A program made the translations under genes and the position numbers. A stretch of 64,000 bases of DNA, from assembly GCF_025380365.1 (NCBI RefSeq), contig NZ_JAOCQF010000001.1:2096245-2160244 (forward strand). The letters are read 5' to 3'. This DNA comes from Albidovulum sediminis. Its GTDB lineage: Bacteria; Pseudomonadota; Alphaproteobacteria; Rhodobacterales; Rhodobacteraceae. This document shows positions 1 to 64,000 of this stretch, one piece after another; the first letter of the stretch is position 1, and each line of letters begins with the position of its first letter. Under the pieces are notes generated by a model. It was not told the DNA's origin, ran no database searches, and saw nothing but the letters and a program-made list of their open reading frames with translations.

Positions 1-63
1 GCCACCGATGTCGATGACATTGGCGGCCGGGGAAGCGTTGCTGCGGGTGAAACTCTTGAACAC
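1..63 (-). CDS. Probable CpaF/TadA pilus ATPase, N-terminal fragment (runs off the window)
   Basis: Only the first 21 codons are present, beginning with GTG and reading VFKSFTRSNASP and onward. A strong AGGAGG ribosome-binding site lies 7 bases upstream and overlaps the TAG stop of cpaE (TAGGAGG), so the two genes are translationally coupled. In tad loci the gene after cpaE is normally cpaF, the hexameric ATPase that powers Flp pilus assembly at the inner membrane. The name rests on that gene order only; 21 residues contain no diagnostic motif. Confidence 0.5.
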   Translation of the reverse strand, partial: MFKSFTRSNASPAANVIDIGG

Positions 64-74
64 GGTCGAACCTC

Positions 75-1283
75 CTATCTGGTCGCCCCGACCCGCGCGG
101 TGGCGGGCAGGGCTTTTGTTATGGCTTTGGCAAGCTGGCCGATCGCCTTGGTCAGCGGGGAACGGGAAGCGACCGCGGTCAGGGGTTTGCCCTGGTCGAC
201 AGCCGCACGGGCGGCCTTGTCGTCCTGCGGCAACCAGAACTCCAACTTGCTGTTGAGGGCGGTGGCGGCCTCCTTGTGCACGCTCGTGCGCATCAGGGGG
301 CGGCTTTCCCGGTTCAGGACGACGGTCGTCTGAAGGCCGACGTTCACCGTCTTGAAGAAGTCCATCAGGCGCCGCGCATGGCGGACCGAGGGAACCGCAA
401 GGTCGGTGACGATCAGAAGCTCGTCCGCCTGCTCGATCACCGGCTCGACCCAGCCGACCAGGGCGCGCGGCAGGTCCACCACCACATAGTCGTTGGTCTG
501 CCGGAGCAGGTCGAGGATCGCCGCCACCTGTTCGGCGCGCAGGGCATCGACGGGGGCGAACTTGGACGGGGCCGGCAGCACCGAGAGGCCACCGGGGATC
601 TTCGACATCGACTGCTCGAGGAAGCGCAGGTCGGGCACGTTTCCATCCTGCGCAAGCTTGAGCAGCGCATCCTGTTCGTCCAGGTCCAGCGCCGATCCGA
701 TGGTGCCGAACTGCAGGTCGAAATCCACCAGCGCGACGCTGTGCTTGTCGGCGCGGTGCAGGAACCCACCCTTGCCCGTCAGCGCGTCGGCGAGATTCAG
801 CGCCACTGTCGTCGAACCCGATCCCCCGCGCGCCTGCGCCATCGCGATCAGCCGGCCGAGACGGGCACCCCCGCCCCTCGCGGGCTCGGGTGTGGATCGC
901 GCTTGCAGCCGCTCCAGCTGCTCGGACAGTTCCGCGCCGGTGATCGGATAGGGCAGAACCTCATCGACACCGGCGCGCGTCAGCTTGCGCGCTGCTGCCA
1001 GCGATATGTCGCTCGATGTCAGGGCAAGCAGAATCGTGCCCTCACGACGGTTGCGCGCCAGATCCTCGATCGCGCGCAGGTCTGCTTCGCTGCCGGGATC
1101 GGTATCGAAGATGATGAAGTCATGTTCCTGCGCGAACTTGACCGCCTGGCCGTTCAGCTGTGTCAGGGTGGAGGCCTTGGTGTCGACCTTGAGGCCGGGA
1201 TCGCCGCCCAGGGCCGCGCCGATCGCCTTGGAAACGGCGGCATCCGGCGTGATCACGAGGATGGACTTCACTTGGGCTTTCAT
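75..1283 (-). CDS. cpaE: CpaE/TadZ-like pilus localisation ATPase
   Basis: 402 residues in two parts. Residues 1-125 look like a degenerate response-regulator receiver (FIIFDTDP around residue 60). Residues 145-395 are a MinD/ParA-type ATPase domain. Its P-loop is the deviant ARGGSGSTT (151-159), lacking the usual lysine pattern of KGGVGKT, which is common in CpaE/TadZ proteins. The LVDFDLQFG segment is the Walker A'/B region. In the family the protein sits at the cytoplasmic pole and positions the Tad pilus machine. It follows the two TadE-like genes and precedes the cpaF start, in one operon. Start ATG has AAAGG about 9 bases upstream. Confidence 0.9.
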   Translation of the reverse strand: MKAQVKSILVITPDAAVSKAIGAALGGDPGLKVDTKASTLTQLNGQAVKFAQEHDFIIFDTDPGSEADLRAIEDLARNRREGTILLALTSSDISLAAARKLTRAGVDEVLPYPITGAELSEQLERLQARSTPEPARGGGARLGRLIAMAQARGGSGSTTVALNLADALTGKGGFLHRADKHSVALVDFDLQFGTIGSALDLDEQDALLKLAQDGNVPDLRFLEQSMSKIPGGLSVLPAPSKFAPVDALRAEQVAAILDLLRQTNDYVVVDLPRALVGWVEPVIEQADELLIVTDLAVPSVRHARRLMDFFKTVNVGLQTTVVLNRESRPLMRTSVHKEAATALNSKLEFWLPQDDKAARAAVDQGKPLTAVASRSPLTKAIGQLAKAITKALPATARVGATR

Positions 1284-1323
1284 ATGCTTGCCTTTCTTTC
1301 CCGGCCGTTCGATGAGTCAGGGG

Positions 1324-2007
1324 TCATCCGTTCTCTCCCGGCGCCAGGTCTTCGGCGGGCAGCGAAACGCTGAGCGCAGGAAACTGGACGGATCGCGCGA
1401 AGGTCGAGGTGCCGCCCATCATCCGGACGAACCCCGCAATCGGCGTGACGAAGTTGAAGGTGAGGCCCTGCACCTGCGCCGTGACGATGGGAATGTACGG
1501 CCCGCCGAGGAAGCCCAGGCGAAGGTTGGTGCTGCCGAGTACGGCGCTGTCGGTATAGGTGATGCGCACGTTCGCGGCGGTGGCGTTCGCCGGCACGATA
1601 TCGTCGATGCGGCTCCAGATCTCGATCGCGGTCGCGTTGCCCGCGGCAATCCCCTGCGCGAGGGTGCAGCTTGCCTCCGCCACCGGCGCGCAGATGGTGC
1701 CGCCCGCGTTGCAGGCCGTGCCGAAGCGCGGCGGGATCGGGTCGCTGTTGGCGGGGTCGCGCCCCGTCGTGTTCGGAACCACGGGAACACCGGTGACGCC
1801 GGCGCAGGCGGGTGTGCGGACGATGGCGATGCGCGCCGCCTGCTGCATGGCCTTTTCCGCCGTTACGACATCGTAGCCCAGCCGGCCGAAGTCGATGATG
1901 CCCAGGAACACCAGCAGGAACAGCGGCACCACGACCGCCAGTTCGACCAGCGCCGCCCCGCGGTCGCCGCGGGCGATCCCGCGCAGGATATCGCGAACCC
2001 GTTTCAT
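1324..2007 (-). CDS. TadE-like minor pilin / pilus assembly protein
   Basis: 227 residues. After a basic N-terminus comes DRGAALVELAVVVPLFLL, the TadE motif: a small-residue stretch, then the conserved Glu inside a single long transmembrane segment. The rest is predicted periplasmic, with two Cys (ACAGV, ACNAGG) that could form a disulfide. TadE/TadF-type pseudopilins are processed by a prepilin peptidase and are needed for Flp pilus formation. The ATG overlaps the stop of the preceding TadE-like gene by 4 bases (ATGA), implying coupled translation. It could equally be called TadF. Confidence 0.85.
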   Translation of the reverse strand: MKRVRDILRGIARGDRGAALVELAVVVPLFLLVFLGIIDFGRLGYDVVTAEKAMQQAARIAIVRTPACAGVTGVPVVPNTTGRDPANSDPIPPRFGTACNAGGTICAPVAEASCTLAQGIAAGNATAIEIWSRIDDIVPANATAANVRITYTDSAVLGSTNLRLGFLGGPYIPIVTAQVQGLTFNFVTPIAGFVRMMGGTSTFARSVQFPALSVSLPAEDLAPGENG

Positions 2008-2510
2008 GTTCCGAACACCTTGGCTGAATCGCTGATCGTGGTGGTGAGGTTCGAGAAGCTTTCACCGCCCAGAAGCTCGAAGACCGAGGAGAAGGGGAAG
2101 TTGATCGTCAGCGTCGCGGTCACACGCACCACCGCAGGCTCGACGTGATAGGTTCCCGCGGGGCAGGAATAGGTCGCCTGGACCGTGCTCAGCGAGATGC
2201 CGGACGGGAACAGCGTCACGCCGCTGACGCTTTGGCCGACGATGTTGCGAAGCGTCGTGTTGTAGCCGTCCAGATTGGCCGGGGCGACGGCGCAGAGGTC
2301 GATGGGCAGATGCCGCGACATGAAGCGCGTGGCGTCCCGCACCCCGGAGATCGCGCTGTGGTAGTTCTTCATCATCCGCGTCCCTTCGACGATCACGGCG
2401 AAGAAGATCAGGAGAAGCGGCAGCACGAAGGCGAACTCCACCAGAACCGCGCCCTCGTCCCGACCGAGGAAACGGCGCAGGCGTCTTGGGAGGGAGGAAA
2501 GCACGCCCAT
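2004..2510 (-). CDS. TadE-like minor pilin / pilus assembly protein
   Basis: 168 residues with DEGAVLVEFAFVLPLLLIFF near residue 20, the TadE signature: Gly, then Val-Glu-Phe inside a hydrophobic helix. The remainder is a soluble periplasmic domain with one Cys pair. Its C-terminus overlaps the next TadE-like gene by 4 bases. It lies 7 bases after the TadG-like gene, and a GAGG ribosome-binding site is placed 5 bases before the ATG. A role as a minor pilin or assembly factor of the Flp pilus follows from family and position. Confidence 0.85.
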   Translation of the reverse strand: MGVLSSLPRRLRRFLGRDEGAVLVEFAFVLPLLLIFFAVIVEGTRMMKNYHSAISGVRDATRFMSRHLPIDLCAVAPANLDGYNTTLRNIVGQSVSGVTLFPSGISLSTVQATYSCPAGTYHVEPAVVRVTATLTINFPFSSVFELLGGESFSNLTTTISDSAKVFGT

Positions 2511-2517
2511 CTCTGCC

Positions 2518-4062
2518 TCACCGATACAGCTGGACGATTTCGTGGAACACGCCGCTGCCCGATTTGCCGTTGCCGCCGGCGCTTTCGATCACTTCGGCCC
2601 AGATATCTACCGTGGGCGGGCTCGCGCTGTCATCGCCGATCGTCTCGGTGATGAACATCTTCACGTATTCCTGGACCGGCACGTTGGTTTCGCGGCCGTT
2701 GACTTCCACGCCGCCGTTGAGGGGATCGCAGTTGATACCAGCCGCGATGATGACCCGGCGTTCGGGGTCGGGGCTGGCCACCGGGGCACATTGGTTCAGG
2801 CCGGTTTCCGCGCGGCCGGTCAGGATGTTGCCGCGGGTCCGCTGCGCATAGGCGATCTCGGCGTTGTAGACTTGGTAGCGGGTCGGGGTCGATCCCAGGC
2901 CGATCAGTTCCGACGGCGGCGTCGCTCCATAATTCATCGCCAGATAGGCGTCGTAGCCGGTCACGGTTTCTGCGGTGCCGTCGCCGTCCAGGTCCAGGCT
3001 GACATCGCCCCACCAGTCGCCGTCACCGTAGCGGTTGGGCGATCCCAGGTTGCAACTGTCGGTATAGAAGCACGTGTCCCGCGGCAGCTTCATCGTGTTG
3101 GGTGAGGGGTCGGAATTGGCGCCGATGCACTGGTTACCGCCGCCGCCACCGCCTCGCCGGACAATACCCTTGATGACGTTCGGCGCCGGGGCATAGAGCG
3201 GATCGTTACGGTCCATCGACCCCTGGTAGATGTCGAAACGCGCGTTCATCGCGTTGGTGATGCCGACCTTCTGGCCCGGCTCGGTGTTGACCCCGCGCTG
3301 GACGAAGCACTGGGTGACGCTGCCCACCGCGCCCAGCACGCAGCGCAAGAGCGGCCCGGCTCCAGTCAAGCCCGCGCAGGCGCCGGTGGAGTCGATGGCC
3401 AGCGTCGAGGGTTCGAGGAAGCCGAAATCGCCCGGCCCCCAGGCCGCGCCGTTGCCGCCCGACCGCATGAGGATCTGCTGCCCGCGCCAGGTATCGCCGT
3501 CAAAGCCGGGCGGGACGCAGAACATCATCGGCGTGATGTCGCAGGCGTAGGAGGTGAAGCCCGCCACCGCCTCGGCCCCGACGATGGGCGTGCGCTGGGC
3601 AAAGCCCGACAGGGCAAAGAAGGCGCGGCCGAAGGTGAAGGGAACCGTCTTGGGCGTGACGATCACCCGCGCGTAGATCGCATTCTGGTCCGTGGTCGCG
3701 GCATGGGTCGAGGTGATGGCATCCGTATCGACGGCGGGAAGCGACCGCAGGAAGGTCAGCGCATAGTCCGCCGAATTGAGCGTCTGGCCGGTCGCATCGT
3801 CGCCGAAGGTCTGGCGGTCGGTGAAGAAATTGGCGGCCGCGGCCTGGGCACGCGCGCGTGCGCCCGCCTCGCCGTCCAGTTCGCCCGCCGCGGCGAGCGC
3901 CACGTGATCGGCGTAGGACTGAAGTTCGGACTGTGTCGCGGCGATGCGGCCAAGGTCATAGGACAGCGCGATCATCCCAAGGATCACGCCCAGCGAAACG
4001 GCGACCATGACAAGGATCGCCCCGTCTTCGTCCTTCGCAAATCTGGCGGCAGTCCTGCGCAT
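2518..4062 (-). CDS. TadG-like pilus assembly protein
   Basis: About 514 residues. The N-terminus DEDGAILVMVAVSLGVILGM is a TadG-type (TadE superfamily) membrane segment. It is followed by DLGRIAATQSELQSYADHVA, the alpha-helical stalk typical of TadG N-terminal domains. The long periplasmic part has at least ten Cys, a Gly-rich run and Asp-rich patches (GDGDWWGD, DLDGDGT) that could bind calcium. I do not see a clear vWA MIDAS motif. The ATG at 4062 is preferred over an upstream GTG because GGAG sits 7 bases before it. It is second after cpaB in the locus and probably anchors or stabilises the Flp pilus. Confidence 0.8.
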   Translation of the reverse strand: MRRTAARFAKDEDGAILVMVAVSLGVILGMIALSYDLGRIAATQSELQSYADHVALAAAGELDGEAGARARAQAAAANFFTDRQTFGDDATGQTLNSADYALTFLRSLPAVDTDAITSTHAATTDQNAIYARVIVTPKTVPFTFGRAFFALSGFAQRTPIVGAEAVAGFTSYACDITPMMFCVPPGFDGDTWRGQQILMRSGGNGAAWGPGDFGFLEPSTLAIDSTGACAGLTGAGPLLRCVLGAVGSVTQCFVQRGVNTEPGQKVGITNAMNARFDIYQGSMDRNDPLYAPAPNVIKGIVRRGGGGGGNQCIGANSDPSPNTMKLPRDTCFYTDSCNLGSPNRYGDGDWWGDVSLDLDGDGTAETVTGYDAYLAMNYGATPPSELIGLGSTPTRYQVYNAEIAYAQRTRGNILTGRAETGLNQCAPVASPDPERRVIIAAGINCDPLNGGVEVNGRETNVPVQEYVKMFITETIGDDSASPPTVDIWAEVIESAGGNGKSGSGVFHEIVQLYR

Positions 4063-4142
4063 CGCTTCGCTCCGTTCCACAACGCCCCCGCCAGCCCGAC
4101 GACACGGCGGACGGGCACCTCTGGCGGCGCCCGTCCGCGCCG

Positions 4143-4949
4143 TCAGTTGCTGATTTCGACTTCCTCGACCTCGTTCGCGCGGCGGATCTTGATCCGCGAC
4201 TTCTGCTCCACTTCCTCGACAGGGGACTTTTCCTGAAGGATGTCGGACAGGCGGATGGAGTCGAGCGGCTTGTCCACGACGCTGTCGAGCGTGCGCAGCG
4301 TCAGGCTCAGCGTTCCGGCACTTTGAGCGAGCGCGAGTTTCTGGCTGTCTTCCGGCGACACTTCGACGGTGACGGTGCGGGCAACGACGGGGGCGTTCTC
4401 CTCCTCGTTCGCAAGCTGGTCGACACCGATGACGCGGACGTTCTGAAGAATGGTGATGGCGCGCAGGTTTTCGCCGCCGCCCTGGGTCAGCACGATATCG
4501 ACCGTGTCGCCCGGCGTGACGAAGCCGCCGACGCCGGTCACCGCATCCACGCGGATCGACATGGCACGGCTGTTTTCACCCAGCGTCTGCACGATGGTGA
4601 CCTTCTCGCCGAAGTTCGACACCTTGGAGGCCAGGATCAACTCACCCGCCGACATGGCATTCTTGGCGCGGCGCGGCTGGCCGCCCGCCTGGGGCAGCAG
4701 CATGTCGAGATCGGTGAAGGCGCCGACCGGCAGCGCCTCGCGCGGCCAGGATACGACCTGCAGCATCTGGGGTTCGATGGCCTGCCCGAACTTGATGTCG
4801 CGGCCCGCGACGATCGCGGTCACCAGGCCATTGGTCGGGTCGACCGAGGCCGTGGCCGCCGTCTGACGCAGATATTCGCGCGCGCCATAGGCCGACCCAC
4901 CGGCGACGGCGATACCCAGAAGGGCGACGAGAATGGATTTGATGGCCAT
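4143..4949 (-). CDS. cpaB: CpaB/RcpC Flp pilus assembly protein
   Basis: 268 residues. There is an N-terminal membrane anchor (AIKSILVALLGIAVAGGSAYGA) followed by a SAF-type domain (VAGRDIKFGQAIEPQMLQVV). The C-terminal RcpC/CpaB half contains GVGGFVTPGDTVDIVLT, a conserved block of the family. It is thought to act in the periplasm on secretin assembly or on pilus stabilisation. The gene lies between the major pilin and the TadG/TadE genes. AAAGG lies 9 bases before the ATG. The secretin gene (cpaC/rcpA) that often follows cpaB is not here. Confidence 0.9.
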   Translation of the reverse strand: MAIKSILVALLGIAVAGGSAYGAREYLRQTAATASVDPTNGLVTAIVAGRDIKFGQAIEPQMLQVVSWPREALPVGAFTDLDMLLPQAGGQPRRAKNAMSAGELILASKVSNFGEKVTIVQTLGENSRAMSIRVDAVTGVGGFVTPGDTVDIVLTQGGGENLRAITILQNVRVIGVDQLANEEENAPVVARTVTVEVSPEDSQKLALAQSAGTLSLTLRTLDSVVDKPLDSIRLSDILQEKSPVEEVEQKSRIKIRRANEVEEVEISN

Positions 4950-5063
4950 GGCTGCGACCTTTCTGCTCTTCGGTGCGGCGCACCGAACCGGATGACGTTT
5001 CTTCTGTAATGCGGGTACGGGCGTTGGCGCCCGTACCCCGATCGGTCGTGGAGGCGGGCCAGC

Positions 5064-5282
5064 TTAGCTGGTCGGGCAGCCGCCGGTGCCGGCGCCGGTC
5101 GCGGTGCCGTTCATCTGGTTGCAGGCGGCGTCCATCTGGGCGTCCACATCGCGGGCCAGGCCGCCGAGCACGGTCACGCCGACCGTCACCGCCAGGATCA
5201 GCGCGATGCCGTATTCGACAAGGGTCACGCCCTCTTCATCCTTGCGGAAGCGGGCAAAAAGTTTGGTCAGAGCGTCACGCAT
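5064..5282 (-). CDS. flp: Flp/Fap-type major pilin
   Basis: 72-residue prepilin. The short basic leader ends in DEEG(18), followed by VTLVEYGIALIL. Cleavage after Gly18 would put Glu at +5 and Tyr at +6 of the mature protein, the Flp hallmark. One hydrophobic helix follows. The C-terminal tail is Gly/Thr-rich with Cys54 and Cys69, so a disulfide-closed loop is possible. The ATG at 5282 has GGGAG at a good distance; an upstream in-frame TTG would put that site inside the gene and is rejected. It is the first gene of the tad locus, so it is probably the most strongly expressed. Confidence 0.92.
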   Translation of the reverse strand: MRDALTKLFARFRKDEEGVTLVEYGIALILAVTVGVTVLGGLARDVDAQMDAACNQMNGTATGAGTGGCPTS

Positions 5283-5689
5283 TTGTTTCTCCCTCAATTG
5301 CGTTCCGAAAATGGCCGGGTCACCGGCGGGGTCCGAACCGGAAGGCTTCCTTGCGGCTCCCCATCATCATCGCGGTTTACCTTCGGGAATGCATCGTCTG
5401 GATTGATGAATATTTATCGTCATGGTTGTATTTCTGCATGCGCGATAAACCCTGATGCATGGTTTTTCCCCCGAAAGGCGACGCTGCCCCCCACCGATGC
5501 GCCGGACTCACCCGGTTTTCACGCGAGAATCACGATTCGGTGCGCAACAGCGCCAACACGTCGATGCCACAAACGAAACAATCCGGGCAAGGCGCCCGGA
5601 TCGATCCAATTTTCTGGCGAATGCCCGTCCCACCCCACAACTTTTCAGCGAGACAGCGCCACTTTTCGGCCCTTGGACGTCGTGCCGCG
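5283..5689. promoter_or_regulatory. 407-base intergenic region with the flp promoter and the iolG-side terminator
   Basis: No gene is visible here. The part next to flp (about 5400-5460) is the most AT-rich stretch of the neighbourhood and should hold the tad promoter. It contains a perfect 7-base inverted repeat, TTTATCG (5413-5419) and CGATAAA (5443-5449), with centres 30 bases apart. The part next to the dehydrogenase gene carries a hairpin terminator (separate entry). The -10/-35 boxes are not assigned. Confidence 0.5.
5571..5601 (-). terminator. Intrinsic terminator after the cyclitol operon
   Basis: On the minus strand, downstream of the dehydrogenase stop at 5690, ATCCGGGC and GCCCGGAT form a perfect 8-base stem with a 5-base loop. 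A T-rich tail (TGTTTCGTTT) follows. It should separate the cyclitol operon from the pilus promoter. Confidence 0.7.
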
Positions 5690-6694
5690 TCAGCCCAGCA
5701 CCTCCGAAACCCGGACGGCGCGTCCTTCTGTCGCGGACAGGACCGCCGCATCGGCCAGCGCCAGCGCGCGCAGCCCGTCCTCGCCCGTCGTCGGCGGCGC
5801 GCGCCGGTCACGGACCGCGGCGATGAAGGCCGCGATCTCGGCCGCATAGGCCGCGGTGTAGCGGCTCATGAAGAAATCCAGAAGCGGCGGGCGCGCGAAA
5901 CCGGTCGCGGTCGCGACCTCGATCCGCGCCTCATGCGTGTTCTGCGCGCTGACGGCGCCCAGCGACCCGTGCACCTCGATCCGCTGGTCGTAGCCATAGC
6001 TTGCGCGGCGCGAGTTGGTGATGATCGCCTGCCGGCCGCTGGCCGTGCGCAGAATGACGTTCACGCTGTCATAGTCGCCCAGTTCCCCGATCTTCGGATC
6101 GACAAGGACCGAGGCCGCCGCCAGGACCGTCTCCGGCTCCTCCCCCAGCAGCCAGCGCGCCATGTCGAAGTCGTGGATCGTCATGTCGCGGAAGATCCCG
6201 CCGGATCGGGTGATGTAGTCGTAGGGCGGCGCGGCGGGATCGCGCGAGGTGATGGTGACCATCTCGACCGCGCCGATGGTGCCCGCGTCGATGGCCGCCT
6301 TTACCGCGGCGAAGTCGGGATCGAAGCGGCGGTTGAACCCGACCATCAGCGTGGCCCCCGCACCGTCCGCGACCGCAAGGCAGTCCCGCACCCGGCGCAG
6401 GCTCAGGTCCACCGGCTTTTCGCAGAAGATGGCCTTGCCCGCCCGCGCGAAGCGTTCGATCAGGTCGGCGTGGGTGTCGGTGGGCGTGCAGATCACCACC
6501 GCGTCGATGTCGCCCGCGGCCTCGATCGCCTCGATCGTGCGGACCTCGCAGCCGTACTGCGCCGCGACCGCCTCGGCGGCCGCAGGCATGGCGTCTGCCA
6601 CCGCGACCAGCCGCGCGTCGGCGTCGCCGGTGATGGCGCGCGCGTGAACCTTGCCGATGCGCCCCGCGCCCAGAAGCCCGAACCTCAGTGTCAT
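5690..6694 (-). CDS. Inositol 2-dehydrogenase-like oxidoreductase (IolG/MocA family)
   Basis: 334 residues of the Gfo/Idh/MocA family. Rossmann motif GAGRIG lies at residues 10-14, EKP at 92-94 (catalytic Lys93), and GGIFRDMTIHDFDMARW supplies Asp170 and His174, which match the Lys-Asp-His triad of Bacillus IolG. It oxidises a ring hydroxyl of inositol or a related cyclitol with NAD+ in the cytoplasm. It is the last gene of a five-step minus-strand operon with a cyclitol-type ABC importer. The rhizopine protein MocA belongs to the same family, so scyllo-inosamine-type substrates are possible. Exact substrate is not readable from sequence. Confidence 0.85.
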   Translation of the reverse strand: MTLRFGLLGAGRIGKVHARAITGDADARLVAVADAMPAAAEAVAAQYGCEVRTIEAIEAAGDIDAVVICTPTDTHADLIERFARAGKAIFCEKPVDLSLRRVRDCLAVADGAGATLMVGFNRRFDPDFAAVKAAIDAGTIGAVEMVTITSRDPAAPPYDYITRSGGIFRDMTIHDFDMARWLLGEEPETVLAAASVLVDPKIGELGDYDSVNVILRTASGRQAIITNSRRASYGYDQRIEVHGSLGAVSAQNTHEARIEVATATGFARPPLLDFFMSRYTAAYAAEIAAFIAAVRDRRAPPTTGEDGLRALALADAAVLSATEGRAVRVSEVLG

Positions 6695-6703
6695 GCTGTC
6701 TCC

Positions 6704-7486
6704 TTACTCCGGGTAGGCCCCGGCCACGTTCTGATCGAAATCCACGACCGACCCCGTCATCACGCCGGAAACGTCCGACAGCATGTAGGACACAAGCCCG
6801 GCCACATGGGCCGGCTTGACCAGCATGCCGAAAGGCTGCCGCGCCTCGGCCGCCTCAAGCCAGCCGTCCGTCGCGCCGTGGAATCGGCGCTGCACCGCGT
6901 CCTCTCCGGGCGTGTCCATCCAGCCGCAGTTGACCCCGTTCACCCGGATGCGATGGTGCCGCAGCGTGTGGGCCGCGTTGCGGGTGATGTTCGCCAGCGC
7001 CGCCTTGGACGCGGAATAGGGCGCGAGGCAGGTCTGGCCGCAATGGGTGACCATGGACAGGATGTTCACCGCGCTGGCCGGATGCCCCGCCGCCACCGCC
7101 CGCTGCGCGAAGCGCTGGAGCGCGAAGAAAGGTCCGCGCGCATTGACCCCCATGTGGCGGTCGAAGTCCTCTGCCGTGCAGTCGAGGATGGAGCCGCGTT
7201 CGGTTGTCGCGGCCGCATTCACCAGCGCCGTGACACGGCCGAAGCGATCCGCCGCGGCGTCGATGATCGCCACCGCGTCCGCCGTCCGGCCCATGTCGGC
7301 CGGGACGAACAGAGCCTCTGCCCCCAGCGCCGCGAGGGTGCCGGCCGCAGCCGCGCCCTCGGCCTGACGGCGCCCGGCCACGACGATGCGGTTGCATCCC
7401 TCGCGCACCAGACGCTCCGCAATTGCAAGGCCAAGGCCCTGGGTTCCGCCGGCGACGACCGCCACCGTTTCGCGATGGTCATGCAT
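6704..7486 (-). CDS. SDR-family oxidoreductase of the cyclitol operon
   Basis: 260-residue classical short-chain dehydrogenase. It has AGGTQGLGLAIA (nucleotide-binding TGxxxGxG type) near the N-terminus, an NAA motif (VNAAATTERGS), the catalytic Ser in NILSMV, and YSASK (Tyr-x3-Lys). It ends VDFDQNVAGAYPE, a normal SDR tail. Its ATG overlaps the end of the ABC ATPase gene by 8 bases, so it is co-translated with the importer. A second polyol or inosose oxidation or reduction step is the likely job. The substrate is unknown. Confidence 0.8.
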   Translation of the reverse strand: MHDHRETVAVVAGGTQGLGLAIAERLVREGCNRIVVAGRRQAEGAAAAGTLAALGAEALFVPADMGRTADAVAIIDAAADRFGRVTALVNAAATTERGSILDCTAEDFDRHMGVNARGPFFALQRFAQRAVAAGHPASAVNILSMVTHCGQTCLAPYSASKAALANITRNAAHTLRHHRIRVNGVNCGWMDTPGEDAVQRRFHGATDGWLEAAEARQPFGMLVKPAHVAGLVSYMLSDVSGVMTGSVVDFDQNVAGAYPE

Positions 7487-8243
7487 AGGTGTCCGCGCCG
7501 CCCTTCACGCCGGTGATGTAGCTGACGATGTCATTGCCGTCGGTCTCCTCCTTGCGCAGGCTGGCAACGATGCGGCCGCGGCGGAACACCACGATCCGGT
7601 CCACCAGGTCGAAGACCTGCCGCAGGTTGTGGCTGATCAGGATCATCGGGATGCCCCGTGCCTTCAGCCCGCGGATGATGTTTTCCACCTGTGCGGTTTC
7701 CTGCACGCCAAGGGCCGCGGTGGGTTCGTCCATGATCACGAGCTTCGAGGCGAAGGCCGCCGTACGCGCGATCGACACGCATTGCCGCTGTCCACCGCTC
7801 ATGTTGCGGATCGGGTTGTCGACGTTGGGGATCTTCACCGCCGTGGTCTTCAGCGCCTCGAGCGTGCGGTCGCGCATCGTCTTCTTGTCGAGCCAGGAAA
7901 ACGGCCCGAAGCGGAACCTGAACAGTTCGCGCCCGAGGAACAGGTTCGACGGCACGTCGAGGTCGTCGGCCAAAGCGAGCGTCTGGAACACCGTCTCAAT
8001 CCCGGCCTGCCGCGCCTCGAGCGGGCCTGCGAAGTGCACGGGCTGGCCGTCGAAGATGACCTCGCCCGCGGTCCGCTGCTCCACCGCCGTCACCTGGCGC
8101 ACGAAGGTGGACTTGCCCGCGCCGTTGTCGCCGACCACGGCCACGTGTTCGCCCTCGTGCAGGACGAAGTTCGCATCCTCCAGCGCGTGGACGCCGCCGT
8201 AGTGCTTGGTCAGGCCGCGGGTTTCCAGAATGATCCTCGACAT
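7479..8243 (-). CDS. ABC transporter ATP-binding protein, sugar/cyclitol importer
   Basis: About 254 residues with a single ABC domain. Walker A is GDNGAGKST, the signature MSGGQRQ, Walker B LVIMDEPTAAL, and the switch His is in LISHNL. It is half the size of RbsA/MglA-type double ATPases and matches the single-domain FrcA-type ATPases of alphaproteobacterial sugar importers. It ends ADTYA and overlaps the SDR start. The ATG at 8243 sits 5 bases after the permease stop with the site TAGGGACC. It energises uptake together with the permease and binding protein upstream. Confidence 0.88.
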   Translation of the reverse strand: MSRIILETRGLTKHYGGVHALEDANFVLHEGEHVAVVGDNGAGKSTFVRQVTAVEQRTAGEVIFDGQPVHFAGPLEARQAGIETVFQTLALADDLDVPSNLFLGRELFRFRFGPFSWLDKKTMRDRTLEALKTTAVKIPNVDNPIRNMSGGQRQCVSIARTAAFASKLVIMDEPTAALGVQETAQVENIIRGLKARGIPMILISHNLRQVFDLVDRIVVFRRGRIVASLRKEETDGNDIVSYITGVKGGADTYA

Positions 8244-8248
8244 GGTCC

Positions 8249-9361
8249 CTACCCCCTTGCCCGCGTGCGCTGCCGCCACTGGTCCAGCACCACCGCGCCG
8301 ACGATGATCGCGCCCTTCACCATCTCCTGATAGTAGGCGTCGAGCCGGATCGAGGTGAAGCCCGAGATGATCACCGAAAAGATCGCAGCTCCCAGCACGG
8401 TCCCGATGATGGAGCCGCGCCCCCCCGCCAGCGACACGCCCCCGATCACCGCCATGGCGATGGCGTCCAGTTCGTACATCACCCCCATGCCCGCCTGCGC
8501 CGTCAGGTTCTTGGAGGTGAGAAGGATCGCCGCGACCGCCGTCAGCATGCCCGCGATGGTGTAGACCAGCGCCTTGTGCCGGTCGACGTTGATCCCCGAC
8601 ATCCGCGCCGCCGCCTCGTTCGAGCCGATGGCATAGCAGCGCTTGCCGTAAAGCGTCTTCAGCATGATCAGCTGGAACAGAACGGCCAGGATCACGAAGA
8701 TCACCGCCGGGTTCTGCCCCGGCCAGGAAATCAGCCCGAAGGTCAGCCCGCCCAGGATGTCGCCGTTCGCAAGGCTGCCATAGGACTCGGTCGGGAAACT
8801 GACCGGCTGGCCGTTCGACCACCACCGCGCCACGCCACGCGCCGACACCATCATGCCCAGCGTCGCGATGAAGGGCGGGATCCGGGTGTAGGCCACCAGG
8901 GCGCCGTTCACGAAACCCGCCGCCATGCCGCAGGCCAAGCCGATCAGGATGGGCACGATCACCGGCAGGTCCATCGCCCAGTCGCCGAAGATCGCCTTCG
9001 GGTTCGGGTTGCCGTTCACGAGTGCTGTCTGCGCGAAGCTCATCACGATCATGGCGGTGGCGCCGACGACGCTGCCCGACGAAAGGTCGATGCCGCCGAG
9101 GATGATGACCTGCGTCACGCCGATGGCGATGATGCCGGTGATCGCCACCTGCAGGATCATGATGTCCAGACGTTGCTGGTTGAAGATCGCGTCGACATTG
9201 TCACGCATGTTGAAAAGGAATGACCCGCCGTTCACCCGGTTCAGCACCTCGAAGATCACGACGATGAGGACCAGCGCGCCGAACACGTTCCATTCGGGCG
9301 CGCGCGTCCGTTTCGCGGGATCGTATTTCAGGCCGCCAAGGCCATGGGTTGGCTGTGCCAC
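8249..9361 (-). CDS. ABC transporter permease, ribose/inositol type (FrcC/RbsC-like)
   Basis: 370 residues with about ten hydrophobic segments. The BPD_transp_2 block VTQVIILGGIDLSSGSVVG is near residue 105. Later blocks include AIGSNEAAARMSGINVDRHK (the cytoplasmic coupling loop) and IGGVSLAGGRGSIIGTVLGA, both typical of RbsC/FrcC/YtfT permeases. It forms the membrane channel, presumably as a homodimer. It lies between the binding-protein and ATPase genes, with a stable hairpin in the 114-base gap before it. Confidence 0.88.
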   Translation of the reverse strand: MAQPTHGLGGLKYDPAKRTRAPEWNVFGALVLIVVIFEVLNRVNGGSFLFNMRDNVDAIFNQQRLDIMILQVAITGIIAIGVTQVIILGGIDLSSGSVVGATAMIVMSFAQTALVNGNPNPKAIFGDWAMDLPVIVPILIGLACGMAAGFVNGALVAYTRIPPFIATLGMMVSARGVARWWSNGQPVSFPTESYGSLANGDILGGLTFGLISWPGQNPAVIFVILAVLFQLIMLKTLYGKRCYAIGSNEAAARMSGINVDRHKALVYTIAGMLTAVAAILLTSKNLTAQAGMGVMYELDAIAMAVIGGVSLAGGRGSIIGTVLGAAIFSVIISGFTSIRLDAYYQEMVKGAIIVGAVVLDQWRQRTRARG

Positions 9362-9436
9362 GGTGCGCTTCTCCCCCCAGGATATCCGCGGAATGGGACT
9401 TCGGCCGGCCTCTACTCATCCCGGCCGAAAAGTCTC

Positions 9437-9461
9437 GGGGCGGCAGGAATGCCGCCGCCCC
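9437..9461 (-). promoter_or_regulatory. Hairpin between binding-protein and permease genes
   Basis: GGCGGCA (9439-9445) and TGCCGCC (9450-9456) form a perfect stem around a GGAA loop, with additional GC pairing outside. On the minus strand it is followed by GAGACTTTTCGG. Such hairpins between a binding-protein gene and its permease usually stabilise the 5' message or partly terminate transcription, so the binding protein is made in excess. Confidence 0.5.
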
Positions 9462-9475
9462 GGCCCCGAGGGGCG

Positions 9476-10417
9476 TCAGTTCTTCGCCAGGTAGTCGGCA
9501 ACGTTGGCCGGCGTGACAAGCTCGAAGGGCACCCAGACCTTCTGCTCGACGGCCTCGCCCTTGGCCAGTTTCACCGCCGCGTCGAGCGAGCCGGAGCCCT
9601 GCGCAGCCGCGTTCTGGAACACGGTCACGTCCAGATCGCCCGCCTGCATCGCCGCCAGAGCGTCCTGCGTCGCATCGACGCCGCCGACCTGCACGGTCGC
9701 CATGTCGATGCCCGCGGCCTTCATCGCCTGGATCGCGCCGATCGCCATCTCGTCGTTGTTGGAGATGACGCCGTCGAAGGCGGCGCCGGTCGACAGCCAG
9801 TTTGTCATCAGGTTCTGGGCCTGGTCCCGGCTCCAGTTGGCGGTCTGCTGGTCGATCACGTTGACCTTCACCTTGCACTTGCCGGCCTCGATCACGTCGT
9901 AGATGTCCTGGGTGCGCTGCACGGCCGCCTGGTTCGACAGTTCACCCTGCATGACATAGACGTTGACCTCGGTCTTGCCCTCGGCCGCCCAGTTGTCGCA
10001 GAGCGCGATGGTCTCGAGCGTGCCCGAGTCCACCTCGTTCGAGGCGACGAAGGCCTGGTTGTCGGGCAGCGTGTCGAGGTTGATCGGCTGGCGGTTCACG
10101 TAGACAAGCGGCACGCCCGCGGCGGCGGCGGCATCCGTCATCGCCTGCGTGGCCGAGGTGTCGACCGGGTTGACGATGATCGCGTCCACGCCCGAGGCGA
10201 TGAAGTTGTTGATCTGGTCAAGTTGCTTGGCCACGTCGTTCTGGGCGTCCTCGATCTGCACGCTGTGCCCCTGTTCGTCGGCATATTTCTGGATGCCGTT
10301 CCTGAGCACGGTCAGGAAGTTGTCATCGAACAGCGCCATCGACACGCCGACCGTTTCGGCCATGGCGGTCGTTCCCATCAGCGTGGCAAAGCCCGCCACG
10401 ATCAGTGTCTTCCTCAT
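9476..10417 (-). CDS. Periplasmic sugar/cyclitol-binding protein (RbsB/IbpA/MocB-like)
   Basis: 313 residues. A signal peptide ends ...TTAMA, and the mature part starts ETVGVSMALFDDNF. The fold is the type I periplasmic binding protein (peripla_BP_4): AIIVNPVDTSA, YVNRQP and ISNNDEMAIGAIQAMKAAG are family blocks. The WSRDQAQNLMTNWL segment is common in inositol and ribose binders. It delivers the substrate to the adjacent permease. Genomic association with inositol-type dehydrogenase and isomerase genes makes a cyclitol the best guess, as for Caulobacter IbpA or rhizobial MocB. The ATG at 10417 is preceded by GGAAGAC. Confidence 0.85.
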   Translation of the reverse strand: MRKTLIVAGFATLMGTTAMAETVGVSMALFDDNFLTVLRNGIQKYADEQGHSVQIEDAQNDVAKQLDQINNFIASGVDAIIVNPVDTSATQAMTDAAAAAGVPLVYVNRQPINLDTLPDNQAFVASNEVDSGTLETIALCDNWAAEGKTEVNVYVMQGELSNQAAVQRTQDIYDVIEAGKCKVKVNVIDQQTANWSRDQAQNLMTNWLSTGAAFDGVISNNDEMAIGAIQAMKAAGIDMATVQVGGVDATQDALAAMQAGDLDVTVFQNAAAQGSGSLDAAVKLAKGEAVEQKVWVPFELVTPANVADYLAKN

Positions 10418-10508
10418 GTCTTCCTCCACATCGGGTGTCCGGCCCACCCGTTCTCCCTGAAATGATGCCGGATGGCCTCTCTGGGCCGCTCCTTCGCTTC
10501 TGTCCCGC

Positions 10509-11327
10509 CTAGGCAGCCATTTCCCCCAGTTCCTGCCGGATGAAATCGAAGGACCGGGCGAGTGCGGCCTTCGGGTCTGCAAGAGCATGCACCTCGGGGG
10601 CAAAGCTTTCCATCGAGACGGGCCCCGCGAACCCCGCCGCGCGCAGGGCGCGGATTTGGGCGATGTTGCCAAGCCGGTCGCGCCCGTCCACGAAGACGCG
10701 GTGTTCGTCGCCCATCTCGTCGACGGCAAGCTCTGGGTCGACGACGCCGGAGATGTGGATGATGCCGGTGTGGCCCGCGAAGAACGGGCCGCCGCCGGCC
10801 AGCGTGTGGTGGAACGTGTCGTGCACCAGGCGGAAGCTGTCCCCCGCCTCCAGCGCCTCGATCGTCTCGACCGCTTCGGACTTGTAGCGCAGGGCGCAGA
10901 TCTCGAAGCCCAGCGGCTCGACCAGTCCGATCAGCCCGTGATCCTCGAGCATGGGGCGGAGGTCGCGCAAAGCCACGCGCAGGTTGGCCTGACGCTCGCC
11001 GTTCCCCATGCCGAGCCCGTCGTTGCGCGGGATCAGGCTGACCGTCTCGGCCCCGCAGGCACGCGCGATCCGCATCAGTTCAAGCGCCTCGGCGGCCTTG
11101 TCGCCGGACCAGTCGTTGAAGCGCTTGACCTCGGCCACCGCCAGAAGGCGCAGCCCGCGGTCGCTCGCCATCGCACCCGCGGCTTCCGGGGCAAGCCCGT
11201 CGAACAGGGGCTGCGGCAGGTCGTTGCGCACCTCGACGCCCACGCAGCCCAGCGCTGCGGCCGTGTCGAGCAGTTCGGCGAAACTCATCCTCGCCACACT
11301 CATGTGGTTCAGCGCAAACGGCACCAT
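10509..11327 (-). CDS. TIM-barrel cyclitol/inosose isomerase-like protein (IolI/MocC type)
   Basis: 272 residues of the xylose-isomerase-like / AP-endonuclease-2 TIM barrel. The metal ligands expected of the family are visible: Glu137 (GLVEPLGF), Asp170 with His173 (LVHDTFHH), His191 (IIHISG) and Glu240 (SMESF). Relatives isomerise 2-keto-myo-inositol (IolI) or act as inosose dehydratase (IolE); rhizobial MocC is from the same group. It is the promoter-proximal gene of the minus-strand operon. The ATG at 11327 has GGAGGAAGCCGAC before it, a strong ribosome-binding site. Which reaction it performs is uncertain. Confidence 0.78.
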   Translation of the reverse strand: MVPFALNHMSVARMSFAELLDTAAALGCVGVEVRNDLPQPLFDGLAPEAAGAMASDRGLRLLAVAEVKRFNDWSGDKAAEALELMRIARACGAETVSLIPRNDGLGMGNGERQANLRVALRDLRPMLEDHGLIGLVEPLGFEICALRYKSEAVETIEALEAGDSFRLVHDTFHHTLAGGGPFFAGHTGIIHISGVVDPELAVDEMGDEHRVFVDGRDRLGNIAQIRALRAAGFAGPVSMESFAPEVHALADPKAALARSFDFIRQELGEMAA

Positions 11328-11775
11328 GTCGGCTTCCTCCCCGGTCGGCTTTCCCTGCAGCTCGACCGCGCATGACGTTCGCCCCCCGGATGGCGAGTCG
11401 TCAACGAGAGACGCCGATTTCCTTTCATTTCTGACGAACACCGGCACCCCATCAATGATGTTTTTACATCATTCATTTCCCGCCATCGCGCTGCCAACTC
11501 CCTTGCGGGATCCCAGAGCAGCATGACAGAGTCAGCTTTGTATCTGATTTCACAAGAAACTCCCACATCTTCTCACCCCTTGGCTGGACCAGGCCCGAGC
11601 TCTGGCGACAGACCCGCCGGAAGCGCCGTCCCTGCCATTGCGCCACGGATGACGAAATTCGCTCATTCATTTACCCCATTCCTGATGGCTTTTGACGTGA
11701 CATTCGCCCGCCTCCATAGGCCGACATAGGCCGGCAGGGTATCTTCACCGGCGCAATGACGACCGGGAGGGTCCG
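11328..11775. promoter_or_regulatory. 448-base divergent regulatory region of the cyclitol/moc-like island
   Basis: No gene is visible. It must contain divergent promoters for the isomerase operon (left) and the oxygenase operon (right). It contains a perfect palindrome (11454-11473, separate entry) and a tandem pair CATAGGCCG at 11715-11723 and 11725-11733, 10 bases apart. A possible -35 TTGACG lies near 11693. The middle part is more AT-rich than the flanking genes. No regulator gene is adjacent. Confidence 0.5.
11454..11473. promoter_or_regulatory. Candidate operator: perfect inverted repeat
   Basis: AATGATGT, a TTTT spacer, then ACATCATT: an 8+4+8 perfect inverted repeat about 127 bases upstream of the isomerase start. 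The size and symmetry suit a dimeric repressor such as a GntR, LacI or RpiR protein. The binding protein is unknown. A hairpin is possible but the arms are AT-rich and weak, which favours a DNA-level operator. Confidence 0.45.
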
Positions 11776-12849
11776 ATGAAACGCGACTACAGCCTGCTCG
11801 GAGAGGATGCGCGGCGCGCGGTGCAATCAGGCCTTGCCGCGGCCGAGTGGTATCACTCCGACGTGCCGCGCAAGGAAATGAAGGCCTTCATGGCGCGCGA
11901 GGATCAGCCCGCGATCCGCGACACGATCATCCTCTTCGGGGCGATGGCGACCCTGGCGGCGCTTGGCGTCGCGCTCTGGCCAAGCCTTTGGTCGGCGCCG
12001 TTCTGGCTGGCCTATGGCGTCCTTTACGGGTCGGCGATGGATTCACGCTGGCACGAATGCGGCCATGGCACCGCTTTCCGGACCGCCTGGATGAACAACG
12101 CGGTCTACCAGATCGCGTCCTTCTGCATGGTCCGCAATCCCGTGACCTGGCGCTGGAGCCACGCGCGCCACCACACCGACACGATCATCGTCGGGCGCGA
12201 CCCGGAGATTGTCGCGATGCGGCCGCCCGCGCTTTTCCGCATCGTGCTGAACCTCTTCGGCATCCTCGACGCCTGGAACGGCTGGGCGCGGATGCTTCTG
12301 AACGCCAGCGGCAGGCTCGACCCGGAGGAGGCGAGCTTCATCCCCGAAAGCGAGCATCCCAAGGTCATCCGCGTGGCCCGCATCTGGGTGGCGATCTATG
12401 CCGCGACCCTTGCCGTCGCGGTCTGGACGGGGTCCATCCTGCCGCTGATGCTGATCGGCCTGCCCCGGCTTTACGGCGCCTGGCACCACGTTCTGACCGG
12501 CGTGCTTCAGCACGCGGGGCTGGCCGACAACGTGGTGGATCACCGGCTGAACAGCCGCACCGTCCACATGAACCCGATCAGCCGCTTCATCTACTGGAAC
12601 ATGAACTACCACGTCGAACACCACATGTTCCCGATGGTGCCCTATCACCGCCTGCCGGCGCTCCACGACCGCATCAAGGACGACCTTCCCGCGCCCAACC
12701 CCTCGATGTGGCACGCCTACCGGGAGGTGCTGCCGGTCCTCAGGCGCCAACTCGCCCACGAAGACTATTTCCTCAGGCGCGAGCTGCCCGCCACCGCGCG
12801 GCCCTACCGCGAGGATTTCCATGCCGCCGCGGCCGGAAACGCCGCCTGA
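11776..12849 (+). CDS. MocD-like membrane di-iron oxygenase (fatty-acid desaturase superfamily)
   Basis: 357 residues. Three histidine clusters mark the integral-membrane di-iron desaturase/hydroxylase superfamily: HECGH (93-97), HARHH (129-133) and HVEHH (279-283). QHAGLADNVVDHR (245-257) adds the His-rich loop typical of this branch. There are about four membrane segments (residues 51-83 and 203-235 clearest). GGGAGG precedes the ATG. The next gene is a Rieske ferredoxin, the usual electron donor. Rhizobial MocD, which with MocE and MocF demethylates 3-O-methyl-scyllo-inosamine, is of this type. O-demethylation of a methylated cyclitol is therefore the favoured role; lipid desaturation is the alternative. 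Confidence 0.75.
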   Translation: MKRDYSLLGEDARRAVQSGLAAAEWYHSDVPRKEMKAFMAREDQPAIRDTIILFGAMATLAALGVALWPSLWSAPFWLAYGVLYGSAMDSRWHECGHGTAFRTAWMNNAVYQIASFCMVRNPVTWRWSHARHHTDTIIVGRDPEIVAMRPPALFRIVLNLFGILDAWNGWARMLLNASGRLDPEEASFIPESEHPKVIRVARIWVAIYAATLAVAVWTGSILPLMLIGLPRLYGAWHHVLTGVLQHAGLADNVVDHRLNSRTVHMNPISRFIYWNMNYHVEHHMFPMVPYHRLPALHDRIKDDLPAPNPSMWHAYREVLPVLRRQLAHEDYFLRRELPATARPYREDFHAAAAGNAA

Positions 12850-12876
12850 GACACCAGAAAACCAAGGGAGAGAGAG

Positions 12877-13194
12877 ATGACCGACTGGATTGATGCTTGC
12901 GGCGCGGAGGATGTCGACGCCGAAGACGTGATCCGCTTCGACCACGGCGGGCGGACCTATGCGATCTATCGCAGCCCGGAGGATGACTATTTCTGCACCG
13001 ACGGGCTTTGCACGCACGAACAGGTCCATCTGGCCGATGGCCTTGTCATGGATCACCTGATCGAATGCCCCAAGCATAACGGCCAGTTCGACTACCGCAC
13101 CGGCGAGGCGATGCGCGCGCCCGTCTGTGTGAACCTGCGCACCTATCCGGCGAAGGTCGAGGGCGGGCGCGTGCTGATCGGGGTGGCGTCGTGA
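12877..13194 (+). CDS. MocE-like Rieske [2Fe-2S] ferredoxin
   Basis: 105 residues. The two Rieske motifs are Cys45-Thr-His47 (LCTHEQVHL) and Cys64-Pro-Lys-His67 (ECPKHNGQFD). This is the C-x-H / C-x2-H ligand set of oxygenase-type ferredoxins, without extra domains. It should pass electrons from a reductase to the di-iron oxygenase encoded 27 bases upstream. No ferredoxin reductase (MocF equivalent) is nearby, so a shared reductase is implied. AAGGGAG lies before the ATG. The stop TGA overlaps the next ATG by one base. Confidence 0.85.
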   Translation: MTDWIDACGAEDVDAEDVIRFDHGGRTYAIYRSPEDDYFCTDGLCTHEQVHLADGLVMDHLIECPKHNGQFDYRTGEAMRAPVCVNLRTYPAKVEGGRVLIGVAS

Positions 13195-13991
13195 TGCGGC
13201 ACAACCGGATGACCGTGGCCGGTCTGCGCGCCCTGAAGGGCCGCCGCCAGATGACCATGCTCTATGTCGAAACGCTTGACGAGGCGCGCGCGGCGGCGGC
13301 GGCGGGGATCGACATCCTGTCGATCATCGACCCGCTCTGGACCCCGGCGATGCGGGAAGCGGCGGGCGACTGCTTCGTCCAGGTGGGGCTCCTCTACGGC
13401 GAGCTTGTGACGACCGAGGATTACCTGCGCGCGGCGCACCGCGCGATGCGGATCGGCGGCGACTGCGTCTATTGCGCGGCCGGGCTCGGCACCATCCGGG
13501 CGCTGGCGGAGGAGGGGATCCCGGTCATCAGCCATGTCGGGCTGATCCCGTCCAAGGCCACCTGGACCGGCGGGTTCAAGGCGGTGGGCAAGACCGCCGA
13601 CAGCGCGCTGGCCGTCTGGCGGCATGTGCAGGCGCTGGAGGAGGCGGGCGCCCTCGGCGCGGAACTTGAGGTCGTGCCGGAACGGGTCGCCACCGAGATT
13701 TCGCGGCGCACCTCGCTTCTCCTCTTCTCGATGGGGGCGGGGGCCGGGGCGGATGCGCAGTATCTGTTCGCCGAGGATGTGCTGGGCTGCACGCGCGGCC
13801 ACCGCCCGCGTCACGCCAAGACCTACCGCAACTTCGCCGCGGAGTACGAGCGGCTTCAGCAGGAACGGATCGCCGCCTTCCGCGAATTCGCCGGCGAGGT
13901 GCGGAGCGGCGCCTACCCCGCGCCACAGCACCTTGTCCCGATCGAGCCGGAGGAATTCGACGCCTTCCTGAGCGCGCTTGGCGCGGGCTGA
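13194..13991 (+). CDS. Divergent PanB-like (ketopantoate hydroxymethyltransferase family) protein
   Basis: 265 residues collinear with PanB: LSIIDPLW (Asp46 matches the metal-binding Asp of the GDSLG motif), SHVGLIPSKATWTGGFKAVG (PanB HxGLTPQ...GGYKVQG), LEVVPE (catalytic-type Glu159), GAGAGADAQ, and the C-terminal EVRSGAYPAPQH. Two catalytic sites are changed: the second metal-binding Asp region (LADLPF in PanB) reads FVQVGLLY, and KIEGG reads YCAAG, so the conserved Lys is Tyr93. It is therefore probably not the pantothenate enzyme. It is translationally coupled to the Rieske gene, so it likely works in the cyclitol pathway. GTG at 13191 is an alternative start. Confidence 0.75.
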   Translation: MRHNRMTVAGLRALKGRRQMTMLYVETLDEARAAAAAGIDILSIIDPLWTPAMREAAGDCFVQVGLLYGELVTTEDYLRAAHRAMRIGGDCVYCAAGLGTIRALAEEGIPVISHVGLIPSKATWTGGFKAVGKTADSALAVWRHVQALEEAGALGAELEVVPERVATEISRRTSLLLFSMGAGAGADAQYLFAEDVLGCTRGHRPRHAKTYRNFAAEYERLQQERIAAFREFAGEVRSGAYPAPQHLVPIEPEEFDAFLSALGAG

Positions 13992-13994
13992 CCG

Positions 13995-14753
13995 TCAGAC
14001 GGCGAAGGCCCGCCGGATCAGGTTCAGCCCGGTGATGGTCAGCACCACCAGCGTCCAGCGCCGGAAGCGCGCGGGGTCCAGCCGGTCCTGAATCGCGAAG
14101 CCCAGCCAGAGACCGGCCAGCGCGGGCAGCACCAGCCCCGCCGACAGCCAGAGCCTGTCGGGCGTGATGACGCCCGACCCCGCGTGTCCGGCCAGCAACG
14201 CGGCTGAACCGATCATGTAGACCACCCCCTGCACCCGCACGCTTTCGCGCTTGCCGGCGTCGAGCGACACCAGAAGCGCGATGGTGGGCGGGCCCCAGAC
14301 ACCCGAAAGCCCGCCATAGACGCCCCCGACAAGTCCGCTCAGCACCTCGGCCCGGCCGCGGTGGCGTGCGTCGAACCGGATCTGGCGCCCGGCAAGCTGG
14401 CTGAGCGCGAACAGGACGATGGGCAGACCCAGGGCCCCCAGCAGCAGCGCCTGAGGCATCCGTGGCACCGCCTGCGCGGTCAGAAGGACAAAGACCACCA
14501 GCGTCGCGATCATCCGCCAGTAGCCCCGGACCGCCGCAAGCGCCGCCGCCGGCCCCTGCCGCAACGCCTGCACGCAATTGGTCAGCAGCGTCGGCAGAAT
14601 CAGCGCCACCAGCGCCTCTTCCGCGGGAAGAAAGGAGGCGAGGCCCGAGATCATGATCATCGGCATGGCAAATCCGACCGCCCCCTTGACGAGGCCGGCC
14701 AGAAGGGTGACGCCCGCCGCCATAAGAAATATCGTCAGATCGAGTCCGAACAT
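13995..14753 (-). CDS. TauE/SafE-family membrane transporter
   Basis: 252 residues with about eight hydrophobic helices. Family blocks are GLVKGAVGFAMPMIMISGL near the start and GLVGGVYGGLSGVWGPP in the middle. TauE/SafE proteins export sulfite or sulfoacetate, or transport other small organic anions. It converges tail-to-tail on the PanB-like gene with only three bases between them, and diverges from mcd. The ATG at 14753 has AAGGGGCG upstream. Substrate is unknown; no sulfonate genes are nearby. Confidence 0.8.
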   Translation of the reverse strand: MFGLDLTIFLMAAGVTLLAGLVKGAVGFAMPMIMISGLASFLPAEEALVALILPTLLTNCVQALRQGPAAALAAVRGYWRMIATLVVFVLLTAQAVPRMPQALLLGALGLPIVLFALSQLAGRQIRFDARHRGRAEVLSGLVGGVYGGLSGVWGPPTIALLVSLDAGKRESVRVQGVVYMIGSAALLAGHAGSGVITPDRLWLSAGLVLPALAGLWLGFAIQDRLDPARFRRWTLVVLTITGLNLIRRAFAV

Positions 14754-14916
14754 CGACAATCGCCCCTTCGCGCCCGCTATAGCCTTGGGGCAAAGGGTCT
14801 GCACGGAGAAATTGAACGCGACACTTTCGTGCGATCCGTGCAAACTTCACGAATTAATATTGCGCTGCGATTGCGAAATGGCTAGGAGAGTGCAACCGCA
14901 GCAAGGGAGCCGACAG
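14754..14916. promoter_or_regulatory. Divergent promoter region tauE / mcd with a direct repeat
   Basis: ATTGCG occurs at 14859-14864 and 14870-14875, exactly 11 bases apart (one helical turn), in an AT-rich stretch before mcd. Short-chain-acyl regulators of the RamB/PccR/ScfR family are known to control ethylmalonyl-CoA or related genes through TTTGC-type repeats. The match here is only partial, so this is a suggestion. Confidence 0.35.
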
Positions 14917-16581
14917 ATGGCGCATGACGGGGCGGAAATGCCGACAACCGCAATCCTTTCCGACCTTGCGGAACTGACCGCAGCGGCCTTGCCGCAAGTC
15001 GAGGGCATTCTGGCCGACGCCACCGCCGCCGTGCGCGCGCTTGTCGAGCGGGACGGCAAGGTTTCGGGCGCGGCGCTGGAAACCCATCAGTTTGCGGCCC
15101 ACGCGCTTTCCTGGCTTGCCACCTATGCCGAGGCCCTGCGCCAGCTGAACGCCTGGGCGGTGCGCCTCGCGGAAGCTGACAGCCTCGGAGAGATGGAACG
15201 TCTCATTCTCCAGATCGGCTTCGGCGAATACCTTGCCCAGATCGCGGGCGGCATCCCGATGAGCCAGGGCGAGATCGCGCGCCTGTCCGACCTAGGCCTG
15301 TCGTGGGCGCCGGACGGGGCCGCCGCCACGCTGATCGCGCGCGGCAACACCCCCGCCGCCCGTGACCGGCTTGTTCAACTCATGCGCGAGAACCATGGCC
15401 GCGCCACCTTCGGGGCGACCGGGCTGGACGACGAGCTGGAGATGATCCGCGACCAGTTCCGCCGCTACGCGGAAGAACGCGTGGTGCCAAACGCCCACGA
15501 CTGGCACCTGAAGGACGAGCTGATCCCGATGGAGATCATCTCCGAACTCGCCGAACTTGGCGTCTTCGGCCTGACCATCCCGGAAGATTTCGGCGGGCTG
15601 GGCCTGTCGAAGGCGTCCATGGTCGTGGTCAGCGAAGAACTGAGCCGCGGTTATATCGGCGTGGGCAGCCTTGGCACCCGATCGGAGATCGCGGCGGAGT
15701 TGATCCTGTGCGGCGGCACGACCGAACAGAAGGCGCAGTGGCTGCCGAAGCTGGCCAGCGGCGAGATCCTGCCGACCGCGGTCTTCACCGAACCGAACAC
15801 CGGGTCGGACCTCGGAAGCCTGCGCACCCGCGCGGTGAAGGTGGGCGATGACTGGGAAGTGACCGGCAACAAGACCTGGATCACCCATGCCGCGCGCACC
15901 CATGTGATGACGCTTCTGGCGCGCACCGATCCGGCGACGACCGATTATCGCGGCCTGTCGATGTTTCTCGCCGAAAAGACCCCCGGCACCGACGCGGAGC
16001 CCTTTCCCACGCCCGGCATGACCGGCGGCGAGATCGAGGTTCTGGGCTACCGCGGGATGAAGGAATACGAGCTTGGCTTTGACGGCTTCAGGGTGAAGGG
16101 CGAGAACCTTCTGGGCGGCGTGCCCGGGCAGGGCTTCAAGCAGCTGATGCAGACCTTCGAATCCGCCCGCATCCAGACCGCCGCGCGGGCCATCGGCGTC
16201 GCGCAGTCGGCGCTGGAGGTCGGGATGCAATATGCCGAAGACCGCAAGCAGTTCGGCAAGTCGCTGATCGCGTTTCCGCGCGTCTCGGGCAAGCTCGCCA
16301 TGATGGCGGTCGAGATCATGATCGCACGGCAACTGACCTATCATTCGGCCTGGCAGAAGGACCACGACAAGCGGTGCGACCTTGAGGCGGGGATGGCGAA
16401 GCTTCTGGGCGCCCGCGTCGCCTGGGCGGCGGCGGACAATGCGCTGCAGATACACGGCGGCAACGGCTTTGCGCTCGAATACCGGATCAGCCGCATCCTC
16501 TGCGACGCGCGTATCCTGAACATCTTCGAGGGGGCGGCGGAGATCCAGGCGCAGGTCATCGCGCGGCGGCTTCTGGACTGA
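14917..16581 (+). CDS. mcd: (2S)-methylsuccinyl-CoA dehydrogenase, ethylmalonyl-CoA pathway
   Basis: 554 residues, longer than ordinary acyl-CoA dehydrogenases (about 380-400) because of an N-terminal helical extension of about 150 residues, as in Rhodobacter Mcd. The ACAD core begins around residue 165. FTEPNTGSDLGSL is the FAD/substrate block, the central barrel follows, and the C-terminal helices carry QIHGGNGFALEYRISRI. The enzyme oxidises methylsuccinyl-CoA to mesaconyl-CoA in acetyl-CoA assimilation, passing electrons to electron-transfer flavoprotein. The ATG at 14917 has AAGGGAG 7 bases upstream. The other pathway genes are not in the window. A different long-chain-type ACAD is less likely. 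Confidence 0.88.
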   Translation: MAHDGAEMPTTAILSDLAELTAAALPQVEGILADATAAVRALVERDGKVSGAALETHQFAAHALSWLATYAEALRQLNAWAVRLAEADSLGEMERLILQIGFGEYLAQIAGGIPMSQGEIARLSDLGLSWAPDGAAATLIARGNTPAARDRLVQLMRENHGRATFGATGLDDELEMIRDQFRRYAEERVVPNAHDWHLKDELIPMEIISELAELGVFGLTIPEDFGGLGLSKASMVVVSEELSRGYIGVGSLGTRSEIAAELILCGGTTEQKAQWLPKLASGEILPTAVFTEPNTGSDLGSLRTRAVKVGDDWEVTGNKTWITHAARTHVMTLLARTDPATTDYRGLSMFLAEKTPGTDAEPFPTPGMTGGEIEVLGYRGMKEYELGFDGFRVKGENLLGGVPGQGFKQLMQTFESARIQTAARAIGVAQSALEVGMQYAEDRKQFGKSLIAFPRVSGKLAMMAVEIMIARQLTYHSAWQKDHDKRCDLEAGMAKLLGARVAWAAADNALQIHGGNGFALEYRISRILCDARILNIFEGAAEIQAQVIARRLLD

Positions 16582-16594
16582 GGCGCGGCCGCGC

Positions 16595-17797
16595 TCAGGC
16601 CCGCCGCGCGCCCAGACGCGGATGAAGCTGCGTCGCGACCCCCGCGGCGATGGCCAGCCCGGCCCCGCAGGCGACGAAGACGCCCGGAACCGGCGCGACC
16701 AGCAACACCAGCCAGGCAAAGCCCGGTGTCAGGATGCCAGACACGTCGCGAAAGCTCGCGTAGACCGCCGACATCTCGGCCCGTTCAGCCGGGCGGACGG
16801 CCATCAGGAACGGCAGGCCGCCGAACGTGTCCAGCATCACCAGGAAGAACGACCCGGCAAAGAGGGTGACCAGCGACAGCGGCGGCCATACCGGCGCGAG
16901 GCCGGCTGCGGCGAAGCACGCCGCCGCCGCCGCGAAGGAGATGACCACGGCCCGCCTGAGGCCGCGGCGCTGCATCCACCGCAGCATCAGCGGCGACAGG
17001 AAAAGAAGTGCGTTCGACACCGAATAGACGAAGCTCGCGATCTGGTCGCCGAGGCCCGCCTCGATGCAGTAGATCGGCAGATACACGATGTAGACCCACC
17101 AGCCCACCGACCGAAGCACGGCGAAAAGCCAGCCCGCCACCAGCCGCGGCTGGGCGAAGAAGCGGCCGAGAAACGCCAGCGGGTTCGGCGCCGGTGCGCG
17201 GGCGCGCGTGATCGTCTTGCCGTTGCCCATCCGCATCGCCCAGAAGGCCGCCGCCAGAACCAGGGCAAAGCTCATCGCGATGAGAAACGGCAAGGGCGCC
17301 CAGAGCTTCCAGAGCCACACGCCCAGCATCGGCCCGATGGTCCAGGACGCAGCACTGTAGGACAGCTTCAGCGTCTCCACCCGGCCCAGTTCCTGGCGCG
17401 CGATGAAGTCCATCAAATAGGCGTTGATGCAGGTGAACGAGGTCATCGTCGCCCAGCTCATCAACAGAAGGCCGATCGGCGTCAGCACCGGCCCGCCAAG
17501 GATCGCCGCGCCCGGACCGGCGATGTAGAAGGCCATGCCGATCGTGTAAAGCCAGCGCCGGGCGACGTAGCGGCCGATCCAGGGCAGCAGCATGCCGTAG
17601 CTGAACGACAGGATCCCGGCATAGAAATAAAGCTGGCTGACGCGTTCGGCATCGCCCAGCGCCTTGTAGATGACAAGCGGCCAGACCGACACAAGGATGC
17701 CCCGAACCGTCGCCTCGATACCCGCCAGAAGGGCGAAGCCCTGCACGCCGGGGACGGGTGCATGGCGCAGGAAGGTCGGGATGTATCGGCCGATCAT
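16595..17797 (-). CDS. MFS transporter
   Basis: About 400 residues with twelve likely membrane helices. It begins MIGRYIPTFLRHAPVPGVQGFALLAGIEA and has an interdomain loop rich in Arg/Pro/Ala around residue 195. MFS helices 1-6 and 7-12 are visible, but no substrate-specific signature. The ATG at 17797 is preferred because AGGAG lies 7 bases before it; the in-frame GTG upstream overlaps that site. It converges on mcd with 13 bases between stops. Export of a small metabolite is possible. Confidence 0.75.
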   Translation of the reverse strand: MIGRYIPTFLRHAPVPGVQGFALLAGIEATVRGILVSVWPLVIYKALGDAERVSQLYFYAGILSFSYGMLLPWIGRYVARRWLYTIGMAFYIAGPGAAILGGPVLTPIGLLLMSWATMTSFTCINAYLMDFIARQELGRVETLKLSYSAASWTIGPMLGVWLWKLWAPLPFLIAMSFALVLAAAFWAMRMGNGKTITRARAPAPNPLAFLGRFFAQPRLVAGWLFAVLRSVGWWVYIVYLPIYCIEAGLGDQIASFVYSVSNALLFLSPLMLRWMQRRGLRRAVVISFAAAAACFAAAGLAPVWPPLSLVTLFAGSFFLVMLDTFGGLPFLMAVRPAERAEMSAVYASFRDVSGILTPGFAWLVLLVAPVPGVFVACGAGLAIAAGVATQLHPRLGARRA

Positions 17798-17927
17798 CAG
17801 GGTCTCCTGCACCCGTCAGACCCGATGCGGCGGGCAAAGTCGCCGCTGTTTTCGACATGCCTGCGTCGCATTGGACGCATGTGCCGCGGCACTGGCAGAA
17901 CGCCCCTGCGGGCGCTATGGTCGCAGG

Positions 17928-18329
17928 ATGCGCATCCTTCTGTTTCCCGCCCTCACGCTTGTGCTCGCGGCCGGCGCCTGCAACGCGGAGGACGACATGA
18001 CCGGGCTTCCCGAAGCCGGCTCCGCCTGGACACTGGCGCGCCTCGACGGCGCGGCCATCGGCGCCCGCGCGACCCTGACCTTTCCGGAGCCGGGCCAGGT
18101 GGCCGGAGAGGCCCCCTGCAACAGCTATGGTGGCGCGCAGCTTGACGCCCTGCCCGCGTTCCGCCTGGGCCCCCTGCGCGCCACCCGCCGCGCCTGTCCG
18201 GCTTTGGCGGAGGAAGCCGCCTACTTCGCCGCGCTGGCCGCGATGACGCGGGCCGAGGTGCAGGGCGAAACCCTCATCCTGTCGTCCCCCGACGGGCGCG
18301 AGATGGCCTTCGACCGTCTTCAGCCCTGA
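17928..18329 (+). CDS. META-domain lipoprotein (HslJ-like)
   Basis: 133 residues. A signal sequence ends LAAGAC, a plausible lipobox with Cys18 as the lipid anchor. The domain has the META pattern: a W..... LARLDG strand, then CNSYGG, and RRACP near the middle. HslJ-type META proteins are small envelope proteins linked to stress or heat, with no known enzyme activity. Its 3' end overlaps the convergent recO end by 10 bases. The AGG just upstream of ATG is too close to be a normal ribosome-binding site, so the start is somewhat uncertain. Confidence 0.7.
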
Positions 18330-19042
18330 CGGGCGAGAAGCGCGACGAACCGCCGCCGCGCCTCGGGCAGAGGCCGCGTGCCGAGGTCGGGCGCCAGCCG
18401 GTGTTCGAGAAACCAGCCGGTCGTGGTCAGACCCGCGCGCACGTCGGCCAGCGTCGCCGGGCCCTGCCCCATCAGGCAGGCCGGCAAGGGCAGTAGCCGG
18501 TCGGCCCATTGGCCAGCCGCCCCCCGCGCCACGGCCCGGCCCGACTTCGGGCTGACATAGGCCAGATCCTCCCGGCTGCCGGTGACGGCGCAGGCGCTCA
18601 GGTCCAGGCCGTAACCCAGATCCTCAAGCAGCAGCGCCTCCCAGCGCAGGTAGGCGGGCATCCAGTCGCCGCCCTCGCCCAGCGCGTCCAGCAGCGTCAT
18701 GCTCGACCGGTAAAGCCCCGGATGCGGTTCCCGTTCCGGCAAGGCGAAGTGCAGCAGGGCACAGGCCGAATTCAGCGCAGACAGGGCCAGCCGGTCAGCC
18801 ATCACGCCGCTGCGCATCCGCAGGGGTTCGACCGAGAAGGCGCCGATGTGTTCGTCCAGGCGTGCACGCCAGGTCAGATCCAGATGCGCGCCCGGTTGCA
18901 GAAATGGCGCGATCCGCCGCGAGGCGCCACCCCGCACAACACCCGCGTGCCGTCCGTGCGCGGCCGTGAAGACCTCGATGATGGCGCTGGTCTCGCCATG
19001 CGGCCGCACGGCCAGCACCGTGCCTTCGTCCCGCCATTCCAT
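18320..19042 (-). CDS. recO: DNA repair protein RecO
   Basis: 240 residues. It opens [26 protein letters not shown], the OB-fold N-terminus that is diagnostic for RecO. A helical C-terminal domain contains [24 protein letters not shown]. Most RecO proteins have a zinc-binding CxxC there, but here only the first Cys is seen, as in many alphaproteobacteria. RecO loads RecA on SSB-coated gaps with RecR. It overlaps the META lipoprotein gene tail to tail by 10 bases. Confidence 0.92.
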
Positions 19043-19126
19043 CCGCGCCCCTCCCGCGGGCGACTATCCCCGCGTTGGGCCGCGAAGTCCACGGGCTGCG
19101 ACAAGGGGGATGGCCGCCCCGATGCT

Positions 19127-20011
19127 TCAGGTCTCGCGCACAACGTCCTTGTGCACGATCACGTCGCATTGGGGATGCTGCTCGATGATCCGCCGGCGCA
19201 GGCCCGCGCCGATGGCGTGCGCCTCGCGAAGGCTCTGGTCGCCGTCGAGTTCGATGTGGATGTTGACGAAGACCCGGCTTCCCGCGGTTCGGGTCTTGAG
19301 GTCGTGAAAGCCGTGCACGCCTGGCCAGTCGCGGGCGATCGCGGCGATCGCCTCGACCAGCGCTGGATCGGCGGTCCGGTCCATCAGCGCATCCCAGGCG
19401 CCCTTGCCGATCCGGAGCGCGCCGACCAGCAGGATCAGCGCCGAGGCCAGCGCCACGACGCTGTCGACATGCGCGATGCCGAAACGCCGTGAGGCCCAGA
19501 GCGCGCCGATCGCGCCGAGGGTGGGCAACAGGTCCGACAGGTAGTGCAGCGAATCCGCGGCGACGACCCGGCTGCCGGTCCGCCGTGCCACCCGCCGCTG
19601 CCAGAGGACAAGCCCGAGCGTGAGCAGGATCGAGACAGCCATCACGGCGATCCCCTGCCCTTCAGCCCCGATCCGCGCGTCGGACGCCCCCAGCAGACGC
19701 GAGGCCGCGGCCCAGCCGATCACCACGCCCGAAACCCCGACGAAAAGCGCCTGCGCAAGCGCGGCCAGATCCTCGACCGAGGTATGGCCGAAGGCATGGT
19801 CCTCATCCGCCGGGCGCGCGGCGTAGAGGATCGCGACAAGTCCGCCCACCGAGATCATTAGATCAAGCGCGTTGTCGGCCAGCGAGGCCGCGACCGAAAG
19901 CGAGGAGGTCAGCCCCAGCGCCCAGAGCTTGAGCGCGACAAGCATCGCCGCCACGGTGACCGAGGCGAGCCCCGCCGAGATGTTCAGCCTGGTGTGATCC
20001 TTTCCGGACAT
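19127..20011 (-). CDS. Cation diffusion facilitator (FieF/ZitB type)
   Basis: 294 residues with six membrane segments and a C-terminal cytoplasmic domain. Metal-site motifs are SLADNALDLMIS in TM2 (D-x3-D) and HYLSDLLP in TM5 (H-x3-D), the classic CDF tetrahedral site. The C-terminal part has HDLKTRTAGSRVFVNIHIELD and DVIVHKD, the dimeric metallochaperone-like fold. It exports Zn, Fe or Mn across the inner membrane in exchange for protons. ATG at 20011 is chosen over an upstream start because GGAG is suitably placed and CDF homology starts here. Confidence 0.88.
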   Translation of the reverse strand: MSGKDHTRLNISAGLASVTVAAMLVALKLWALGLTSSLSVAASLADNALDLMISVGGLVAILYAARPADEDHAFGHTSVEDLAALAQALFVGVSGVVIGWAAASRLLGASDARIGAEGQGIAVMAVSILLTLGLVLWQRRVARRTGSRVVAADSLHYLSDLLPTLGAIGALWASRRFGIAHVDSVVALASALILLVGALRIGKGAWDALMDRTADPALVEAIAAIARDWPGVHGFHDLKTRTAGSRVFVNIHIELDGDQSLREAHAIGAGLRRRIIEQHPQCDVIVHKDVVRET

Positions 20012-20077
20012 CCTACCGCTCCGTTGCCCTTGCGCACCCCTAGCGCATCGCGCCATGCCGGGCCAGAGGCCGCGGGA

Positions 20078-20593
20078 TCAGTCGCGCACCTCGTCGGGAT
20101 CGACACCCCAGAGAGCTGACTTTGCCACCCAGCCGTCGCCGCCGTCGGCGGATATCTCGCACCAGTCCGCATCGCAGGCCCCCAGCCGCGCGATCACCCC
20201 GGCCTGTGCCTGGGCCAGCACCGGGGCGTCCGGCTCGGGCCGGGTGCGCAGCGCGGCCATGTCTTCCTCGACCAGCACGGTGCGCACGCCCGAGAGAAGC
20301 GAATAGTGGATCCAGCCGCCCTGGCCCTCGTTATCCTCGACCCGCCGCCAGTGGCCGAATTCGGCGGTGATCCTGAGCGGCATCGACCGATGGGTGAAGA
20401 CCCAGTCGATCCGGTGCGACAGGCTGGGCCCGCGGCGCACGTTCCCCTCGCTCGTCTTCAGCGACACGAAGCGTGGCAGGGGCAGGTTGGTGACCGGCCC
20501 CCGTGCCTCGTCCCCCTGCGCAGCCCCGAGGGGGCCGCACGTCATCAAGACCGCTGCCATCGCGATAGCGCCGATACCCGACCGTTTCATCAT
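20078..20593 (-). CDS. Periplasmic SH3-domain protein
   Basis: About 171 residues with an N-terminal signal peptide ending GPLGAAQG. The mature part has two bacterial SH3 (SH3_3/SH3_4) repeats. The first runs from FVSLKTSEGNVRRGPSLSHR through GWIHYSLLSG. The second runs from MAALRTRPEPDAPVLA through DGWVAKSALWG. These domains usually bind cell-wall or protein ligands in the envelope. The family is common in Rhodobacterales but has no assigned role. Two adjacent ATGs (20593, 20590) could start it. It is divergent from the dehydrogenase gene. Confidence 0.75.
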   Translation of the reverse strand: MMKRSGIGAIAMAAVLMTCGPLGAAQGDEARGPVTNLPLPRFVSLKTSEGNVRRGPSLSHRIDWVFTHRSMPLRITAEFGHWRRVEDNEGQGGWIHYSLLSGVRTVLVEEDMAALRTRPEPDAPVLAQAQAGVIARLGACDADWCEISADGGDGWVAKSALWGVDPDEVRD

Positions 20594-20708
20594 CCTGCTC
20601 TCATGCCCTCGCGCCTGCCCGTGGCGCCCTTTTCGGGGCTTGTGACTTGCCCCGTTCCCCTGCACTTTGCCAACTCGGAACGCGCCGCGAAAGAGAGGAG
20701 AAGCCGCC

Positions 20709-21695
20709 ATGCCTTCACAGCGTCTGAGTGTTGTCGTCACGCGACGCCTGCCCGAGGCGGTTGAAACCCGGATGAAGGAACTCTTCGACGTCGACCTGCG
20801 CGATCCCGATACGAAGATGAGCCGCGACGAACTGGCCGCGGCGATGCGGCGCGCCGATGTTCTGGTTCCCTGCGTCACCGACCATGTCGACGCCAACCTT
20901 CTGGCGCAGGCGGGCGAGAAGCTGAAGCTGATCGCCAACTACGGCGCCGGGATCGACCATATCGACGTGGCCTCGGCCCGCCAGCGCGGGGTTCTGGTGT
21001 CGAACACCCCCGGCGTCGTCACCGAGGATACGGCCGACATGACCATGGCGCTGGTGCTTGCGGTCACCCGGCGCATCCCCGAGGGGCTGGCGGTCATGCA
21101 AACGGGTGAATGGCAGGGCTGGGCGCCGACGGCCTTCATGGGCGGGCGTGTCGGCGGACGGCGACTTGGCATCCTGGGCATGGGGCGCATCGGCACCGCC
21201 GTCGCGCGCCGGGCCCGCGCCTTCGGCATGCAGGTGCACTACCACAACCGCCGGCGCCTACGCCCCGAGCAGGAGGCGGAGGTGGAGGCGACCTGGTGGG
21301 AAAGCCTCGACCAGATGGTCAGCCGGATGGATGTCCTGTCGATCAACTGCCCGCACACGCCGGCGACGTTCCATCTGATGAACGCGCGGCGGCTGAAGCT
21401 GATGAAGCCCTCGGCCGTCATCGTTAACACCTCGCGCGGCGAGGTGATCGACGAAAACGCGCTGACCCGGATGTTGCGCGCGGGCGAGATCGCGGGCGCG
21501 GGGCTCGATGTCTTCGAGCATGGGCACGAGGTCAATCCGCGCCTGCGCGAACTGCCCAACGTCGTCCTTCTGCCCCACATGGGGTCTGCCACCGTCGAGG
21601 GCCGGATCGAGATGGGCGAAAAGGTCATCATCAACATCAAGACCTTCGCCGACGGCCACCGCCCGCCCGACCTCGTCGTGCCGGGGATGCTGTGA
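20709..21695 (+). CDS. D-2-hydroxyacid dehydrogenase (glyoxylate/hydroxypyruvate reductase type)
   Basis: 328 residues. NAD(P)-binding motif is GILGMGRIGTAVARRA. The catalytic Arg lies in NTSRGEVID, the Glu in GLDVFEHGHEVN and the His in LLPHMGSAT, the Arg-Glu-His triad of the family. It reduces glyoxylate or hydroxypyruvate, or oxidises a D-2-hydroxyacid, in the cytoplasm. The ATG at 20709 is preceded by GAGGAG. The DMT gene starts 5 bases downstream, so they may be co-transcribed. Glyoxylate is produced by the ethylmalonyl-CoA pathway, which would fit. Confidence 0.88.
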   Translation: MPSQRLSVVVTRRLPEAVETRMKELFDVDLRDPDTKMSRDELAAAMRRADVLVPCVTDHVDANLLAQAGEKLKLIANYGAGIDHIDVASARQRGVLVSNTPGVVTEDTADMTMALVLAVTRRIPEGLAVMQTGEWQGWAPTAFMGGRVGGRRLGILGMGRIGTAVARRARAFGMQVHYHNRRRLRPEQEAEVEATWWESLDQMVSRMDVLSINCPHTPATFHLMNARRLKLMKPSAVIVNTSRGEVIDENALTRMLRAGEIAGAGLDVFEHGHEVNPRLRELPNVVLLPHMGSATVEGRIEMGEKVIINIKTFADGHRPPDLVVPGML

Positions 21696-21699
21696 GGCG

Positions 21700-22143
21700 A
21701 TGACCGGCGGGGGCTGGATCGCGGTCCTGCTGATCGTGCTGGGCGGCGCGGCCGTCGCGGTGCAGGCGCCGGTCAACGGCGCACTCGGGCGGTCGCTGCA
21801 AAGCCCGCTTGTCGCCGCCACCGTGTCCTTCGGCGTGGGTTTCGCGGCGCTACTGGCGCTCTCGCTTATTGGCTCGGGCGGCGCAATGGCGCGGCTGGGC
21901 GGTGTGCCCTTCTGGCAGTTCGCGGGCGGCCTCCTGGGGGCGTTCTATGTCTGGGCGATGGTCGCGACCATATCCACCCTCGGCGTGGTCACGGCCCTTG
22001 CCGCGCTGATCCTGGGGCAGTTGGGCGCGGCACTGCTGATCGACCACGTCGGTGCCTTTGGCGTCGTGGTCCAGCCGGTTTCGCCCCGGCGCCTGATCGC
22101 CGTGGCGCTGGTCGCGGCGGGCCTTGTGCTGTCGCGGCTCTGA
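21700..22143 (+). CDS. DMT/YdcZ (DUF606)-family small membrane protein
   Basis: 147 residues with five hydrophobic helices. It has the DUF606 pattern: GGAAVAVQAPVNGALGRSLQSPLVAATVSFGVG near the start, GGLLGAFYVW, and TALAALILGQLGAALLIDHVG. Members resemble one half of an EamA transporter and may work as homo- or heterodimers. The ATG starts 5 bases after the dehydrogenase stop, so it is probably co-expressed with it. Substrate unknown. Confidence 0.75.
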   Translation: MTGGGWIAVLLIVLGGAAVAVQAPVNGALGRSLQSPLVAATVSFGVGFAALLALSLIGSGGAMARLGGVPFWQFAGGLLGAFYVWAMVATISTLGVVTALAALILGQLGAALLIDHVGAFGVVVQPVSPRRLIAVALVAAGLVLSRL

Positions 22144-22198
22144 AAGCCTGCGCAAACGGCCGAATTCGTGGTACCATCCGTGCCAGCCAGGCCAGCGG

Positions 22199-23104
22199 AT
22201 GGTGCTGCCGACCCAAACCATGGGGGTTACCGTGGACGATATCCGTGCAGAACAGCCCGATAGCGATTTCGTGACCTTCTGGAACGAGGTGCTGGTGCCG
22301 AAGTTCACCCGCTTCCGACATGTCCTCGTCGGCGGGCTGGGCCGACATTCGGACGCGATCTTCCCGCTTCTGCCGGTCAGCCCCGGCGACCGGATCGTGG
22401 ATGCGGGCGCAGGCTTTGGCGACACCGCGATCATGCTGGCGCGGCGTGCAGGGCCCGAGGGTCGCGTGACCGCGATCGACTGCTGCGACGGCTTTCTCGA
22501 CCATGGCAGGCGGGATGCGGCGGCGGCGGGCGTCGCGAACATCGACTGGGTAGTCGCCGACATCCAGCGCCACCCCTTCGCGCCGTTCCACGACCTGATG
22601 TTCTCGCGCTTCGGCACGATGTTCTTCGAAAACCCGGTCGTCGCCCTGCGCAACATGCGCACCGCGCTGAAGCCCGGCGGGCGGCTGGTGATGATCGTCT
22701 GGCGCACCATCGCCGACAATCCCTGGCTCGGGCTTGCCAAGGAGGTGGCGCTGGCCCACCTGCCCCCGCCGGGCGAGGATGCGGACACCTGCGGCCCCGG
22801 CCCCTTTTCCATGGCGGGGCAGGAGATGGTCACGGCACAACTGCGCGCCGCCGGCTATGACGACATCGCGTTCCGCAGGGTCGACGCGATGATCCGCATC
22901 GGCAACGACATCGAGGATGCGATCGCCTTCCAGCTGGCACTCGGCCCCGCTGGCGAAGTCTACCGGGAAGCCGGCGCGCTGGGCGAGGCGAAGCGCCCCG
23001 CGATCGAGGCGGACATGCGCGCCCGGCTTCTGCCCTTCGTGACCGAAGATGGCGTCCAGATGATGTCAAGCTCCTGGGTGATTTCCGCCAAGAATCCGGG
23101 ATGA
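22199..23104 (+). CDS. Class I SAM-dependent methyltransferase
   Basis: Up to 301 residues. The SAM-binding core is VDAGAGFGDTAIMLA (motif I, DxGxGxG), with VTAIDCC as motif II. LRNMRTALKPGGRLVMIVW is the post-III motif. The C-terminal half has a small acidic/helical region and no recognised target domain. It resembles UbiE/arsenite-type class I enzymes, but the substrate cannot be told. Start is uncertain: ATG 22199 lacks a clear ribosome-binding site, ATG 22220 and a GTG at 22232 (GGGGG upstream) are alternatives. It lies just before the rhamnose genes. Confidence 0.7.
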   Translation: MVLPTQTMGVTVDDIRAEQPDSDFVTFWNEVLVPKFTRFRHVLVGGLGRHSDAIFPLLPVSPGDRIVDAGAGFGDTAIMLARRAGPEGRVTAIDCCDGFLDHGRRDAAAAGVANIDWVVADIQRHPFAPFHDLMFSRFGTMFFENPVVALRNMRTALKPGGRLVMIVWRTIADNPWLGLAKEVALAHLPPPGEDADTCGPGPFSMAGQEMVTAQLRAAGYDDIAFRRVDAMIRIGNDIEDAIAFQLALGPAGEVYREAGALGEAKRPAIEADMRARLLPFVTEDGVQMMSSSWVISAKNPG

Positions 23105-23173
23105 GGAAAGCTTTCCCTTTCGCGCGCGCGGGCAAGGGCCTATGACTTCTGGCAAAAGTTGTGGCCAGGGCTC

Positions 23174-23743
23174 ATGCAGATCGAACAGACCGAACTCGAA
23201 GGTGTCCTTATCCTGACGCCCCGCCGCTTCGGCGATGCGCGCGGCTGGTTTTCCGAGGTCTGGAATGCCCGGGCCCTGGCCGACATGGGCATAGCGACGG
23301 TCTTCGTGCAGGACAACCATTCCTATTCCCGCGATGCCGGCACGGTGCGCGGCTTGCACTTCCAGTCGCCGCCCCACGCGCAGGACAAGCTGGTGCGCTG
23401 CGGTCGCGGTCGCATCTTCGACGTGGCGGTGGATGTCCGCGCGGGCTCGCCCACCTACGGCCGTTGGGTGGGGGCGGAGCTTTCCGCCGGGAACGGTCGC
23501 CAGCTTCTGATCCCGGCGGGCTTCCTGCACGGCTTCGTCACCCGCGAACCCGATTGCGAAGTGCTTTACAAGTGTTCCGATTTCTATGCGCCCGACTGTG
23601 ACGGCGCGGTCCGCTTCGACGACCCGGACCTCGGCATCGACTGGGGCATCGACCCCGGCGCGGCGATCCTGTCGGACAAAGACAGGGCGGCACAGTCCTT
23701 CGCCGCCTTCCGGACTCCCTTCATCCACGAGGAGCGGGCATGA
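23174..23743 (+). CDS. rfbC: dTDP-4-dehydrorhamnose 3,5-epimerase
   Basis: 189 residues, a cupin-type RmlC. Diagnostic segments are [28 protein letters not shown] (catalytic His), [25 protein letters not shown] and YKCSDFYAP (Tyr). It epimerises C3 and C5 of dTDP-4-keto-6-deoxyglucose, the second-last stage of dTDP-L-rhamnose synthesis, for O-antigen or exopolysaccharide. The stop overlaps rfbB by 4 bases (ATGA). ATG at 23174 has CAGGG just upstream. Confidence 0.94.
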
Positions 23744-24780
23744 AGATCCTTGTCACCGGAGGCGCCGGCTTCATCGGATCGGCGGTGGTGCGCCATGCGG
23801 TCCGCGCGGGCCACGCGGTCGTCAACCTCGACAAGCTGACCTATGCGGGAAGCCTGTCGAACGTCGCCGAGGTGTCGGACAGCCCGCTTTACACATTCGA
23901 ACAGGCCGACATCTGCAACCGCCCCCGTATCGACATGATCCTCGCCCGGCATCGCCCTGATGTCATTATGCATCTGGCTGCCGAAAGCCATGTGGACCGA
24001 TCCATTGACGGGCCCGCCGCCTTCATCGAAACGAACATCACCGGCACCTACACGATGCTGGAAGCCGCCCGTGCCTACTGGTCGGACGCCGGACGGCCCG
24101 AGGGCTTCCGCTTCCACCACATCTCCACCGACGAGGTGTTCGGCTCGCTCGGGGCGACGGGGCAGTTCACCGAAGACACGCCCTACGATCCGCGCTCACC
24201 CTATTCGGCGTCCAAGGCGGCGTCGGACCATCTGGTTCGTGCATGGCACGAGACCTATGGCCTGCCGGTCGTGCTGACCAACTGCTCGAACAACTACGGC
24301 CCCTACCACTTTCCCGAAAAGCTGATCCCGGTCGCGATCCTGAAGGCGCTGGCGGGCGCGCCGATCCCGGTCTACGGCGCGGGCGACAACGTGCGCGACT
24401 GGCTTTACGTCGAAGACCATGCGGACGCGCTGCTCACGGTCGTCGGGAAGGGCCGGATCGGGCGCAGCTACAACATCGGCGGCGAGAACGAGGCGACGAA
24501 CCTCCAGATCGTGACGAAGATCTGCGCTCTCCTGGACGAAAAGCGCCCCGGCAACCGGCCCTATGCGGAACAGATCAGCTTTGTCTCCGACCGGCCGGGC
24601 CACGACAAGCGCTATGCCATCGACCCCTCGCGCATCCGGGCGGAACTTGGCTGGCGCCCCTCGGTCACGCTGGACCAGGGTCTGGAACGCACGGTCCAGT
24701 GGTTCCTCGACAACGAGGACTGGTGGCGCGCGCTCCAGACCCGCGACGGCGTCGGCCGAAGGCTCGGCACCGGGGGGTGA
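23740..24780 (+). CDS. rfbB: dTDP-glucose 4,6-dehydratase
   Basis: 346 residues, extended SDR. GGAGFIG lies at residues 7-13. [26 protein letters not shown] (catalytic Thr-Asp-Glu) and [10 protein letters not shown] (Tyr-x3-Lys) follow, then [17 protein letters not shown]. It converts dTDP-glucose to dTDP-4-keto-6-deoxyglucose with bound NAD+. Coupled to rfbC. The downstream neighbour degP runs toward it, with a C13 tract in the 53-base gap. Confidence 0.95.
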
Positions 24781-24784
24781 GCCG

Positions 24785-24826
24785 GGAAAGGGGCGCGGCG
24801 CGTAGGCCACGCCCCCCCCCCCCCTT
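24785..24826. repeat. C13 homopolymer beside a GC hairpin between rfbB and degP
   Basis: Thirteen consecutive C residues at 24812-24824, in the non-coding gap of two convergent genes. GGGGCG (about 24790) and CGCCCC can form a hairpin arm with the start of the tract, so it may also serve as a terminator. Long G/C tracts vary by slippage and are a common assembly error. Confidence 0.6.
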
Positions 24827-24833
24827 GGTCTTG

Positions 24834-26357
24834 TCAGCCGACGTGGAACGGCACCGCCACGAACGATCGGCTGTCACCCCGCGCAATCATCAGTAGCGCG
24901 GCATCGCGGTGCTTCTCCTTCGCCTTTTCGACACCGGCGACGACATCCTGCGCGCTTTCCACCGGGGCCTGGTTGACCGAGAGGATCACGTCGCCCTCGC
25001 GGATGCCCTTGTCGGCGGCCTCGCTTCCGGGGTCGACCTGCGCGATCAGCGCGCCCGCGGTGCCGTCCGGCAGCCCCAGCGCCTCGGCCTGGGTCGGCTC
25101 CAGCGTCCTCAGCGTCAGGCCCAGATCGGCGACGGCTACCTCGCCGCCCGGTGCCGTCTGGCTGGCCGATGCGGTTTCGACGCCCTCCATCTTGCCGACG
25201 GTGACGGCCAGTTGGACCTCTGCCCCCGCGCGCTGGACGACCAGCGCGGCCTTGTCGCCCGGCGCAAGGTCGGCGATGGCGCGGGACAGGTCCTTGGGCG
25301 TGGCGATGGTGGAGCCGTTGACGCTCAGCACCACATCGCCCACCGACATGCCCGCCGCCGCGGCGGGTGAGCCGTCCTGAACCGAACTCACCAATGCGCC
25401 CTCGGCCTTCGCAAGCCCGATCGCCCCGGCGATATCCCCGTCCACCGGCTGGATCGACACGCCAATGAAGCCGTGCTCGATGGTCCCCGACTCGATGATC
25501 CTGGCGACGACCTTCTGCGCATGGGCGGCCGGAATGGCAAAGCCTACGCCCACGTTGCCGCCGTTCGGCGAATAGATCGCGGTGTTGATCCCGACGACCC
25601 GCCCGGTGGCGTCGACCAGCGGACCGCCCGAGTTGCCGTGGTTGATCGCCGCGTCGACCTGGATGAAGTCGTCATAGGGGCCGGAGTGCAGGTCGCGCCC
25701 GCGCGCCGACACGATCCCGGCGGTCACGGTGGTGCCGATGCCGAACGGATCGCCGATCGCCAGCACCGCATCGCCCGTGCGCAGCGCGTCGCTGTCGCCC
25801 CAGTCCACGGTCGGCAAGGCCCCGTCCGCCGCGACCTTCAGGACGGCGATGTCACTTTTCGTGTCTGTCCCGACAAGCGTGGCAGGTAGCTCTCGCCCGT
25901 CGTCAAGGCTCACGGTGATGCGGGTCGCGCCGTCGATCACATGGTTGTTGGTCACGATGTAGCCATCGGCCGAGACGATGAAGCCGGATCCCAGCGCGCG
26001 GCCCTGCGGCGCTTCGTCGGGCGCCTGCCCCTGCCGTCCATCCGGCAGTCCGGGGAAGGGTCCGTTTTCGCCGAAGAAGCGGCGGAAGAACTCATCGGGC
26101 GGGAAGCCCTGCGGCCCGCGCTGCTCGGTCCGGTCAACGGGCCGCGCGATCTCGGTCGTGACGGTGACCACTGCCGGCTTGCTCGCCGCGACGATATCGG
26201 CGTAGGAGGCCAGCGGATCGCCGGTCGCGGCCATCGCCGCGCCACCCCCGAAGGGCAGGGGCGGCAGGGGCCCGCCAAGCGCCACGATCACGGCAAGGGT
26301 GGACAGGCCGGCAAGCACCATCTTGCGGCCCGCAGATGCAACAGGTTTTCCGATCAT
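24834..26357 (-). CDS. degP: DegP/HtrA-family periplasmic serine protease
   Basis: 507 residues. An N-terminal signal anchor is followed by a trypsin-like domain with the triad His139 (TNNHVIDGA), Asp169 (SDIAVLKV) and Ser243 (NHGNSGGPL). Two PDZ domains follow, from about residue 300 (GFIGVSIQPV) and 410 (LGLTLRTLEP). A Q-linker-like loop rich in Gly/Pro lies at 75-120. It degrades or refolds misfolded envelope proteins. The start at 26357 has AGGAAAG 5 bases before it. It sits in reverse orientation between the two halves of the rhamnose gene set. Confidence 0.92.
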   Translation of the reverse strand: MIGKPVASAGRKMVLAGLSTLAVIVALGGPLPPLPFGGGAAMAATGDPLASYADIVAASKPAVVTVTTEIARPVDRTEQRGPQGFPPDEFFRRFFGENGPFPGLPDGRQGQAPDEAPQGRALGSGFIVSADGYIVTNNHVIDGATRITVSLDDGRELPATLVGTDTKSDIAVLKVAADGALPTVDWGDSDALRTGDAVLAIGDPFGIGTTVTAGIVSARGRDLHSGPYDDFIQVDAAINHGNSGGPLVDATGRVVGINTAIYSPNGGNVGVGFAIPAAHAQKVVARIIESGTIEHGFIGVSIQPVDGDIAGAIGLAKAEGALVSSVQDGSPAAAAGMSVGDVVLSVNGSTIATPKDLSRAIADLAPGDKAALVVQRAGAEVQLAVTVGKMEGVETASASQTAPGGEVAVADLGLTLRTLEPTQAEALGLPDGTAGALIAQVDPGSEAADKGIREGDVILSVNQAPVESAQDVVAGVEKAKEKHRDAALLMIARGDSRSFVAVPFHVG

Positions 26358-26620
26358 CTTGTCTTTCCTGCGAGACGGATGGACAGAGTCTTGTCCCACA
26401 CCGGGGCTCCGGTGGATTGGTGTAGCCGGTCGCGGTCTCGCCGGCGCGGCCGGGCGCCATCCGTGCTCTAGATCGCCATTCATTTCCGAAATGGTAACGA
26501 TATGTCGAAATTCTCACGCAGCCGTGATCGGCCGTGTTCACGCGCGAGCGGCCGGACGAATTTCCTTTTCCCCGAATGCCCTTGCATGCCAGAAATGCCG
26601 CGGTGGGCGATGAGGACGAG

Positions 26621-27490
26621 ATGCACCTACTGATCTTCGGCAAGACCGGGCAGGTCGCGCGCGAACTCGCGCGCGAGGCCGGCGCGCGGGGCTTCCGGGC
26701 CGAGTTCCTGGGCCGGGACGCCGCCGACCTGACCGCGCCCGACGCCTGCGCCGCCGCCATCGCCGCCACCGGAGCGGAGGTTATCGTCAACGCGGCCGCC
26801 TACACCGCCGTCGACGCCGCGGAAGCCGACCGGGCCACGGCGCAGGCGGTCAACGCCGACGCCCCCGGCGCCATGGCGCGCGCCGCGGCAGCCCGTGGCC
26901 TGCCGTTCCTTCACGTCTCGACCGACTACGTGTTCGACGGCACCGCCGACCGCCCCTGGCGCGAGGATGACCCCGTGGCCCCCCTAGGCGTCTACGGCGC
27001 CACCAAGCTTGACGGCGAACGGCAGGTCGCCGCGGCGGGCGGGCCGCACGCCATCCTGCGCACGTCCTGGGTCTTTTCCGCGCACGGCAAGAACTTCGTC
27101 AAGACCATGCTGCGGCTGGGCCGGGAGCGCCCGGAACTCTCGGTGGTCGATGACCAGAAGGGCGGCCCCACGCCCGCCGCCGACATCGCGCGCGCGCTCC
27201 TGACCCTTGCCGAGGGGATCCTCGCGGGCCGCCCCGGCGGGCTTTACCATTTCGCCGGCGCGCCCACCGTCAGCTGGGCCGACTTCGCCGATGCGATCTT
27301 CGACGCCGCCGCCCTTCCACACAGGCCGCTGGTCCACCGCATCGCCACCAGCGCCTATCCCACCCCCGCCAGGCGCCCCCTGCACTCCGCGCTCGACTGC
27401 GCGCGCATCCGCGACCTGCACGGGATCGAACAGCCCGACTGGCAGAGGGGTCTGGCAGAAGTCGTGAAGGAACTGGAGACAGCACAATGA
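26621..27490 (+). CDS. rfbD: dTDP-4-dehydrorhamnose reductase
   Basis: 289 residues, RmlD of the SDR superfamily. LIFGKTGQVARELA is the nucleotide-binding loop. VNAAAYTAVDAAE, HVSTDYVFDG and YGATKLDGER (Tyr-x3-Lys) are hallmark blocks. It performs the last step to dTDP-L-rhamnose using NAD(P)H. GAGGACGAG lies before ATG 26621. Its end overlaps rfbA by 4 bases. The promoter presumably lies in the 263-base gap divergent from degP. Confidence 0.94.
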   Translation: MHLLIFGKTGQVARELAREAGARGFRAEFLGRDAADLTAPDACAAAIAATGAEVIVNAAAYTAVDAAEADRATAQAVNADAPGAMARAAAARGLPFLHVSTDYVFDGTADRPWREDDPVAPLGVYGATKLDGERQVAAAGGPHAILRTSWVFSAHGKNFVKTMLRLGRERPELSVVDDQKGGPTPAADIARALLTLAEGILAGRPGGLYHFAGAPTVSWADFADAIFDAAALPHRPLVHRIATSAYPTPARRPLHSALDCARIRDLHGIEQPDWQRGLAEVVKELETAQ

Positions 27491-28377
27491 CGGCAACAGG
27501 CCGCAAGGGCATCATTCTGGCGGGCGGTTCGGGCACCCGGCTTTACCCGATCACCCATTCGGTCTCCAAGCAGATGCTGCCGCTCTACGACAAGCCGATG
27601 ATCTATTATCCGCTGTCGGCGCTGATGCTGTGCCATATCCGCGAGGTCGCGATCATCTCGACCCCGCGCGACCTGCCGCAGTTCAGGGCCCTTCTCGGCG
27701 ACGGGTCGGCCTGGGGCATGCGGTTCGAATTCATCGAACAACCCTCGCCCGACGGCCTTGCGCAGGCCTACCTGCTGGCCGAGCATTTCCTGGCCGGCGC
27801 GCCCTCGGCCATGGTGCTGGGCGACAACGTCTTCTTCGGCCCGGGGCTTTCGGACAAGCTGAAGACGGCAGATCGCCTGGACCGGGGCGGCACCGTGTTC
27901 GGCTACCGCGTCGCCGACCCCGAACGCTACGGCGTGGTGGAATTCGACCGCGAGGGGCGCGTGCTGTCGATCACCGAAAAGCCGGAGCATCCGAAAAGCG
28001 ACTATGCCGTCACAGGCATCTACTTCCTCGACGCGACCGCACCCGAACGCGCCCGCGCCATCCGCCCCTCCGCGCGCGGAGAGCTGGAGATCACCGACCT
28101 CCTGAACCTCTATCGTGCCGAGGGTCTTCTCAATGTCGAGCGCATGGGCCGCGGCTATGCCTGGCTTGACACCGGCACCCACGAAAGCCTGCTTGAAGCG
28201 GCCGAGTTCATCCGCACGATCGAGGCGCGGCAGAACCTCAAGGTCGGCTGCCCCGAAGAGATCGCCTTCCTGAACGGCTGGATCGGCACAGACGCGCTGC
28301 ACGACCTGGCCAAGCCCTATCTCAAGACCCAGTACGGTCGCTACCTCGCCCGCGTGGCGGACGAGGCGGAGGGGTAA
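27487..28377 (+). CDS. rfbA: Glucose-1-phosphate thymidylyltransferase
   Basis: 296 residues, RmlA. The nucleotidyltransferase loop is ILAGGSGTRLYPIT. YDKPMIYYPLSALML, EQPSPDGLAQAYLLAE, LGDNVFFG and VTGIYFLD are conserved blocks. It makes dTDP-glucose from dTTP and glucose 1-phosphate, the first committed step of dTDP-rhamnose synthesis. The ATG overlaps the rfbD stop. Feedback inhibition by dTDP-rhamnose is typical of the family. Confidence 0.95.
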   Translation: MTATGRKGIILAGGSGTRLYPITHSVSKQMLPLYDKPMIYYPLSALMLCHIREVAIISTPRDLPQFRALLGDGSAWGMRFEFIEQPSPDGLAQAYLLAEHFLAGAPSAMVLGDNVFFGPGLSDKLKTADRLDRGGTVFGYRVADPERYGVVEFDREGRVLSITEKPEHPKSDYAVTGIYFLDATAPERARAIRPSARGELEITDLLNLYRAEGLLNVERMGRGYAWLDTGTHESLLEAAEFIRTIEARQNLKVGCPEEIAFLNGWIGTDALHDLAKPYLKTQYGRYLARVADEAEG

Positions 28378-28394
28378 GGCGCGCGCGGGGGGCC

Positions 28395-29285
28395 TCAGGC
28401 CGTCAGCCCCTCGGGCTCCGGCAGGCCGTTGGCCCGGCAGCAGGCCGTCAGGGTATTGGCCAGCAGGCAGGCGATCGTCATCGGCCCGACCCCGCCCGGC
28501 ACCGGCGTGATGGCGCCGGCCACTTTCGCGGCGCCCGCGAAGTCGACGTCGCCCACCAGCACGGTCTTGCCGCCCCGCTCGATCCGGTTGATGCCGACGT
28601 CGATCACGGTGGCGCCCGGTTTGACCCAGTCGCCGGGGATCATCTCGGGCCGGCCCACGGCGGCCACGAGGATGTCGGCGCGGCGGCAGACCTCGCCCAG
28701 GTCCTTCGTCCGGCTGTGCGCAATCGTGACCGTGCAGCTGTCGCCCAACAGCAACTGCGCCATCGGCTTGCCGACGATGTTCGACCGGCCCACGACGACC
28801 GCGTCCATGCCCGCAAGCGAGCCGTGATGGTCGCGCAGCATCATCAGGCAGCCAAGCGGCGTGCAGGGCACCATGCTCTTCTGCCCCGTCCCCAGCAGGC
28901 CGACGTTCGAGATGTGGAACCCGTCCACGTCCTTCGCCGGGTCGATGGCATTGATCACGAGGTCGGAATCGAGGTGCTTCGGCAGCGGCAGCTGCACCAG
29001 GATGCCATGCACCGCAGGATCGGCGTTGAGCTTGCCGATCAGCGCCAGAAGATCGGCCTCCGACGTTGCGGCATCCAGCTTGTGCTCGTAGGAATTCATC
29101 CCCGCCTCGACGGTCGACTTGCCCTTGGAGCGGACGTAGACCTCGCTTGCCGGGTCTTCGCCGACCAGCACCACGGCCAGGCCGGGGGTGATCCCGTGGT
29201 CGGCCTTCAGCCGCGCCACATGCCCGGCCACCTCCGCGCGCACCCGCGCCGCAAAGGCCTTGCCGTCGATGATCTTCGCCGTCAT
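28395..29285 (-). CDS. folD: Methylenetetrahydrofolate dehydrogenase/cyclohydrolase
   Basis: 296 residues. [16 protein letters not shown] contains the catalytic Lys of YxxxK-type folate dehydrogenases, QLPLPKHLD is the folate-binding motif, and [17 protein letters not shown] is the NADP-binding segment. The bifunctional enzyme interconverts 5,10-methylene-THF, methenyl-THF and 10-formyl-THF. It is the partner of formate-THF ligase (fhs) encoded upstream in the same direction. The ATG overlaps the chorismate mutase stop by 4 bases. No terminator separates it from the convergent rfbA. Confidence 0.94.
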
Positions 29286-29602
29286 CTTCCCAATTCCTCT
29301 CTCCGCTCATCCGGCCCCAGCCGGGTTTCCTCGCGCGCAATCGACCAGTCGATCAGCTGGCGCCACAATGTCTCGACCAGGTCTTCCGGCAGGCCGCGCC
29401 GCGCCGCCCCGGCACGGACATTGGCCACGACCTCCTCGACACGTGCCTCGATCCGGGCGGGCAGGCCCGCCCCCGCCTTGATCTCCGCCGCGCGGTCGAT
29501 ATAGCGCGCGCGTTCGGCCAGAAGCCCGACCAGCGCCGCGTCCAGCCTGTCGATCTCGGCCCGGACATCGGCCATCGTGGTGCAATCGCAAGGCGCGTGC
29601 AT
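29282..29602 (-). CDS. Chorismate mutase, AroQ class
   Basis: 106 residues, all-helical. [25 protein letters not shown] is the AroQ N-terminal helix with the conserved Arg and Asp. [31 protein letters not shown] continues the fold. It converts chorismate to prephenate for Phe/Tyr synthesis. An unusual N-terminal addition, MHAPCDCTT, has a Cys pair. GAGAGG precedes the ATG. Overlap with folD implies coupled expression with folate metabolism; isochorismate pyruvate-lyase activity cannot be excluded. Confidence 0.85.
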
Positions 29603-29659
29603 CTTCCTCTCCCCTGCGGTCCGGGCCCGTATCTAAGCCGGCATCGCAGGAATGAAAAC

Positions 29660-29723
29660 CCATGCCCCCTTCATTCTGGCGCAAATACTCCACGGGGGGT
29701 CCGGGGGGCGTGAAGCCCCCCGG
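29660..29723 (-). repeat. Rhodobacterales-type intergenic palindrome after fhs
   Basis: CCGGGGGGC (29701-29709), a GTGAA loop, then GCCCCCCGG (29715-29723) form a perfect 9-base stem. Next to it lies CTGGCGCAAATACTCCACGG. I recall near-identical intergenic sequences, with a GGAGTATTT core beside a C/G-run hairpin, in many Rhodobacter and Paracoccus genomes. It sits in the gap between fhs and the chorismate mutase gene and could end the fhs transcript. Confidence 0.5.
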
Positions 29724-29729
29724 CGCCGC

Positions 29730-31406
29730 TCAGAAAAGCCCCTCGACATGGCCTTCGGCATTCAGGCGGATCACCTCCGCGCTCGGCACCTTGGGCAGGC
29801 CCGGCATGGTCATGATCTCGCCGCAGATGGCGACGATGAACCCCGCCCCTGCCGAAAGCCGCACCTCGCGCACCGGCACCGAGTGACCGGTCGGCGCGCC
29901 GCGCAGGTTCGGATCGGTCGAGAAGCTGTATTGCGTCTTCGCCATGCAGATCGGCAGGTTGCCGTAGCCGGCCGCTTCCCAGGCCTTCAGCTGATCGCGG
30001 ATCGACTTGTCGGCGATGACCTCGTCGGCATGGTAGATGCGCTTGGCGATCGTCTCGATCTTCTGGAACAGCGGCATCTCGTCGGGGTAGAGCGGGGCGA
30101 AGTTCGCGGCCCCGCTTTCGGCCAGATCGACCACCTTCCGCGCCAGATCCTCGATCCCGGCCGAACCGTTCGCCCAGTGCTTGCACAGGATCGCCTCGGC
30201 CCCCTGTTCGGCGACATAGGCCTTGACCGCTGCAACCTCGGCATCGGTGTCGGAGTAGAAGTGGTTGATCGCCACCACCACCGGCACGCCGAAGCTCTTC
30301 ACGTTGGCGATGTGGCGGCCAAGGTTCGGGCAGCCCTTCTTGACGGCCTCCACGTTCTCGGCGCCAAGGTCGGCCTTCGCCACCCCGCCGTTCATCTTCA
30401 TCGCGCGCACGGTGGCGACGATCACGGCGGCGGCGGGCTTCAACCCGGCCTTGCGGCACTTGATGTCGAAGAACTTCTCGGCGCCCAGGTCCGCGCCGAA
30501 GCCCGCTTCGGTCACGACATACTCACCCAGTTTCAGCGCCGTCTTGGTCGCGATGACCGAGTTGCAGCCATGGGCGATGTTGGCGAACGGGCCGCCGTGG
30601 ACGAAGGCGGGGTTGTTTTCCAGCGTCTGCACCAGGTTCGGCTGCATCGCGTCCTTCAGAAGGACGGTCATCGCGCCGTCGGCCTTGACGTCACGGGCAT
30701 AGATCGGCGACTTGTCGCGGCGATAGGCGACGACGATGTCGCCAAGCCGCTTCTGCAGATCCGCCAGGTCCTTCGACAGGCACAGGATCGCCATCACTTC
30801 CGAGGCGACCGTGATATCGAAGCCGGTCTGCCGCGGGAAGCCGTTCGAGACGCCGCCCAGCGACACCACGATGTCACGCAGCGCACGGTCGTTCATGTCC
30901 ATGACGCGGCGCCAGGTCACGCGGCGTTCGTCGATCTGAAGCTCGTTGCCCCAGTAGATGTGGTTGTCGATCATCGCCGACAGAAGGTTGTGGGCGGAGG
31001 TGATCGCGTGGAAGTCACCGGTGAAGTGAAGGTTCATCTCCTCCATCGGCACGACCTGCGCATAGCCGCCGCCGGCGGCGCCGCCCTTCATCCCGAAGTT
31101 CGGCCCGAGCGAGGCTTCGCGGATGCAGACGACCGCCTTCTTGCCGATCCGGTTCAGCCCGTCGCCAAGGCCCACGGTCGTCGTCGTCTTGCCCTCGCCC
31201 GCCGGCGTCGGGTTGATCGCGGTGACGAGGATGAGCTTGCCGTCCGGCCGACCCTCGAGCGAGCGGATGAAGTCCTGGCTCACCTTCGCCTTGTCGTGGC
31301 CATAGGGCAGCAGGTGTTCGGTCGGGATGCCAAGCTTGTCGCCGATCTCCTGGATCGGCTTCTTCTTCGCCTCGCGCGCGATTTCGATGTCGGTCTTGAA
31401 CGCCAT
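29730..31406 (-). CDS. fhs: Formate-tetrahydrofolate ligase
   Basis: 558 residues, the usual length. The nucleotide loop [14 protein letters not shown] lies near residue 65. [27 protein letters not shown] is the diagnostic Fhs block, with [13 protein letters not shown] later. It makes 10-formyl-THF from formate, ATP and THF, feeding formate carbon into folate metabolism together with FolD. AGAGG lies before the ATG. It would recycle formate or oxidised formaldehyde, for instance from demethylation reactions. Confidence 0.96.
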
Positions 31407-31591
31407 GTTGCCTCTGTCTCCCTGCAGTCAGCCTCGGGTCCCGCCCGTCTTAGCCGAGCGGATGCCGATGTATACGGAGATTTCCGACACATAATTTGCC
31501 GGAATCGCCAGCCCGGGGACGGTTTGACCGAACGTGAACGAACGCCGCGTGACGGATCGGAAACTGCCGCCTCGATCCGGTGCAGTCCCCT

Positions 31592-32371
31592 TCAGCGTGA
31601 CAGGACGAAGAACAGCCGGCGGAACGGCAGCAACACCGAACCATCCGCCTCGACCGGATAGGCGGCGGCAAGGGCGGCCTCGTACCGGGTCAGGAACGTC
31701 TGCATCTCGTCCGGCGAAAGCTTCTCCGCGAAGGGGCGCATGACGGTGGATTCGGTGAAGCGGCGCACCGGGTGGCCTTCGGCCGATGGGGCCAGCCGTT
31801 GCACATAGTCGGTTTCCCAGACGTCGATCCGGCCAAGGGGGGCCAGCATCCGATGATACTCCACCGGTGTAGCGACCGGCGCCGTCCAGCCTGTGAAGTC
31901 GAAGCGGTCGGGAAACATCTCCGCCGCGAAGTCGCGCAGGAACCGGTGCGAGGGGGCGCCATACTGGCGCGGCATCTGCACCGCAAGAACACCCCCCGGG
32001 GACAGCCTCCCGGCCAGCCGCGCCAGCAGCGCGCCGTGGTCCCCCAGCCATTGCAGGGAGGCATTGGAAAAGATGAGCGCAGGCGCCGTCTCTGGCGACC
32101 AGGCACCGATATCCGCCTCGTGCAGCACGTCATAGGCGCCGGTCCGCTCCGCCTCGGCCAGCATCGCCGGAGAGGTATCGACGCCCAGGATCCGGCGCCC
32201 GGCAAAGCGGGCGCGCAGCGCCGCCCCGACCGAACCAGGCCCGCAGCCCAGGTCGACGACATCGCCCGGCGGCAGCTTGCCCACGCGCGCCAGCAGGTCA
32301 AGCGCGGGCCGGAGCCGAAGATCGGCAAAGCGGGCATAGGCTGCGGGGTTCCAGTCGGCGCTTGCGGGCAT
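31592..32371 (-). CDS. tam: Trans-aconitate 2-methyltransferase-like enzyme
   Basis: 259 residues, class I SAM fold. It starts MPASADWNPAAYARFADLRLRPALDLLARV, the characteristic Tam N-terminus. Motif I is VVDLGCGPGSVGAALRARF. IFSNASLQWLGDH and LSPGGVLAVQMP follow. Tam methylates trans-aconitate, an inhibitor of aconitase, to detoxify it. ATG at 32371 has AAGGAA upstream and matches family starts; an upstream GTG is less likely. Confidence 0.85.
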   Translation of the reverse strand: MPASADWNPAAYARFADLRLRPALDLLARVGKLPPGDVVDLGCGPGSVGAALRARFAGRRILGVDTSPAMLAEAERTGAYDVLHEADIGAWSPETAPALIFSNASLQWLGDHGALLARLAGRLSPGGVLAVQMPRQYGAPSHRFLRDFAAEMFPDRFDFTGWTAPVATPVEYHRMLAPLGRIDVWETDYVQRLAPSAEGHPVRRFTESTVMRPFAEKLSPDEMQTFLTRYEAALAAAYPVEADGSVLLPFRRLFFVLSR

Positions 32372-32503
32372 GCGGCGGGTTTCCTTGGGCAGGCTCACCG
32401 ACAAGGCGGCACGGTGCGGATGCTACGGCCTTGCGCCCCCGCCGCGCAAGCCGCGCATTGTGCCGATGCCCCGCAGTGGCACGGTCTTGCCGGGATGAAC
32501 GAA

Positions 32504-32525
32504 AAAGGCCCCTGAAGGGGCCTTT
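32504..32525 (-). terminator. Intrinsic terminator of ftsH
   Basis: AAAGGCCCC, a four-base loop, then GGGGCCTTT: a 9-base perfect stem 22 bases after the ftsH stop. On the minus strand it is followed by TTTTTCG, so it ends the tol-pal/ftsH transcript. Confidence 0.85.
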
Positions 32526-32547
32526 CCGCGGTTCTTCCTTGCGCCGA

Positions 32548-34458
32548 TCAGGCCGAGGGCTCCGGCTCCATCCCGCCCTTGGGCGAGCGCGGCTTGGTCT
32601 TCGGGATCGCGGTGACGCTGGCGGCAGCGGTTTCCTCGGTCTTGTCGCCTTCGCCCTCGCCCGGCTGCGGGGGGTCGCCCCGCATCACCCGCTTGATCTC
32701 GTCGCCGGTCAGCGTCTCATACTCCAGAAGCCCCTGCGCGAGACGCTCGAATTCCTCGGCATTCTCCTCGATGAGGCGGTAGGCGTTCGCATACCCCTCA
32801 TCGATGAAGCGCTTGACCTCTTCCTCGATCAGTTCCTTGGTGTGGGCCGAGACCGAGAAGCCGCCGGTAGTGCCGCGGTAGCCCTCGTGCGCCTCGGAGT
32901 AGTCGATATTGCCGACCTTGTCCGACATGCCCCAGCGCATCACCATCGCCCGCGCCAGACTTGATGCCTGCTGAATGTCGCCCACCGGGCCGGAGGACAC
33001 GCTTTCCGGCCCGTACTTGAAGATCTCCGCGGCCTTGCCGGCCATCGTCATGGCGATCTTCTCGCGCGCCTCGTCCTTCAGCATCTGGAGCTTGTCCATC
33101 TCCGGCAGGCTCACGACCATGCCAAGCGCGCCGCCGCGCGGGATGATCGTCGCCTTGTAGACCGGGTCGGTCTTGGTCAGCTTCAGCCCGACGATGGCAT
33201 GGCCCGCCTCGTGATATGCGGTCTTTTCCTTCTGCTCCTGCGTCATGACCATGGACCGGCGTTCGGCCCCCATCATGACCTTGTCCTTGGCGCTTTCGAA
33301 ATCGTCCATGGTGACGAAGCGGCGCCCGACGCGCGCCGCCATCAGCGCGGCCTCGTTGACAAGGTTCGCAAGGTCGGCGCCGGAAAAACCGGGCGTCCCG
33401 CGCGCGATGATGCGCAGGTCCACGTTGGGGCCAAGCGGCACCTTGCGGGCATGGACGGTCAGGATCTTCTCGCGCCCCTTGATGTCGGGGTTCGGCACCG
33501 TGATCTGGCGGTCGAAGCGGCCGGGGCGCAGCAGCGCGGGGTCAAGGACATCGCGCCGGTTGGTGGCGGCGATGATGATGACCCCTTCGTTGGCGTCGAA
33601 GCCGTCCATCTCCACCAGAAGCTGGTTCAGCGTCTGTTCGCGTTCGTCGTTGCCGCCGCCGATGCCGACGCCGCGCGCCCGGCCCACCGCGTCGATCTCG
33701 TCGATGAAGACGATGCAAGGGGCGTTCTTCTTGGCCTGTTCGAACATGTCACGCACGCGCGACGCGCCGACGCCCACGAACATCTCGACGAAGTCCGAAC
33801 CCGAAATGGTGAAGAAGGGCACCCCGGCCTCGCCGGCGATCGCGCGGGCGAGAAGCGTCTTGCCGGTGCCCGGTGGGCCGACCAGAAGCGCGCCCTTCGG
33901 GATCTTGCCGCCGAGGCGGCTGAACTTCTGCGGGTTCCTCAGGAACTCGACGATCTCCTCAAGCTCTTCCTTGGCCTCGTCGATACCCGCGACGTCGTCG
34001 AAGGTCACGCGGCCCTGACGTTCGGTCAGCAGTTTCGCCCGGCTCTTGCCGAAGCCCATGGCCCCGCCCTTGCCGCCGCCCTGCATGCGGTTCATGAAGA
34101 AGATCCAGACCCCGATCAGCACCAGGAACGGCAGCCAGAAGCCGAACAGCGAGAGGAAGCCCGACTGTTCCTGCCGCTTGGCGGTCACGTCCACGTTCCG
34201 TGCGATCAGCTGCTCGGTGATCGCCTCGCCGACCGGGCGCACGGTGACAAGCTGCTTGCCGTCCGTGGTCCGGATCTGGACCGTCTCTCCGTCGAGGACG
34301 ACGCTTTCCACCTCGCCCTTGTCCACGCGCTCCATGAACTGCGAGTAGGAGATCGTGTTCGCGCCGACGCTGGTCGGGTCACCCTTGAAGAGCGTGAACA
34401 ACGCCAGCACGAGCAGGAAGAGCACGACCCAGAAGGCCAGGTTTCTCGCGTTACCCAA
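32548..34458 (-). CDS. ftsH: ATP-dependent zinc metalloprotease FtsH
   Basis: 636 residues. Two membrane helices (residues 6-24 and 103-123) flank a small periplasmic domain. The AAA+ domain has Walker A GPPGTGKT (194-201), Walker [11 protein letters not shown], and the second region of homology RPGRFDRQI. The protease has HEAGH near residue 415. The C-terminal tail is Glu/Pro/Lys-rich. FtsH degrades membrane and regulatory proteins as a hexamer. The start is TTG at 34458, with GGAGG 6 bases before it; no ATG gives a full N-terminal helix. It follows tilS. Confidence 0.95.
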
Positions 34459-34537
34459 AGGGCACCTCCAACAAATTCCTGTCCCGCGCGCGCAAGCGGC
34501 GGGGCTGCCTCTTAAAATAGAGATAAGCCGGGCAGGT

Positions 34538-35791
34538 TCAATGCGCGAAAAGCGCCTGAACGAAGCTCTCGGCATCAAAGATCGGCTCTGCGCGCCATTC
34601 GCTGCCGCCGGCGGCGACGGGGGCGGCCAGAAGCCGCGCACCCGACCACACCGCGGGCGAGGCGATGAGCGTCGCGTGGGGCAGGCCCGAGGCGCGCGGG
34701 TCGGCCAGCATCCTGAGCCCGTCGGGGCCGAGAGCGCGCACTTCCGCATTCTCCACCGCCGGGCCGAGGACGCGCCAGCGCCGGTCCCAGACTTCCCCCG
34801 GCCCGACCGCAAGCGAAGCGACCGCGCGGTATTCCCGCGTCACCCGAATGACGCGTCGGGTGGCAGACAGCAGCGCCCCCGCCAGGGCCCGACGCCTATC
34901 CGCGGCCAGCGCGGCCCGGGCCTCGGACAGGGGCGCGAAGCGCGGCCGATACTCCGCCGAGGTGACCCAGCGGATGGCATGGGCGAGCAGCCTGAGCTGA
35001 ATTTCTTCAGGCGCCCGCTCGAACGCGGCACGCGCGATCAGAACGTCGCCCGCCTCGATCCGGCAGGCGTCCCGGGCAAGCCCGGCCGTCACCGTATCAA
35101 GCGCGGCCCGCGCCCGCGCCATGTGCCCGGCCGTTTCGGCCAGACGCACTGCCGTCAGGCCAAGCGGCGCCAGCCCGGCCAGCGCCTTGCGCATCCTGAC
35201 GCGATCGTGGCGCTCGTCCTCGTTCGTCGGATCCTCGGCCCAACCGATACCGTGCCGCGTCAGATAGTCGCGCAGGTCCTGACGGGGCGTGCCAAGCAGC
35301 GGCCGCACCCAGTCGATCCCGTGGGCGTTCCGCCAGGGTGCCATGGCCGAAAGCCCGTCCACCCCCGACCCCCGCGCAAGCCGGAGCAGCACGGTTTCGG
35401 CCTGATCGTCGCGGGTGTGCGCCAGCGCGACCGCACCGATGCCCCGCGCCAGGGCCCAGTCCGCGATCAGGCGCTGGCGCGCGCGCCGTGCCTGATCGGG
35501 CAGGTTGCCGCGGCCGTCCCAGCCGGCCCAGCGGCAGATCGCGTGACCGACACCGAGCCGAGCGCAAAGGTCGGCAACCGCCCGCGCTTCGTCAGCGGCT
35601 TCGGGCCGCAGACCATGATCGACGGTCACGGCCGCGATCTCGGGCCCCCCATCGGAGCGCCAGCTTGCCAGAAGGCATAGAAGCGCTGTCGAATCTCCCC
35701 CGCCGGAAACGGCAACGCCCAGGCGGTCGGGCCGCCCGGGCGTAAAGAAGTCCCGCAGGGTTGCCAGCAGGCGCTCGTCGCTCCCGCTCAC
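34538..35791 (-). CDS. tilS: tRNA(Ile)-lysidine synthase
   Basis: About 417 residues. The PP-loop SGGGDSTALLCLLA is near residue 30. VDHGLRPEA, ARRARQRLIADWA and LAHTRDDQAETVLLRLARGSG are TilS blocks. The C-terminal part carries the tRNA-binding region. It modifies the wobble C of tRNA-Ile(CAU) to lysidine, essential for AUA decoding. The GTG at 35791 overlaps the cpoB stop by 4 bases (GTGA); a second in-frame GTG two codons earlier (35797) is also possible. Confidence 0.92.
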   Translation of the reverse strand: MSGSDERLLATLRDFFTPGRPDRLGVAVSGGGDSTALLCLLASWRSDGGPEIAAVTVDHGLRPEAADEARAVADLCARLGVGHAICRWAGWDGRGNLPDQARRARQRLIADWALARGIGAVALAHTRDDQAETVLLRLARGSGVDGLSAMAPWRNAHGIDWVRPLLGTPRQDLRDYLTRHGIGWAEDPTNEDERHDRVRMRKALAGLAPLGLTAVRLAETAGHMARARAALDTVTAGLARDACRIEAGDVLIARAAFERAPEEIQLRLLAHAIRWVTSAEYRPRFAPLSEARAALAADRRRALAGALLSATRRVIRVTREYRAVASLAVGPGEVWDRRWRVLGPAVENAEVRALGPDGLRMLADPRASGLPHATLIASPAVWSGARLLAAPVAAGGSEWRAEPIFDAESFVQALFAH

Positions 35792-36636
35792 TGGCACCCG
35801 AGCGTCTGCATCGTTGTCACGGCCTCTGCCGCCTCGGGCGCGCTCGGGAAACGCCGGGGCACCTCGCCCAGGGTGACGCAGGCTTCCTGGACCTGCCCAA
35901 GCAGCCCGAGTGCCGCCCCCAGACGGAACAGCGCCGCGGGGGCGCGCGGGCCGTCGGGGGCGCCGGAGAAGGCATCGAGATAGGCCCGCGCGGCACCGGA
36001 CGTGTCGTCCAGCCCTGCCAGCGCCTCACCCCGCAGGAAATGGGCGTCCCCCGTCAGGGGGCTGCCCGGATAGGTATTGGCGAAGTCGGCGAACCCATCG
36101 GCGGCCGCCTGGTAGTTGCCGCCATCCAGCGCGGCCTTTGCCCGGTCGAAATCGGCCTGCTCGCTGACGGCAAGTTCCGGTGCGCCACCATTGACCGGCG
36201 CCGGCGCCTCGGGCGCGGGGGCCGGGGCCGGCACCGCCGCGCCACCGCCGCCCGACCCGCCGAGAATGCCCGTGATCGGCATGTTCGAGACGTCGCAGCC
36301 CTCTTCGAGTTCGCAGATGCGGAATTCCAGATCGCCAATGCGGTTGGTTCCGTCGGCCACGACGCGGTCGATGCGGTTCTGCAACTCCTCGGTCCGGGCC
36401 GTCAGCCGCACAATCTCGGCCTCCATCGCGTTCATGCGATCAAGCGCGCCGGTGCCGCCCGCGGCCTGCATCGCGGACTGCCCCCCGGCCACCAACTCGC
36501 CCCGAAGCGACTGAAGGTCCTGGGCAAGGCGCGTCAACTCCGACCGGAGATCGGCCAGGGTCTCGGCGTTCTGGGCCCCGGCGGGGGCCGCGGTTGCGGC
36601 CGCCAGCAGGGCCGATAGGACCAGCGCCCGGATCAT
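35788..36636 (-). CDS. cpoB: Tol-Pal system coordinator CpoB (YbgF)
   Basis: 282 residues. A signal peptide ends PAGAQ. The mature N-terminal part is a coiled coil (LADLRSELTRLAQDLQSL and the following heptads, about 25-130), which trimerises in the family. A Pro/Ala linker follows, then TPR repeats from about residue 160 (DFDRAKAALDGGNYQAA). It links peptidoglycan synthesis with outer-membrane constriction through TolA. It lies 16 bases after pal. Confidence 0.88.
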   Translation of the reverse strand: MIRALVLSALLAAATAAPAGAQNAETLADLRSELTRLAQDLQSLRGELVAGGQSAMQAAGGTGALDRMNAMEAEIVRLTARTEELQNRIDRVVADGTNRIGDLEFRICELEEGCDVSNMPITGILGGSGGGGAAVPAPAPAPEAPAPVNGGAPELAVSEQADFDRAKAALDGGNYQAAADGFADFANTYPGSPLTGDAHFLRGEALAGLDDTSGAARAYLDAFSGAPDGPRAPAALFRLGAALGLLGQVQEACVTLGEVPRRFPSAPEAAEAVTTMQTLGCQ

Positions 36637-36652
36637 GCCTTCGCCCCGGGGA

Positions 36653-37171
36653 TCAGACGCCGCCGCCGACGGTGATCACGGTCACCGCGCGCCGGTTCTG
36701 CGCATAGCAGGTTTCATCCGAGCAGATCGCCAGAGGGCGTTCCTTGCCGTAGGACACCGTGCGGAGCCGTGCGGGCGACACGCCCTGCGCGATCAGGAAT
36801 TCCTGCACGGCGCTGGCACGGCGGGCGCCCAGTGCGATGTTGTATTCGCGCGTGCCCTGTTCGTCGGCATGGCCTTCGATCACGGCGCTGTATTGCGCGT
36901 GCTGGTTCATCCACTGCGCCTGCCCGGCCAGCACGTTCTGCGACTCCGGTGTCAGGATCGACTGGTCGACCGCGAAGCGCACGGTGTCGCCGATGGTCTG
37001 GTTGAAATAGGCCGGCGAGTTCGGATCGTTCGGATCGCCCAGCGATGCCGCGGTGATGCCGCCGGGCGCGCCCGCGCCACCGTCGCCACCCGCCCCGAAC
37101 CGGTCCGGGTTGTTGCAGGCCGACACGCCGAGCGCGCCCGTCAGGAGAAGGATCATCGAGAGTTTGTTCAT
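36653..37171 (-). CDS. pal: Peptidoglycan-associated lipoprotein Pal
   Basis: 172 residues. Lipoprotein signal MNKLSMILLLTGALGVSAC puts the lipid on Cys19. The OmpA-like domain has VIEGHADEQGTREYNIALG with the conserved Asp and Arg that bind diaminopimelate of peptidoglycan. The linker after Cys19 is Gly-rich. Pal tethers the outer membrane to the cell wall and is mobilised by TolB. A GC hairpin (37221-37244) lies in the gap between tolB and pal. Confidence 0.95.
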   Translation of the reverse strand: MNKLSMILLLTGALGVSACNNPDRFGAGGDGGAGAPGGITAASLGDPNDPNSPAYFNQTIGDTVRFAVDQSILTPESQNVLAGQAQWMNQHAQYSAVIEGHADEQGTREYNIALGARRASAVQEFLIAQGVSPARLRTVSYGKERPLAICSDETCYAQNRRAVTVITVGGGV

Positions 37172-37220
37172 TGCCTTGCCGCCTCTGTTTATGGCTCGAT
37201 GGCCGTTACCATATCATCCC

Positions 37221-37244
37221 GCCCGGCGCTTGGGAACGCCGGGC
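37221..37244 (-). promoter_or_regulatory. Hairpin between tolB and pal
   Basis: CCCGGCG (37222-37228) pairs with CGCCGGG (37237-37243) around an 8-base loop, extended by one more G-C pair. There is no T-run, so it is more likely an RNA-stability or partial attenuation element that sets the higher amount of Pal than a full terminator. Confidence 0.4.
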
Positions 37245-37256
37245 CGGGCCGTTCGT

Positions 37257-38588
37257 TCAGGGCAGGAGCGGCGACCACGCCGGGTCCGATGCCGCCCCCT
37301 CGGTCGGGACGGCCCGCAGGTTCCGGCCCGAGATGTCGACAGAATAAAGCTGCGCCGATCCGCCCGCGCCAGCACTTTCGCGGGTGAACATGATCACCCG
37401 TCCGTTCGGCGCCCAGGTCGGCCCCTCGTCCAGGAAGGACGCGGTCAGAAGCCGTTCCTCGCTGCCATCCGCGCGCATCACGCCGATGTGGAACCGGCCC
37501 GCGTTCTGCTTGGTGAAGGCGATAAGATCGCCGCGCGGGCTCCAGACCGGCGTGCCATAGCGCCCCTCGCCGAAGCTGATGCGCGTCGGCTCCCCCCCGC
37601 CGACCGGCATGACGTAAAGTTGCTGCGTCCCCGAACGGTCGCTTTCGAAGACGACGCGGCTGCCGTCGGGCGAAAACGACGGAGCGGTTTCGATCGACGG
37701 CGCGGTCGTCAGCCGGACCGGCTGGTTGGAGCCGAGCGCCAGCGCGTAGAGGTCGGTGTTGCCGCCCTGTTCGACCGAATAGATGACGGTGCCGCCATCG
37801 GGCGAGAAGCGCGGCGCGAAGGTCATGTTGCCCGAGAGGTCCGCCAGGCCTTGGGACGTGACCGAGGCGATGTCGAGCATCTTGATGCGCGGAAAGCCGG
37901 TTTCATAGGAGGTGTAGAGCACCCGGCTGCCATCCGGCGAGAAGCGCGGCGCCAGCACGATGGCGGAACTGTCGGTCAGGTACTGCACGTTGGCGCCGTC
38001 GTAGTCCATGATCGCCAGCCGCTTCAGCCGCTGGTCCTTGGGCCCGCTTTCCGACACGAAGACCACGCGGCTGTCGAAATATCCGCCCTCGCCGGTGATC
38101 CGGGCATAGACCTGGTCGGCCACCTTGTGCGCGATCCGCCGCCAGTTCGCGGATCCGCCGCCGAACTGGAGGCCGTCGCCCATCGGCTGGCCCGAAAAGA
38201 CGTCGAACAACCGGAACTTGACGTTCAGCCGCCCGTCCGAGCCCAGCGCCACCGATCCCGTCACCAGCGCCTGCGCGTTGATCGCCTTCCAGTCGGCGTA
38301 GGATACCGGTGCGTCGAAGTTCGAAACGCGGGCGATATGGGCCGATTGCGGGATCTCGCGGAAAAGGCCGGTTCCGGCCAGGTCGGCAGCCACCACGCGG
38401 GTGACCTGATCGGCGAATTCGGCCGCCGAGGGGTTTTCAGCGATGAAGGTGGGCGCGGCGAAGGGCAAGGGCTCGATCACGCCCTCCTCGATCACGATCC
38501 GCAGGGGGCCATCCTGCGCCAGCGCGGGAATGGCGGTGAATCCGATGGCGGCAAGCGCCAGGCAAAGGGTGCGCAGCATCACGGGCAT
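37257..38588 (-). CDS. tolB: Tol-Pal system protein TolB
   Basis: 443 residues with a signal peptide ending AIPALAQ. The N-terminal domain (about 25-160) carries [14 protein letters not shown], which includes the TolA-box region. The C-terminal beta-propeller has six WD40-like repeats, visible as repeated FSPDGSRV / FSPDGGTV / WSPRGDL / WAPNGRV segments. It binds Pal in the periplasm. GGAGGAAGA is placed right before the ATG at 38588. A 128-base gap separates it from tolA. Confidence 0.95.
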
Positions 38589-38716
38589 TCTTCCTCCGGC
38601 AGAGGGGTGGATGGGGATCTGCGATGTCTTTCCGGTCATCGCAATCGGGGCCGCGTCGCGCAACCCCGGTGTTCCTGTCTGAGCGGTGGACCGCCCGTCT
38701 GATAACGATGTCGTGA

Positions 38717-39916
38717 TCATCTGAGCCGCATCCTTTCGGGGTTGAAGACGATCTCGATCACCTTCCACTGTTCGTACTTGTCACGCGGCAGCGGATAGCC
38801 TTCGCCGGCGCACCGCAGGATCGCGCGGCGCCCGGCCTCGAACGCCTGCTTGGCGGAGGCTTCGGTTCCGCCCTCGTAGCTGATCATGCGGATCGAGCCG
38901 GAGTCGGGCCGCCCGTCCGGGGACATCGCCACCGAGACCGTCACGATGGTCCTGAGCGCGTCCGTCGACAGCGCGCCGACGTTCCAGCACTGCTTGACCG
39001 CCACCACGAGCGCGTCCTTCTCCCCGCCGGTCATCGGCGGGCCCGAAGCCGCGGTGCCGGTGCCCGGCGCAGGGTCTTCCGATGCCGCGCCGGCCAGCGC
39101 CTCGGCCAGCGCGTCGGCGACAGCGTCCGATTGCGTCTGCGATGGCGGCGCCTCGGCAGCGGCCGGTTCGGGCGGGGTCGCGGGGGTGGTTTCGGGGGTG
39201 GCCGCGGGCTTCACCGGCTTTTCCGGCCGCGGCTTGGGGCGGGCCGATGTCAGCGGCGCGGCCGAGGCCACCTCCTCCGGGTCCTTGTTCTCTTCCGTCT
39301 CCAGGACCTCGCCCGCCTCTTCCGGCGCGGCGGCCTCCTGGGTTTCCTGCGGCTGCGCCTCTTCGGCGGGCGCCTCGACGGTCTGCTCCACCACCTCGGG
39401 CGCCGGGGCGGCGTCGGGCTCGGGCGCGTCGGTCGGCACCGGGGCCACACGCGGGGCGGGCCGCGGCGTCGGCTTGCGCGCGATCTCGGTCACGATGGTC
39501 GCCGACGGCTCCTCGGTTGGCGGCAGGATCGCCGTCGGCGGGGTGTCCGTCACTTCGGCGGCTGGCGGGGTCAGTTCCGTCACGTCGGGCGATACGTCGG
39601 GCTCCGGCTCCGCCACCGGCGGCTCTGGCGTCACCGTTTCAGGTTCCGCCTCCTCGACCGGGGCGGGGGCCGCCTCCTCCGCCGCGGGCGGTTCGGGCAG
39701 GGAAGGCTGCAGCGGCGTTTCCTCCGGCGCCCGCGGCGCGGCCGCCACCAGCGCATCGAACTCCGCCGCCGACATCAGCGACACCTCGGTTGCCACCGAC
39801 GTCGGCGGAATGTCGTGCGAAAAGAAGATCCCGCCCACAAGCAGCCACAGGATCGCGCCGAGGTGAACCCCGCCCGATACGATGAAACCGATGCGTTCGG
39901 ATCTTTGCCGGGGCAT
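38717..39916 (-). CDS. tolA: Cell envelope integrity protein TolA
   Basis: 399 residues. One N-terminal membrane helix ([21 protein letters not shown]). A very long low-complexity region rich in Pro, Glu, Ala and Thr (about 55-290) follows, instead of the Lys/Ala-rich helix of E. coli TolA. The C-terminal TolA/TonB-like domain starts about 300 ([15 protein letters not shown]), with one of its two cysteines in KQCW and the other in [11 protein letters not shown]. It spans the periplasm from TolQR to TolB/Pal. The SD AGGG overlaps the stop of tolR. Confidence 0.88.
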
Positions 39917-39921
39917 CTGCC

Positions 39922-40401
39922 CTAGTTCCCGCCCTGGCCGTCGAAGCGCGGTCCGCCCGCGTCTGTCACCAGCACGATGTTGGCGAAGCCCGCCGAGTTC
40001 AGCGCCCCCATCACCTGCACCACCCGCTCATAGGCGATGGTCCCGTCGGCGCGCAGGAACAGCTTGTCGCTGGTCCGCTCGGCCGAGATTGCCATCAGCT
40101 TGGCGATGAGGTCGCCCTCGGCGATCGGCTCGTTCTGGATCGAGATGGCGCCGTCGGCCTGGATCGAGATGGTCAGCGGCTCTTCCTGTTCAGTCGTCAC
40201 CGCCTGCGCGGCAGTCTTGGGCAGGTCGAGCGGCACGCCCACGACCTGAAGCGGCGAGGCGACCATGAAGATCACCAGAAGCACCAGCATCACGTCCACG
40301 AAGGGGGTGACGTTGATCTCGCTCATCATATGCGACCGGCCGCGACGGCCCCGGCGGCGATGCCGCCCGCCCCCGCCACCCTTGATGACACCTGCACCCA
40401 T
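39922..40401 (-). CDS. tolR: Tol-Pal system protein TolR
   Basis: 159 residues, ExbD/TolR family. After a Gly/Arg-rich N-terminus comes MMSEINVTPFVDVMLVLLVIFMV, the single membrane helix with the essential Asp. The periplasmic domain includes LFLRADGTIAYERVVQVMGAL. Together with TolQ it uses proton-motive force to energise TolA. It starts 3 bases after tolQ. Confidence 0.94.
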   Translation of the reverse strand: MGAGVIKGGGGGRHRRRGRRGRSHMMSEINVTPFVDVMLVLLVIFMVASPLQVVGVPLDLPKTAAQAVTTEQEEPLTISIQADGAISIQNEPIAEGDLIAKLMAISAERTSDKLFLRADGTIAYERVVQVMGALNSAGFANIVLVTDAGGPRFDGQGGN

Positions 40402-40404
40402 GGC

Positions 40405-41100
40405 TCAGGCGTCCAGCTGGCGCGAAAGGATGGTGGAGAACTCGTCGGCGAACGCCTCGTATCCGGCCACGATGCGGTCGCCGTCCGTCGACAGCTTGTT
40501 GTAGAAGATCACCGCCGGGATCGCCGCCAGAAGGCCGAGCGCGGTCGCCAGAAGCGCCTCGGCGATGCTGGGCGCCACCACCGAGAACGAGGTGCTTTGC
40601 GACATCGCGATCTGCTCGAACGCGACCTTGATCCCCCAGACCGTGCCGAAGAGACCGATGAACGGTGCGGTGGAGCCGACGGTCGCCAGAACCGGCAATC
40701 CGCGCATGATATCTTCGGTCGCCTTCTGGATCGCCACGTCCATCGAGCGGTCGATGCGCGCCTGCGCGCCCGCGATCAGCTCTCCGTCCTGACGATGCGA
40801 CCGGCGCCATTCGACCATGCCGCTGGCAAAGATCTTTTCCGACGGGCCCTCGGGCTGGCCGCCGATGCGGTCGAACAGCTCGTCGAGCGGCTCGCCCGAC
40901 CAGAAGGCGCGGTCGAAGATCGCCGCCTCGTGCCGGGCGGCGCGATAGGCGATGAATTTCTGCACGATGATCGCCCACGACCACACCGAGGCCACGGTGA
41001 GAAGGATCATCACAAGCTTGACGGTCAGGGAGGCGGCCATGAAGAGCGCAAGCAAGGAGAAGTCATGCGCCTGCGCCATCGCAAGGGTTTCGGTTTCCAT
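40405..41100 (-). CDS. tolQ: Tol-Pal system protein TolQ
   Basis: 231 residues, MotA/TolQ/ExbB family with three membrane helices. The conserved core is VGSTAPFIGLFGTVWGIKVAFEQI and the last helix EALLATALGLLAAIPAVIFYN. It forms the pentameric proton channel with TolR. It follows ybgC after a 128-base gap containing a strong GC hairpin. Confidence 0.95.
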   Translation of the reverse strand: METETLAMAQAHDFSLLALFMAASLTVKLVMILLTVASVWSWAIIVQKFIAYRAARHEAAIFDRAFWSGEPLDELFDRIGGQPEGPSEKIFASGMVEWRRSHRQDGELIAGAQARIDRSMDVAIQKATEDIMRGLPVLATVGSTAPFIGLFGTVWGIKVAFEQIAMSQSTSFSVVAPSIAEALLATALGLLAAIPAVIFYNKLSTDGDRIVAGYEAFADEFSTILSRQLDA

Positions 41101-41199
41101 CGGTATCTGCTCGCCGGTTGGGCCGCGCTTTGGCGGCTCTGATTTGACGCAAGTCTATCGTTGTTTCTTGGAAGATGCCAACAGATTGCCGCAAACCTG

Positions 41200-41221
41200 C
41201 CCCGGCGCCCCGGCGCCGGGG
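41200..41221 (-). promoter_or_regulatory. GC-rich hairpin between ybgC and tolQ
   Basis: CCCCGGCG (41200-41207) and CGCCGGGG (41214-41221) make a perfect 8-base stem with a 6-base loop, directly after the ybgC stop on the minus strand. There is only a weak T-containing tail, so partial termination or mRNA protection are both possible. Confidence 0.45.
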
Positions 41222-41228
41222 GGCGGCC

Positions 41229-41630
41229 TCAATGGACCGCAGGCTCCATCCTTCGGCGAAGTTCCGCCGGGATTCGCGCGGGTTGGCCGGTTTCGGTCAG
41301 GCAGACCAGCGTGACCACGGCGGCGAACAGTCGCTCCCCCGCGCGCATCACGTCCTGCTCCAGCACCATCCGCGCACCGGTGGCCGCTTGCGGGCGGGTG
41401 ATGACGGTCAGTTCGTCGTCGAAGCGCGCGGGCCGCAGATAGTCGGCCTCGACCCGGCGCACGGCAAAGACGATCCCCTGCTCGGCCTTCAGCCGCCCCT
41501 GGTCGATGCCCAGCGTGCGCACCCATTCCGTCCGCGCCCGCTCGATGAACCTCAGGTAGTTCGCGTAATAGACGATCCCGGCAAGGTCGGTATCCTCGTA
41601 ATAGACGCGCAGGCCGAACTCATGCGTCAT
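41229..41630 (-). CDS. ybgC: Tol-Pal-associated acyl-CoA thioesterase YbgC
   Basis: 133 residues, hot-dog fold. VYYEDTDLAGIVYYANYLRFIERARTEW includes the catalytic Asp of 4-hydroxybenzoyl-CoA-thioesterase-type enzymes (YxDTDxxGxVYxxxY). It hydrolyses acyl-CoA or acyl-ACP and is conserved at the start of tol-pal operons. No strong ribosome-binding site is seen before ATG 41630, but homology begins there. It is separated from argC by 13 bases. Confidence 0.92.
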   Translation of the reverse strand: MTHEFGLRVYYEDTDLAGIVYYANYLRFIERARTEWVRTLGIDQGRLKAEQGIVFAVRRVEADYLRPARFDDELTVITRPQAATGARMVLEQDVMRAGERLFAAVVTLVCLTETGQPARIPAELRRRMEPAVH

Positions 41631-41643
41631 CGCCGTTCGCGGG

Positions 41644-42558
41644 TCACAGGCCCCGCCCCTCCTCGATCCCGAGCATGATGTTGAGGTTCTGGACGGCAGC
41701 ACCCGAAGCGCCCTTGCCGAGGTTGTCCAACACCGCGACCAGCGTGGCGGCCCCCGTTTCGGGATTGCCGTGCACCGAAAGCTCCAGCCGGTTGGTGCCG
41801 TTCAGACGCTGCGGCATCACCCGCGGCTGATCGACCGAGGCCGGGACTACAGCGACGAAAGCCTCGCCCGCGTAGGCGGACCGCAGCGCGTCCTCGGCCG
41901 CGGCGATGCCGTCGCGGTTTAGATCCATCGCGACGGCCACGGCCATGCCCTGCGCATATTGCCCGACCGAGGGGACGAAGACCGGCGCACGCTTCAGGAG
42001 CCCGTGCAGGCGGATCTCAGGCAGGTGCTTGTGGGATTGCGCGGCGCCGTAAAGGAAGGAGCCTTCCACCTTGCCGCTGTCGAATTCCTCGATCATCGAC
42101 TTGCCGCCGCCCGTATAGCCCGAGACGCCGGAAATCGCCGGCGGATGCGCCGGGTCAATCAGGCCAGCCGCGACCAGAGGCCGGATCAGCGCGATCGCAC
42201 AGGTCGACCAGCAGCCCGGGTTGGACACCCTTTTCGCCGTCCGGATCGCGTCCCGCTGGCCCGCCGCCATCTCCGGGAAGCCGAAAACCCAGTCCGGGTC
42301 GACCCGGTGCGCGGTCGAGGCGTCGATCACCCGCGCGCCCATGGCTTTCAGGTCCGGCGCGACCTCGTGCACCGCCGCGTCGGGCAGGCAGAGGATCGAG
42401 ACGTCGGCCTGCGCAAAGGCCTCAAGCCGCGCGGCGCGATCCTTGCGCTGCGCCTCGGGCAGGGAGATCAGGCGGATGTCATCACGACGCAGAAGACGCT
42501 CGCGGATCTGAAGACCCGTCGTGCCGACCTCGCCATCGATGAAGACCTTGTTCGCCAT
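41644..42558 (-). CDS. argC: N-acetyl-gamma-glutamyl-phosphate reductase, short (type 2) form
   Basis: 304 residues. FIDGEVGTTGLQIRERL is the N-terminal nucleotide-binding region, SNPGCWSTCAIALIRPL contains the catalytic Cys, and GVSGYTGGGKSMIEEF is the substrate loop. The length and TTGLQI pattern mark the type 2 form common in alphaproteobacteria. It makes N-acetylglutamate semialdehyde for arginine. It starts 3 bases downstream of the hypothetical gene. Confidence 0.93.
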   Translation of the reverse strand: MANKVFIDGEVGTTGLQIRERLLRRDDIRLISLPEAQRKDRAARLEAFAQADVSILCLPDAAVHEVAPDLKAMGARVIDASTAHRVDPDWVFGFPEMAAGQRDAIRTAKRVSNPGCWSTCAIALIRPLVAAGLIDPAHPPAISGVSGYTGGGKSMIEEFDSGKVEGSFLYGAAQSHKHLPEIRLHGLLKRAPVFVPSVGQYAQGMAVAVAMDLNRDGIAAAEDALRSAYAGEAFVAVVPASVDQPRVMPQRLNGTNRLELSVHGNPETGAATLVAVLDNLGKGASGAAVQNLNIMLGIEEGRGL

Positions 42559-42561
42559 CCT

Positions 42562-43179
42562 TCACGCTCCCATTCGCGCCGCAAGTCTCAGGGCATGGGC
42601 CGGATCGCGGGCCGCCGCCGGCAAGACCGGATCGTAGGCCGCACGGATCAGCCCCGCCACGTCGGGGCGCAATATCACATGACCCCCCGCCTGCGCGAGG
42701 GGGGAACGGTCGCGAAATGCGCGATCCGACCAGAGCAGGACAACCTGCGCCGCCAGACCCAGCGCAAGTTCGGCCGCGGGCACGTCCGCAAGTTCCGCAC
42801 CCATGCGGACAAAGGCGATGCAGGCCCGAATCGCGCCATCATCCTCAAATCGGAAATGGCGGTACTGGCTTGCCCCTTCCCCCTCGAGCCGCGGGATCAG
42901 CGCCGCCAGCCCCGGAACCAGCCGGTCGAGGTCGGGCAGTTCCACAAGCTCCGCCCAGTCGCGCAGGAAGAAGATCATCAGGTTCGCCCCCTGTTCGGGG
43001 TCGGTCTCGGCCATCCGGTGCCCTGCCAGCGTGACCACCGCCTCGATCGCGCCCTTGACGACGGTGAGCGTTGCGTCATCGACGCCGAAGACCACCGGCA
43101 CGATCGGGCGCGCCCAGCGGGCAAAGACGTATGCGCCCGCGCTTCGGGTGAACAGGGCCTCGATCTGGTCGGCGGTCAT
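42562..43179 (-). CDS. Conserved hypothetical protein
   Basis: 205 residues, mostly helical, no signal peptide or clear membrane segment. Regular amphipathic segments include TVVKGAIEAVVTLAGHRMAE and GANLMIFFLRDWAELVELPDLDRLVPGL. I recognise no domain. AGGAC lies before the ATG at 43179. It is 3 bases upstream of argC, so the two are co-transcribed, and it lies between ruvB and the ybgC-tol block. Function unknown. Confidence 0.65.
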   Translation of the reverse strand: MTADQIEALFTRSAGAYVFARWARPIVPVVFGVDDATLTVVKGAIEAVVTLAGHRMAETDPEQGANLMIFFLRDWAELVELPDLDRLVPGLAALIPRLEGEGASQYRHFRFEDDGAIRACIAFVRMGAELADVPAAELALGLAAQVVLLWSDRAFRDRSPLAQAGGHVILRPDVAGLIRAAYDPVLPAAARDPAHALRLAARMGA

Positions 43180-43326
43180 GGCGATGTCCTCTAGTCGGCG
43201 TGCTTTGCGACAGGCCGGTAGCGAATGCAAGCCGACCCGGCAGGGCGGGTGCGAACGCGCCTGGGCAAACGCATCAGTTTCACCACATTCCGGGGCGGTT
43301 TCCGTTCGTAAAAGGAAGCGAACCCT

Positions 43327-44352
43327 TCACTTCCCGAACAGATCGGACTGTCCGGGGACTTTCGGCTGCGGCAGGCCAAGATGCGTCCAGGCCTTCTGCG
43401 CCAGCATCCGTCCGCGCGGCGTCCGCTGAATCAGCCCCTGCTGGAGCAGGAACGGCTCGATCACTTCTTCGATCGCGTCGCGGCTTTCCGAAAGTGCAGC
43501 CGAAAGCGTCTCGACGCCCACCGGCCCGCCCGCGTAGTTCTCGGCGATCAGCGTCAGATAGCGCCGGTCCGCGCCGTCAAGCCCCAGATGATCGACGCCG
43601 AGCCGTGTCAGCGCGCTGTCGGCGATCTCGCGCGTCAGGTGGCCGTCGCCTTCGACCAGCGCGAAATCGACCACCCGGCGCAGGAGCCGCCCGGCGATCC
43701 GCGGCGTGCCGCGCGCGCGCCGCGCAATCTCGCGCGTGCCATCGGATGCGGCTGGTATCCCCATCAGCCGCGCGCCACGGCTGACGATCAGGTCAAGCTC
43801 GTCGACGGTATAGAACTGGAGCCGGGTCGGGATGCCGAACCGGTCACGCAACGGGGTTGTCAGCAGGCCAAGCCGCGTTGTCGCGCCGACCAGCGTGAAG
43901 GGCTGCAACTCGATCCTGACCGTCCGCGCGGCCGGCCCCTCGCCGATGACGAGGTCCAGCTCGAAATCTTCCATCGCGGGGTAAAGCACCTCTTCCACCG
44001 CCGGGTTCAGGCGGTGGATTTCGTCGATGAACAGCACATCCCGCGCCTCGAGGTTGGTCAGGATCGCCGCCAGATCCCCCGCGCGCGCCAGAACCGGGCC
44101 GGAGGTCATGCGAAAGTTGACGCCCAGTTCCTTCGCCATGATCTGCGCCAGCGTCGTCTTGCCAAGGCCGGGCGGCCCGTGGAAGAGCGTGTGGTCCATC
44201 GCCTCGCCCCGCCGCCGCGCGCTTTCGATGAAGACGCGCAGGTTGGCCCGTGCTTCCTCCTGCCCGACGAATTCCGACAGCGCCTGCGGGCGCATCGGCC
44301 GGTCGACATCCTCGGGCTGACGGGTCGCGCGCAGGGTGGGATCGGGTTCCAT
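43327..44352 (-). CDS. ruvB: Holliday junction branch-migration helicase RuvB
   Basis: 341 residues. Walker [16 protein letters not shown] near residue 60, Walker [12 protein letters not shown], sensor/arginine-finger region [20 protein letters not shown], and a C-terminal winged-helix with [13 protein letters not shown]. It forms hexamers that drive branch migration with RuvA. It begins 3 bases after the ruvA stop. It ends [10 protein letters not shown], a typical RuvB tail. Confidence 0.97.
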
Positions 44353-44355
44353 CGC

Positions 44356-45018
44356 CTAGCCCTTCGGTGCCAGAAGCTTCAGCGCCGCGCGGATCAGGGC
44401 CGGCGTCTCTGCGCCCGCATTCTCCCCCGCCGCCTGCGCGACGGCCGCCGCCGCCTCGCCCTGGCCATAACCGAGGTTGATGAGCGCCGACAGCGCCTCG
44501 GCCGTCGCCGCCGCCTCGGGACGCGGCGCGGGCTGGGCCTTGCGCGGGGCGGCCACCTCGACCACGTCATCCGAAGGGGCCAGATCGACCGTCAGCGTTC
44601 CGCCCAGCGCCATGACAGTCGGGGCCTTGTCGCGCAGTTCCATCACCACCCGCTGCGCCAACTTCGGCCCGACACCGGGCGCGGCCTTGATCGAGGCGGA
44701 ATCGCCCAGCGCGATCGCGCGGGCCAGCCCCTCTGCCCCGAGCGTGCCGAGAATGGCCATCGACGCCTTGGCCCCCACGCCCTGCACCGTCATCAGAAGC
44801 CGGTGCCATTCCTTTTCGAGAAGCGTCGGAAAGCCGAAAAGCTGGAGCAGATCCTCCCTCACCAGAAGGTCGGTATAAAGCGCCGCAGCCTCCCCCACAG
44901 GGGGCAGCGCCGCCGCGGTGCGCTGCGAGACGTGGACGACATAGCCCACCCCGCGCACGTCGATCAGCACATGATCCATCGCCCGGTGCAGGATGACGCC
45001 CGCGATCCGCCCGATCAT
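44356..45018 (-). CDS. ruvA: Holliday junction-binding protein RuvA
   Basis: 220 residues. The N-terminal OB fold starts [20 protein letters not shown]. The HhH region has [13 protein letters not shown] and [16 protein letters not shown]. An Ala/Pro-rich acid linker leads to the C-terminal RuvB-binding helices ([19 protein letters not shown]). The ATG overlaps ruvC by 4 bases. It tetramerises on the four-way junction. Confidence 0.96.
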
Positions 45019-45518
45019 GCCGCCCCCTTCAGCGCGGCGGCCAGCCGGCCGGCGCTTTGCAGGTGGTGCGCATGACAGATCGCCACGGCCAGCGCGTCGG
45101 CCGCGTCAGGCCCGGCGAGTTCCACCCCCGGAAGCTGGAATCGCACCATGTGTTCGACCTGACCCTTGGCGGCATGGCCGACGCCGACCACTGCCTTCTT
45201 GACGGCGTTCGGCGCATATTCCCCGACTGCAAGCCCCGCCTGCGCCGGGACCAGAAGCGCGATGCCGCGGGCCTGGCCCAGTTTCAGCGTCGCCACCGCG
45301 TCCTTGTTGACGAAGGTCTGCTCCACGGCCGCCGCATCGGGCACATGACGCAGGATCACCTCGGTCAACGCCTCGTGCAGCGATTTCAGCCGTTCGGCCA
45401 GATCCCGGCCCTCGGAGTGGATGATGCCGTTTGCGACATGGCTGAGTCGCGATCCCTTGGCCTCGATCACCCCCCAGCCGAGGTTCCTGAGCCCCGGGTC
45501 GATCCCGAGAACGCGCAT
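45015..45518 (-). CDS. ruvC: Holliday junction resolvase RuvC
   Basis: 167 residues. [19 protein letters not shown] carries the first catalytic Asp (Asp7). [10 protein letters not shown] carries the Glu, and [16 protein letters not shown] carries the last Asp pair. It cuts the junction symmetrically. First gene of ruvCAB; the promoter should lie in the 314-base gap shared with the divergent DUF1127 gene. Confidence 0.97.
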
Positions 45519-45832
45519 GTTTCACCCTGCTCGTGTTGCTTTTCGGACACGACTAGCACGAAAGGCGAACATCGCAAAGAGAGAATGGTCGGGCGATCAG
45601 CTGACGCGCCTGTGATCGACGAGGTCGGAAATCGTCTTTGCATGCGCAGAAAACGACACTTTTTGCACTTGCAGAAACCGTTTTATTGCAGGAAGTTAAC
45701 GGAACCCCGACCCATGCAATCGCTGCATGGCGGCACTGCAAGCGCATCCCTTGCCGGTGCACACGGGCCTGTCTAAATCCTCCTCAGCCGCAGGGGAAAG
45801 CCTCTGCACCAGGATTTCTGAGGATCAGGACA
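45519..45832. promoter_or_regulatory. 314-base divergent region with repeats and a structured leader
   Basis: No gene is seen. Two imperfect 19-base direct repeats, TTTGCATGCGCAGAAAACG (45637-45655) and TTTGCACTTGCAGAAACCG (45662-45680), lie 25 bases apart and match at 15 of 19 positions. Downstream is a leader that can fold over the ribosome-binding site of the DUF1127 gene (separate entry). Exact promoter boxes are not assigned. Confidence 0.5.
45775..45824 (+). promoter_or_regulatory. Folded 5' leader of the DUF1127 gene
   Basis: An inner hairpin GCAGGGG (45790-45796) / CCTCTGC (45801-45807) has one G-T wobble. It sits inside an outer pairing TCCTCAG (45781-45787) / CTGAGGA (45818-45824) that covers the AGGA close to the start codon. 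AAATCC (45775-45780) / GGATTT (45812-45817) is an alternative pairing that excludes the outer one. Such mutually exclusive stems suit an RNA thermometer or sRNA-controlled leader. Confidence 0.45.
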
Positions 45833-46021
45833 ATGACGACTTACACCAACACCCGCGCCGCTTCCGGCCTTCACACCGGCTTCTTCTCCAGCCTCGTTTC
45901 GATCGTTGCCGCATGGAACGATGCCCGCGTCACCCGCAACGCGCTGTCGCGCCTGTCGGACCGCGAACTTGACGATATCGGGCTGTGCCGCGGTGACATC
46001 GAAGACATCGCGCGCCGCTGA
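45833..46021 (+). CDS. DUF1127 small protein (YjiS-like)
   Basis: 62 residues. The C-terminal half has the DUF1127 pattern WNDARVTRNALSRLSDRELDDIGLCRGDIEDIAR. These small Arg-rich proteins are frequent in Rhodobacterales. A Rhodobacter relative, CcaF1, is reported to bind RNA and is expressed under stress with sRNAs. The start has TCAGGACA before the ATG, partly hidden in a hairpin. A strong terminator follows. It is probably a monocistronic stress gene. Confidence 0.85.
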   Translation: MTTYTNTRAASGLHTGFFSSLVSIVAAWNDARVTRNALSRLSDRELDDIGLCRGDIEDIARR

Positions 46022-46046
46022 GATCTTTCACGACGCAGCCGCAAAA

Positions 46047-46081
46047 AAAGGCCGTGCCCGGATCGCCGGACACGGCCTTTT
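46047..46081. terminator. Bidirectional intrinsic terminator
   Basis: AAAAGGCCGTG (46047-46057) and CACGGCCTTTT (46071-46081) form an 11-base perfect stem around a GC loop. It has T-runs in both directions, between the DUF1127 gene and the convergent hypothetical gene. Confidence 0.9.
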
Positions 46082-46099
46082 CTGCTCGTAGGCGGTCGA

Positions 46100-46447
46100 T
46101 CAGCGGATCACGCCGCGGATGACCTCGGAAAGCCAGATGGTTGCCTGGCCGGCCTCCAGCACATAGGCGCCGGCCTGGTCGATGACGGTGCCCTGCTGCA
46201 GCATGGCGACGCGGTCGTCGTAGAAATCTTGCCCGATCACGGCCAGGACACCGGCCTTGATCAGCAGGACAGTGAGCGCGACGAGCAGGATCGGCATGAT
46301 CCAGGTGGAGCGGTAACGCCGCCTGCGCTGCGCGTTGTAATGGAACATACCCAGCGTTCCCTCCGCCTCGAACCCGCCACCCGCGGCATGGATCCGCTGG
46401 ATGCGGTCGACACGGCCGTAGAAGTCTTTCATATTGGGATCGACCAC
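46100..46447 (-). CDS. Single-helix membrane protein, unknown function
   Basis: 115 residues beginning at GTG 46447, with AGGAG 9 bases upstream; ATG 46432 is a shorter alternative. The Arg-rich patch NAQRRRRYRSTW is followed by one membrane helix (IMPILLVALTVLLIKAGVLAVI), suggesting the N-terminus stays in the cytoplasm. The C-terminal 50 residues (QQGTVIDQAGAYVLEAGQATIWLSEVIRG) would be periplasmic. No known domain. Confidence 0.6.
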   Translation of the reverse strand: MVDPNMKDFYGRVDRIQRIHAAGGGFEAEGTLGMFHYNAQRRRRYRSTWIMPILLVALTVLLIKAGVLAVIGQDFYDDRVAMLQQGTVIDQAGAYVLEAGQATIWLSEVIRGVIR

Positions 46448-46542
46448 TTGCCAATCTCCTGAACTTTTTCGGCGCGCCCCCGCCAACGTTGAAGCTGCGT
46501 TGAAAATAAGGCGAAAATTGGGCGCTCGTCCCGTCTTTCGGC

Positions 46543-47415
46543 TTATTCGTTCCGCTCCAGCACCAATGTCGTCCAATCGGAGAGTTCGTCGCGCCCGATG
46601 ACACCGAAACCTGTCATTTTGTAGGCCGCTGCGACCTCGTCGGCCTGCGTGTTCAGGATGCCGGACAGAATCGCCTTCCCGCCCGGCGCAATCGCCTGCC
46701 CCATCCGGGGGGCGAGTGCCACAAGTGGCCCCTTCAGGATGTTGGCGAACACCAGATCGTAGGGCATGCGCGCCGTCAGGTCCGGGTGGTCAAACCCGGC
46801 CGCCTCGACACAGTGCACTCGGTCGGCCATGCCGTTCGCGGCCACGTTGGCGGCCGCAACCTCGACGGCGACGGGGTCGATGTCCGACGCGATGACCGGC
46901 TCGGGCCAGATCGCGGCGGCGGCCATGGCCAGAACCGCGGTGCCGCAGCCGATGTCCGCGACGTTGCGGGCGCGAAATCCCGCGCGCTCCAGCCGGTCGA
47001 GCGCCAGGAGACAGCCCTTGGTGGTCGAGTGATGCCCGGTTCCGAAGGCCATGGCGGCCTCGATCAGAAGCGGCACGCAGTCTGCGGGCACCCGGTCCGC
47101 GTCATGGCTTCCATAGACGAAGAACCGTCCCGCCTCGACCGGCTGCAATTCCCGCCTCACATGGGCCACCCAGTCGGTGTCCGGAACTTCCGAGATGACG
47201 AAGGGGCGCGCGCCGTGGGCCATGGCCATGAGCGCCAAGCCGATGCCGTCAGGGGCCTCCTCGAAATAGGCGCCGACCTCGTACTGCCCTGACCCGTCCT
47301 CGATCTCGAAGACGCCAACGCCGGAGGGTTCGGGCTCAAGGTTTTCCAGCGCCCCGGCGAGGGCTTCGGCCGCTTCGCGGGTGTCAAGCGTGGTCAGGGC
47401 GGAAAAGACGGGCAT
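46543..47415 (-). CDS. prmA: Ribosomal protein L11 methyltransferase-like (PrmA)
   Basis: 290 residues. AFGTGHHSTTKGCLLALDRL is the PrmA signature. NVADIGCGTAVLAMAAA is SAM motif I, and DLVFANILKGPLVALAP carries the N-x-x NIL motif. It trimethylates ribosomal protein L11. The N-terminal substrate-recognition domain is of normal length. Confidence 0.92.
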   Translation of the reverse strand: MPVFSALTTLDTREAAEALAGALENLEPEPSGVGVFEIEDGSGQYEVGAYFEEAPDGIGLALMAMAHGARPFVISEVPDTDWVAHVRRELQPVEAGRFFVYGSHDADRVPADCVPLLIEAAMAFGTGHHSTTKGCLLALDRLERAGFRARNVADIGCGTAVLAMAAAAIWPEPVIASDIDPVAVEVAAANVAANGMADRVHCVEAAGFDHPDLTARMPYDLVFANILKGPLVALAPRMGQAIAPGGKAILSGILNTQADEVAAAYKMTGFGVIGRDELSDWTTLVLERNE

Positions 47416-47529
47416 GGCGGCTCCGGGACGCGGGAAAGGGTGCGTCCGGCCTTAGGCCCCGGCCCGGTCCGGGTCAAGCGCGGCAGCGGTTCGGGCGGGG
47501 CGTCTTGCCGCCCCCTTTGCCCGCGCGGT

Positions 47530-48192
47530 TCAGCCGCGTGCAGCGGGAAGCCCGATGGGGCAGGTCACCCCGGTCCCGCCGATGCCGCAGTAGCCGTCCG
47601 GGTTCTTGGCCAGATACTGCTGGTGGTAGTCCTCGGCAAAGTAGAACTCCTCGGCGGGGCGGATTTCGGTGGTGATGGCCCCGTAACCCGCAGCCCTCAG
47701 GCGATCGGCATAGGCGGCGCGGCTCGCCTCGGCGGCCTCGGCCTGCGCCTTCGTATAGGTGTAGATGCCCGAGCGGTACTGCGTGCCCACGTCATTGCCC
47801 TGCCGGTTGCCCTGCGTCGGGTCGTGGTTTTCCCAGAAGACCTTCAGAAGCTCCTCGTAGCTTACGATCTGCGGATCGTAGATGAGCCGGACCACCTCCG
47901 TATGGCCGGTCAGGCCGGTGCAGGTTTCCCTGTAGGTCGGGTTCGGCGTGATGCCGGCGGAATAGCCGACCATGGTCAGCCAGACCCCCTCGACCTGCCA
48001 GAACTTGCGCTCCACCCCCCAGAAGCAGCCCATGGCGAACATCGCCTCTTCCATGCCGGCCGGAACCGGGGATTTCAGCGGCAGGCCCGACAGGAAATGG
48101 AACTCGGCCGTGGGAATGGGGTCGGGACGGCCCGGTAGGGCCTCCTCCTGCGCGGGCATGCGGGCGGGCCGTCCGAAGAGCGCGTTGAGCAC
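47530..48192 (-). CDS. msrA: Peptide methionine sulfoxide reductase MsrA
   Basis: 220 residues. [17 protein letters not shown] holds the catalytic Cys (GCFWG). [26 protein letters not shown] and [26 protein letters not shown] are family blocks. An extra 45-residue N-terminus resembles the longer MsrA forms. It repairs Met-S-sulfoxide. The GTG start has a perfect AAGGAGG 7 bases before it. Confidence 0.95.
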
Positions 48193-48285
48193 CGTGAAAC
48201 CTCCTTGATCCTCACGAGCGGAATATAGGTCGCCCCCTGCGGCCGCGCCAGATGATGCGACGCGATCGTGAAGCGGTCTGGCCGG

Positions 48286-49533
48286 CTACTCGGCCGGCGC
48301 GGCCACGGGCCGGGTCAGGATCGTCTCCCGCCCCGGCTCCGGGTCGAGAGGGATGAGGAACGACAGCATGAGCGACCCAGCGGAGATGCCGGCGGCAATC
48401 AGGAAGACGGCGGCCGGCGCGGCGATCCAGACCAGGCCAAGCGTCACCGGCAGGAAGACGGCGGCGATGTGGTTGATGGTGAAGGCGACCGCAGCCGTCG
48501 GGGCGATATCCTCGGGCGCGGCAATCTTCTGGAAGTAGGTCTTGAGCGCGATGGCCAGCGCGAAGAACATGTGGTCAAGGACGTAGAGCACCGCCGCCAG
48601 CATCACGCCCCAGCCGAACAGGTAGATGCCGCCGTAAGCCAGGAATACGCAGACCAGGCCGGAGTATTCGAAGATCAGCGCCCGGCGTTCGCCCCATTTT
48701 GCGACAACCCGTCCCATGATCGGCGCGAAGAAGATGTTGGCGACGAGGTTGATGAGGAACAGCCCTGTCACCTCGTCCACGGAAAACCCGAAGCGTTCGA
48801 CCATCATGAAGCCGGCGAAGACGACGAAGATCTGCCGCCGGGCGCCGGCGAAGAACTGGAGCAGGTAGTAAAGCCAATAGCGGCGGCGCAGGATCAGCCG
48901 CTTTTCCTGCGGATGGGGTGCCTCGAAGAGAGGGTAGACCAGAAGGCAGCCGAGCCCGACCAGCGCTGTGAACCCGCCCGAAACCAGGTAAACGAAGTTG
49001 TAGGACAGGTCGAACCGCCGCCAGGTCAGCACGATCAGGACATAGGCCACCAGCGTCGCGCCTGACCCCGCCGCGGCGATCCAGCCAAGCGTTTGCGGCG
49101 CGCGCTTGCGGTCGATCCACTGCAGTTGCAGCGACTGGTTGACGGTCTCGTAGTAGTGAAAGCCGATCGAGGAGAGGAGCGTGATGGCGAGTATCCCGCC
49201 CAGCGAGGGGAACCAGGCCGTGACCGCCGTCGCCACACCCAGCAGCGTCAGGGACAGCAGCGCCAGCACCTGTTCACGCAGGAACAGGAGGACGAAGATC
49301 ACCCCGATGGCCAGAAAGCCCGGAATCTCCCGCACCGTGTGCAGAAGGCCAATGTCGGCGCCGTCGAAGGCGGCGGCGGTGATGACGAAGTTGTTCAGAA
49401 GCGCGGACCAGGTGGAAAAGGCCACCGGCATCGCCGCGGCCATCACGAACAGAAGCACCGACGGCCGCCGCCAGCGGGGGAGGTGGTCGGTCTCGCGCAG
49501 GGGAAGGACGTGCAGCCGCATGGGCAACGGCAT
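48286..49533 (-). CDS. MFS transporter
   Basis: About 415 residues, twelve hydrophobic helices. The cytoplasmic loop after helix 6 is basic (EKRLILRRRYWLYYLLQFFAGARRQIF). VNQSLQLQWIDRKRAPQTLGW lies after helix 4, and IMGRVVAKWGERRALIFEYSG is an MFS loop motif. It is not related closely to the MFS protein at 16595-17797. No substrate hint. Start is ambiguous (ATG 49533 or 49521). Confidence 0.7.
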   Translation of the reverse strand: MPLPMRLHVLPLRETDHLPRWRRPSVLLFVMAAAMPVAFSTWSALLNNFVITAAAFDGADIGLLHTVREIPGFLAIGVIFVLLFLREQVLALLSLTLLGVATAVTAWFPSLGGILAITLLSSIGFHYYETVNQSLQLQWIDRKRAPQTLGWIAAAGSGATLVAYVLIVLTWRRFDLSYNFVYLVSGGFTALVGLGCLLVYPLFEAPHPQEKRLILRRRYWLYYLLQFFAGARRQIFVVFAGFMMVERFGFSVDEVTGLFLINLVANIFFAPIMGRVVAKWGERRALIFEYSGLVCVFLAYGGIYLFGWGVMLAAVLYVLDHMFFALAIALKTYFQKIAAPEDIAPTAAVAFTINHIAAVFLPVTLGLVWIAAPAAVFLIAAGISAGSLMLSFLIPLDPEPGRETILTRPVAAPAE

Positions 49534-49591
49534 ATCGCGTCGATCCGACCTTGGCGAGAGCAAAGCAGAAGCGCCGGAGCGGCCGGCCGCG

Positions 49592-51787
49592 TCACCAGAA
49601 GCTTTGCGGGTCGATGTCGATCGACAGCCGAAGGTTCGCGGGTGGCCTGATCTGGCCCACCCATTCGGCCAGCGCGGCTTGAAGCGCCACGCCCTTGGCC
49701 GCCTTGACCAGAAGCCGCACGCGGTGGCGGCCGCGGACGCGCGCGATCGGGGCCGGTGCGGGGCCGAACACCTGCGCGCCGATCCGGCGCAGCGGCGCGT
49801 CGCGACGGGCCAGTTCGTTGCCGAAGTCGAAAACCGCCTGCACGTCGGGCGACGACAGGACGACCCCGGCAAGCCGGCCGAAGGGCGGCATCCCCGCGGC
49901 CTGCCGCTCAGCGGCCTCGGCGCGCCAGAACGCCTCTTCCTCGCCCGAAAGGATGGCGCGGATGACGGGGTGCTCAGGCTGGTAGGTCTGCAGAAGCGCC
50001 AGCCCCGGCCGTTCGCCCCGCCCCGCCCGCCCCGACACCTGCCGCATCAACTGGAACGTGCGCTCGGCGGCGCGAAGGTCCGATCCCTGCAACCCCAGGT
50101 CGGCGTCGATCACGCCCACGAGCGTCAGGAGTGGGAAATTGTGCCCCTTGGCCACAAGCTGCGTGCCGATGATGATGTCGGCGCCCCCGCCGGCGATCTC
50201 CACGATCTTTTCCTTCAGCGCCCGGGCAGAGCCGAAAAGGTCCGACGACAGGACCGCGACCCGTGCCTCGGGGAAGCGTTCGGCCACCTCCTCGGCCAGA
50301 CGTTCGACCCCCGGCCCGACCGGCGCGAGGCGCCCCGCCACGCCGCAGTTCGGGCAGGTCTCCGGCATCGGCCGGGTCTCGCCGCACTGGTGGCAGACCA
50401 GGCGCTTGAGGAAACGATGCTCCACCATCCGCGCGTCGCAGTGGTCGCACCCGATCTGGTGGCCGCAGGCCCGGCAGATGGTGACGGGGGCATAGCCGCG
50501 GCGGTTCAGGAACAGGAGCGCCTGTTCCCCCGCCTCGATCCGGGCGCGGACGGCCCCGGCCAGCGTCGGGCCGATCCAGCGGTTCGGTTCCAGCCGTTCG
50601 GCCCGCATGTCGATCGCCCGCATCTCGGGCAGTTCCGCCACCCCGAAGCGCGATGTCAGGTCGATGCGCGCGTATTTCCCGGCCTCGGCATTGACCCAGG
50701 TTTCCAGGCAAGGCGTGGCAGAGGCCAGCACCACCTGCGCATCGCACAGGGACGCCCGCAGCACCGCCATGTCGCGCGCGTTGTAGAGTGCGCCGTCCTC
50801 CTGCTTGTAGGAGGTGTCGTGTTCCTCGTCGACGACGATGAGGCCGAGGTCGCGGAACGGCAGGAACAGCGCCGACCGCGCGCCGACGACCAGCCCGACG
50901 CCCCCCTCGCCCGCCATCCGCCACAACCGGCGGCGTTCGGTCTGGGTGACGCCGGAATGCCATTCGCCGGGTCTTGCGCCAAATCGGTCCTCGACCCGCG
51001 CGAGGAACTCGGCGGTCAGCGCGATTTCCGGCAGGAGAACCAGCGCCTGACGGCCCTGCCGAAGGCACTCTGCCACCGCCTCCAGGTAGACCTCGGTCTT
51101 GCCCGACCCGGTGACGCCCTTCAACAGCGTGGTTCCATAGCGGCCGGACGCGACGGCCGCGCGCAGGCGGTCGGCAGCCGCCGCCTGGTCCTCGGCCAGC
51201 GCCTTGCCCGCAAGATCGGGGTCGAGACGGGGATAGGGAAGGTCGCGCGGCGCCTCCTCCTCGGCCACGACGCCCTGCTTCACCAACCCCTTGACGACGC
51301 CGCTGCCGACGCCAGCAAGCCCTGCGAGTTCGCCGAGCGTGAAGGCCGCGCCGCCGTAATCGTCCAGCACCGCCATCACGCGGGCGCGGGCGTCGGTCAG
51401 CCGGTCCGGCGCGGCCCAGCCCTTGCGGTAGACCTTGCGCGGTCCCGGCGGATCGGCCAGCCCCGGCGCGCGGGTCGCCAGCCGCAGCATCGCCGGCATC
51501 GGCGTCAGCGTGTAGTCGGCCGCGCGCTCAAGGAAGACGCGCATCGCCCCACCCATCGGCGCTGCGTCCAGCACGCGGGTCACGGGCCGGATCTTCGTGG
51601 GATCGAAGCCGCCCTCCCCCGGCCCCCAGACGACGCCGAGAACAAGGCGCGGGCCCAGCGGCACCTCGACGAAGGCGCCCGCGAAGCAGCCGCCGGCCGG
51701 GGCGCGGTAGTCAAGCGCGCGGCCCAGCGGTTCGGTCGTCAGCACCGCGACGAGCGCGCCCTCGTCAAAAAAATCCGCCTCAGCCAT
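49592..51787 (-). CDS. priA: Primosomal replication-restart helicase PriA
   Basis: 731 residues. The 3'BD domain is N-terminal (about 1-110). Walker A LLKGVTGSGKTEVYLEAV, then DEEH box VVDEEHDTSYKQ and RAALCDAQ-type motifs follow. The zinc-binding region has four CxxC pairs (CRACGHQIGCDHC, CHQCGE, CPNCG). The C-terminal helicase motif VSGRAGRGERPG is clear. It restarts stalled replication forks. It ends 59 bases upstream of the MFS start. Confidence 0.96.
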   Translation of the reverse strand: MAEADFFDEGALVAVLTTEPLGRALDYRAPAGGCFAGAFVEVPLGPRLVLGVVWGPGEGGFDPTKIRPVTRVLDAAPMGGAMRVFLERAADYTLTPMPAMLRLATRAPGLADPPGPRKVYRKGWAAPDRLTDARARVMAVLDDYGGAAFTLGELAGLAGVGSGVVKGLVKQGVVAEEEAPRDLPYPRLDPDLAGKALAEDQAAAADRLRAAVASGRYGTTLLKGVTGSGKTEVYLEAVAECLRQGRQALVLLPEIALTAEFLARVEDRFGARPGEWHSGVTQTERRRLWRMAGEGGVGLVVGARSALFLPFRDLGLIVVDEEHDTSYKQEDGALYNARDMAVLRASLCDAQVVLASATPCLETWVNAEAGKYARIDLTSRFGVAELPEMRAIDMRAERLEPNRWIGPTLAGAVRARIEAGEQALLFLNRRGYAPVTICRACGHQIGCDHCDARMVEHRFLKRLVCHQCGETRPMPETCPNCGVAGRLAPVGPGVERLAEEVAERFPEARVAVLSSDLFGSARALKEKIVEIAGGGADIIIGTQLVAKGHNFPLLTLVGVIDADLGLQGSDLRAAERTFQLMRQVSGRAGRGERPGLALLQTYQPEHPVIRAILSGEEEAFWRAEAAERQAAGMPPFGRLAGVVLSSPDVQAVFDFGNELARRDAPLRRIGAQVFGPAPAPIARVRGRHRVRLLVKAAKGVALQAALAEWVGQIRPPANLRLSIDIDPQSFW

Positions 51788-51873
51788 GCCGCGCGCCCGT
51801 CATGGGTTCCGAAGGGTGACGGCATGCGCTAGAAGGGCGCCCGACACCAGCCGCCAGTCCGGGGACCGCAGCC

Positions 51874-52527
51874 ATGAAATTCTTCGTCGATACCGCCGAT
51901 ACCGCCGCCATCAGGGAACTGAACGACCTTGGCATGGTCGATGGCGTGACCACCAACCCCTCGCTGATCCTGAAATCGGGCCGCGACATCCTGGAGGTCA
52001 CGAAAGAGATCTGCGACATGGTCTCGGGCCCCGTTTCCGCCGAAGTCGTGGCCACCGAGGCCAAGGCGATGATCGCCGAAGGGCTGAAGCTTTCCAAGAT
52101 CGCGCCGAACATCGCGATCAAGGTGCCGCTGACCTGGGACGGACTCACCGCCTGCAAGGCTTTCGCATCCGAGGGGCTGAAGGTCAACGTCACGCTCTGC
52201 TTCTCGGCCGCGCAGGCGATCCTTGCGGCAAAGGCCGGCGCCTCGTTCATCTCGCCCTTCATCGGCCGGATCGACGACATCCACTATGACGGGACCGACC
52301 TGATCGAGGATATCCGCATCATCTACGACAACTACACCTACTCCACCGAGATCCTCGCGGCCTCGATCCGGTCGGTCAATCACGTGATCGACTGCGCCAA
52401 GATCGGCGCCGACGTGGTGACCGCGCCGCCGTCGGTGATCAAGTCGATGGCCAATCACGTGCTGACCGACAAGGGTCTGGACCAGTTTCTGAAGGACTGG
52501 GCAAAAACGGGGCAGAAAATCCTGTAG
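51874..52527 (+). CDS. Transaldolase / fructose-6-phosphate aldolase
   Basis: 217 residues, the short transaldolase (Fsa/TalC/TAL3B) subfamily. [32 protein letters not shown] is diagnostic. The Schiff-base Lys is in NIAIKVPLT. Cys is in [11 protein letters not shown]. It makes or cleaves fructose 6-phosphate or transfers dihydroxyacetone. Length and motif do not separate aldolase from transaldolase. Divergent from priA. Confidence 0.93.
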
Positions 52528-52581
52528 GACGGTGTATAGTCCCTGAAAAACCAGTCTGATCGGGCAGATAAAGGGACGGAC

Positions 52582-53289
52582 ATGTCGGAAAGCGCCGCCA
52601 TCGCAGCGGAGTTGCGCGCCAGGATCATGGCGGCGCCGGAAGTGATCCTTGAGGACCGCGACCTGATGCGCGCGCTCATCTCCGCCAACGAGCGGGCGAT
52701 GGGCGCCAACATCGTCGACCTGCGCGGCATCGCGATGGAGCGGCTGGAGGCGCGGCTCGACCGGCTGGAGGATACCCACCGCAGCGTCATTGCGGCCGCC
52801 TATGAAAACCTCGCAGGCACCAACCAGATCCACCGCGCGATCCTCAAGCTCTTGGAACCGCTCGGGTTCGAGGAGTTTCTGACCTGCATCGCGACCGATG
52901 TCGCCCAGATCCTGCGGGTGGATTCCATTCGCCTCGTGCTGGAAAGCGCACAGTCGGGGGAGGTAGCGGCACTTGGCCGCTTCGGCGCGATCCTGGCGGT
53001 GACCGAACCGGGCTTCATCGAGGCGTACATGCGCGGTGGACGCCCCGCACCCATGCGCCCCGTCGTCCTGCGCCCGGTCCAGCGGGAGCTTGCGGCCCTT
53101 CATGGCGAGCGTGCGGACTGGATCGCCTCCGAAGCGCTCCTCCGGCTCGACCTCGGGGCGGGGCGGATGGCGGGGATGCTGGTGATGGGCTCCGAGGACC
53201 CCGAACAGTTCCGTCCGAGCCATGGCACCGACCTTCTGACCTTCTTCGCCGGCGTTTTCGAACGCGCGATGCGCCGGTGGCTGGGCTGA
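52582..53289 (+). CDS. DUF484-family protein
   Basis: 235 residues. Helical N-terminus (AAIAAELRARIMAAPEVILEDRDLMRALI) followed by a GAF-like domain containing AGTNQIHRAILKLLEPLGFEEFL and GMLVMGSEDPEQF. DUF484 genes usually precede xerC in proteobacteria, as here, where xerC starts 10 bases downstream. AAGGGA is before the ATG. Function unknown; a sensor role is inferred from the GAF fold only. Confidence 0.85.
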   Translation: MSESAAIAAELRARIMAAPEVILEDRDLMRALISANERAMGANIVDLRGIAMERLEARLDRLEDTHRSVIAAAYENLAGTNQIHRAILKLLEPLGFEEFLTCIATDVAQILRVDSIRLVLESAQSGEVAALGRFGAILAVTEPGFIEAYMRGGRPAPMRPVVLRPVQRELAALHGERADWIASEALLRLDLGAGRMAGMLVMGSEDPEQFRPSHGTDLLTFFAGVFERAMRRWLG

Positions 53290-53299
53290 GGGAAGGCGG

Positions 53300-54229
53300 A
53301 TGGGCCTGATGCTGTCCGCCGCGCTGCGCGATGCGATGGCCGGGTGGCTGTCGCACCTGAAGGCGCTGGACGGGGCGTCCGCGAACACGCTGAGGGCCTA
53401 TGAGGCCGACGTTTCGGGATTTCTCGCCTTCCTTGCGGCCCACCATGGCGAAAGCCTGGGTGTCGCCCGCCTCGCAGCGGCTTCCCAGACCGACATGCGG
53501 GCCTTCCTTGCCCACACGCGCGGTCGCGGCGTCTCGGCCCGGTCCGCGGCGCGTATCCTGTCCTCGGTCAAGGGGTTCATCCGCTGGCTGGCGGAACGCG
53601 AGGGGTTCGATCCGACCGCGGTGCTGTCGGCCAGAAGCCCGCGCTATCAGCGCAAGCTGCCGCGCCCGCTGTCCGAGGATGCCGCGCGCGCCGTCATCGG
53701 CACCGTCGCCGACATGGCGCGCGAGGACTGGATCGCGGCCCGCGATGCGGCGGTGGTGACGCTGCTTTACGGCTGCGGCCTGCGCATCTCCGAGGCGCTG
53801 TCGCTGACCGGGGCCGAGGCGAGCCTGCCCACGGTCCTGCGCATCCGCGGCAAGGGTGGCAAGGAGCGGATCGTGCCTGTCCTGCCCGCGGCACAGGCGG
53901 CGGTCGCGGACTATGTCCGGCTTTGCCCCTTTCCGCTGGCCGGGGAACCTGCGTCCCCCCTTTTTCGCGGCGCGCGGGGCGGGGCGCTGAACCAGCGCCT
54001 GATCGCGCGGTCGATGGAACGGGCCCGTGGCGCGCTGGGGCTTCCCGCCAGCGCGACCCCCCATGCGCTGCGCCACAGTTTCGCGACACATCTGCTGGCG
54101 GCGGGCGGCGACCTGCGCGCGATCCAGGAACTGCTGGGGCATGCCTCGCTGTCGACCACGCAGGCCTATACCGCGGTTGACACGGCACGGCTGATGGAGG
54201 TCTACGAAAAGGCCCACCGGCGTGCCTGA
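53300..54229 (+). CDS. xerC: Site-specific tyrosine recombinase XerC
   Basis: 309 residues. The N-terminal SAM-like core-binding domain has LKALDGASANTLRAYEADVSGFL. The catalytic domain carries the first Arg in GCGLRISEAL, HALRHSFATHLL (His-x2-Arg), the later His in LLGHASLSTTQ, and Tyr in TQAYTAVD. It resolves chromosome dimers at dif with XerD. GGAAGG precedes the ATG. It is coupled with DUF484. Confidence 0.94.
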   Translation: MGLMLSAALRDAMAGWLSHLKALDGASANTLRAYEADVSGFLAFLAAHHGESLGVARLAAASQTDMRAFLAHTRGRGVSARSAARILSSVKGFIRWLAEREGFDPTAVLSARSPRYQRKLPRPLSEDAARAVIGTVADMAREDWIAARDAAVVTLLYGCGLRISEALSLTGAEASLPTVLRIRGKGGKERIVPVLPAAQAAVADYVRLCPFPLAGEPASPLFRGARGGALNQRLIARSMERARGALGLPASATPHALRHSFATHLLAAGGDLRAIQELLGHASLSTTQAYTAVDTARLMEVYEKAHRRA

Positions 54230-54268
54230 GCGGTTGCTTCAAGTCCCGATTTGCGCCAAGAGGGACCG

Positions 54269-54961
54269 ATGAGTTCCAGCATCAAGGCCCTTTTCGTTCA
54301 TCTGTTCACCGCAACCGGTGCGGTCCTTTCGATGCTGGCGATGCTGGCCGCCGCGCAAGGCAAGTGGAGCCTGATGTTCCTCTGGCTCGTTGTCGCGCTG
54401 ATCGTGGACGGCGTCGACGGCCCGCTGGCGCGACGCTACCATGTCAAGACCGAGTGGCCGACCTATGACGGGGTGCTTCTCGACCTCATCATCGACTATC
54501 TGACCTATGTCTTCATCCCGGCCTTCGCGCTTTTCCAGTCGGGGCTTCTGCCGGGCTGGACGGGCTGGCTTGCGATCATCGTCATCACCTATGCCAGCGC
54601 GATCTATTTCGTCGACACGCGGATGAAGACCAAGGACAATTCCTTTGCCGGTTTTCCCGCCTGCTGGAACATGGTGGTCCTCGTCCTTTTCGCGCTGGAG
54701 CCGAACTTCTACCTGATGACCGGGATCATCGTCATTCTGGCCGCAACGATGTTCACCAATCTGAAGTTCATCCACCCGGTCCGGACCCAGCGCTGGCGCG
54801 GCCTGTCGCTGCCGATGGCGCTGGCCTGGACGGGGTTTGCCGGATGGACCGCCTGGTTCGACTTCGTGTCGGGCGCCCTCGCCCACTGGGGCCTTGCGAT
54901 CACCTCGATCTATCTTCTCGTCGCAGGCGTGGCGCAGCAGGCAATCCCCGAACGCAACTGA
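54269..54961 (+). CDS. pcs: Phosphatidylcholine synthase
   Basis: 230 residues with about eight membrane helices. The CDP-alcohol phosphotransferase motif is Asp50-Gly-x2-Ala54-Arg55 ... Gly68-x3-Asp72-x3-Asp76, with the spacing longer than the general family, as in bacterial Pcs. Pcs condenses choline with CDP-diacylglycerol to phosphatidylcholine in the membrane. AAGAGGG lies before the ATG. Phosphatidylcholine is typical of host-associated and marine alphaproteobacteria. Confidence 0.88.
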   Translation: MSSSIKALFVHLFTATGAVLSMLAMLAAAQGKWSLMFLWLVVALIVDGVDGPLARRYHVKTEWPTYDGVLLDLIIDYLTYVFIPAFALFQSGLLPGWTGWLAIIVITYASAIYFVDTRMKTKDNSFAGFPACWNMVVLVLFALEPNFYLMTGIIVILAATMFTNLKFIHPVRTQRWRGLSLPMALAWTGFAGWTAWFDFVSGALAHWGLAITSIYLLVAGVAQQAIPERN

Positions 54962-54974
54962 CGACGCCTCCGCG

Positions 54975-55811
54975 TCAGAGGCGCGTGACGATCACGCCCG
55001 CGGCGATCATCGCGACCGAAAGCGCCTTGGCGGGCGTCATCCGTTCTGCGAACAGGAGCCAGCCGATCAGCACCGCGAACAGGATCGAGGTTTCGCGCAG
55101 CGCGGCGACAAGCGCGATGGGCGCAAGCGTCATCGCCCAGACCGCCACCGCATAGGACCCGTAGGAGGCAACGGCGGCGGTGCCGCCCGCGGCCCAGACG
55201 CGCCAGTTCGGCGGCAGGGCGGAACGCCCCCGCAGCCAAAGCATCGCCACGGCGAACAGCGCGCCGTCCACCGCGAAAAGCCAGCCGACATAGACGGTGG
55301 AGCCGTCGGCCAGGCGCGCGCCGATCCCGTCGACCAGGGTGTATCCCGCCGTCGCGCAGGCGGACCCGAAGGCGAAGGGCAGCATGCGAAGCGATTCCCC
55401 GCTGGTCCAGACGCCGCGCGCCAGCAGCAGGATGCCCGCACCCAGAAGAAAGATCCCCGCCGTCTCGGCCGCGCTGACGCTTTCGCCCAGCCAGATCGCG
55501 CCCACCGCAAGGGTGATCATCGGCGCGGTCCCTCGCGCGAGCGGATAGACCCGGCTCAGGTCGCCGTGCTCATAGGCGAAGGTCAGGAAGAGCTTGTAGG
55601 CGGTGTGGATCGCGCCGGAGGCGAGGATCCAGGGCCAGACCCTCGGCTCCGGCACTGGCCAGGACAGCGCGATGGCAAGGCCGATGATACCCTGCACGCC
55701 GGACAGCGCCATCATCGTCGCGATGCGGGACGCGCCGATCTTGAGCAGGGCGTTCCAACCGGCATGCAGAACCGCCGCGCCAAGAACGCTGAAGAAGATG
55801 AAAAGGCTCAT
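54975..55811 (-). CDS. EamA/DMT-family transporter
   Basis: 278 residues with ten hydrophobic helices in two EamA repeats (about 1-135 and 145-278). The second repeat has VASYGSYAVAVWAM and ETSILFAVLIGWLLFAERM. The family exports metabolites or amino acids. GAGGGACGGC precedes the ATG. It converges on pcs with 13 bases between stops. No substrate signature. Confidence 0.78.
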   Translation of the reverse strand: MSLFIFFSVLGAAVLHAGWNALLKIGASRIATMMALSGVQGIIGLAIALSWPVPEPRVWPWILASGAIHTAYKLFLTFAYEHGDLSRVYPLARGTAPMITLAVGAIWLGESVSAAETAGIFLLGAGILLLARGVWTSGESLRMLPFAFGSACATAGYTLVDGIGARLADGSTVYVGWLFAVDGALFAVAMLWLRGRSALPPNWRVWAAGGTAAVASYGSYAVAVWAMTLAPIALVAALRETSILFAVLIGWLLFAERMTPAKALSVAMIAAGVIVTRL

Positions 55812-55875
55812 GCCGTCCCTCGTTGCGCAAGCGGTAGCGCCCCCGAGGCGCGGGCGCAAGGAACGCGTCGGGATG

Positions 55876-56325
55876 TCAGAGCAGGAGCGAGCCCGCCCCT
55901 TCGTGCCGGAGCAGCGCCACCTTGGTCTCGATCCCGCCGGGGGCGGAAAATCCGCCCAGCCCGCTGGCGCCAAGGATGCGGTGGCAGGGCACGATGATCG
56001 GCACGGGGTTGGCGCCGCAGGCCTGGCCGATCGCCTGCGCGGGGGCGCCAAGGGTTTTCGCCAGGTCGCCGTAGGTGCGGGTTTCGCCGAACGGAATGGC
56101 CAGCATCGCGCGCATGACATCGCCGCCGAGGCCGGGGACGAATGCGACCGGCAGGTCGAAGGCACGCCGGGTGCCAGCGAAGTACGCGTCCAGCTGGCGG
56201 GCGGCCTCGGCCAGCAGGGGCGTCGCATCCTCCCCCTCTCCGCCCCAGCGCAGGCGGGTGATGCGGCCGTCCTCCTCGGTCAGGGTCAGGCGGCCATAGG
56301 GGCTCTCAACGCTCAGGTCCGGCAT
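55876..56325 (-). CDS. ogt: Methylated-DNA--[protein]-cysteine methyltransferase
   Basis: About 149 residues. The active site is VPIIVPCHRILGASGLGGFSAPGG: PCHR with the acceptor Cys. IPFGETRTYGDLAKTLGAPAQAIGQACGANP is the preceding helix-turn-helix and Arg finger. It removes alkyl groups from O6-guanine by suicide transfer. The start may be ATG 56325 or the upstream GTG 56343; neither has a well-placed ribosome-binding site. Confidence 0.92.
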   Translation of the reverse strand: MPDLSVESPYGRLTLTEEDGRITRLRWGGEGEDATPLLAEAARQLDAYFAGTRRAFDLPVAFVPGLGGDVMRAMLAIPFGETRTYGDLAKTLGAPAQAIGQACGANPVPIIVPCHRILGASGLGGFSAPGGIETKVALLRHEGAGSLLL

Positions 56326-56445
56326 GGCGGCAGGGTGCGCCACCTTCCGGTCGCGGTCAAGAAGCCGGGGCCGCCTTCGAGGCCGACCCGGCCCGCGGCC
56401 CTGCGCCCGGCCCCGGTTCGCCCCGGGGCCACGGCGCGCGTGGTG

Positions 56446-59400
56446 TCAACCGTTCCCGGCCAACACCTCGTCACAGCGATGGCAGGTGCCCGCGTGCTTG
56501 TGGCTGCCGACATCGGGCAGGATCTTCCAGCAGCGCTGGCATTTCTCCCCCTCGGCGGCCTCGAAGACCACGCCGACGCCCGGCACCTCGGGCAGGCGGA
56601 ACGCCTCACCGGGGGCGGGGTCGCCGGTCAGCACGATGGCGGAGGTGATGCAGAGATCGGCGAAATCGACCGACCTCAGCGCTGCCAGAACCTCGGCATC
56701 CTCGACATGCACGACCGGAGCCGCCTCGAGCGAGGCGCCGATGACCTTGGCCGTGCGCTGGATCTCCAGCGCCGCCGTCACCACGCGGCGGACGCGACGG
56801 ACGTTGTCCCACTTGCGCGCCAGCGGCTCGTCCAGCCAGTCGGCCGGGGTTTCGGGCATGTCGACAAGGTGCACCGACGAACCCTCGCCGGGGAAGCGGC
56901 ACAGCCAGACTTCCTCCATCGTGAAGACGAGGATGGGCGCCAGCCAGGTCGTCAGCCGGTGGAAAAGGATGTCGAGAACCGTGCGCGCCGACCGGCGGCG
57001 CAGCGAAGTCGGCGCATCGCAGTAAAGCGCGTCCTTGCGGATGTCGAAGTAGAGGGCCGACAGGTCCACCGTGCAGAAGGTGAAAAGCGTCTGGAACACG
57101 CCCTGGAAGTCGTAGGCCGCATAGCCCTTGCGCACCATGTGGTCCAGTTCCGCCAGCCGGTGCAGCACCCAGCGTTCAAGTTCCGGCATCTCCTGCGGCG
57201 CGACCCGTTCGCCCTCGGAGAACCCGGAAAGATTGCCCAGCAGGAAGCGCATGGTGTTGCGCAGTCGCCGGTAGCTGTCTGCCGTCCCTTTCAGGATCTC
57301 CTTCCCGATCCGAAGGTCCACGGTATAGTCCGACTGCGCCACCCACAGGCGCAGGATGTCGGCGCCGTATTCGCCGATGACCTCTTGCGGGGCCACGGTG
57401 TTGCCCAGCGACTTCGACATCTTCATGCCCTTTTCGTCGAGCGTGAAGCCATGGGTCAGGACGCCCCGATAGGGCGCGCGGCCCTTGGTGCCACAGGCTT
57501 GCAGCATCGACGAATGGAACCATCCCCGGTGCTGGTCGGTCCCTTCGAGGTAAAGGTCCGCCAGCCCGTCCGCCGTCCCGTCCGGGCGGTCGCGCAGGAC
57601 GAAGGCGTGGGTCGATCCGCTGTCGAACCAGACGTCGAGGATGTCGAACACCTGCTCGTAGTCACCGGGGTTGACGATGCCGGACAGGAACCGCTCCTTC
57701 GCGCCTTCCACATACCAGCAATCCGCGCCCTCGGCTTCGAAGGCGGCGGTGATGCGGGCGTTGACCTGCGGGTTGCGCAGGAGGAAATCGGCGTCCGTGG
57801 GTTGCGCGCCCTTCTTCACGAAGCAGGTCAGCGGCACGCCCCAGGCACGCTGGCGTGACAGCACCCAGTCCGGCCGCGCCTCGATCATCGAATGCAGGCG
57901 GTTGCGGCCCGTCACCGGGGTCCACTCGACAAGCTGGTTGATCGAGTTGAGCGCCCGCTTCCTGATCGTGTCGCCATAGGTCGACATGCCGTCGTCGAGG
58001 CTCTTGTCGATTGCCACGAACCATTGCGGCGTGTTGCGGTAGATCAGCGGGGCCTTCGACCGCCAGGAATGCGGGTAGCTGTGCTTGATCTTGCCCTTGG
58101 CGAACAGGGCGCCGGCATAGGCGAGTTGCTTGATCACGCTGACGTTCGCCGGGCCTTCCTTGCCATCGGGCAGGATGATGTGCTGCCCGCCGAAGAGCGG
58201 CAGCGAGGAGCGGTAGGTCCCGTCCGGCTCGACGTTGTAGGTCATCTCCAGCCCGTGGCTGTCCTTGAAGCGGAGATAAAGTTGATAGTCGTCGTCACCG
58301 TGCGAGGGCGCGGTGTGGACAAAGCCCGTGCCCGCGTCATCGGTGACATGGTCGCCGGGGAGCATCGGGACGTCATAAATCCATTCCTTGGTCGGTTCGC
58401 CGTTCTCGTCAACGACGCCGCGGAAGGGGTGGGACAGTCGGACATGGCGGAGAAGCGCGGACGGCACGTCACAAAGTCGCTTGTGTTCTTCAACGCGTGC
58501 AGCGGAGAAGATTGAGTCTGCCAATTTGTCCGCAACAACGACGATCTCACCGACTTTCGCTGTTGAGTTCTCAGCGAGAGACACGACCTCGTAGGCACCG
58601 TAGGAAATCTCTGGATTGAAGGCGACTGCCCGGTTTTGCGGAATTGTCCAAGGCGTGGTCGTCCAGATCAACACAGAGGAATACTGCAATTTTGCCGCGA
58701 GCCGATCTAGGTCAGTGCGTTCAGTCTCGGAAAGTAGCCTGTCGGTGGAAAGTTCCGCGACCTCCCAAAGAAACCGCACCCAGATCGTGTGGCTCGTATG
58801 GTCGTGATACTCGACCTCCGCCTCGGCCAGCGCGGTCTTCTCGACCGGCGACCACATGACGGGCTTGGACCCCTGGTAGAGCGAGCCGTTCATCAGGAAC
58901 TTCATGAATTCCTCGGCGATCACCGCCTCGGCGTGGAAATCCATCGTGAGGTAGGGGTCGGCCCAGTTGCCGGTGACGCCCAGGCGCTTGAACTCCTCGC
59001 GCTGGATGTCGATCCAGCCTTCGGCGAACTTGCGGCATTCCTGGCGGAAGGCAACGGTCTCGACCTCGTCCTTGTTCAGACCCTTGGCGCGGTACTGCTC
59101 CTCGATCTTCCATTCGATGGGAAGGCCGTGGCAGTCCCAGCCGGGGACGTAGCGCGCGTCGCGGCCCATCATCTGCTGGGACCGTACCACCATGTCCTTC
59201 AGGACCTTGTTCAGTGCGTGGCCGATGTGCAGGTGGCCGTTGGCATAGGGCGGGCCGTCATGGAGGGTGAAGGGCGTCCGCTTCTGTCCATTCGGGCCCG
59301 TCTTCTCGCGCAGGCGGTCATAGACGCCGATCCGTTCCCACCGGGCCAGCCAGTCAGGTTCGCGCTGCGGCAGGCCCGCGCGCATGGGAAACTCGGTCTC

Positions 59401-59460
59401 GGGCAGAAAGACGGTGTCGCGGTAGTCGGGGGCGGTCTTTTCAGGCGTGTCGGCGCACAT
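56446..59460 (-). CDS. ileS: Isoleucyl-tRNA synthetase
   Basis: 1004 residues. HIGH lies at residues 78-81 (GHLHIGH), WTTTPWTIP at about 270 in the editing domain, and KMSKS near 680 (GMKMSKSLGN). The C-terminal zinc finger has CQRCWK and TCHRCDE. It charges tRNA-Ile and clears Val. ATG 59460 with AAGGA upstream gives the usual N-terminus; upstream in-frame starts are less likely. Residues about 220-340 are encoded by markedly AT-richer DNA than the rest, suggesting a recombined patch. Confidence 0.95.
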   Translation of the reverse strand: MCADTPEKTAPDYRDTVFLPETEFPMRAGLPQREPDWLARWERIGVYDRLREKTGPNGQKRTPFTLHDGPPYANGHLHIGHALNKVLKDMVVRSQQMMGRDARYVPGWDCHGLPIEWKIEEQYRAKGLNKDEVETVAFRQECRKFAEGWIDIQREEFKRLGVTGNWADPYLTMDFHAEAVIAEEFMKFLMNGSLYQGSKPVMWSPVEKTALAEAEVEYHDHTSHTIWVRFLWEVAELSTDRLLSETERTDLDRLAAKLQYSSVLIWTTTPWTIPQNRAVAFNPEISYGAYEVVSLAENSTAKVGEIVVVADKLADSIFSAARVEEHKRLCDVPSALLRHVRLSHPFRGVVDENGEPTKEWIYDVPMLPGDHVTDDAGTGFVHTAPSHGDDDYQLYLRFKDSHGLEMTYNVEPDGTYRSSLPLFGGQHIILPDGKEGPANVSVIKQLAYAGALFAKGKIKHSYPHSWRSKAPLIYRNTPQWFVAIDKSLDDGMSTYGDTIRKRALNSINQLVEWTPVTGRNRLHSMIEARPDWVLSRQRAWGVPLTCFVKKGAQPTDADFLLRNPQVNARITAAFEAEGADCWYVEGAKERFLSGIVNPGDYEQVFDILDVWFDSGSTHAFVLRDRPDGTADGLADLYLEGTDQHRGWFHSSMLQACGTKGRAPYRGVLTHGFTLDEKGMKMSKSLGNTVAPQEVIGEYGADILRLWVAQSDYTVDLRIGKEILKGTADSYRRLRNTMRFLLGNLSGFSEGERVAPQEMPELERWVLHRLAELDHMVRKGYAAYDFQGVFQTLFTFCTVDLSALYFDIRKDALYCDAPTSLRRRSARTVLDILFHRLTTWLAPILVFTMEEVWLCRFPGEGSSVHLVDMPETPADWLDEPLARKWDNVRRVRRVVTAALEIQRTAKVIGASLEAAPVVHVEDAEVLAALRSVDFADLCITSAIVLTGDPAPGEAFRLPEVPGVGVVFEAAEGEKCQRCWKILPDVGSHKHAGTCHRCDEVLAGNG

Positions 59461-59693
59461 CTCGGACGTCCTTGGCAAGGGGATCGGATCAGGGGCGGCG
59501 CGATCGGTCATACGCCTTGTCCCGGCGACTGAAGGCTCAGCGCGCCGGGCAGCTAATTCGAATGATGATCGCGGATATGCGCCTCATGGCCGGGGCTTAT
59601 ACGAAGGCCGGTTCCGATGGTAAAGGGGCGCGGCAAAGCGTCCCTTGCATCGCCACCGCTTTCGGGCGCAGGAAAGGGGCGAAAGGAAAGCCG

Positions 59694-60098
59694 ATGCCCA
59701 TCCCGCCCCGCTTCGAGATCACGCCGGAAGAGATCGAGACGGTCGTGACCGAATTCTACGCGGCGATCCGGGAACATCCCGGCCTTGGCCCGGTCTTCGC
59801 CGTCCACGTCAAGGACTGGCCCGCGCACGAGGCGAAGATCATGGCCTTCTGGCGCAACGCGATCCTTTTTGAGAAGGGCTATGACGGCAATCCGCTGGCC
59901 GTTCACAAGGCGGCGGGGAATGTCCGGCCCGGCATGTTCGACCCCTGGCTGGGCCTGTTCGACAGCGTGCTGAGGCGGAACCTGAAACCGGAAACCGCAG
60001 CTGCTTGGTCGGCCCTAGCCCACCGCATCGGACAGGGCCTGCGCTACGGCGTGGTCGAGGCGCAGAAATTCGGCGACGGCGTGCCGAAGCTGCGCTAA
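59694..60098 (+). CDS. Group 3 truncated haemoglobin
   Basis: 134 residues. RFEITPEEIETVVTEFYAAIREHPGLGPVF is the typical TrHb3 (P-type) start with Phe21-Tyr22 at the B helix. FWRNAILFEKGYDGNPLAVH carries a candidate proximal His71. W85 sits in the G helix (FDPWLGLFD). Such haems handle O2 or NO in the cytoplasm, though the role is not known. GAAAGGAAAG precedes the ATG. It is divergent from ileS. Confidence 0.85.
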   Translation: MPIPPRFEITPEEIETVVTEFYAAIREHPGLGPVFAVHVKDWPAHEAKIMAFWRNAILFEKGYDGNPLAVHKAAGNVRPGMFDPWLGLFDSVLRRNLKPETAAAWSALAHRIGQGLRYGVVEAQKFGDGVPKLR

Positions 60099-60237
60099 TA
60101 CTTTCTCGCGGAGGGCCTGTAAGGTCCAAGCCCCTACCCGCCACATTTAGCTGCACGATACCGCGCCCGCAACAGCAATCCCAGCTCGCCTCGCGCACTC
60201 AGCCAGTGTCTATTGAGAATTCTTTATTGAGAAATGC

Positions 60238-60414
60238 TCAATCGCCGTTGCACACGTCACAGATAGCAGCCTCTGACGTGACCACACCCGCGAAGATTGG
60301 GAATGGGTTCTTGCAGTGGAGACAGACTGCATAGCTGCCATCGGAAAGGCTATCTTCATCGGTCTCCCGCATTCGCTGCGCCGGCGCGCCTTTGCGCGTT
60401 GTCTTTTTATTCAT
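60238..60414 (-). CDS. Small zinc-ribbon-like protein
   Basis: 58 codons: a Lys/Arg-rich N-terminus (MNKKTTRKGAPAQRMR), an acidic spacer, then VCLHCKNPFPIF and ICDVCNGD, two Cys-x2-Cys knuckles about 20 residues apart, a zinc ribbon. AAAAGG lies 7 bases before the ATG. The ATG overlaps by 4 bases the stop of a 54-codon open frame that continues from the TAG of the DUF2339 gene. Base composition is lower in GC than the neighbours. Function unknown; nucleic-acid or protein binding is plausible. Confidence 0.55.
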   Translation of the reverse strand: MNKKTTRKGAPAQRMRETDEDSLSDGSYAVCLHCKNPFPIFAGVVTSEAAICDVCNGD

Positions 60415-60575
60415 TGTCTAACCTTTTCGATCTGCTTGGAATCACCATGCCGTGGAAATGCGGCGAAAGTCTGGCCTGCCGCGCGAAGCAAATCTTGCAG
60501 TTGTGCGCGCCAACTAGCCGTCAGCCACTTCAGCGCTTCAATTCTACCCGCGGCCGTCGGGAACTGCCTGACCGG
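60411..60575 (-). pseudogene. Open frame after the DUF2339 stop, possible gene remnant
   Basis: From the TAG of the DUF2339 gene the same frame stays open for 54 codons to a TGA at 60411-60413. It reads through RIEALKWLTASWRAQLQDLL and ends KQIEKVRQ. No ATG or GTG start with a ribosome-binding site is visible, so it may be the 3' remnant of a gene once coupled to the zinc-ribbon gene. Simple non-coding chance is the alternative, but the 4-base ATGA overlap argues for a remnant. Confidence 0.35.
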
Positions 60576-63371
60576 CTATTCGCCGGCATCCCCGGCCTGC
60601 CGCTGCGCGACCCAGCGGTTCAGCAGGCCCAGCCCGATCAGCGCGAGGCCGAGCGCCAGAAGCGAGAACACGCGGGTCAGGCCGGTCAGCCCCGAGATGT
60701 CGATCAGGAACACCTTGGCGATGGTTAGTCCGATCACCACCATGGCGCCGCGGCGCAGGGTGGCCGAACGCCTGGCCAGCGACTGGTAAAGCAGCCCCGC
60801 GCCGACCGCCATCAGGGCCAGCGTATAGCTGTAAAGCTCTCCCTGCAGGACGCCCGGAACGCTCAGGTCGCGGCCCTGCCAGAGCCGGCGGATTTCGAGC
60901 CCCGCATAAAGCGCGACAAGGGCGACCCCGGCGGCGCCAAGCGGCAGACGCAGGTCCCTTGCCAGGTGCCCGAGCCGCGTGAGCGCCAGAAGCAGCAAGA
61001 GGCCCGGCACGCCATAGGCGAGGAAGAGCGTGTCGAGGATCGGCGGGCCGAGAACGTCATTGCTGGCCCCGCCCATCAATCCGGAGAGCGGGTTCGCGAC
61101 GAGCGTCGCGTAGGCGAGCCCGCCCGCGGCCAGAAGCCCCGCGACCACCGCGATGGCCCAGCGCAGCCAGCGCAGGGCGCCGCCCAGCTGGACGCGGTGC
61201 AACTGCGCCAGCATGGTGATCAGCCAGGGAAGCGCGTTCAGCGTCAGCCCCCAGTGGGACAGCAGATAGGCGTCATCCGCGCCCTCGCGCGTCAGCCAGC
61301 GCAGGATCAGGACGTTGGCGAAAAGCGCGGCATAGCCCGCGAAGGCGCTTTCCAGAAAGACCTTTGCCGTCTTCCGGTCGAGATCGCGCAGAAGCTGCAG
61401 CGCCGCCCCGGCGGCGGCGACCGCGCCCGCGTAGGCGGCCAGAACCTCCCACAGCGCGCCGCGATCCACGGCCCAGTCCAGCCCCGGGTCAATGACCAGC
61501 CGCCAGGACAGGACCAACGCAGCGGCCTGGATGAACCAGCCCATCTCGGGCAGGCGGAAGCGGCGGTCAAGTGCTGCGGCGGTGACGATCAGCACGCCGA
61601 GCGCAAGCGTCAGCGCCCCCTTGGTCAGGATCAGGAACAGCGCCAGCGCAATCAGCGACAGCGTGGACAGCGTGGCATAGGCGGCGCGGCGCCTGTCCTC
61701 CCCGTCCGCGGCGGCGAAACGCAAAGCCATCGCCGCCATGAGGGCCGCCAGCGCGATCACATGCAGCGCCCAAGGGTAGGCGCCCAGAACCGCCGACGGT
61801 GCCCAGAACAGTTCCAGCACTAGCGCGGCGAGGGGGGCGACAAGCGCCGCACCGGCCGCCCAGGCTGCGCGCCATGGGCCGGTGCCGCCGCTTGCCCGCG
61901 CCGCCGCCAGGGTGATAGCCGTCGCCATGGCCAGGATGAAGGCTGCGGTCATGGGCGCGGAGGTTTCCGGCTCGCGCAGGACGATGGCGCGCGAGGTGTA
62001 GTCGGCGGCGAGCGGCCAGCGGTCCAGCCCCTCGAACCCGAGTCGGATCAGGAAGCCAGCCGCCGGCACCGCGGCCAGGTCCGAAAGCGCCGGCGCACCC
62101 TCGGCCCAGAAGATGAGCGCCAGCGCGAGGGCCGCAAGGCACAGGAGCGCCAGGCTGCTTTCCGCGTCGTTCTGCGTGTCGAGCAGCACCAGCCACAGGG
62201 TCGAGACGATGACGGCGCCCGCGGCAAGAAGGGTGGGAAAGATCGGCCAGCCCGGCGACTTCGACACCAGTTGCGAGATCATCATGCCCTGATGGTCGGG
62301 CAGGAACGCACGGGCGGGAATGCAGATGGCCAGCCCTGCAAGGGCAACGAAGGTCAGGGCCGCCCAACCCGCCCCTCCGGTGCCTGCAAGGACCAGCCAG
62401 CTTCCGCCGTAGCCGAGCACCACCGCCAGCACCGAAACCCAGGCCCAGCGGCGGATCGTGTCCACCGTCAGCCCGATCGCGGAGAGGATCGCGTAGTAGC
62501 CGTAAAGCCAGTAGGGCGTTTCGCTTTCCCCGCCGACAAGGAAGGGCGCGGCGGCCGCGCCGACCAGACCCACGGCTGCCAGGAAGGGGCCGTGAAACCA
62601 GCCGAGGACGACGGCGAGGGCGGCCGTCAGCAGCAGCCCCGCGAAGGCTGTCTCGGCACCGATCAGGTCATAGAGCTGTCGCGCCGCCAGGATGCCCGCG
62701 AAGATCGAGACCAGCCCTGCACCCGCCAGGGTCGAAGGCACGTAGGCCGTGACGTCGCCCACGCTGTCGCCCCAGCGGCGGCGCACCCATTCGCCCCCCG
62801 CAATCAGCGCAAGGCCGAAGAGGATCGCACCAGTGACACGGGCGGCCGGCGGCAGCAGCCCCTTCTCGATGCCGTACTGCACGAAGAAGACGCCGGCGAG
62901 GGACAACGACAGCGCCGAGACGACGTAGACCCAGTTCGCCACGATCCAGTTGCCCAGAGGCGAGACGCGCTGTGGGCCGACCTCTCCCGGCCGGAGGCGG
63001 ACAAGCCCCGCCAGGGCATCGGCATCCCTTGGCTCCGACCACGGCCCGGCGAGGGTTTCGGGTCCGGCGTCTGTTGGTGTCGCAACCGTGGCGTCCGCTG
63101 CGGCGGGGGCGGGTTCGGGTTCGGGCTCGGCGGTCACGAAGCCCGGCTTCGGCTCGGCCGTCGCGGGGGGCGGTGCGGCCTCTGCCGCGCGCGGCGGCAC
63201 TTCGGCCCGGCGTGGCGCCGCCCTGTCGCGCTGCATCTCGAGCAGACGCGCCTCGAGCGATTCCAGGCGCCGCCTCAGGCCGGAGACGGACACGAAGAGG
63301 ACGACAATCGAAACCGGAATTCCAAGCACCAGCCCGATCGCGATCAGACCCAAGGCGATCTCGATATCCAT
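60576..63371 (-). CDS. DUF2339-family giant membrane protein
   Basis: 931 residues. N-terminal membrane helix, a coiled segment (SGLRRRLESLEARLLEMQRD), then a Pro/Ala/Glu-rich linker (about 50-130). About 25 hydrophobic helices fill the rest. It matches the DUF2339 family in length, with VRLRPGEVGPQRVSPLGNWIVANWVYVV before the first core helix. GGAGGGACGGG precedes the ATG. The family is described only as predicted membrane protein; function unknown. Confidence 0.85.
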   Translation of the reverse strand: MDIEIALGLIAIGLVLGIPVSIVVLFVSVSGLRRRLESLEARLLEMQRDRAAPRRAEVPPRAAEAAPPPATAEPKPGFVTAEPEPEPAPAAADATVATPTDAGPETLAGPWSEPRDADALAGLVRLRPGEVGPQRVSPLGNWIVANWVYVVSALSLSLAGVFFVQYGIEKGLLPPAARVTGAILFGLALIAGGEWVRRRWGDSVGDVTAYVPSTLAGAGLVSIFAGILAARQLYDLIGAETAFAGLLLTAALAVVLGWFHGPFLAAVGLVGAAAAPFLVGGESETPYWLYGYYAILSAIGLTVDTIRRWAWVSVLAVVLGYGGSWLVLAGTGGAGWAALTFVALAGLAICIPARAFLPDHQGMMISQLVSKSPGWPIFPTLLAAGAVIVSTLWLVLLDTQNDAESSLALLCLAALALALIFWAEGAPALSDLAAVPAAGFLIRLGFEGLDRWPLAADYTSRAIVLREPETSAPMTAAFILAMATAITLAAARASGGTGPWRAAWAAGAALVAPLAALVLELFWAPSAVLGAYPWALHVIALAALMAAMALRFAAADGEDRRRAAYATLSTLSLIALALFLILTKGALTLALGVLIVTAAALDRRFRLPEMGWFIQAAALVLSWRLVIDPGLDWAVDRGALWEVLAAYAGAVAAAGAALQLLRDLDRKTAKVFLESAFAGYAALFANVLILRWLTREGADDAYLLSHWGLTLNALPWLITMLAQLHRVQLGGALRWLRWAIAVVAGLLAAGGLAYATLVANPLSGLMGGASNDVLGPPILDTLFLAYGVPGLLLLLALTRLGHLARDLRLPLGAAGVALVALYAGLEIRRLWQGRDLSVPGVLQGELYSYTLALMAVGAGLLYQSLARRSATLRRGAMVVIGLTIAKVFLIDISGLTGLTRVFSLLALGLALIGLGLLNRWVAQRQAGDAGE

Positions 63372-63442
63372 CCCGTCCCTCCCCGCGCGCCGGCTTGTTG
63401 GGCTGTCAGCCTATTGATAGCGGAAACGGAGGCTCGGGGAAG

Positions 63443-64000
63443 TCAGGATTTTTCGGTGCCCGAACCGCCGAAAAGACCGGCCAGCCCGCGGCTGACCAGA
63501 TTGGTGATGCGCGGCTTCGGCAAGACGCGAAACGGCATCGGCCGGCACAGCTCCATCGCCGCGACCCCGACGCGGGCGGTGAGCGCGCCGTTGATGACGC
63601 CTTCGCCGAAGCGGCGCGACAGCTTGGCCAGGATGCCGCCACCCGCGACCGACTGCACAAGGTCATCGCCGACCGCGACGGCGCCAGTGGCCACCAGATG
63701 CCCCAGCACACGCCGCAAGAGCCGCCAGCCACCGAAGGCGCCGGTGCGTCCGCCGTAGATCTCGGCGATGCGCCGGATCATGCGCAGATTGGCGAACAGC
63801 GCCGCGGCGACATCCGCAAGTGCCAGCGGCACGATGGCGGTGACGGCCGCGACCTGCCGGGCCGACGCCTCGATCTCGGTCCGCGCGGCCTGATCGAGGG
63901 GACCAAGCAACTCCGTCTCGGCCAGGCCCAGAAGCGTATCGGCATCGAGGATGTCGGGCGCGCGCTCCTTCAGCCGCGCCAGCCCCCAGGCAGCGTCCTC
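63443..64000 (-). CDS. YcjF/TIGR01620-family membrane protein, C-terminal part
   Basis: 185 codons present; the 5' end is beyond the window. The frame is open up to the edge (EDAAWGLARLKERAPDILDAD). ASARQVAAVTAIVPLALADVAAALFANLRMIRRIAEIYGGR is the DUF697/YcjF-type double helix, with RITNLVSRGLAGLFGG near the end. In other bacteria the gene partners a YcjX-type GTPase. The match is by pattern recall, not search. It lies 71 bases upstream of DUF2339. Confidence 0.65.
   Translation of the reverse strand, partial: EDAAWGLARLKERAPDILDADTLLGLAETELLGPLDQAARTEIEASARQVAAVTAIVPLALADVAAALFANLRMIRRIAEIYGGRTGAFGGWRLLRRVLGHLVATGAVAVGDDLVQSVAGGGILAKLSRRFGEGVINGALTARVGVAAMELCRPMPFRVLPKPRITNLVSRGLAGLFGGSGTEKS

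Follow-up and report, generated by a model that had tools for sequence, protein, structure and literature searches.

The window, the 64 kb stretch of Albidovulum sediminis DNA analysed here, has two divergent gene arms with an operator-like dyad between them (Table 1). All named genes are open frames with family matches by profile comparison. These confirm the earlier note, which had read one arm as IolG, an SDR, a sugar ABC importer and a TIM-barrel isomerase, and the other as a MocD-like oxygenase and a MocE ferredoxin. The PanB-like gene, whose product is termed PanBL here, was given no role in that account and is the least explained part of the island.

Table 1. Features of the island and their closest family or structure matches
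Feature	Position	Strand	Match or motif
IolG-type inositol 2-dehydrogenase (GFO/IDH/MocA)	5690..6694	-	TIGR04380, 417.9 bits (cut-off 355)
SDR oxidoreductase	6704..7486	-	NF004847, 345.1 bits (cut-off 240)
Sugar-type ABC importer ATPase, single domain	7479..8252	-	PF00005
Sugar-type ABC importer permease	8249..9361	-	PF02653
Periplasmic binding protein	9476..10420	-	best PDB sequence match 4yo7
IolI/MocC-like TIM-barrel isomerase	10509..11330	-	PF01261
Operator-like dyad TGATG-N6-CATCA	11456..11471		W-flanked at both ends
MocD-like membrane di-iron oxygenase	11776..12849	+	PF00487; boxes HECGH, HARHH, HVEHH
MocE-family Rieske 2Fe-2S ferredoxin	12877..13194	+	TIGR02377, 183.6 bits (cut-off 136.15)
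PanB-like protein PanBL	13191..13991	+	PF02548

The minus-strand dehydrogenase exceeds the curated cut-off of its IolG family. The SDR gene is found at the equivalent position in two related loci (L014 and L015) and in several loci of the order sample described below, and its product may catalyse oxidation of another cyclitol or inosose. The top NCBIfam rows of the ATPase are sugar importers, all under cut-off. The binding protein matches 4yo7, whose ligand we take to be myo-inositol, with an E value of 1.3e-53 among PDB sequences, and the second-best match is at 2.1e-37. By fold comparison 4yo7 (41% identity) is level with other sugar-binding proteins. The TIM-barrel protein is closest to 4hgx and 2q02 (E 1.1e-21 for both), followed by IolI 1i60 (E 4.4e-5), and an NCBIfam scan matched it to no family. 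The genes iolC, iolD, iolE and iolB are grouped at another site in the genome.

On the plus strand, the ferredoxin scores above the curated cut-off of the MocE family. The oxygenase is 68–86% identical to nine of 18 MocD-like proteins compared and 30–64% identical to the remainder; identity to the mocD of CP001075.1, itself named by homology, is 74%. The Pfam name of its family is fatty acid desaturase, and MocD and MocE might hydroxylate or desaturate a target other than an O-methyl group, be it a lipid or a C-H position in a deoxy sugar or cyclitol. Structure searches found no solved MocD relative of weight. A. sediminis encodes four further PF00487 proteins, and in a quick-method tree two of them (L282 and L284) are placed among the more divergent MocDs on very long branches. 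None of these four proteins passes the lipid-desaturase models. The window MocD itself has 35.3 bits with the DesB model, where the cut-off is 500. It lies within a six-row group (SH-aLRT 99) of MocDs from PanBL loci, and its operon partners are sugar-uptake genes. We regard a target of this other kind as quite unlikely.

Gene order in related loci and the dyad between the arms

Two sets of loci, both selected by the PanB-like gene and partly overlapping in genomes, were compared. The first consists of 80 loci kept from 247 found with a PanB-like alignment; the second, termed the order sample, was drawn evenly from the taxonomic order. In the 80-locus set, MocD (at least 55% identity) and the PanB-like gene are found together in 69 loci. 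These contain MocE (69), LacI (66), MocF (50), the TIM-barrel gene (42), the binding protein (39), the permease (39), IolG (21) and iolC or iolD (13). The 26 such loci of the order sample contain MocE in 24, LacI in 15, the TIM-barrel gene in 14, the binding protein in 12, the permease and IolG in 11 each, iolC or iolD in five and MocF in one. There is no inositol marker in the examined stretch of 19 of the 69 and 11 of the 26 loci, which implies that the cassette serves other substrates too.

The gene set recurs in Rhodobacterales and Rhizobiaceae. In Marivivens sp. LCG002 the order is LacI (minus strand), mocD, mocE, a hydrolase gene on the opposite strand, PanBL, the TIM-barrel gene, the binding protein, permease, ATPase, iolG, iolC, iolD and iolE, and the genes show 60–77% identity to those of the window where compared. 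Near kin have the LacI gene between the two arms. A marker search found no LacI gene in the 64 kb window; that of A. sediminis is on another contig (C14).

The dyad with W on both sides is present as a single copy in the 4.29 Mb genome. A one-mismatch search of the window gave two dyads against 1.45 expected, which is chance level. Seven relatives were scanned. L014 and L028 have an exact TGATG-N6-CATCA before each arm, flanking the LacI gene on either side, and L015 has a one-mismatch dyad before each arm. An exact dyad is found on the TIM-barrel side only in L204 and a one-mismatch dyad on the MocD side only in L201; L019 and L247 have weaker dyads only. Of 14 dyads located ahead of MocD, 13 are at -131 to -156. 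Other dyads reach similar counts in the 117 upstream regions compared (GGCTT-N10 and TGATA-N5, 14 each; TTGAT-N7, 12; CGGTC-N0, 11), and the dyad count alone proves little because related genomes have sequence in common. The earlier note had paired the arms from position. Synteny, the dyads before both arms in relatives and the one dyad in the window show that the pairing is more than positional.

Comparison with rhizopine and related loci

The earlier note proposed a rhizopine-like (moc) island with a MocB-like binding protein. Genes of the oxygenase, ferredoxin, IolG/MocA-like and binding-protein types do occur in the moc region of S. meliloti L5-30, as described in the covered parts of one paper (PMC10107442), where a dehydrogenase and a binding protein with ABC import accompany a mocD/mocE-type oxygenase and ferredoxin. 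The MocE assignment is also in keeping with a true locus for catabolism of rhizopine (3-O-methyl-scyllo-inosamine). However, the binding protein has 37.6 bits with the rhizopine-binding model NF052284, whose cut-off is 420. No MocF marker is present in the window at E 1e-10, and the kin have a LacI gene, whereas the L5-30 locus is controlled by MocR, has mocF and a binding protein of another family, and PanBL is unmentioned in the parts of that paper covered (PMC10107442). MocR is absent among the ten proteins scanned at 5690–14843. Among 41 rhizobial genomes or records, one passes NF052284, that of Shinella sp. SUS2 (genome G097, locus L092), and the 19.5 kb taken around its binding-protein gene carries no MocD marker. 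The rhizopine identity is rejected on the binding protein score and the missing mocF, and we consider a true rhizopine locus very improbable. The part of the earlier interpretation that stands is a cyclitol uptake and, presumably, demethylation island, with an IolG equivalog at the site and iolCDEB elsewhere. An O-methyl-inositol is a better guess for the substrate than a rhizopine.

A related arrangement is that of the rhizobial loci with a FixV-like LacI, in which the LacI/GalR gene is divergent from mocD of mocDEF and a TIM-barrel epimerase gene adjoins in R. etli and R. leguminosarum, according to the covered parts of the paper describing them (PMC3538637); the PanB-like gene is unmentioned in those parts. 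In comparison, the window lacks mocF and has the importer and IolG attached, and the LacI gene of its genome is on a separate contig.

The PanB-like protein and its gene neighbors

Public records label PanBL as 3-methyl-2-oxobutanoate hydroxymethyltransferase. The window protein has 97.3 bits with the PanB model TIGR00222 against a cut-off of 207.55, and A. sediminis also encodes a separate, full-scoring PanB-family protein. We take the Mg ligands of PanB (ketopantoate hydroxymethyltransferase) to be Asp45, Asp84 and Glu114 in E. coli numbering. At the places of PanB Asp84, Lys112 and Glu114 the window PanBL has Gly66, Tyr94 and Ala96, and Asp47 is retained at the Asp45 place. Position 66 is Gly in 89 of 90 PanBL rows, position 96 is Ala or Ser in 88, and position 47 is Asp in 35, the window included. 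The D/D/K/E letters are intact in 10 of 13 PanB comparison rows, which take in divergent rows as well as L107, a fragmented PanBL island. PanBL is thus a subfamily without two of the three ligands that we assign to PanB, and its vitamin-synthesis label is probably an error across a sizeable family.

Neighborhood counts use PanBL copies of at least 200 aa; L203, a short match with a stop, was left out beforehand. In the order sample, an oxygenase of the MocD or FA_hydroxylase (PF04116) type lies within 3.2 kb of PanBL in 35 of 43 core copies and in 19 of the 28 others. In the 80-locus set the figure is 74 of 84 copies, with a bias toward MocD-PanBL pairing from the choice of loci by likeness to MocD-linked PanBLs. 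Seventeen other PanB-family loci are free of MocD, sterol-desaturase, MocE and PurU markers over about 1.5 kb per side, a shorter reach than the 3.2 kb used for PanBL. Judged by literature listings alone, no paper on the MocD-PanBL pairing was found among the matches listed. Five loci were fetched via MocD (L145, L146, L148, L149 and L150), and PanBL was not found in L145 and L149; demethylation, if that is the role of MocD, thus need not involve PanBL. L148 had been a candidate for a moc locus without PanBL and was rejected, since a marker search shows a two-piece PanBL followed by purU and folD, the arrangement noted for R. leguminosarum p_4. An MTTB methyltransferase gene adjoins PanBL in one MAG (L041), and L217 has an MTTB marker match about 4 kb from PanBL. 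A VanA-type Rieske oxygenase adjoins a PanB homolog in L240; it is not counted as support because this homolog is outside the PanBL clade in a quick-method tree whose outgroup is not on one side of a branch.

Folate one-carbon genes are linked to some copies. In the 80-locus set purU is within 3.5 kb of 15 of 84 PanBL copies, in all 15 within 300 bp and in 13 on the same strand; the 88 PurU hits of 38 genomes would lead one to expect about 0.25, a rate applied to all loci. The remaining 69 copies lack purU over the full 3.5 kb. Only three of the 71 order-sample copies have purU nearby, one of them in the same Marivivens genome as L038. The pair purU-folD is directly downstream of PanBL in M. 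huakuii pMHb and directly after the two-piece PanBL of R. leguminosarum p_4. These two plasmids are the only cases with folD adjoining; there are none in the 80 loci. No PurU was found in A. sediminis at E 1e-40, which argues against a transfer of formaldehyde to tetrahydrofolate by PanBL; FTL and FolD are both encoded.

These features suggest, tentatively, that PanBL represents a class of PanB-fold one-carbon catchers without the enolising metal site. Such proteins would transfer formaldehyde, or the hydroxymethyl group of the demethylation hemiacetal itself, to tetrahydrofolate, and would be found in sugar and cyclitol operons together with oxygenases of more than one family that remove O-methyl groups. 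The proposal is made less likely by the Asp that the window PanBL keeps at the Asp45 place and by the few order-sample copies with purU nearby. A rather doubtful alternative is that PanBL is not a one-carbon enzyme and is a ring or side-chain enzyme of cyclitol or sugar breakdown, with the PanB/PEP-mutase fold and acting as a retro-aldolase, isomerase or hydrolase, or no enzyme at all. The folds nearest to the PanBL model are PanB and then PEP-mutase/methylisocitrate-lyase entries, the cassette often adjoins sugar dehydrogenases, isomerases and importers, and most copies are without purU, all of which fit such a role. The purU and folD linkage argues against it, as does the range of partners (PF00487, PF04116 and once MTTB), whose common product would be a one-carbon unit.

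Proposed pathway and its significance

The observations made here are the gene content, the synteny, the shared dyads and the loss of two of three presumed PanB metal ligands; the substrate, each chemical step, the PanBL reaction and LacI binding are inferences. Taken jointly, it is somewhat probable that this is a catabolic island for an O-methyl-inositol (ononitol, pinitol, sequoyitol or similar), in which PanBL passes a one-carbon unit to tetrahydrofolate and LacI exerts control via the dyad. The ABC importer would take up the cyclitol. MocD would hydroxylate the O-methyl group with electrons supplied via MocE and an unlinked reductase, and the resulting hemiacetal would give free inositol and a one-carbon unit at the formaldehyde level. 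IolG and the SDR would oxidise the ring, the TIM-barrel enzyme would convert inosose isomers, and ring breakdown would be completed by iolCDEB at their separate chromosomal site. PanBL would convert the one-carbon unit and tetrahydrofolate to 5,10-methylene-H4F, which FolD, together with FTL in A. sediminis or PurU in some kin, could carry to formate. The LacI regulator, now on another contig, would control the island through the dyad. In the H4F-linked FolD-PurU oxidation of chloromethane, folD and purU genes are likewise joined to a demethylating set, but the methyl group is delivered by corrinoid methyltransferases and not as the formaldehyde proposed here, as the covered parts of that work describe (PMC3621897).

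The LacI-mocD arrangement also touches on nitrogen fixation. For the rhizobial loci of the LacI (FixV-like)/msi119-like/mocDEF type an inositol derivative is proposed as signal, and in Mesorhizobium loti the arrangement is tied to a possibly inositol-like signal that switches on nitrogen-fixation genes, in the parts of the source covered (PMC3538637). The substrate of the island thus bears on the identity of that signal. Should PanBL prove to catch formaldehyde in a folate-linked manner, it would represent a new route for the toxic product of demethylation. Methylated inositols are widespread as solutes in plants, and the bacterial genes for their breakdown are, to our knowledge, poorly defined. 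The island provides a testable gene set for this breakdown.

Gene content and distribution of the island

Nine genes, arranged as two divergent arms, occupy the segment at 5690–13991. Open frames and family searches show that the earlier note had both the coordinates and the gene names right. A LacI gene that lies between the arms in close kin is missing, and there is no MocF marker match anywhere in the 64 kb window. A gene for a TauE/SafE-type exporter converges on the gene of the PanB-like protein (PanBL). The closest PanBL loci are from Defluviimonas, with 86–87% identity, and the note's placement of the source in Rhodobacterales is correct. Distribution of the family is patchy: it is present in 63 of 390 genomes of an even sample of Rhodobacterales (order sample, E 1e-45) and in 19 of 398 genomes of a phylum sample that overlaps it.

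Features of the island and its surroundings (window positions)
Feature	Position	Strand	Content or remark
Minus arm		-	TIM-barrel isomerase, binding protein, permease, ATPase, SDR, IolG (family matches)
Plus arm		+	MocD-like oxygenase, MocE ferredoxin, PanBL (family matches)
MocD-like oxygenase	11776–12849	+	
MocE ferredoxin	12877–13194	+	
PanBL	13191–13991	+	
Dyad	11456–11471		TIM-side copy, aligns with that of L014
TauE/SafE-type exporter	13995–14843	-	
FolD and FTL	28395–29285 and about 29733–31397	-	about 14–17 kb from island

MocD has three histidine boxes, which are typical of the membrane di-iron class. It is 68–86% identical to 9 of 18 MocD-like proteins and 30–64% to the remainder, and in a tree it falls inside a supported group of six MocDs, all belonging to PanBL loci. 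The genome encodes four other PF00487 proteins, with at most 35% identity to MocD. Two of these paralogs have very long branches and are placed among divergent MocDs, and none of the four passes a lipid-desaturase model. Analogy with the moc system, together with the neighbouring genes, suggests that MocD would act as a demethylase. A second FA_desaturase protein (contig C11, 1529808–1530922), 35% identical to MocD, adjoins a stretch of MocE-like Rieske sequence that falls short of the cut-off at 58 bits.

IolG scores above the inositol 2-dehydrogenase cut-off. The best PDB sequence match of the binding protein, by far, is 4yo7, a structure that we take to hold myo-inositol; by fold, the Z value for 4yo7 ties with those of other sugar-binding proteins. 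The TIM barrel is closest to 4hgx and 2q02, and more weakly similar to IolI. The genes iolC, iolD, iolE and iolB are clustered at about 922–928 kb on C11 of the same genome, thus the ring product of the island can be consumed.

Linkage of the two arms and a candidate operator

The earlier note had paired the arms by position. Gene order, co-occurrence counts and a shared dyad layout support that pairing, and the two arms belong together. In Marivivens sp. LCG002 a single row reads LacI (minus strand), mocD, mocE, an opposite-strand hydrolase gene, PanBL, TIM, binding protein, permease, ATPase, iolG, iolC, iolD and iolE; the products that were compared are 60–77% identical to their counterparts in the window. 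MocD (at least 55% identity) and PanBL are found together in 69 of 80 loci (kept from 247 in the genome_contigs database; some run into a contig end or the 10 kb limit of the flank). These 69 include a TIM gene in 42, a binding protein in 39, a permease in 39, IolG at 60% identity or more in 21 and iolC or iolD in 13. One or more of the TIM, binding-protein, IolG and iolC/D genes are present in 50 of the 69, and in 15 of 26 MocD and PanBL loci of the order sample; both sets were selected through PanBL and have genomes in common, such that the counts are not additive.

The dyad TGATG-N6-CATCA is upstream of 14 of 117 MocD genes (L023 and L024 are one organism, as are L050 and L244), at positions -131 to -156 in 13 and at -324 in the window. 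The count is likewise 14 for two further dyads and 11–12 for another two, and at most 3 for any dyad in one shuffled control. More telling than this count is the two-sided layout. In relatives L014 and L028, exact copies flank the LacI gene, one ahead of each arm, and in L015 both copies have one mismatch. Four other relatives scanned have the dyad on one side only or weaker sites. With A/T at both ends, the window copy is the single occurrence in the 4.29 Mb genome; the reversed control gave none. A LacI gene sharing 79% identity with the one in Defluviimonas is found on contig C14 (115442–116473; L139:8943–9974), adjoining KDO-transferase-like and enoyl-CoA-hydratase genes. It can be read as a putative regulator acting in trans on the island via the candidate dyad.

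Oxygenase and folate genes near PanBL

The order sample contains 72 PanBL matches, of which 71 were compared after one fragment was dropped. The core letters are present in 43, of which 35 have an oxygenase (MocD-type 31, PF04116-type 4) no more than 3.2 kb away; MocE is also near 35 of the 43. Four of the eight remaining core copies (L250, L251, L252, L261) have a more distant oxygenase inside the same 20 kb, L243 carries both MocE and PurU, L256 and L257 have MocE 7.7 kb away, and L260 has neither marker. Among the 28 non-core copies, 19 have either oxygenase type within 3.2 kb. In the 80-locus set, which was seeded with MocD-linked PanBLs, an oxygenase of either type is near 74 of 84 copies (PF04116 was assigned by Pfam in L040 and by marker matches elsewhere). 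From the MocD side, two of five scanned loci fetched through MocD are without PanBL. Seventeen other PanB-family loci, scanned across a shorter stretch, gave no match to the oxygenase, MocE or PurU markers. In one MAG (L041:3700–10792) PanBL is preceded by genes for a rhamnose-type importer, an FGGY kinase and an MTTB methyltransferase. Public annotations of PanBL in five loci (L003, L004, L005, L006, L150) read ketopantoate (3-methyl-2-oxobutanoate) hydroxymethyltransferase, a name that is probably wrong.

PanB homologs outside the PanBL clade occur in L239 and L240, the latter next to a VanA-type Rieske oxygenase gene. A third, divergent homolog in the window's genome (C11:412985–413752; L013:2923–3807, minus strand) adjoins a uvrB-like reading frame.

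The gene order in M. huakuii pMHb is mocD, mocE, mocF, PanBL, purU, folD, where purU and folD match their models. This order recurs on R. leguminosarum RCAM2802 p_4, with PanBL in two pieces; among the loci scanned, FolD accompanies PanBL in these two plasmids only. Of the 84 PanBL copies in the 80-locus set, 15 have purU as a neighbour, always within 300 bp and in 13 cases with the two genes on one strand; four of these 15 copies are fragments or weak (L043, L072, L080, L085). Sources of the 15 include Sinorhizobium/Ensifer, Rhizobium, Loktanella, Flavimaricola, a Marivivens MAG and a beta-proteobacterial MAG, and the two on which the PurU model was run (L038, L061) both pass. About 0.25 such neighbours are expected, based on 88 PurU matches in 38 mainly rhizobial genomes and assuming 8.6 kb per locus and 6.4 Mb per genome. 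purU lies within 3.5 kb of only 3 of 71 copies from the order sample, and near PanBL in one of 12 further phylum-sample loci. The window's genome has no PurU match; it has one FTL (formate-tetrahydrofolate ligase) with FolD beside it, and this pair near the island is probably ordinary housekeeping. A similar union, of folD and purU with demethylation genes, is described for chloromethane users (PMC3621897).

Proposed pathway and relation to known loci

In the proposed pathway, the cyclitol would be imported and its O-methyl group hydroxylated, and the product would collapse to inositol and formaldehyde. PanBL would load the one-carbon unit onto tetrahydrofolate, from which FolD with FTL or PurU would release formate. 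The loading step is hypothesized to be PanB reversed at its folate half-site. The metal of PanB enolises the keto acid, and a PanB whose metal site is broken while its His and Glu are kept might therefore be expected. In a rival explanation, the ring would be the target of PanBL.

Rhizobial loci of similar make-up, with a TIM-barrel epimerase, have been recognized before as 'mocDEF next to a FixV homolog', and an inositol derivative was proposed as the signal there (PMC3538637); the rhizopine label on these loci is by homology. MocR controls the L5-30 rhizopine locus (PMC10107442). Open-licence literature, judged from listings, yielded no publication on the PanB-like partner of MocD. Given this and the earlier mocDEF/FixV report, PanBL appears to be the novel part of an island that is itself a variation on a known type.
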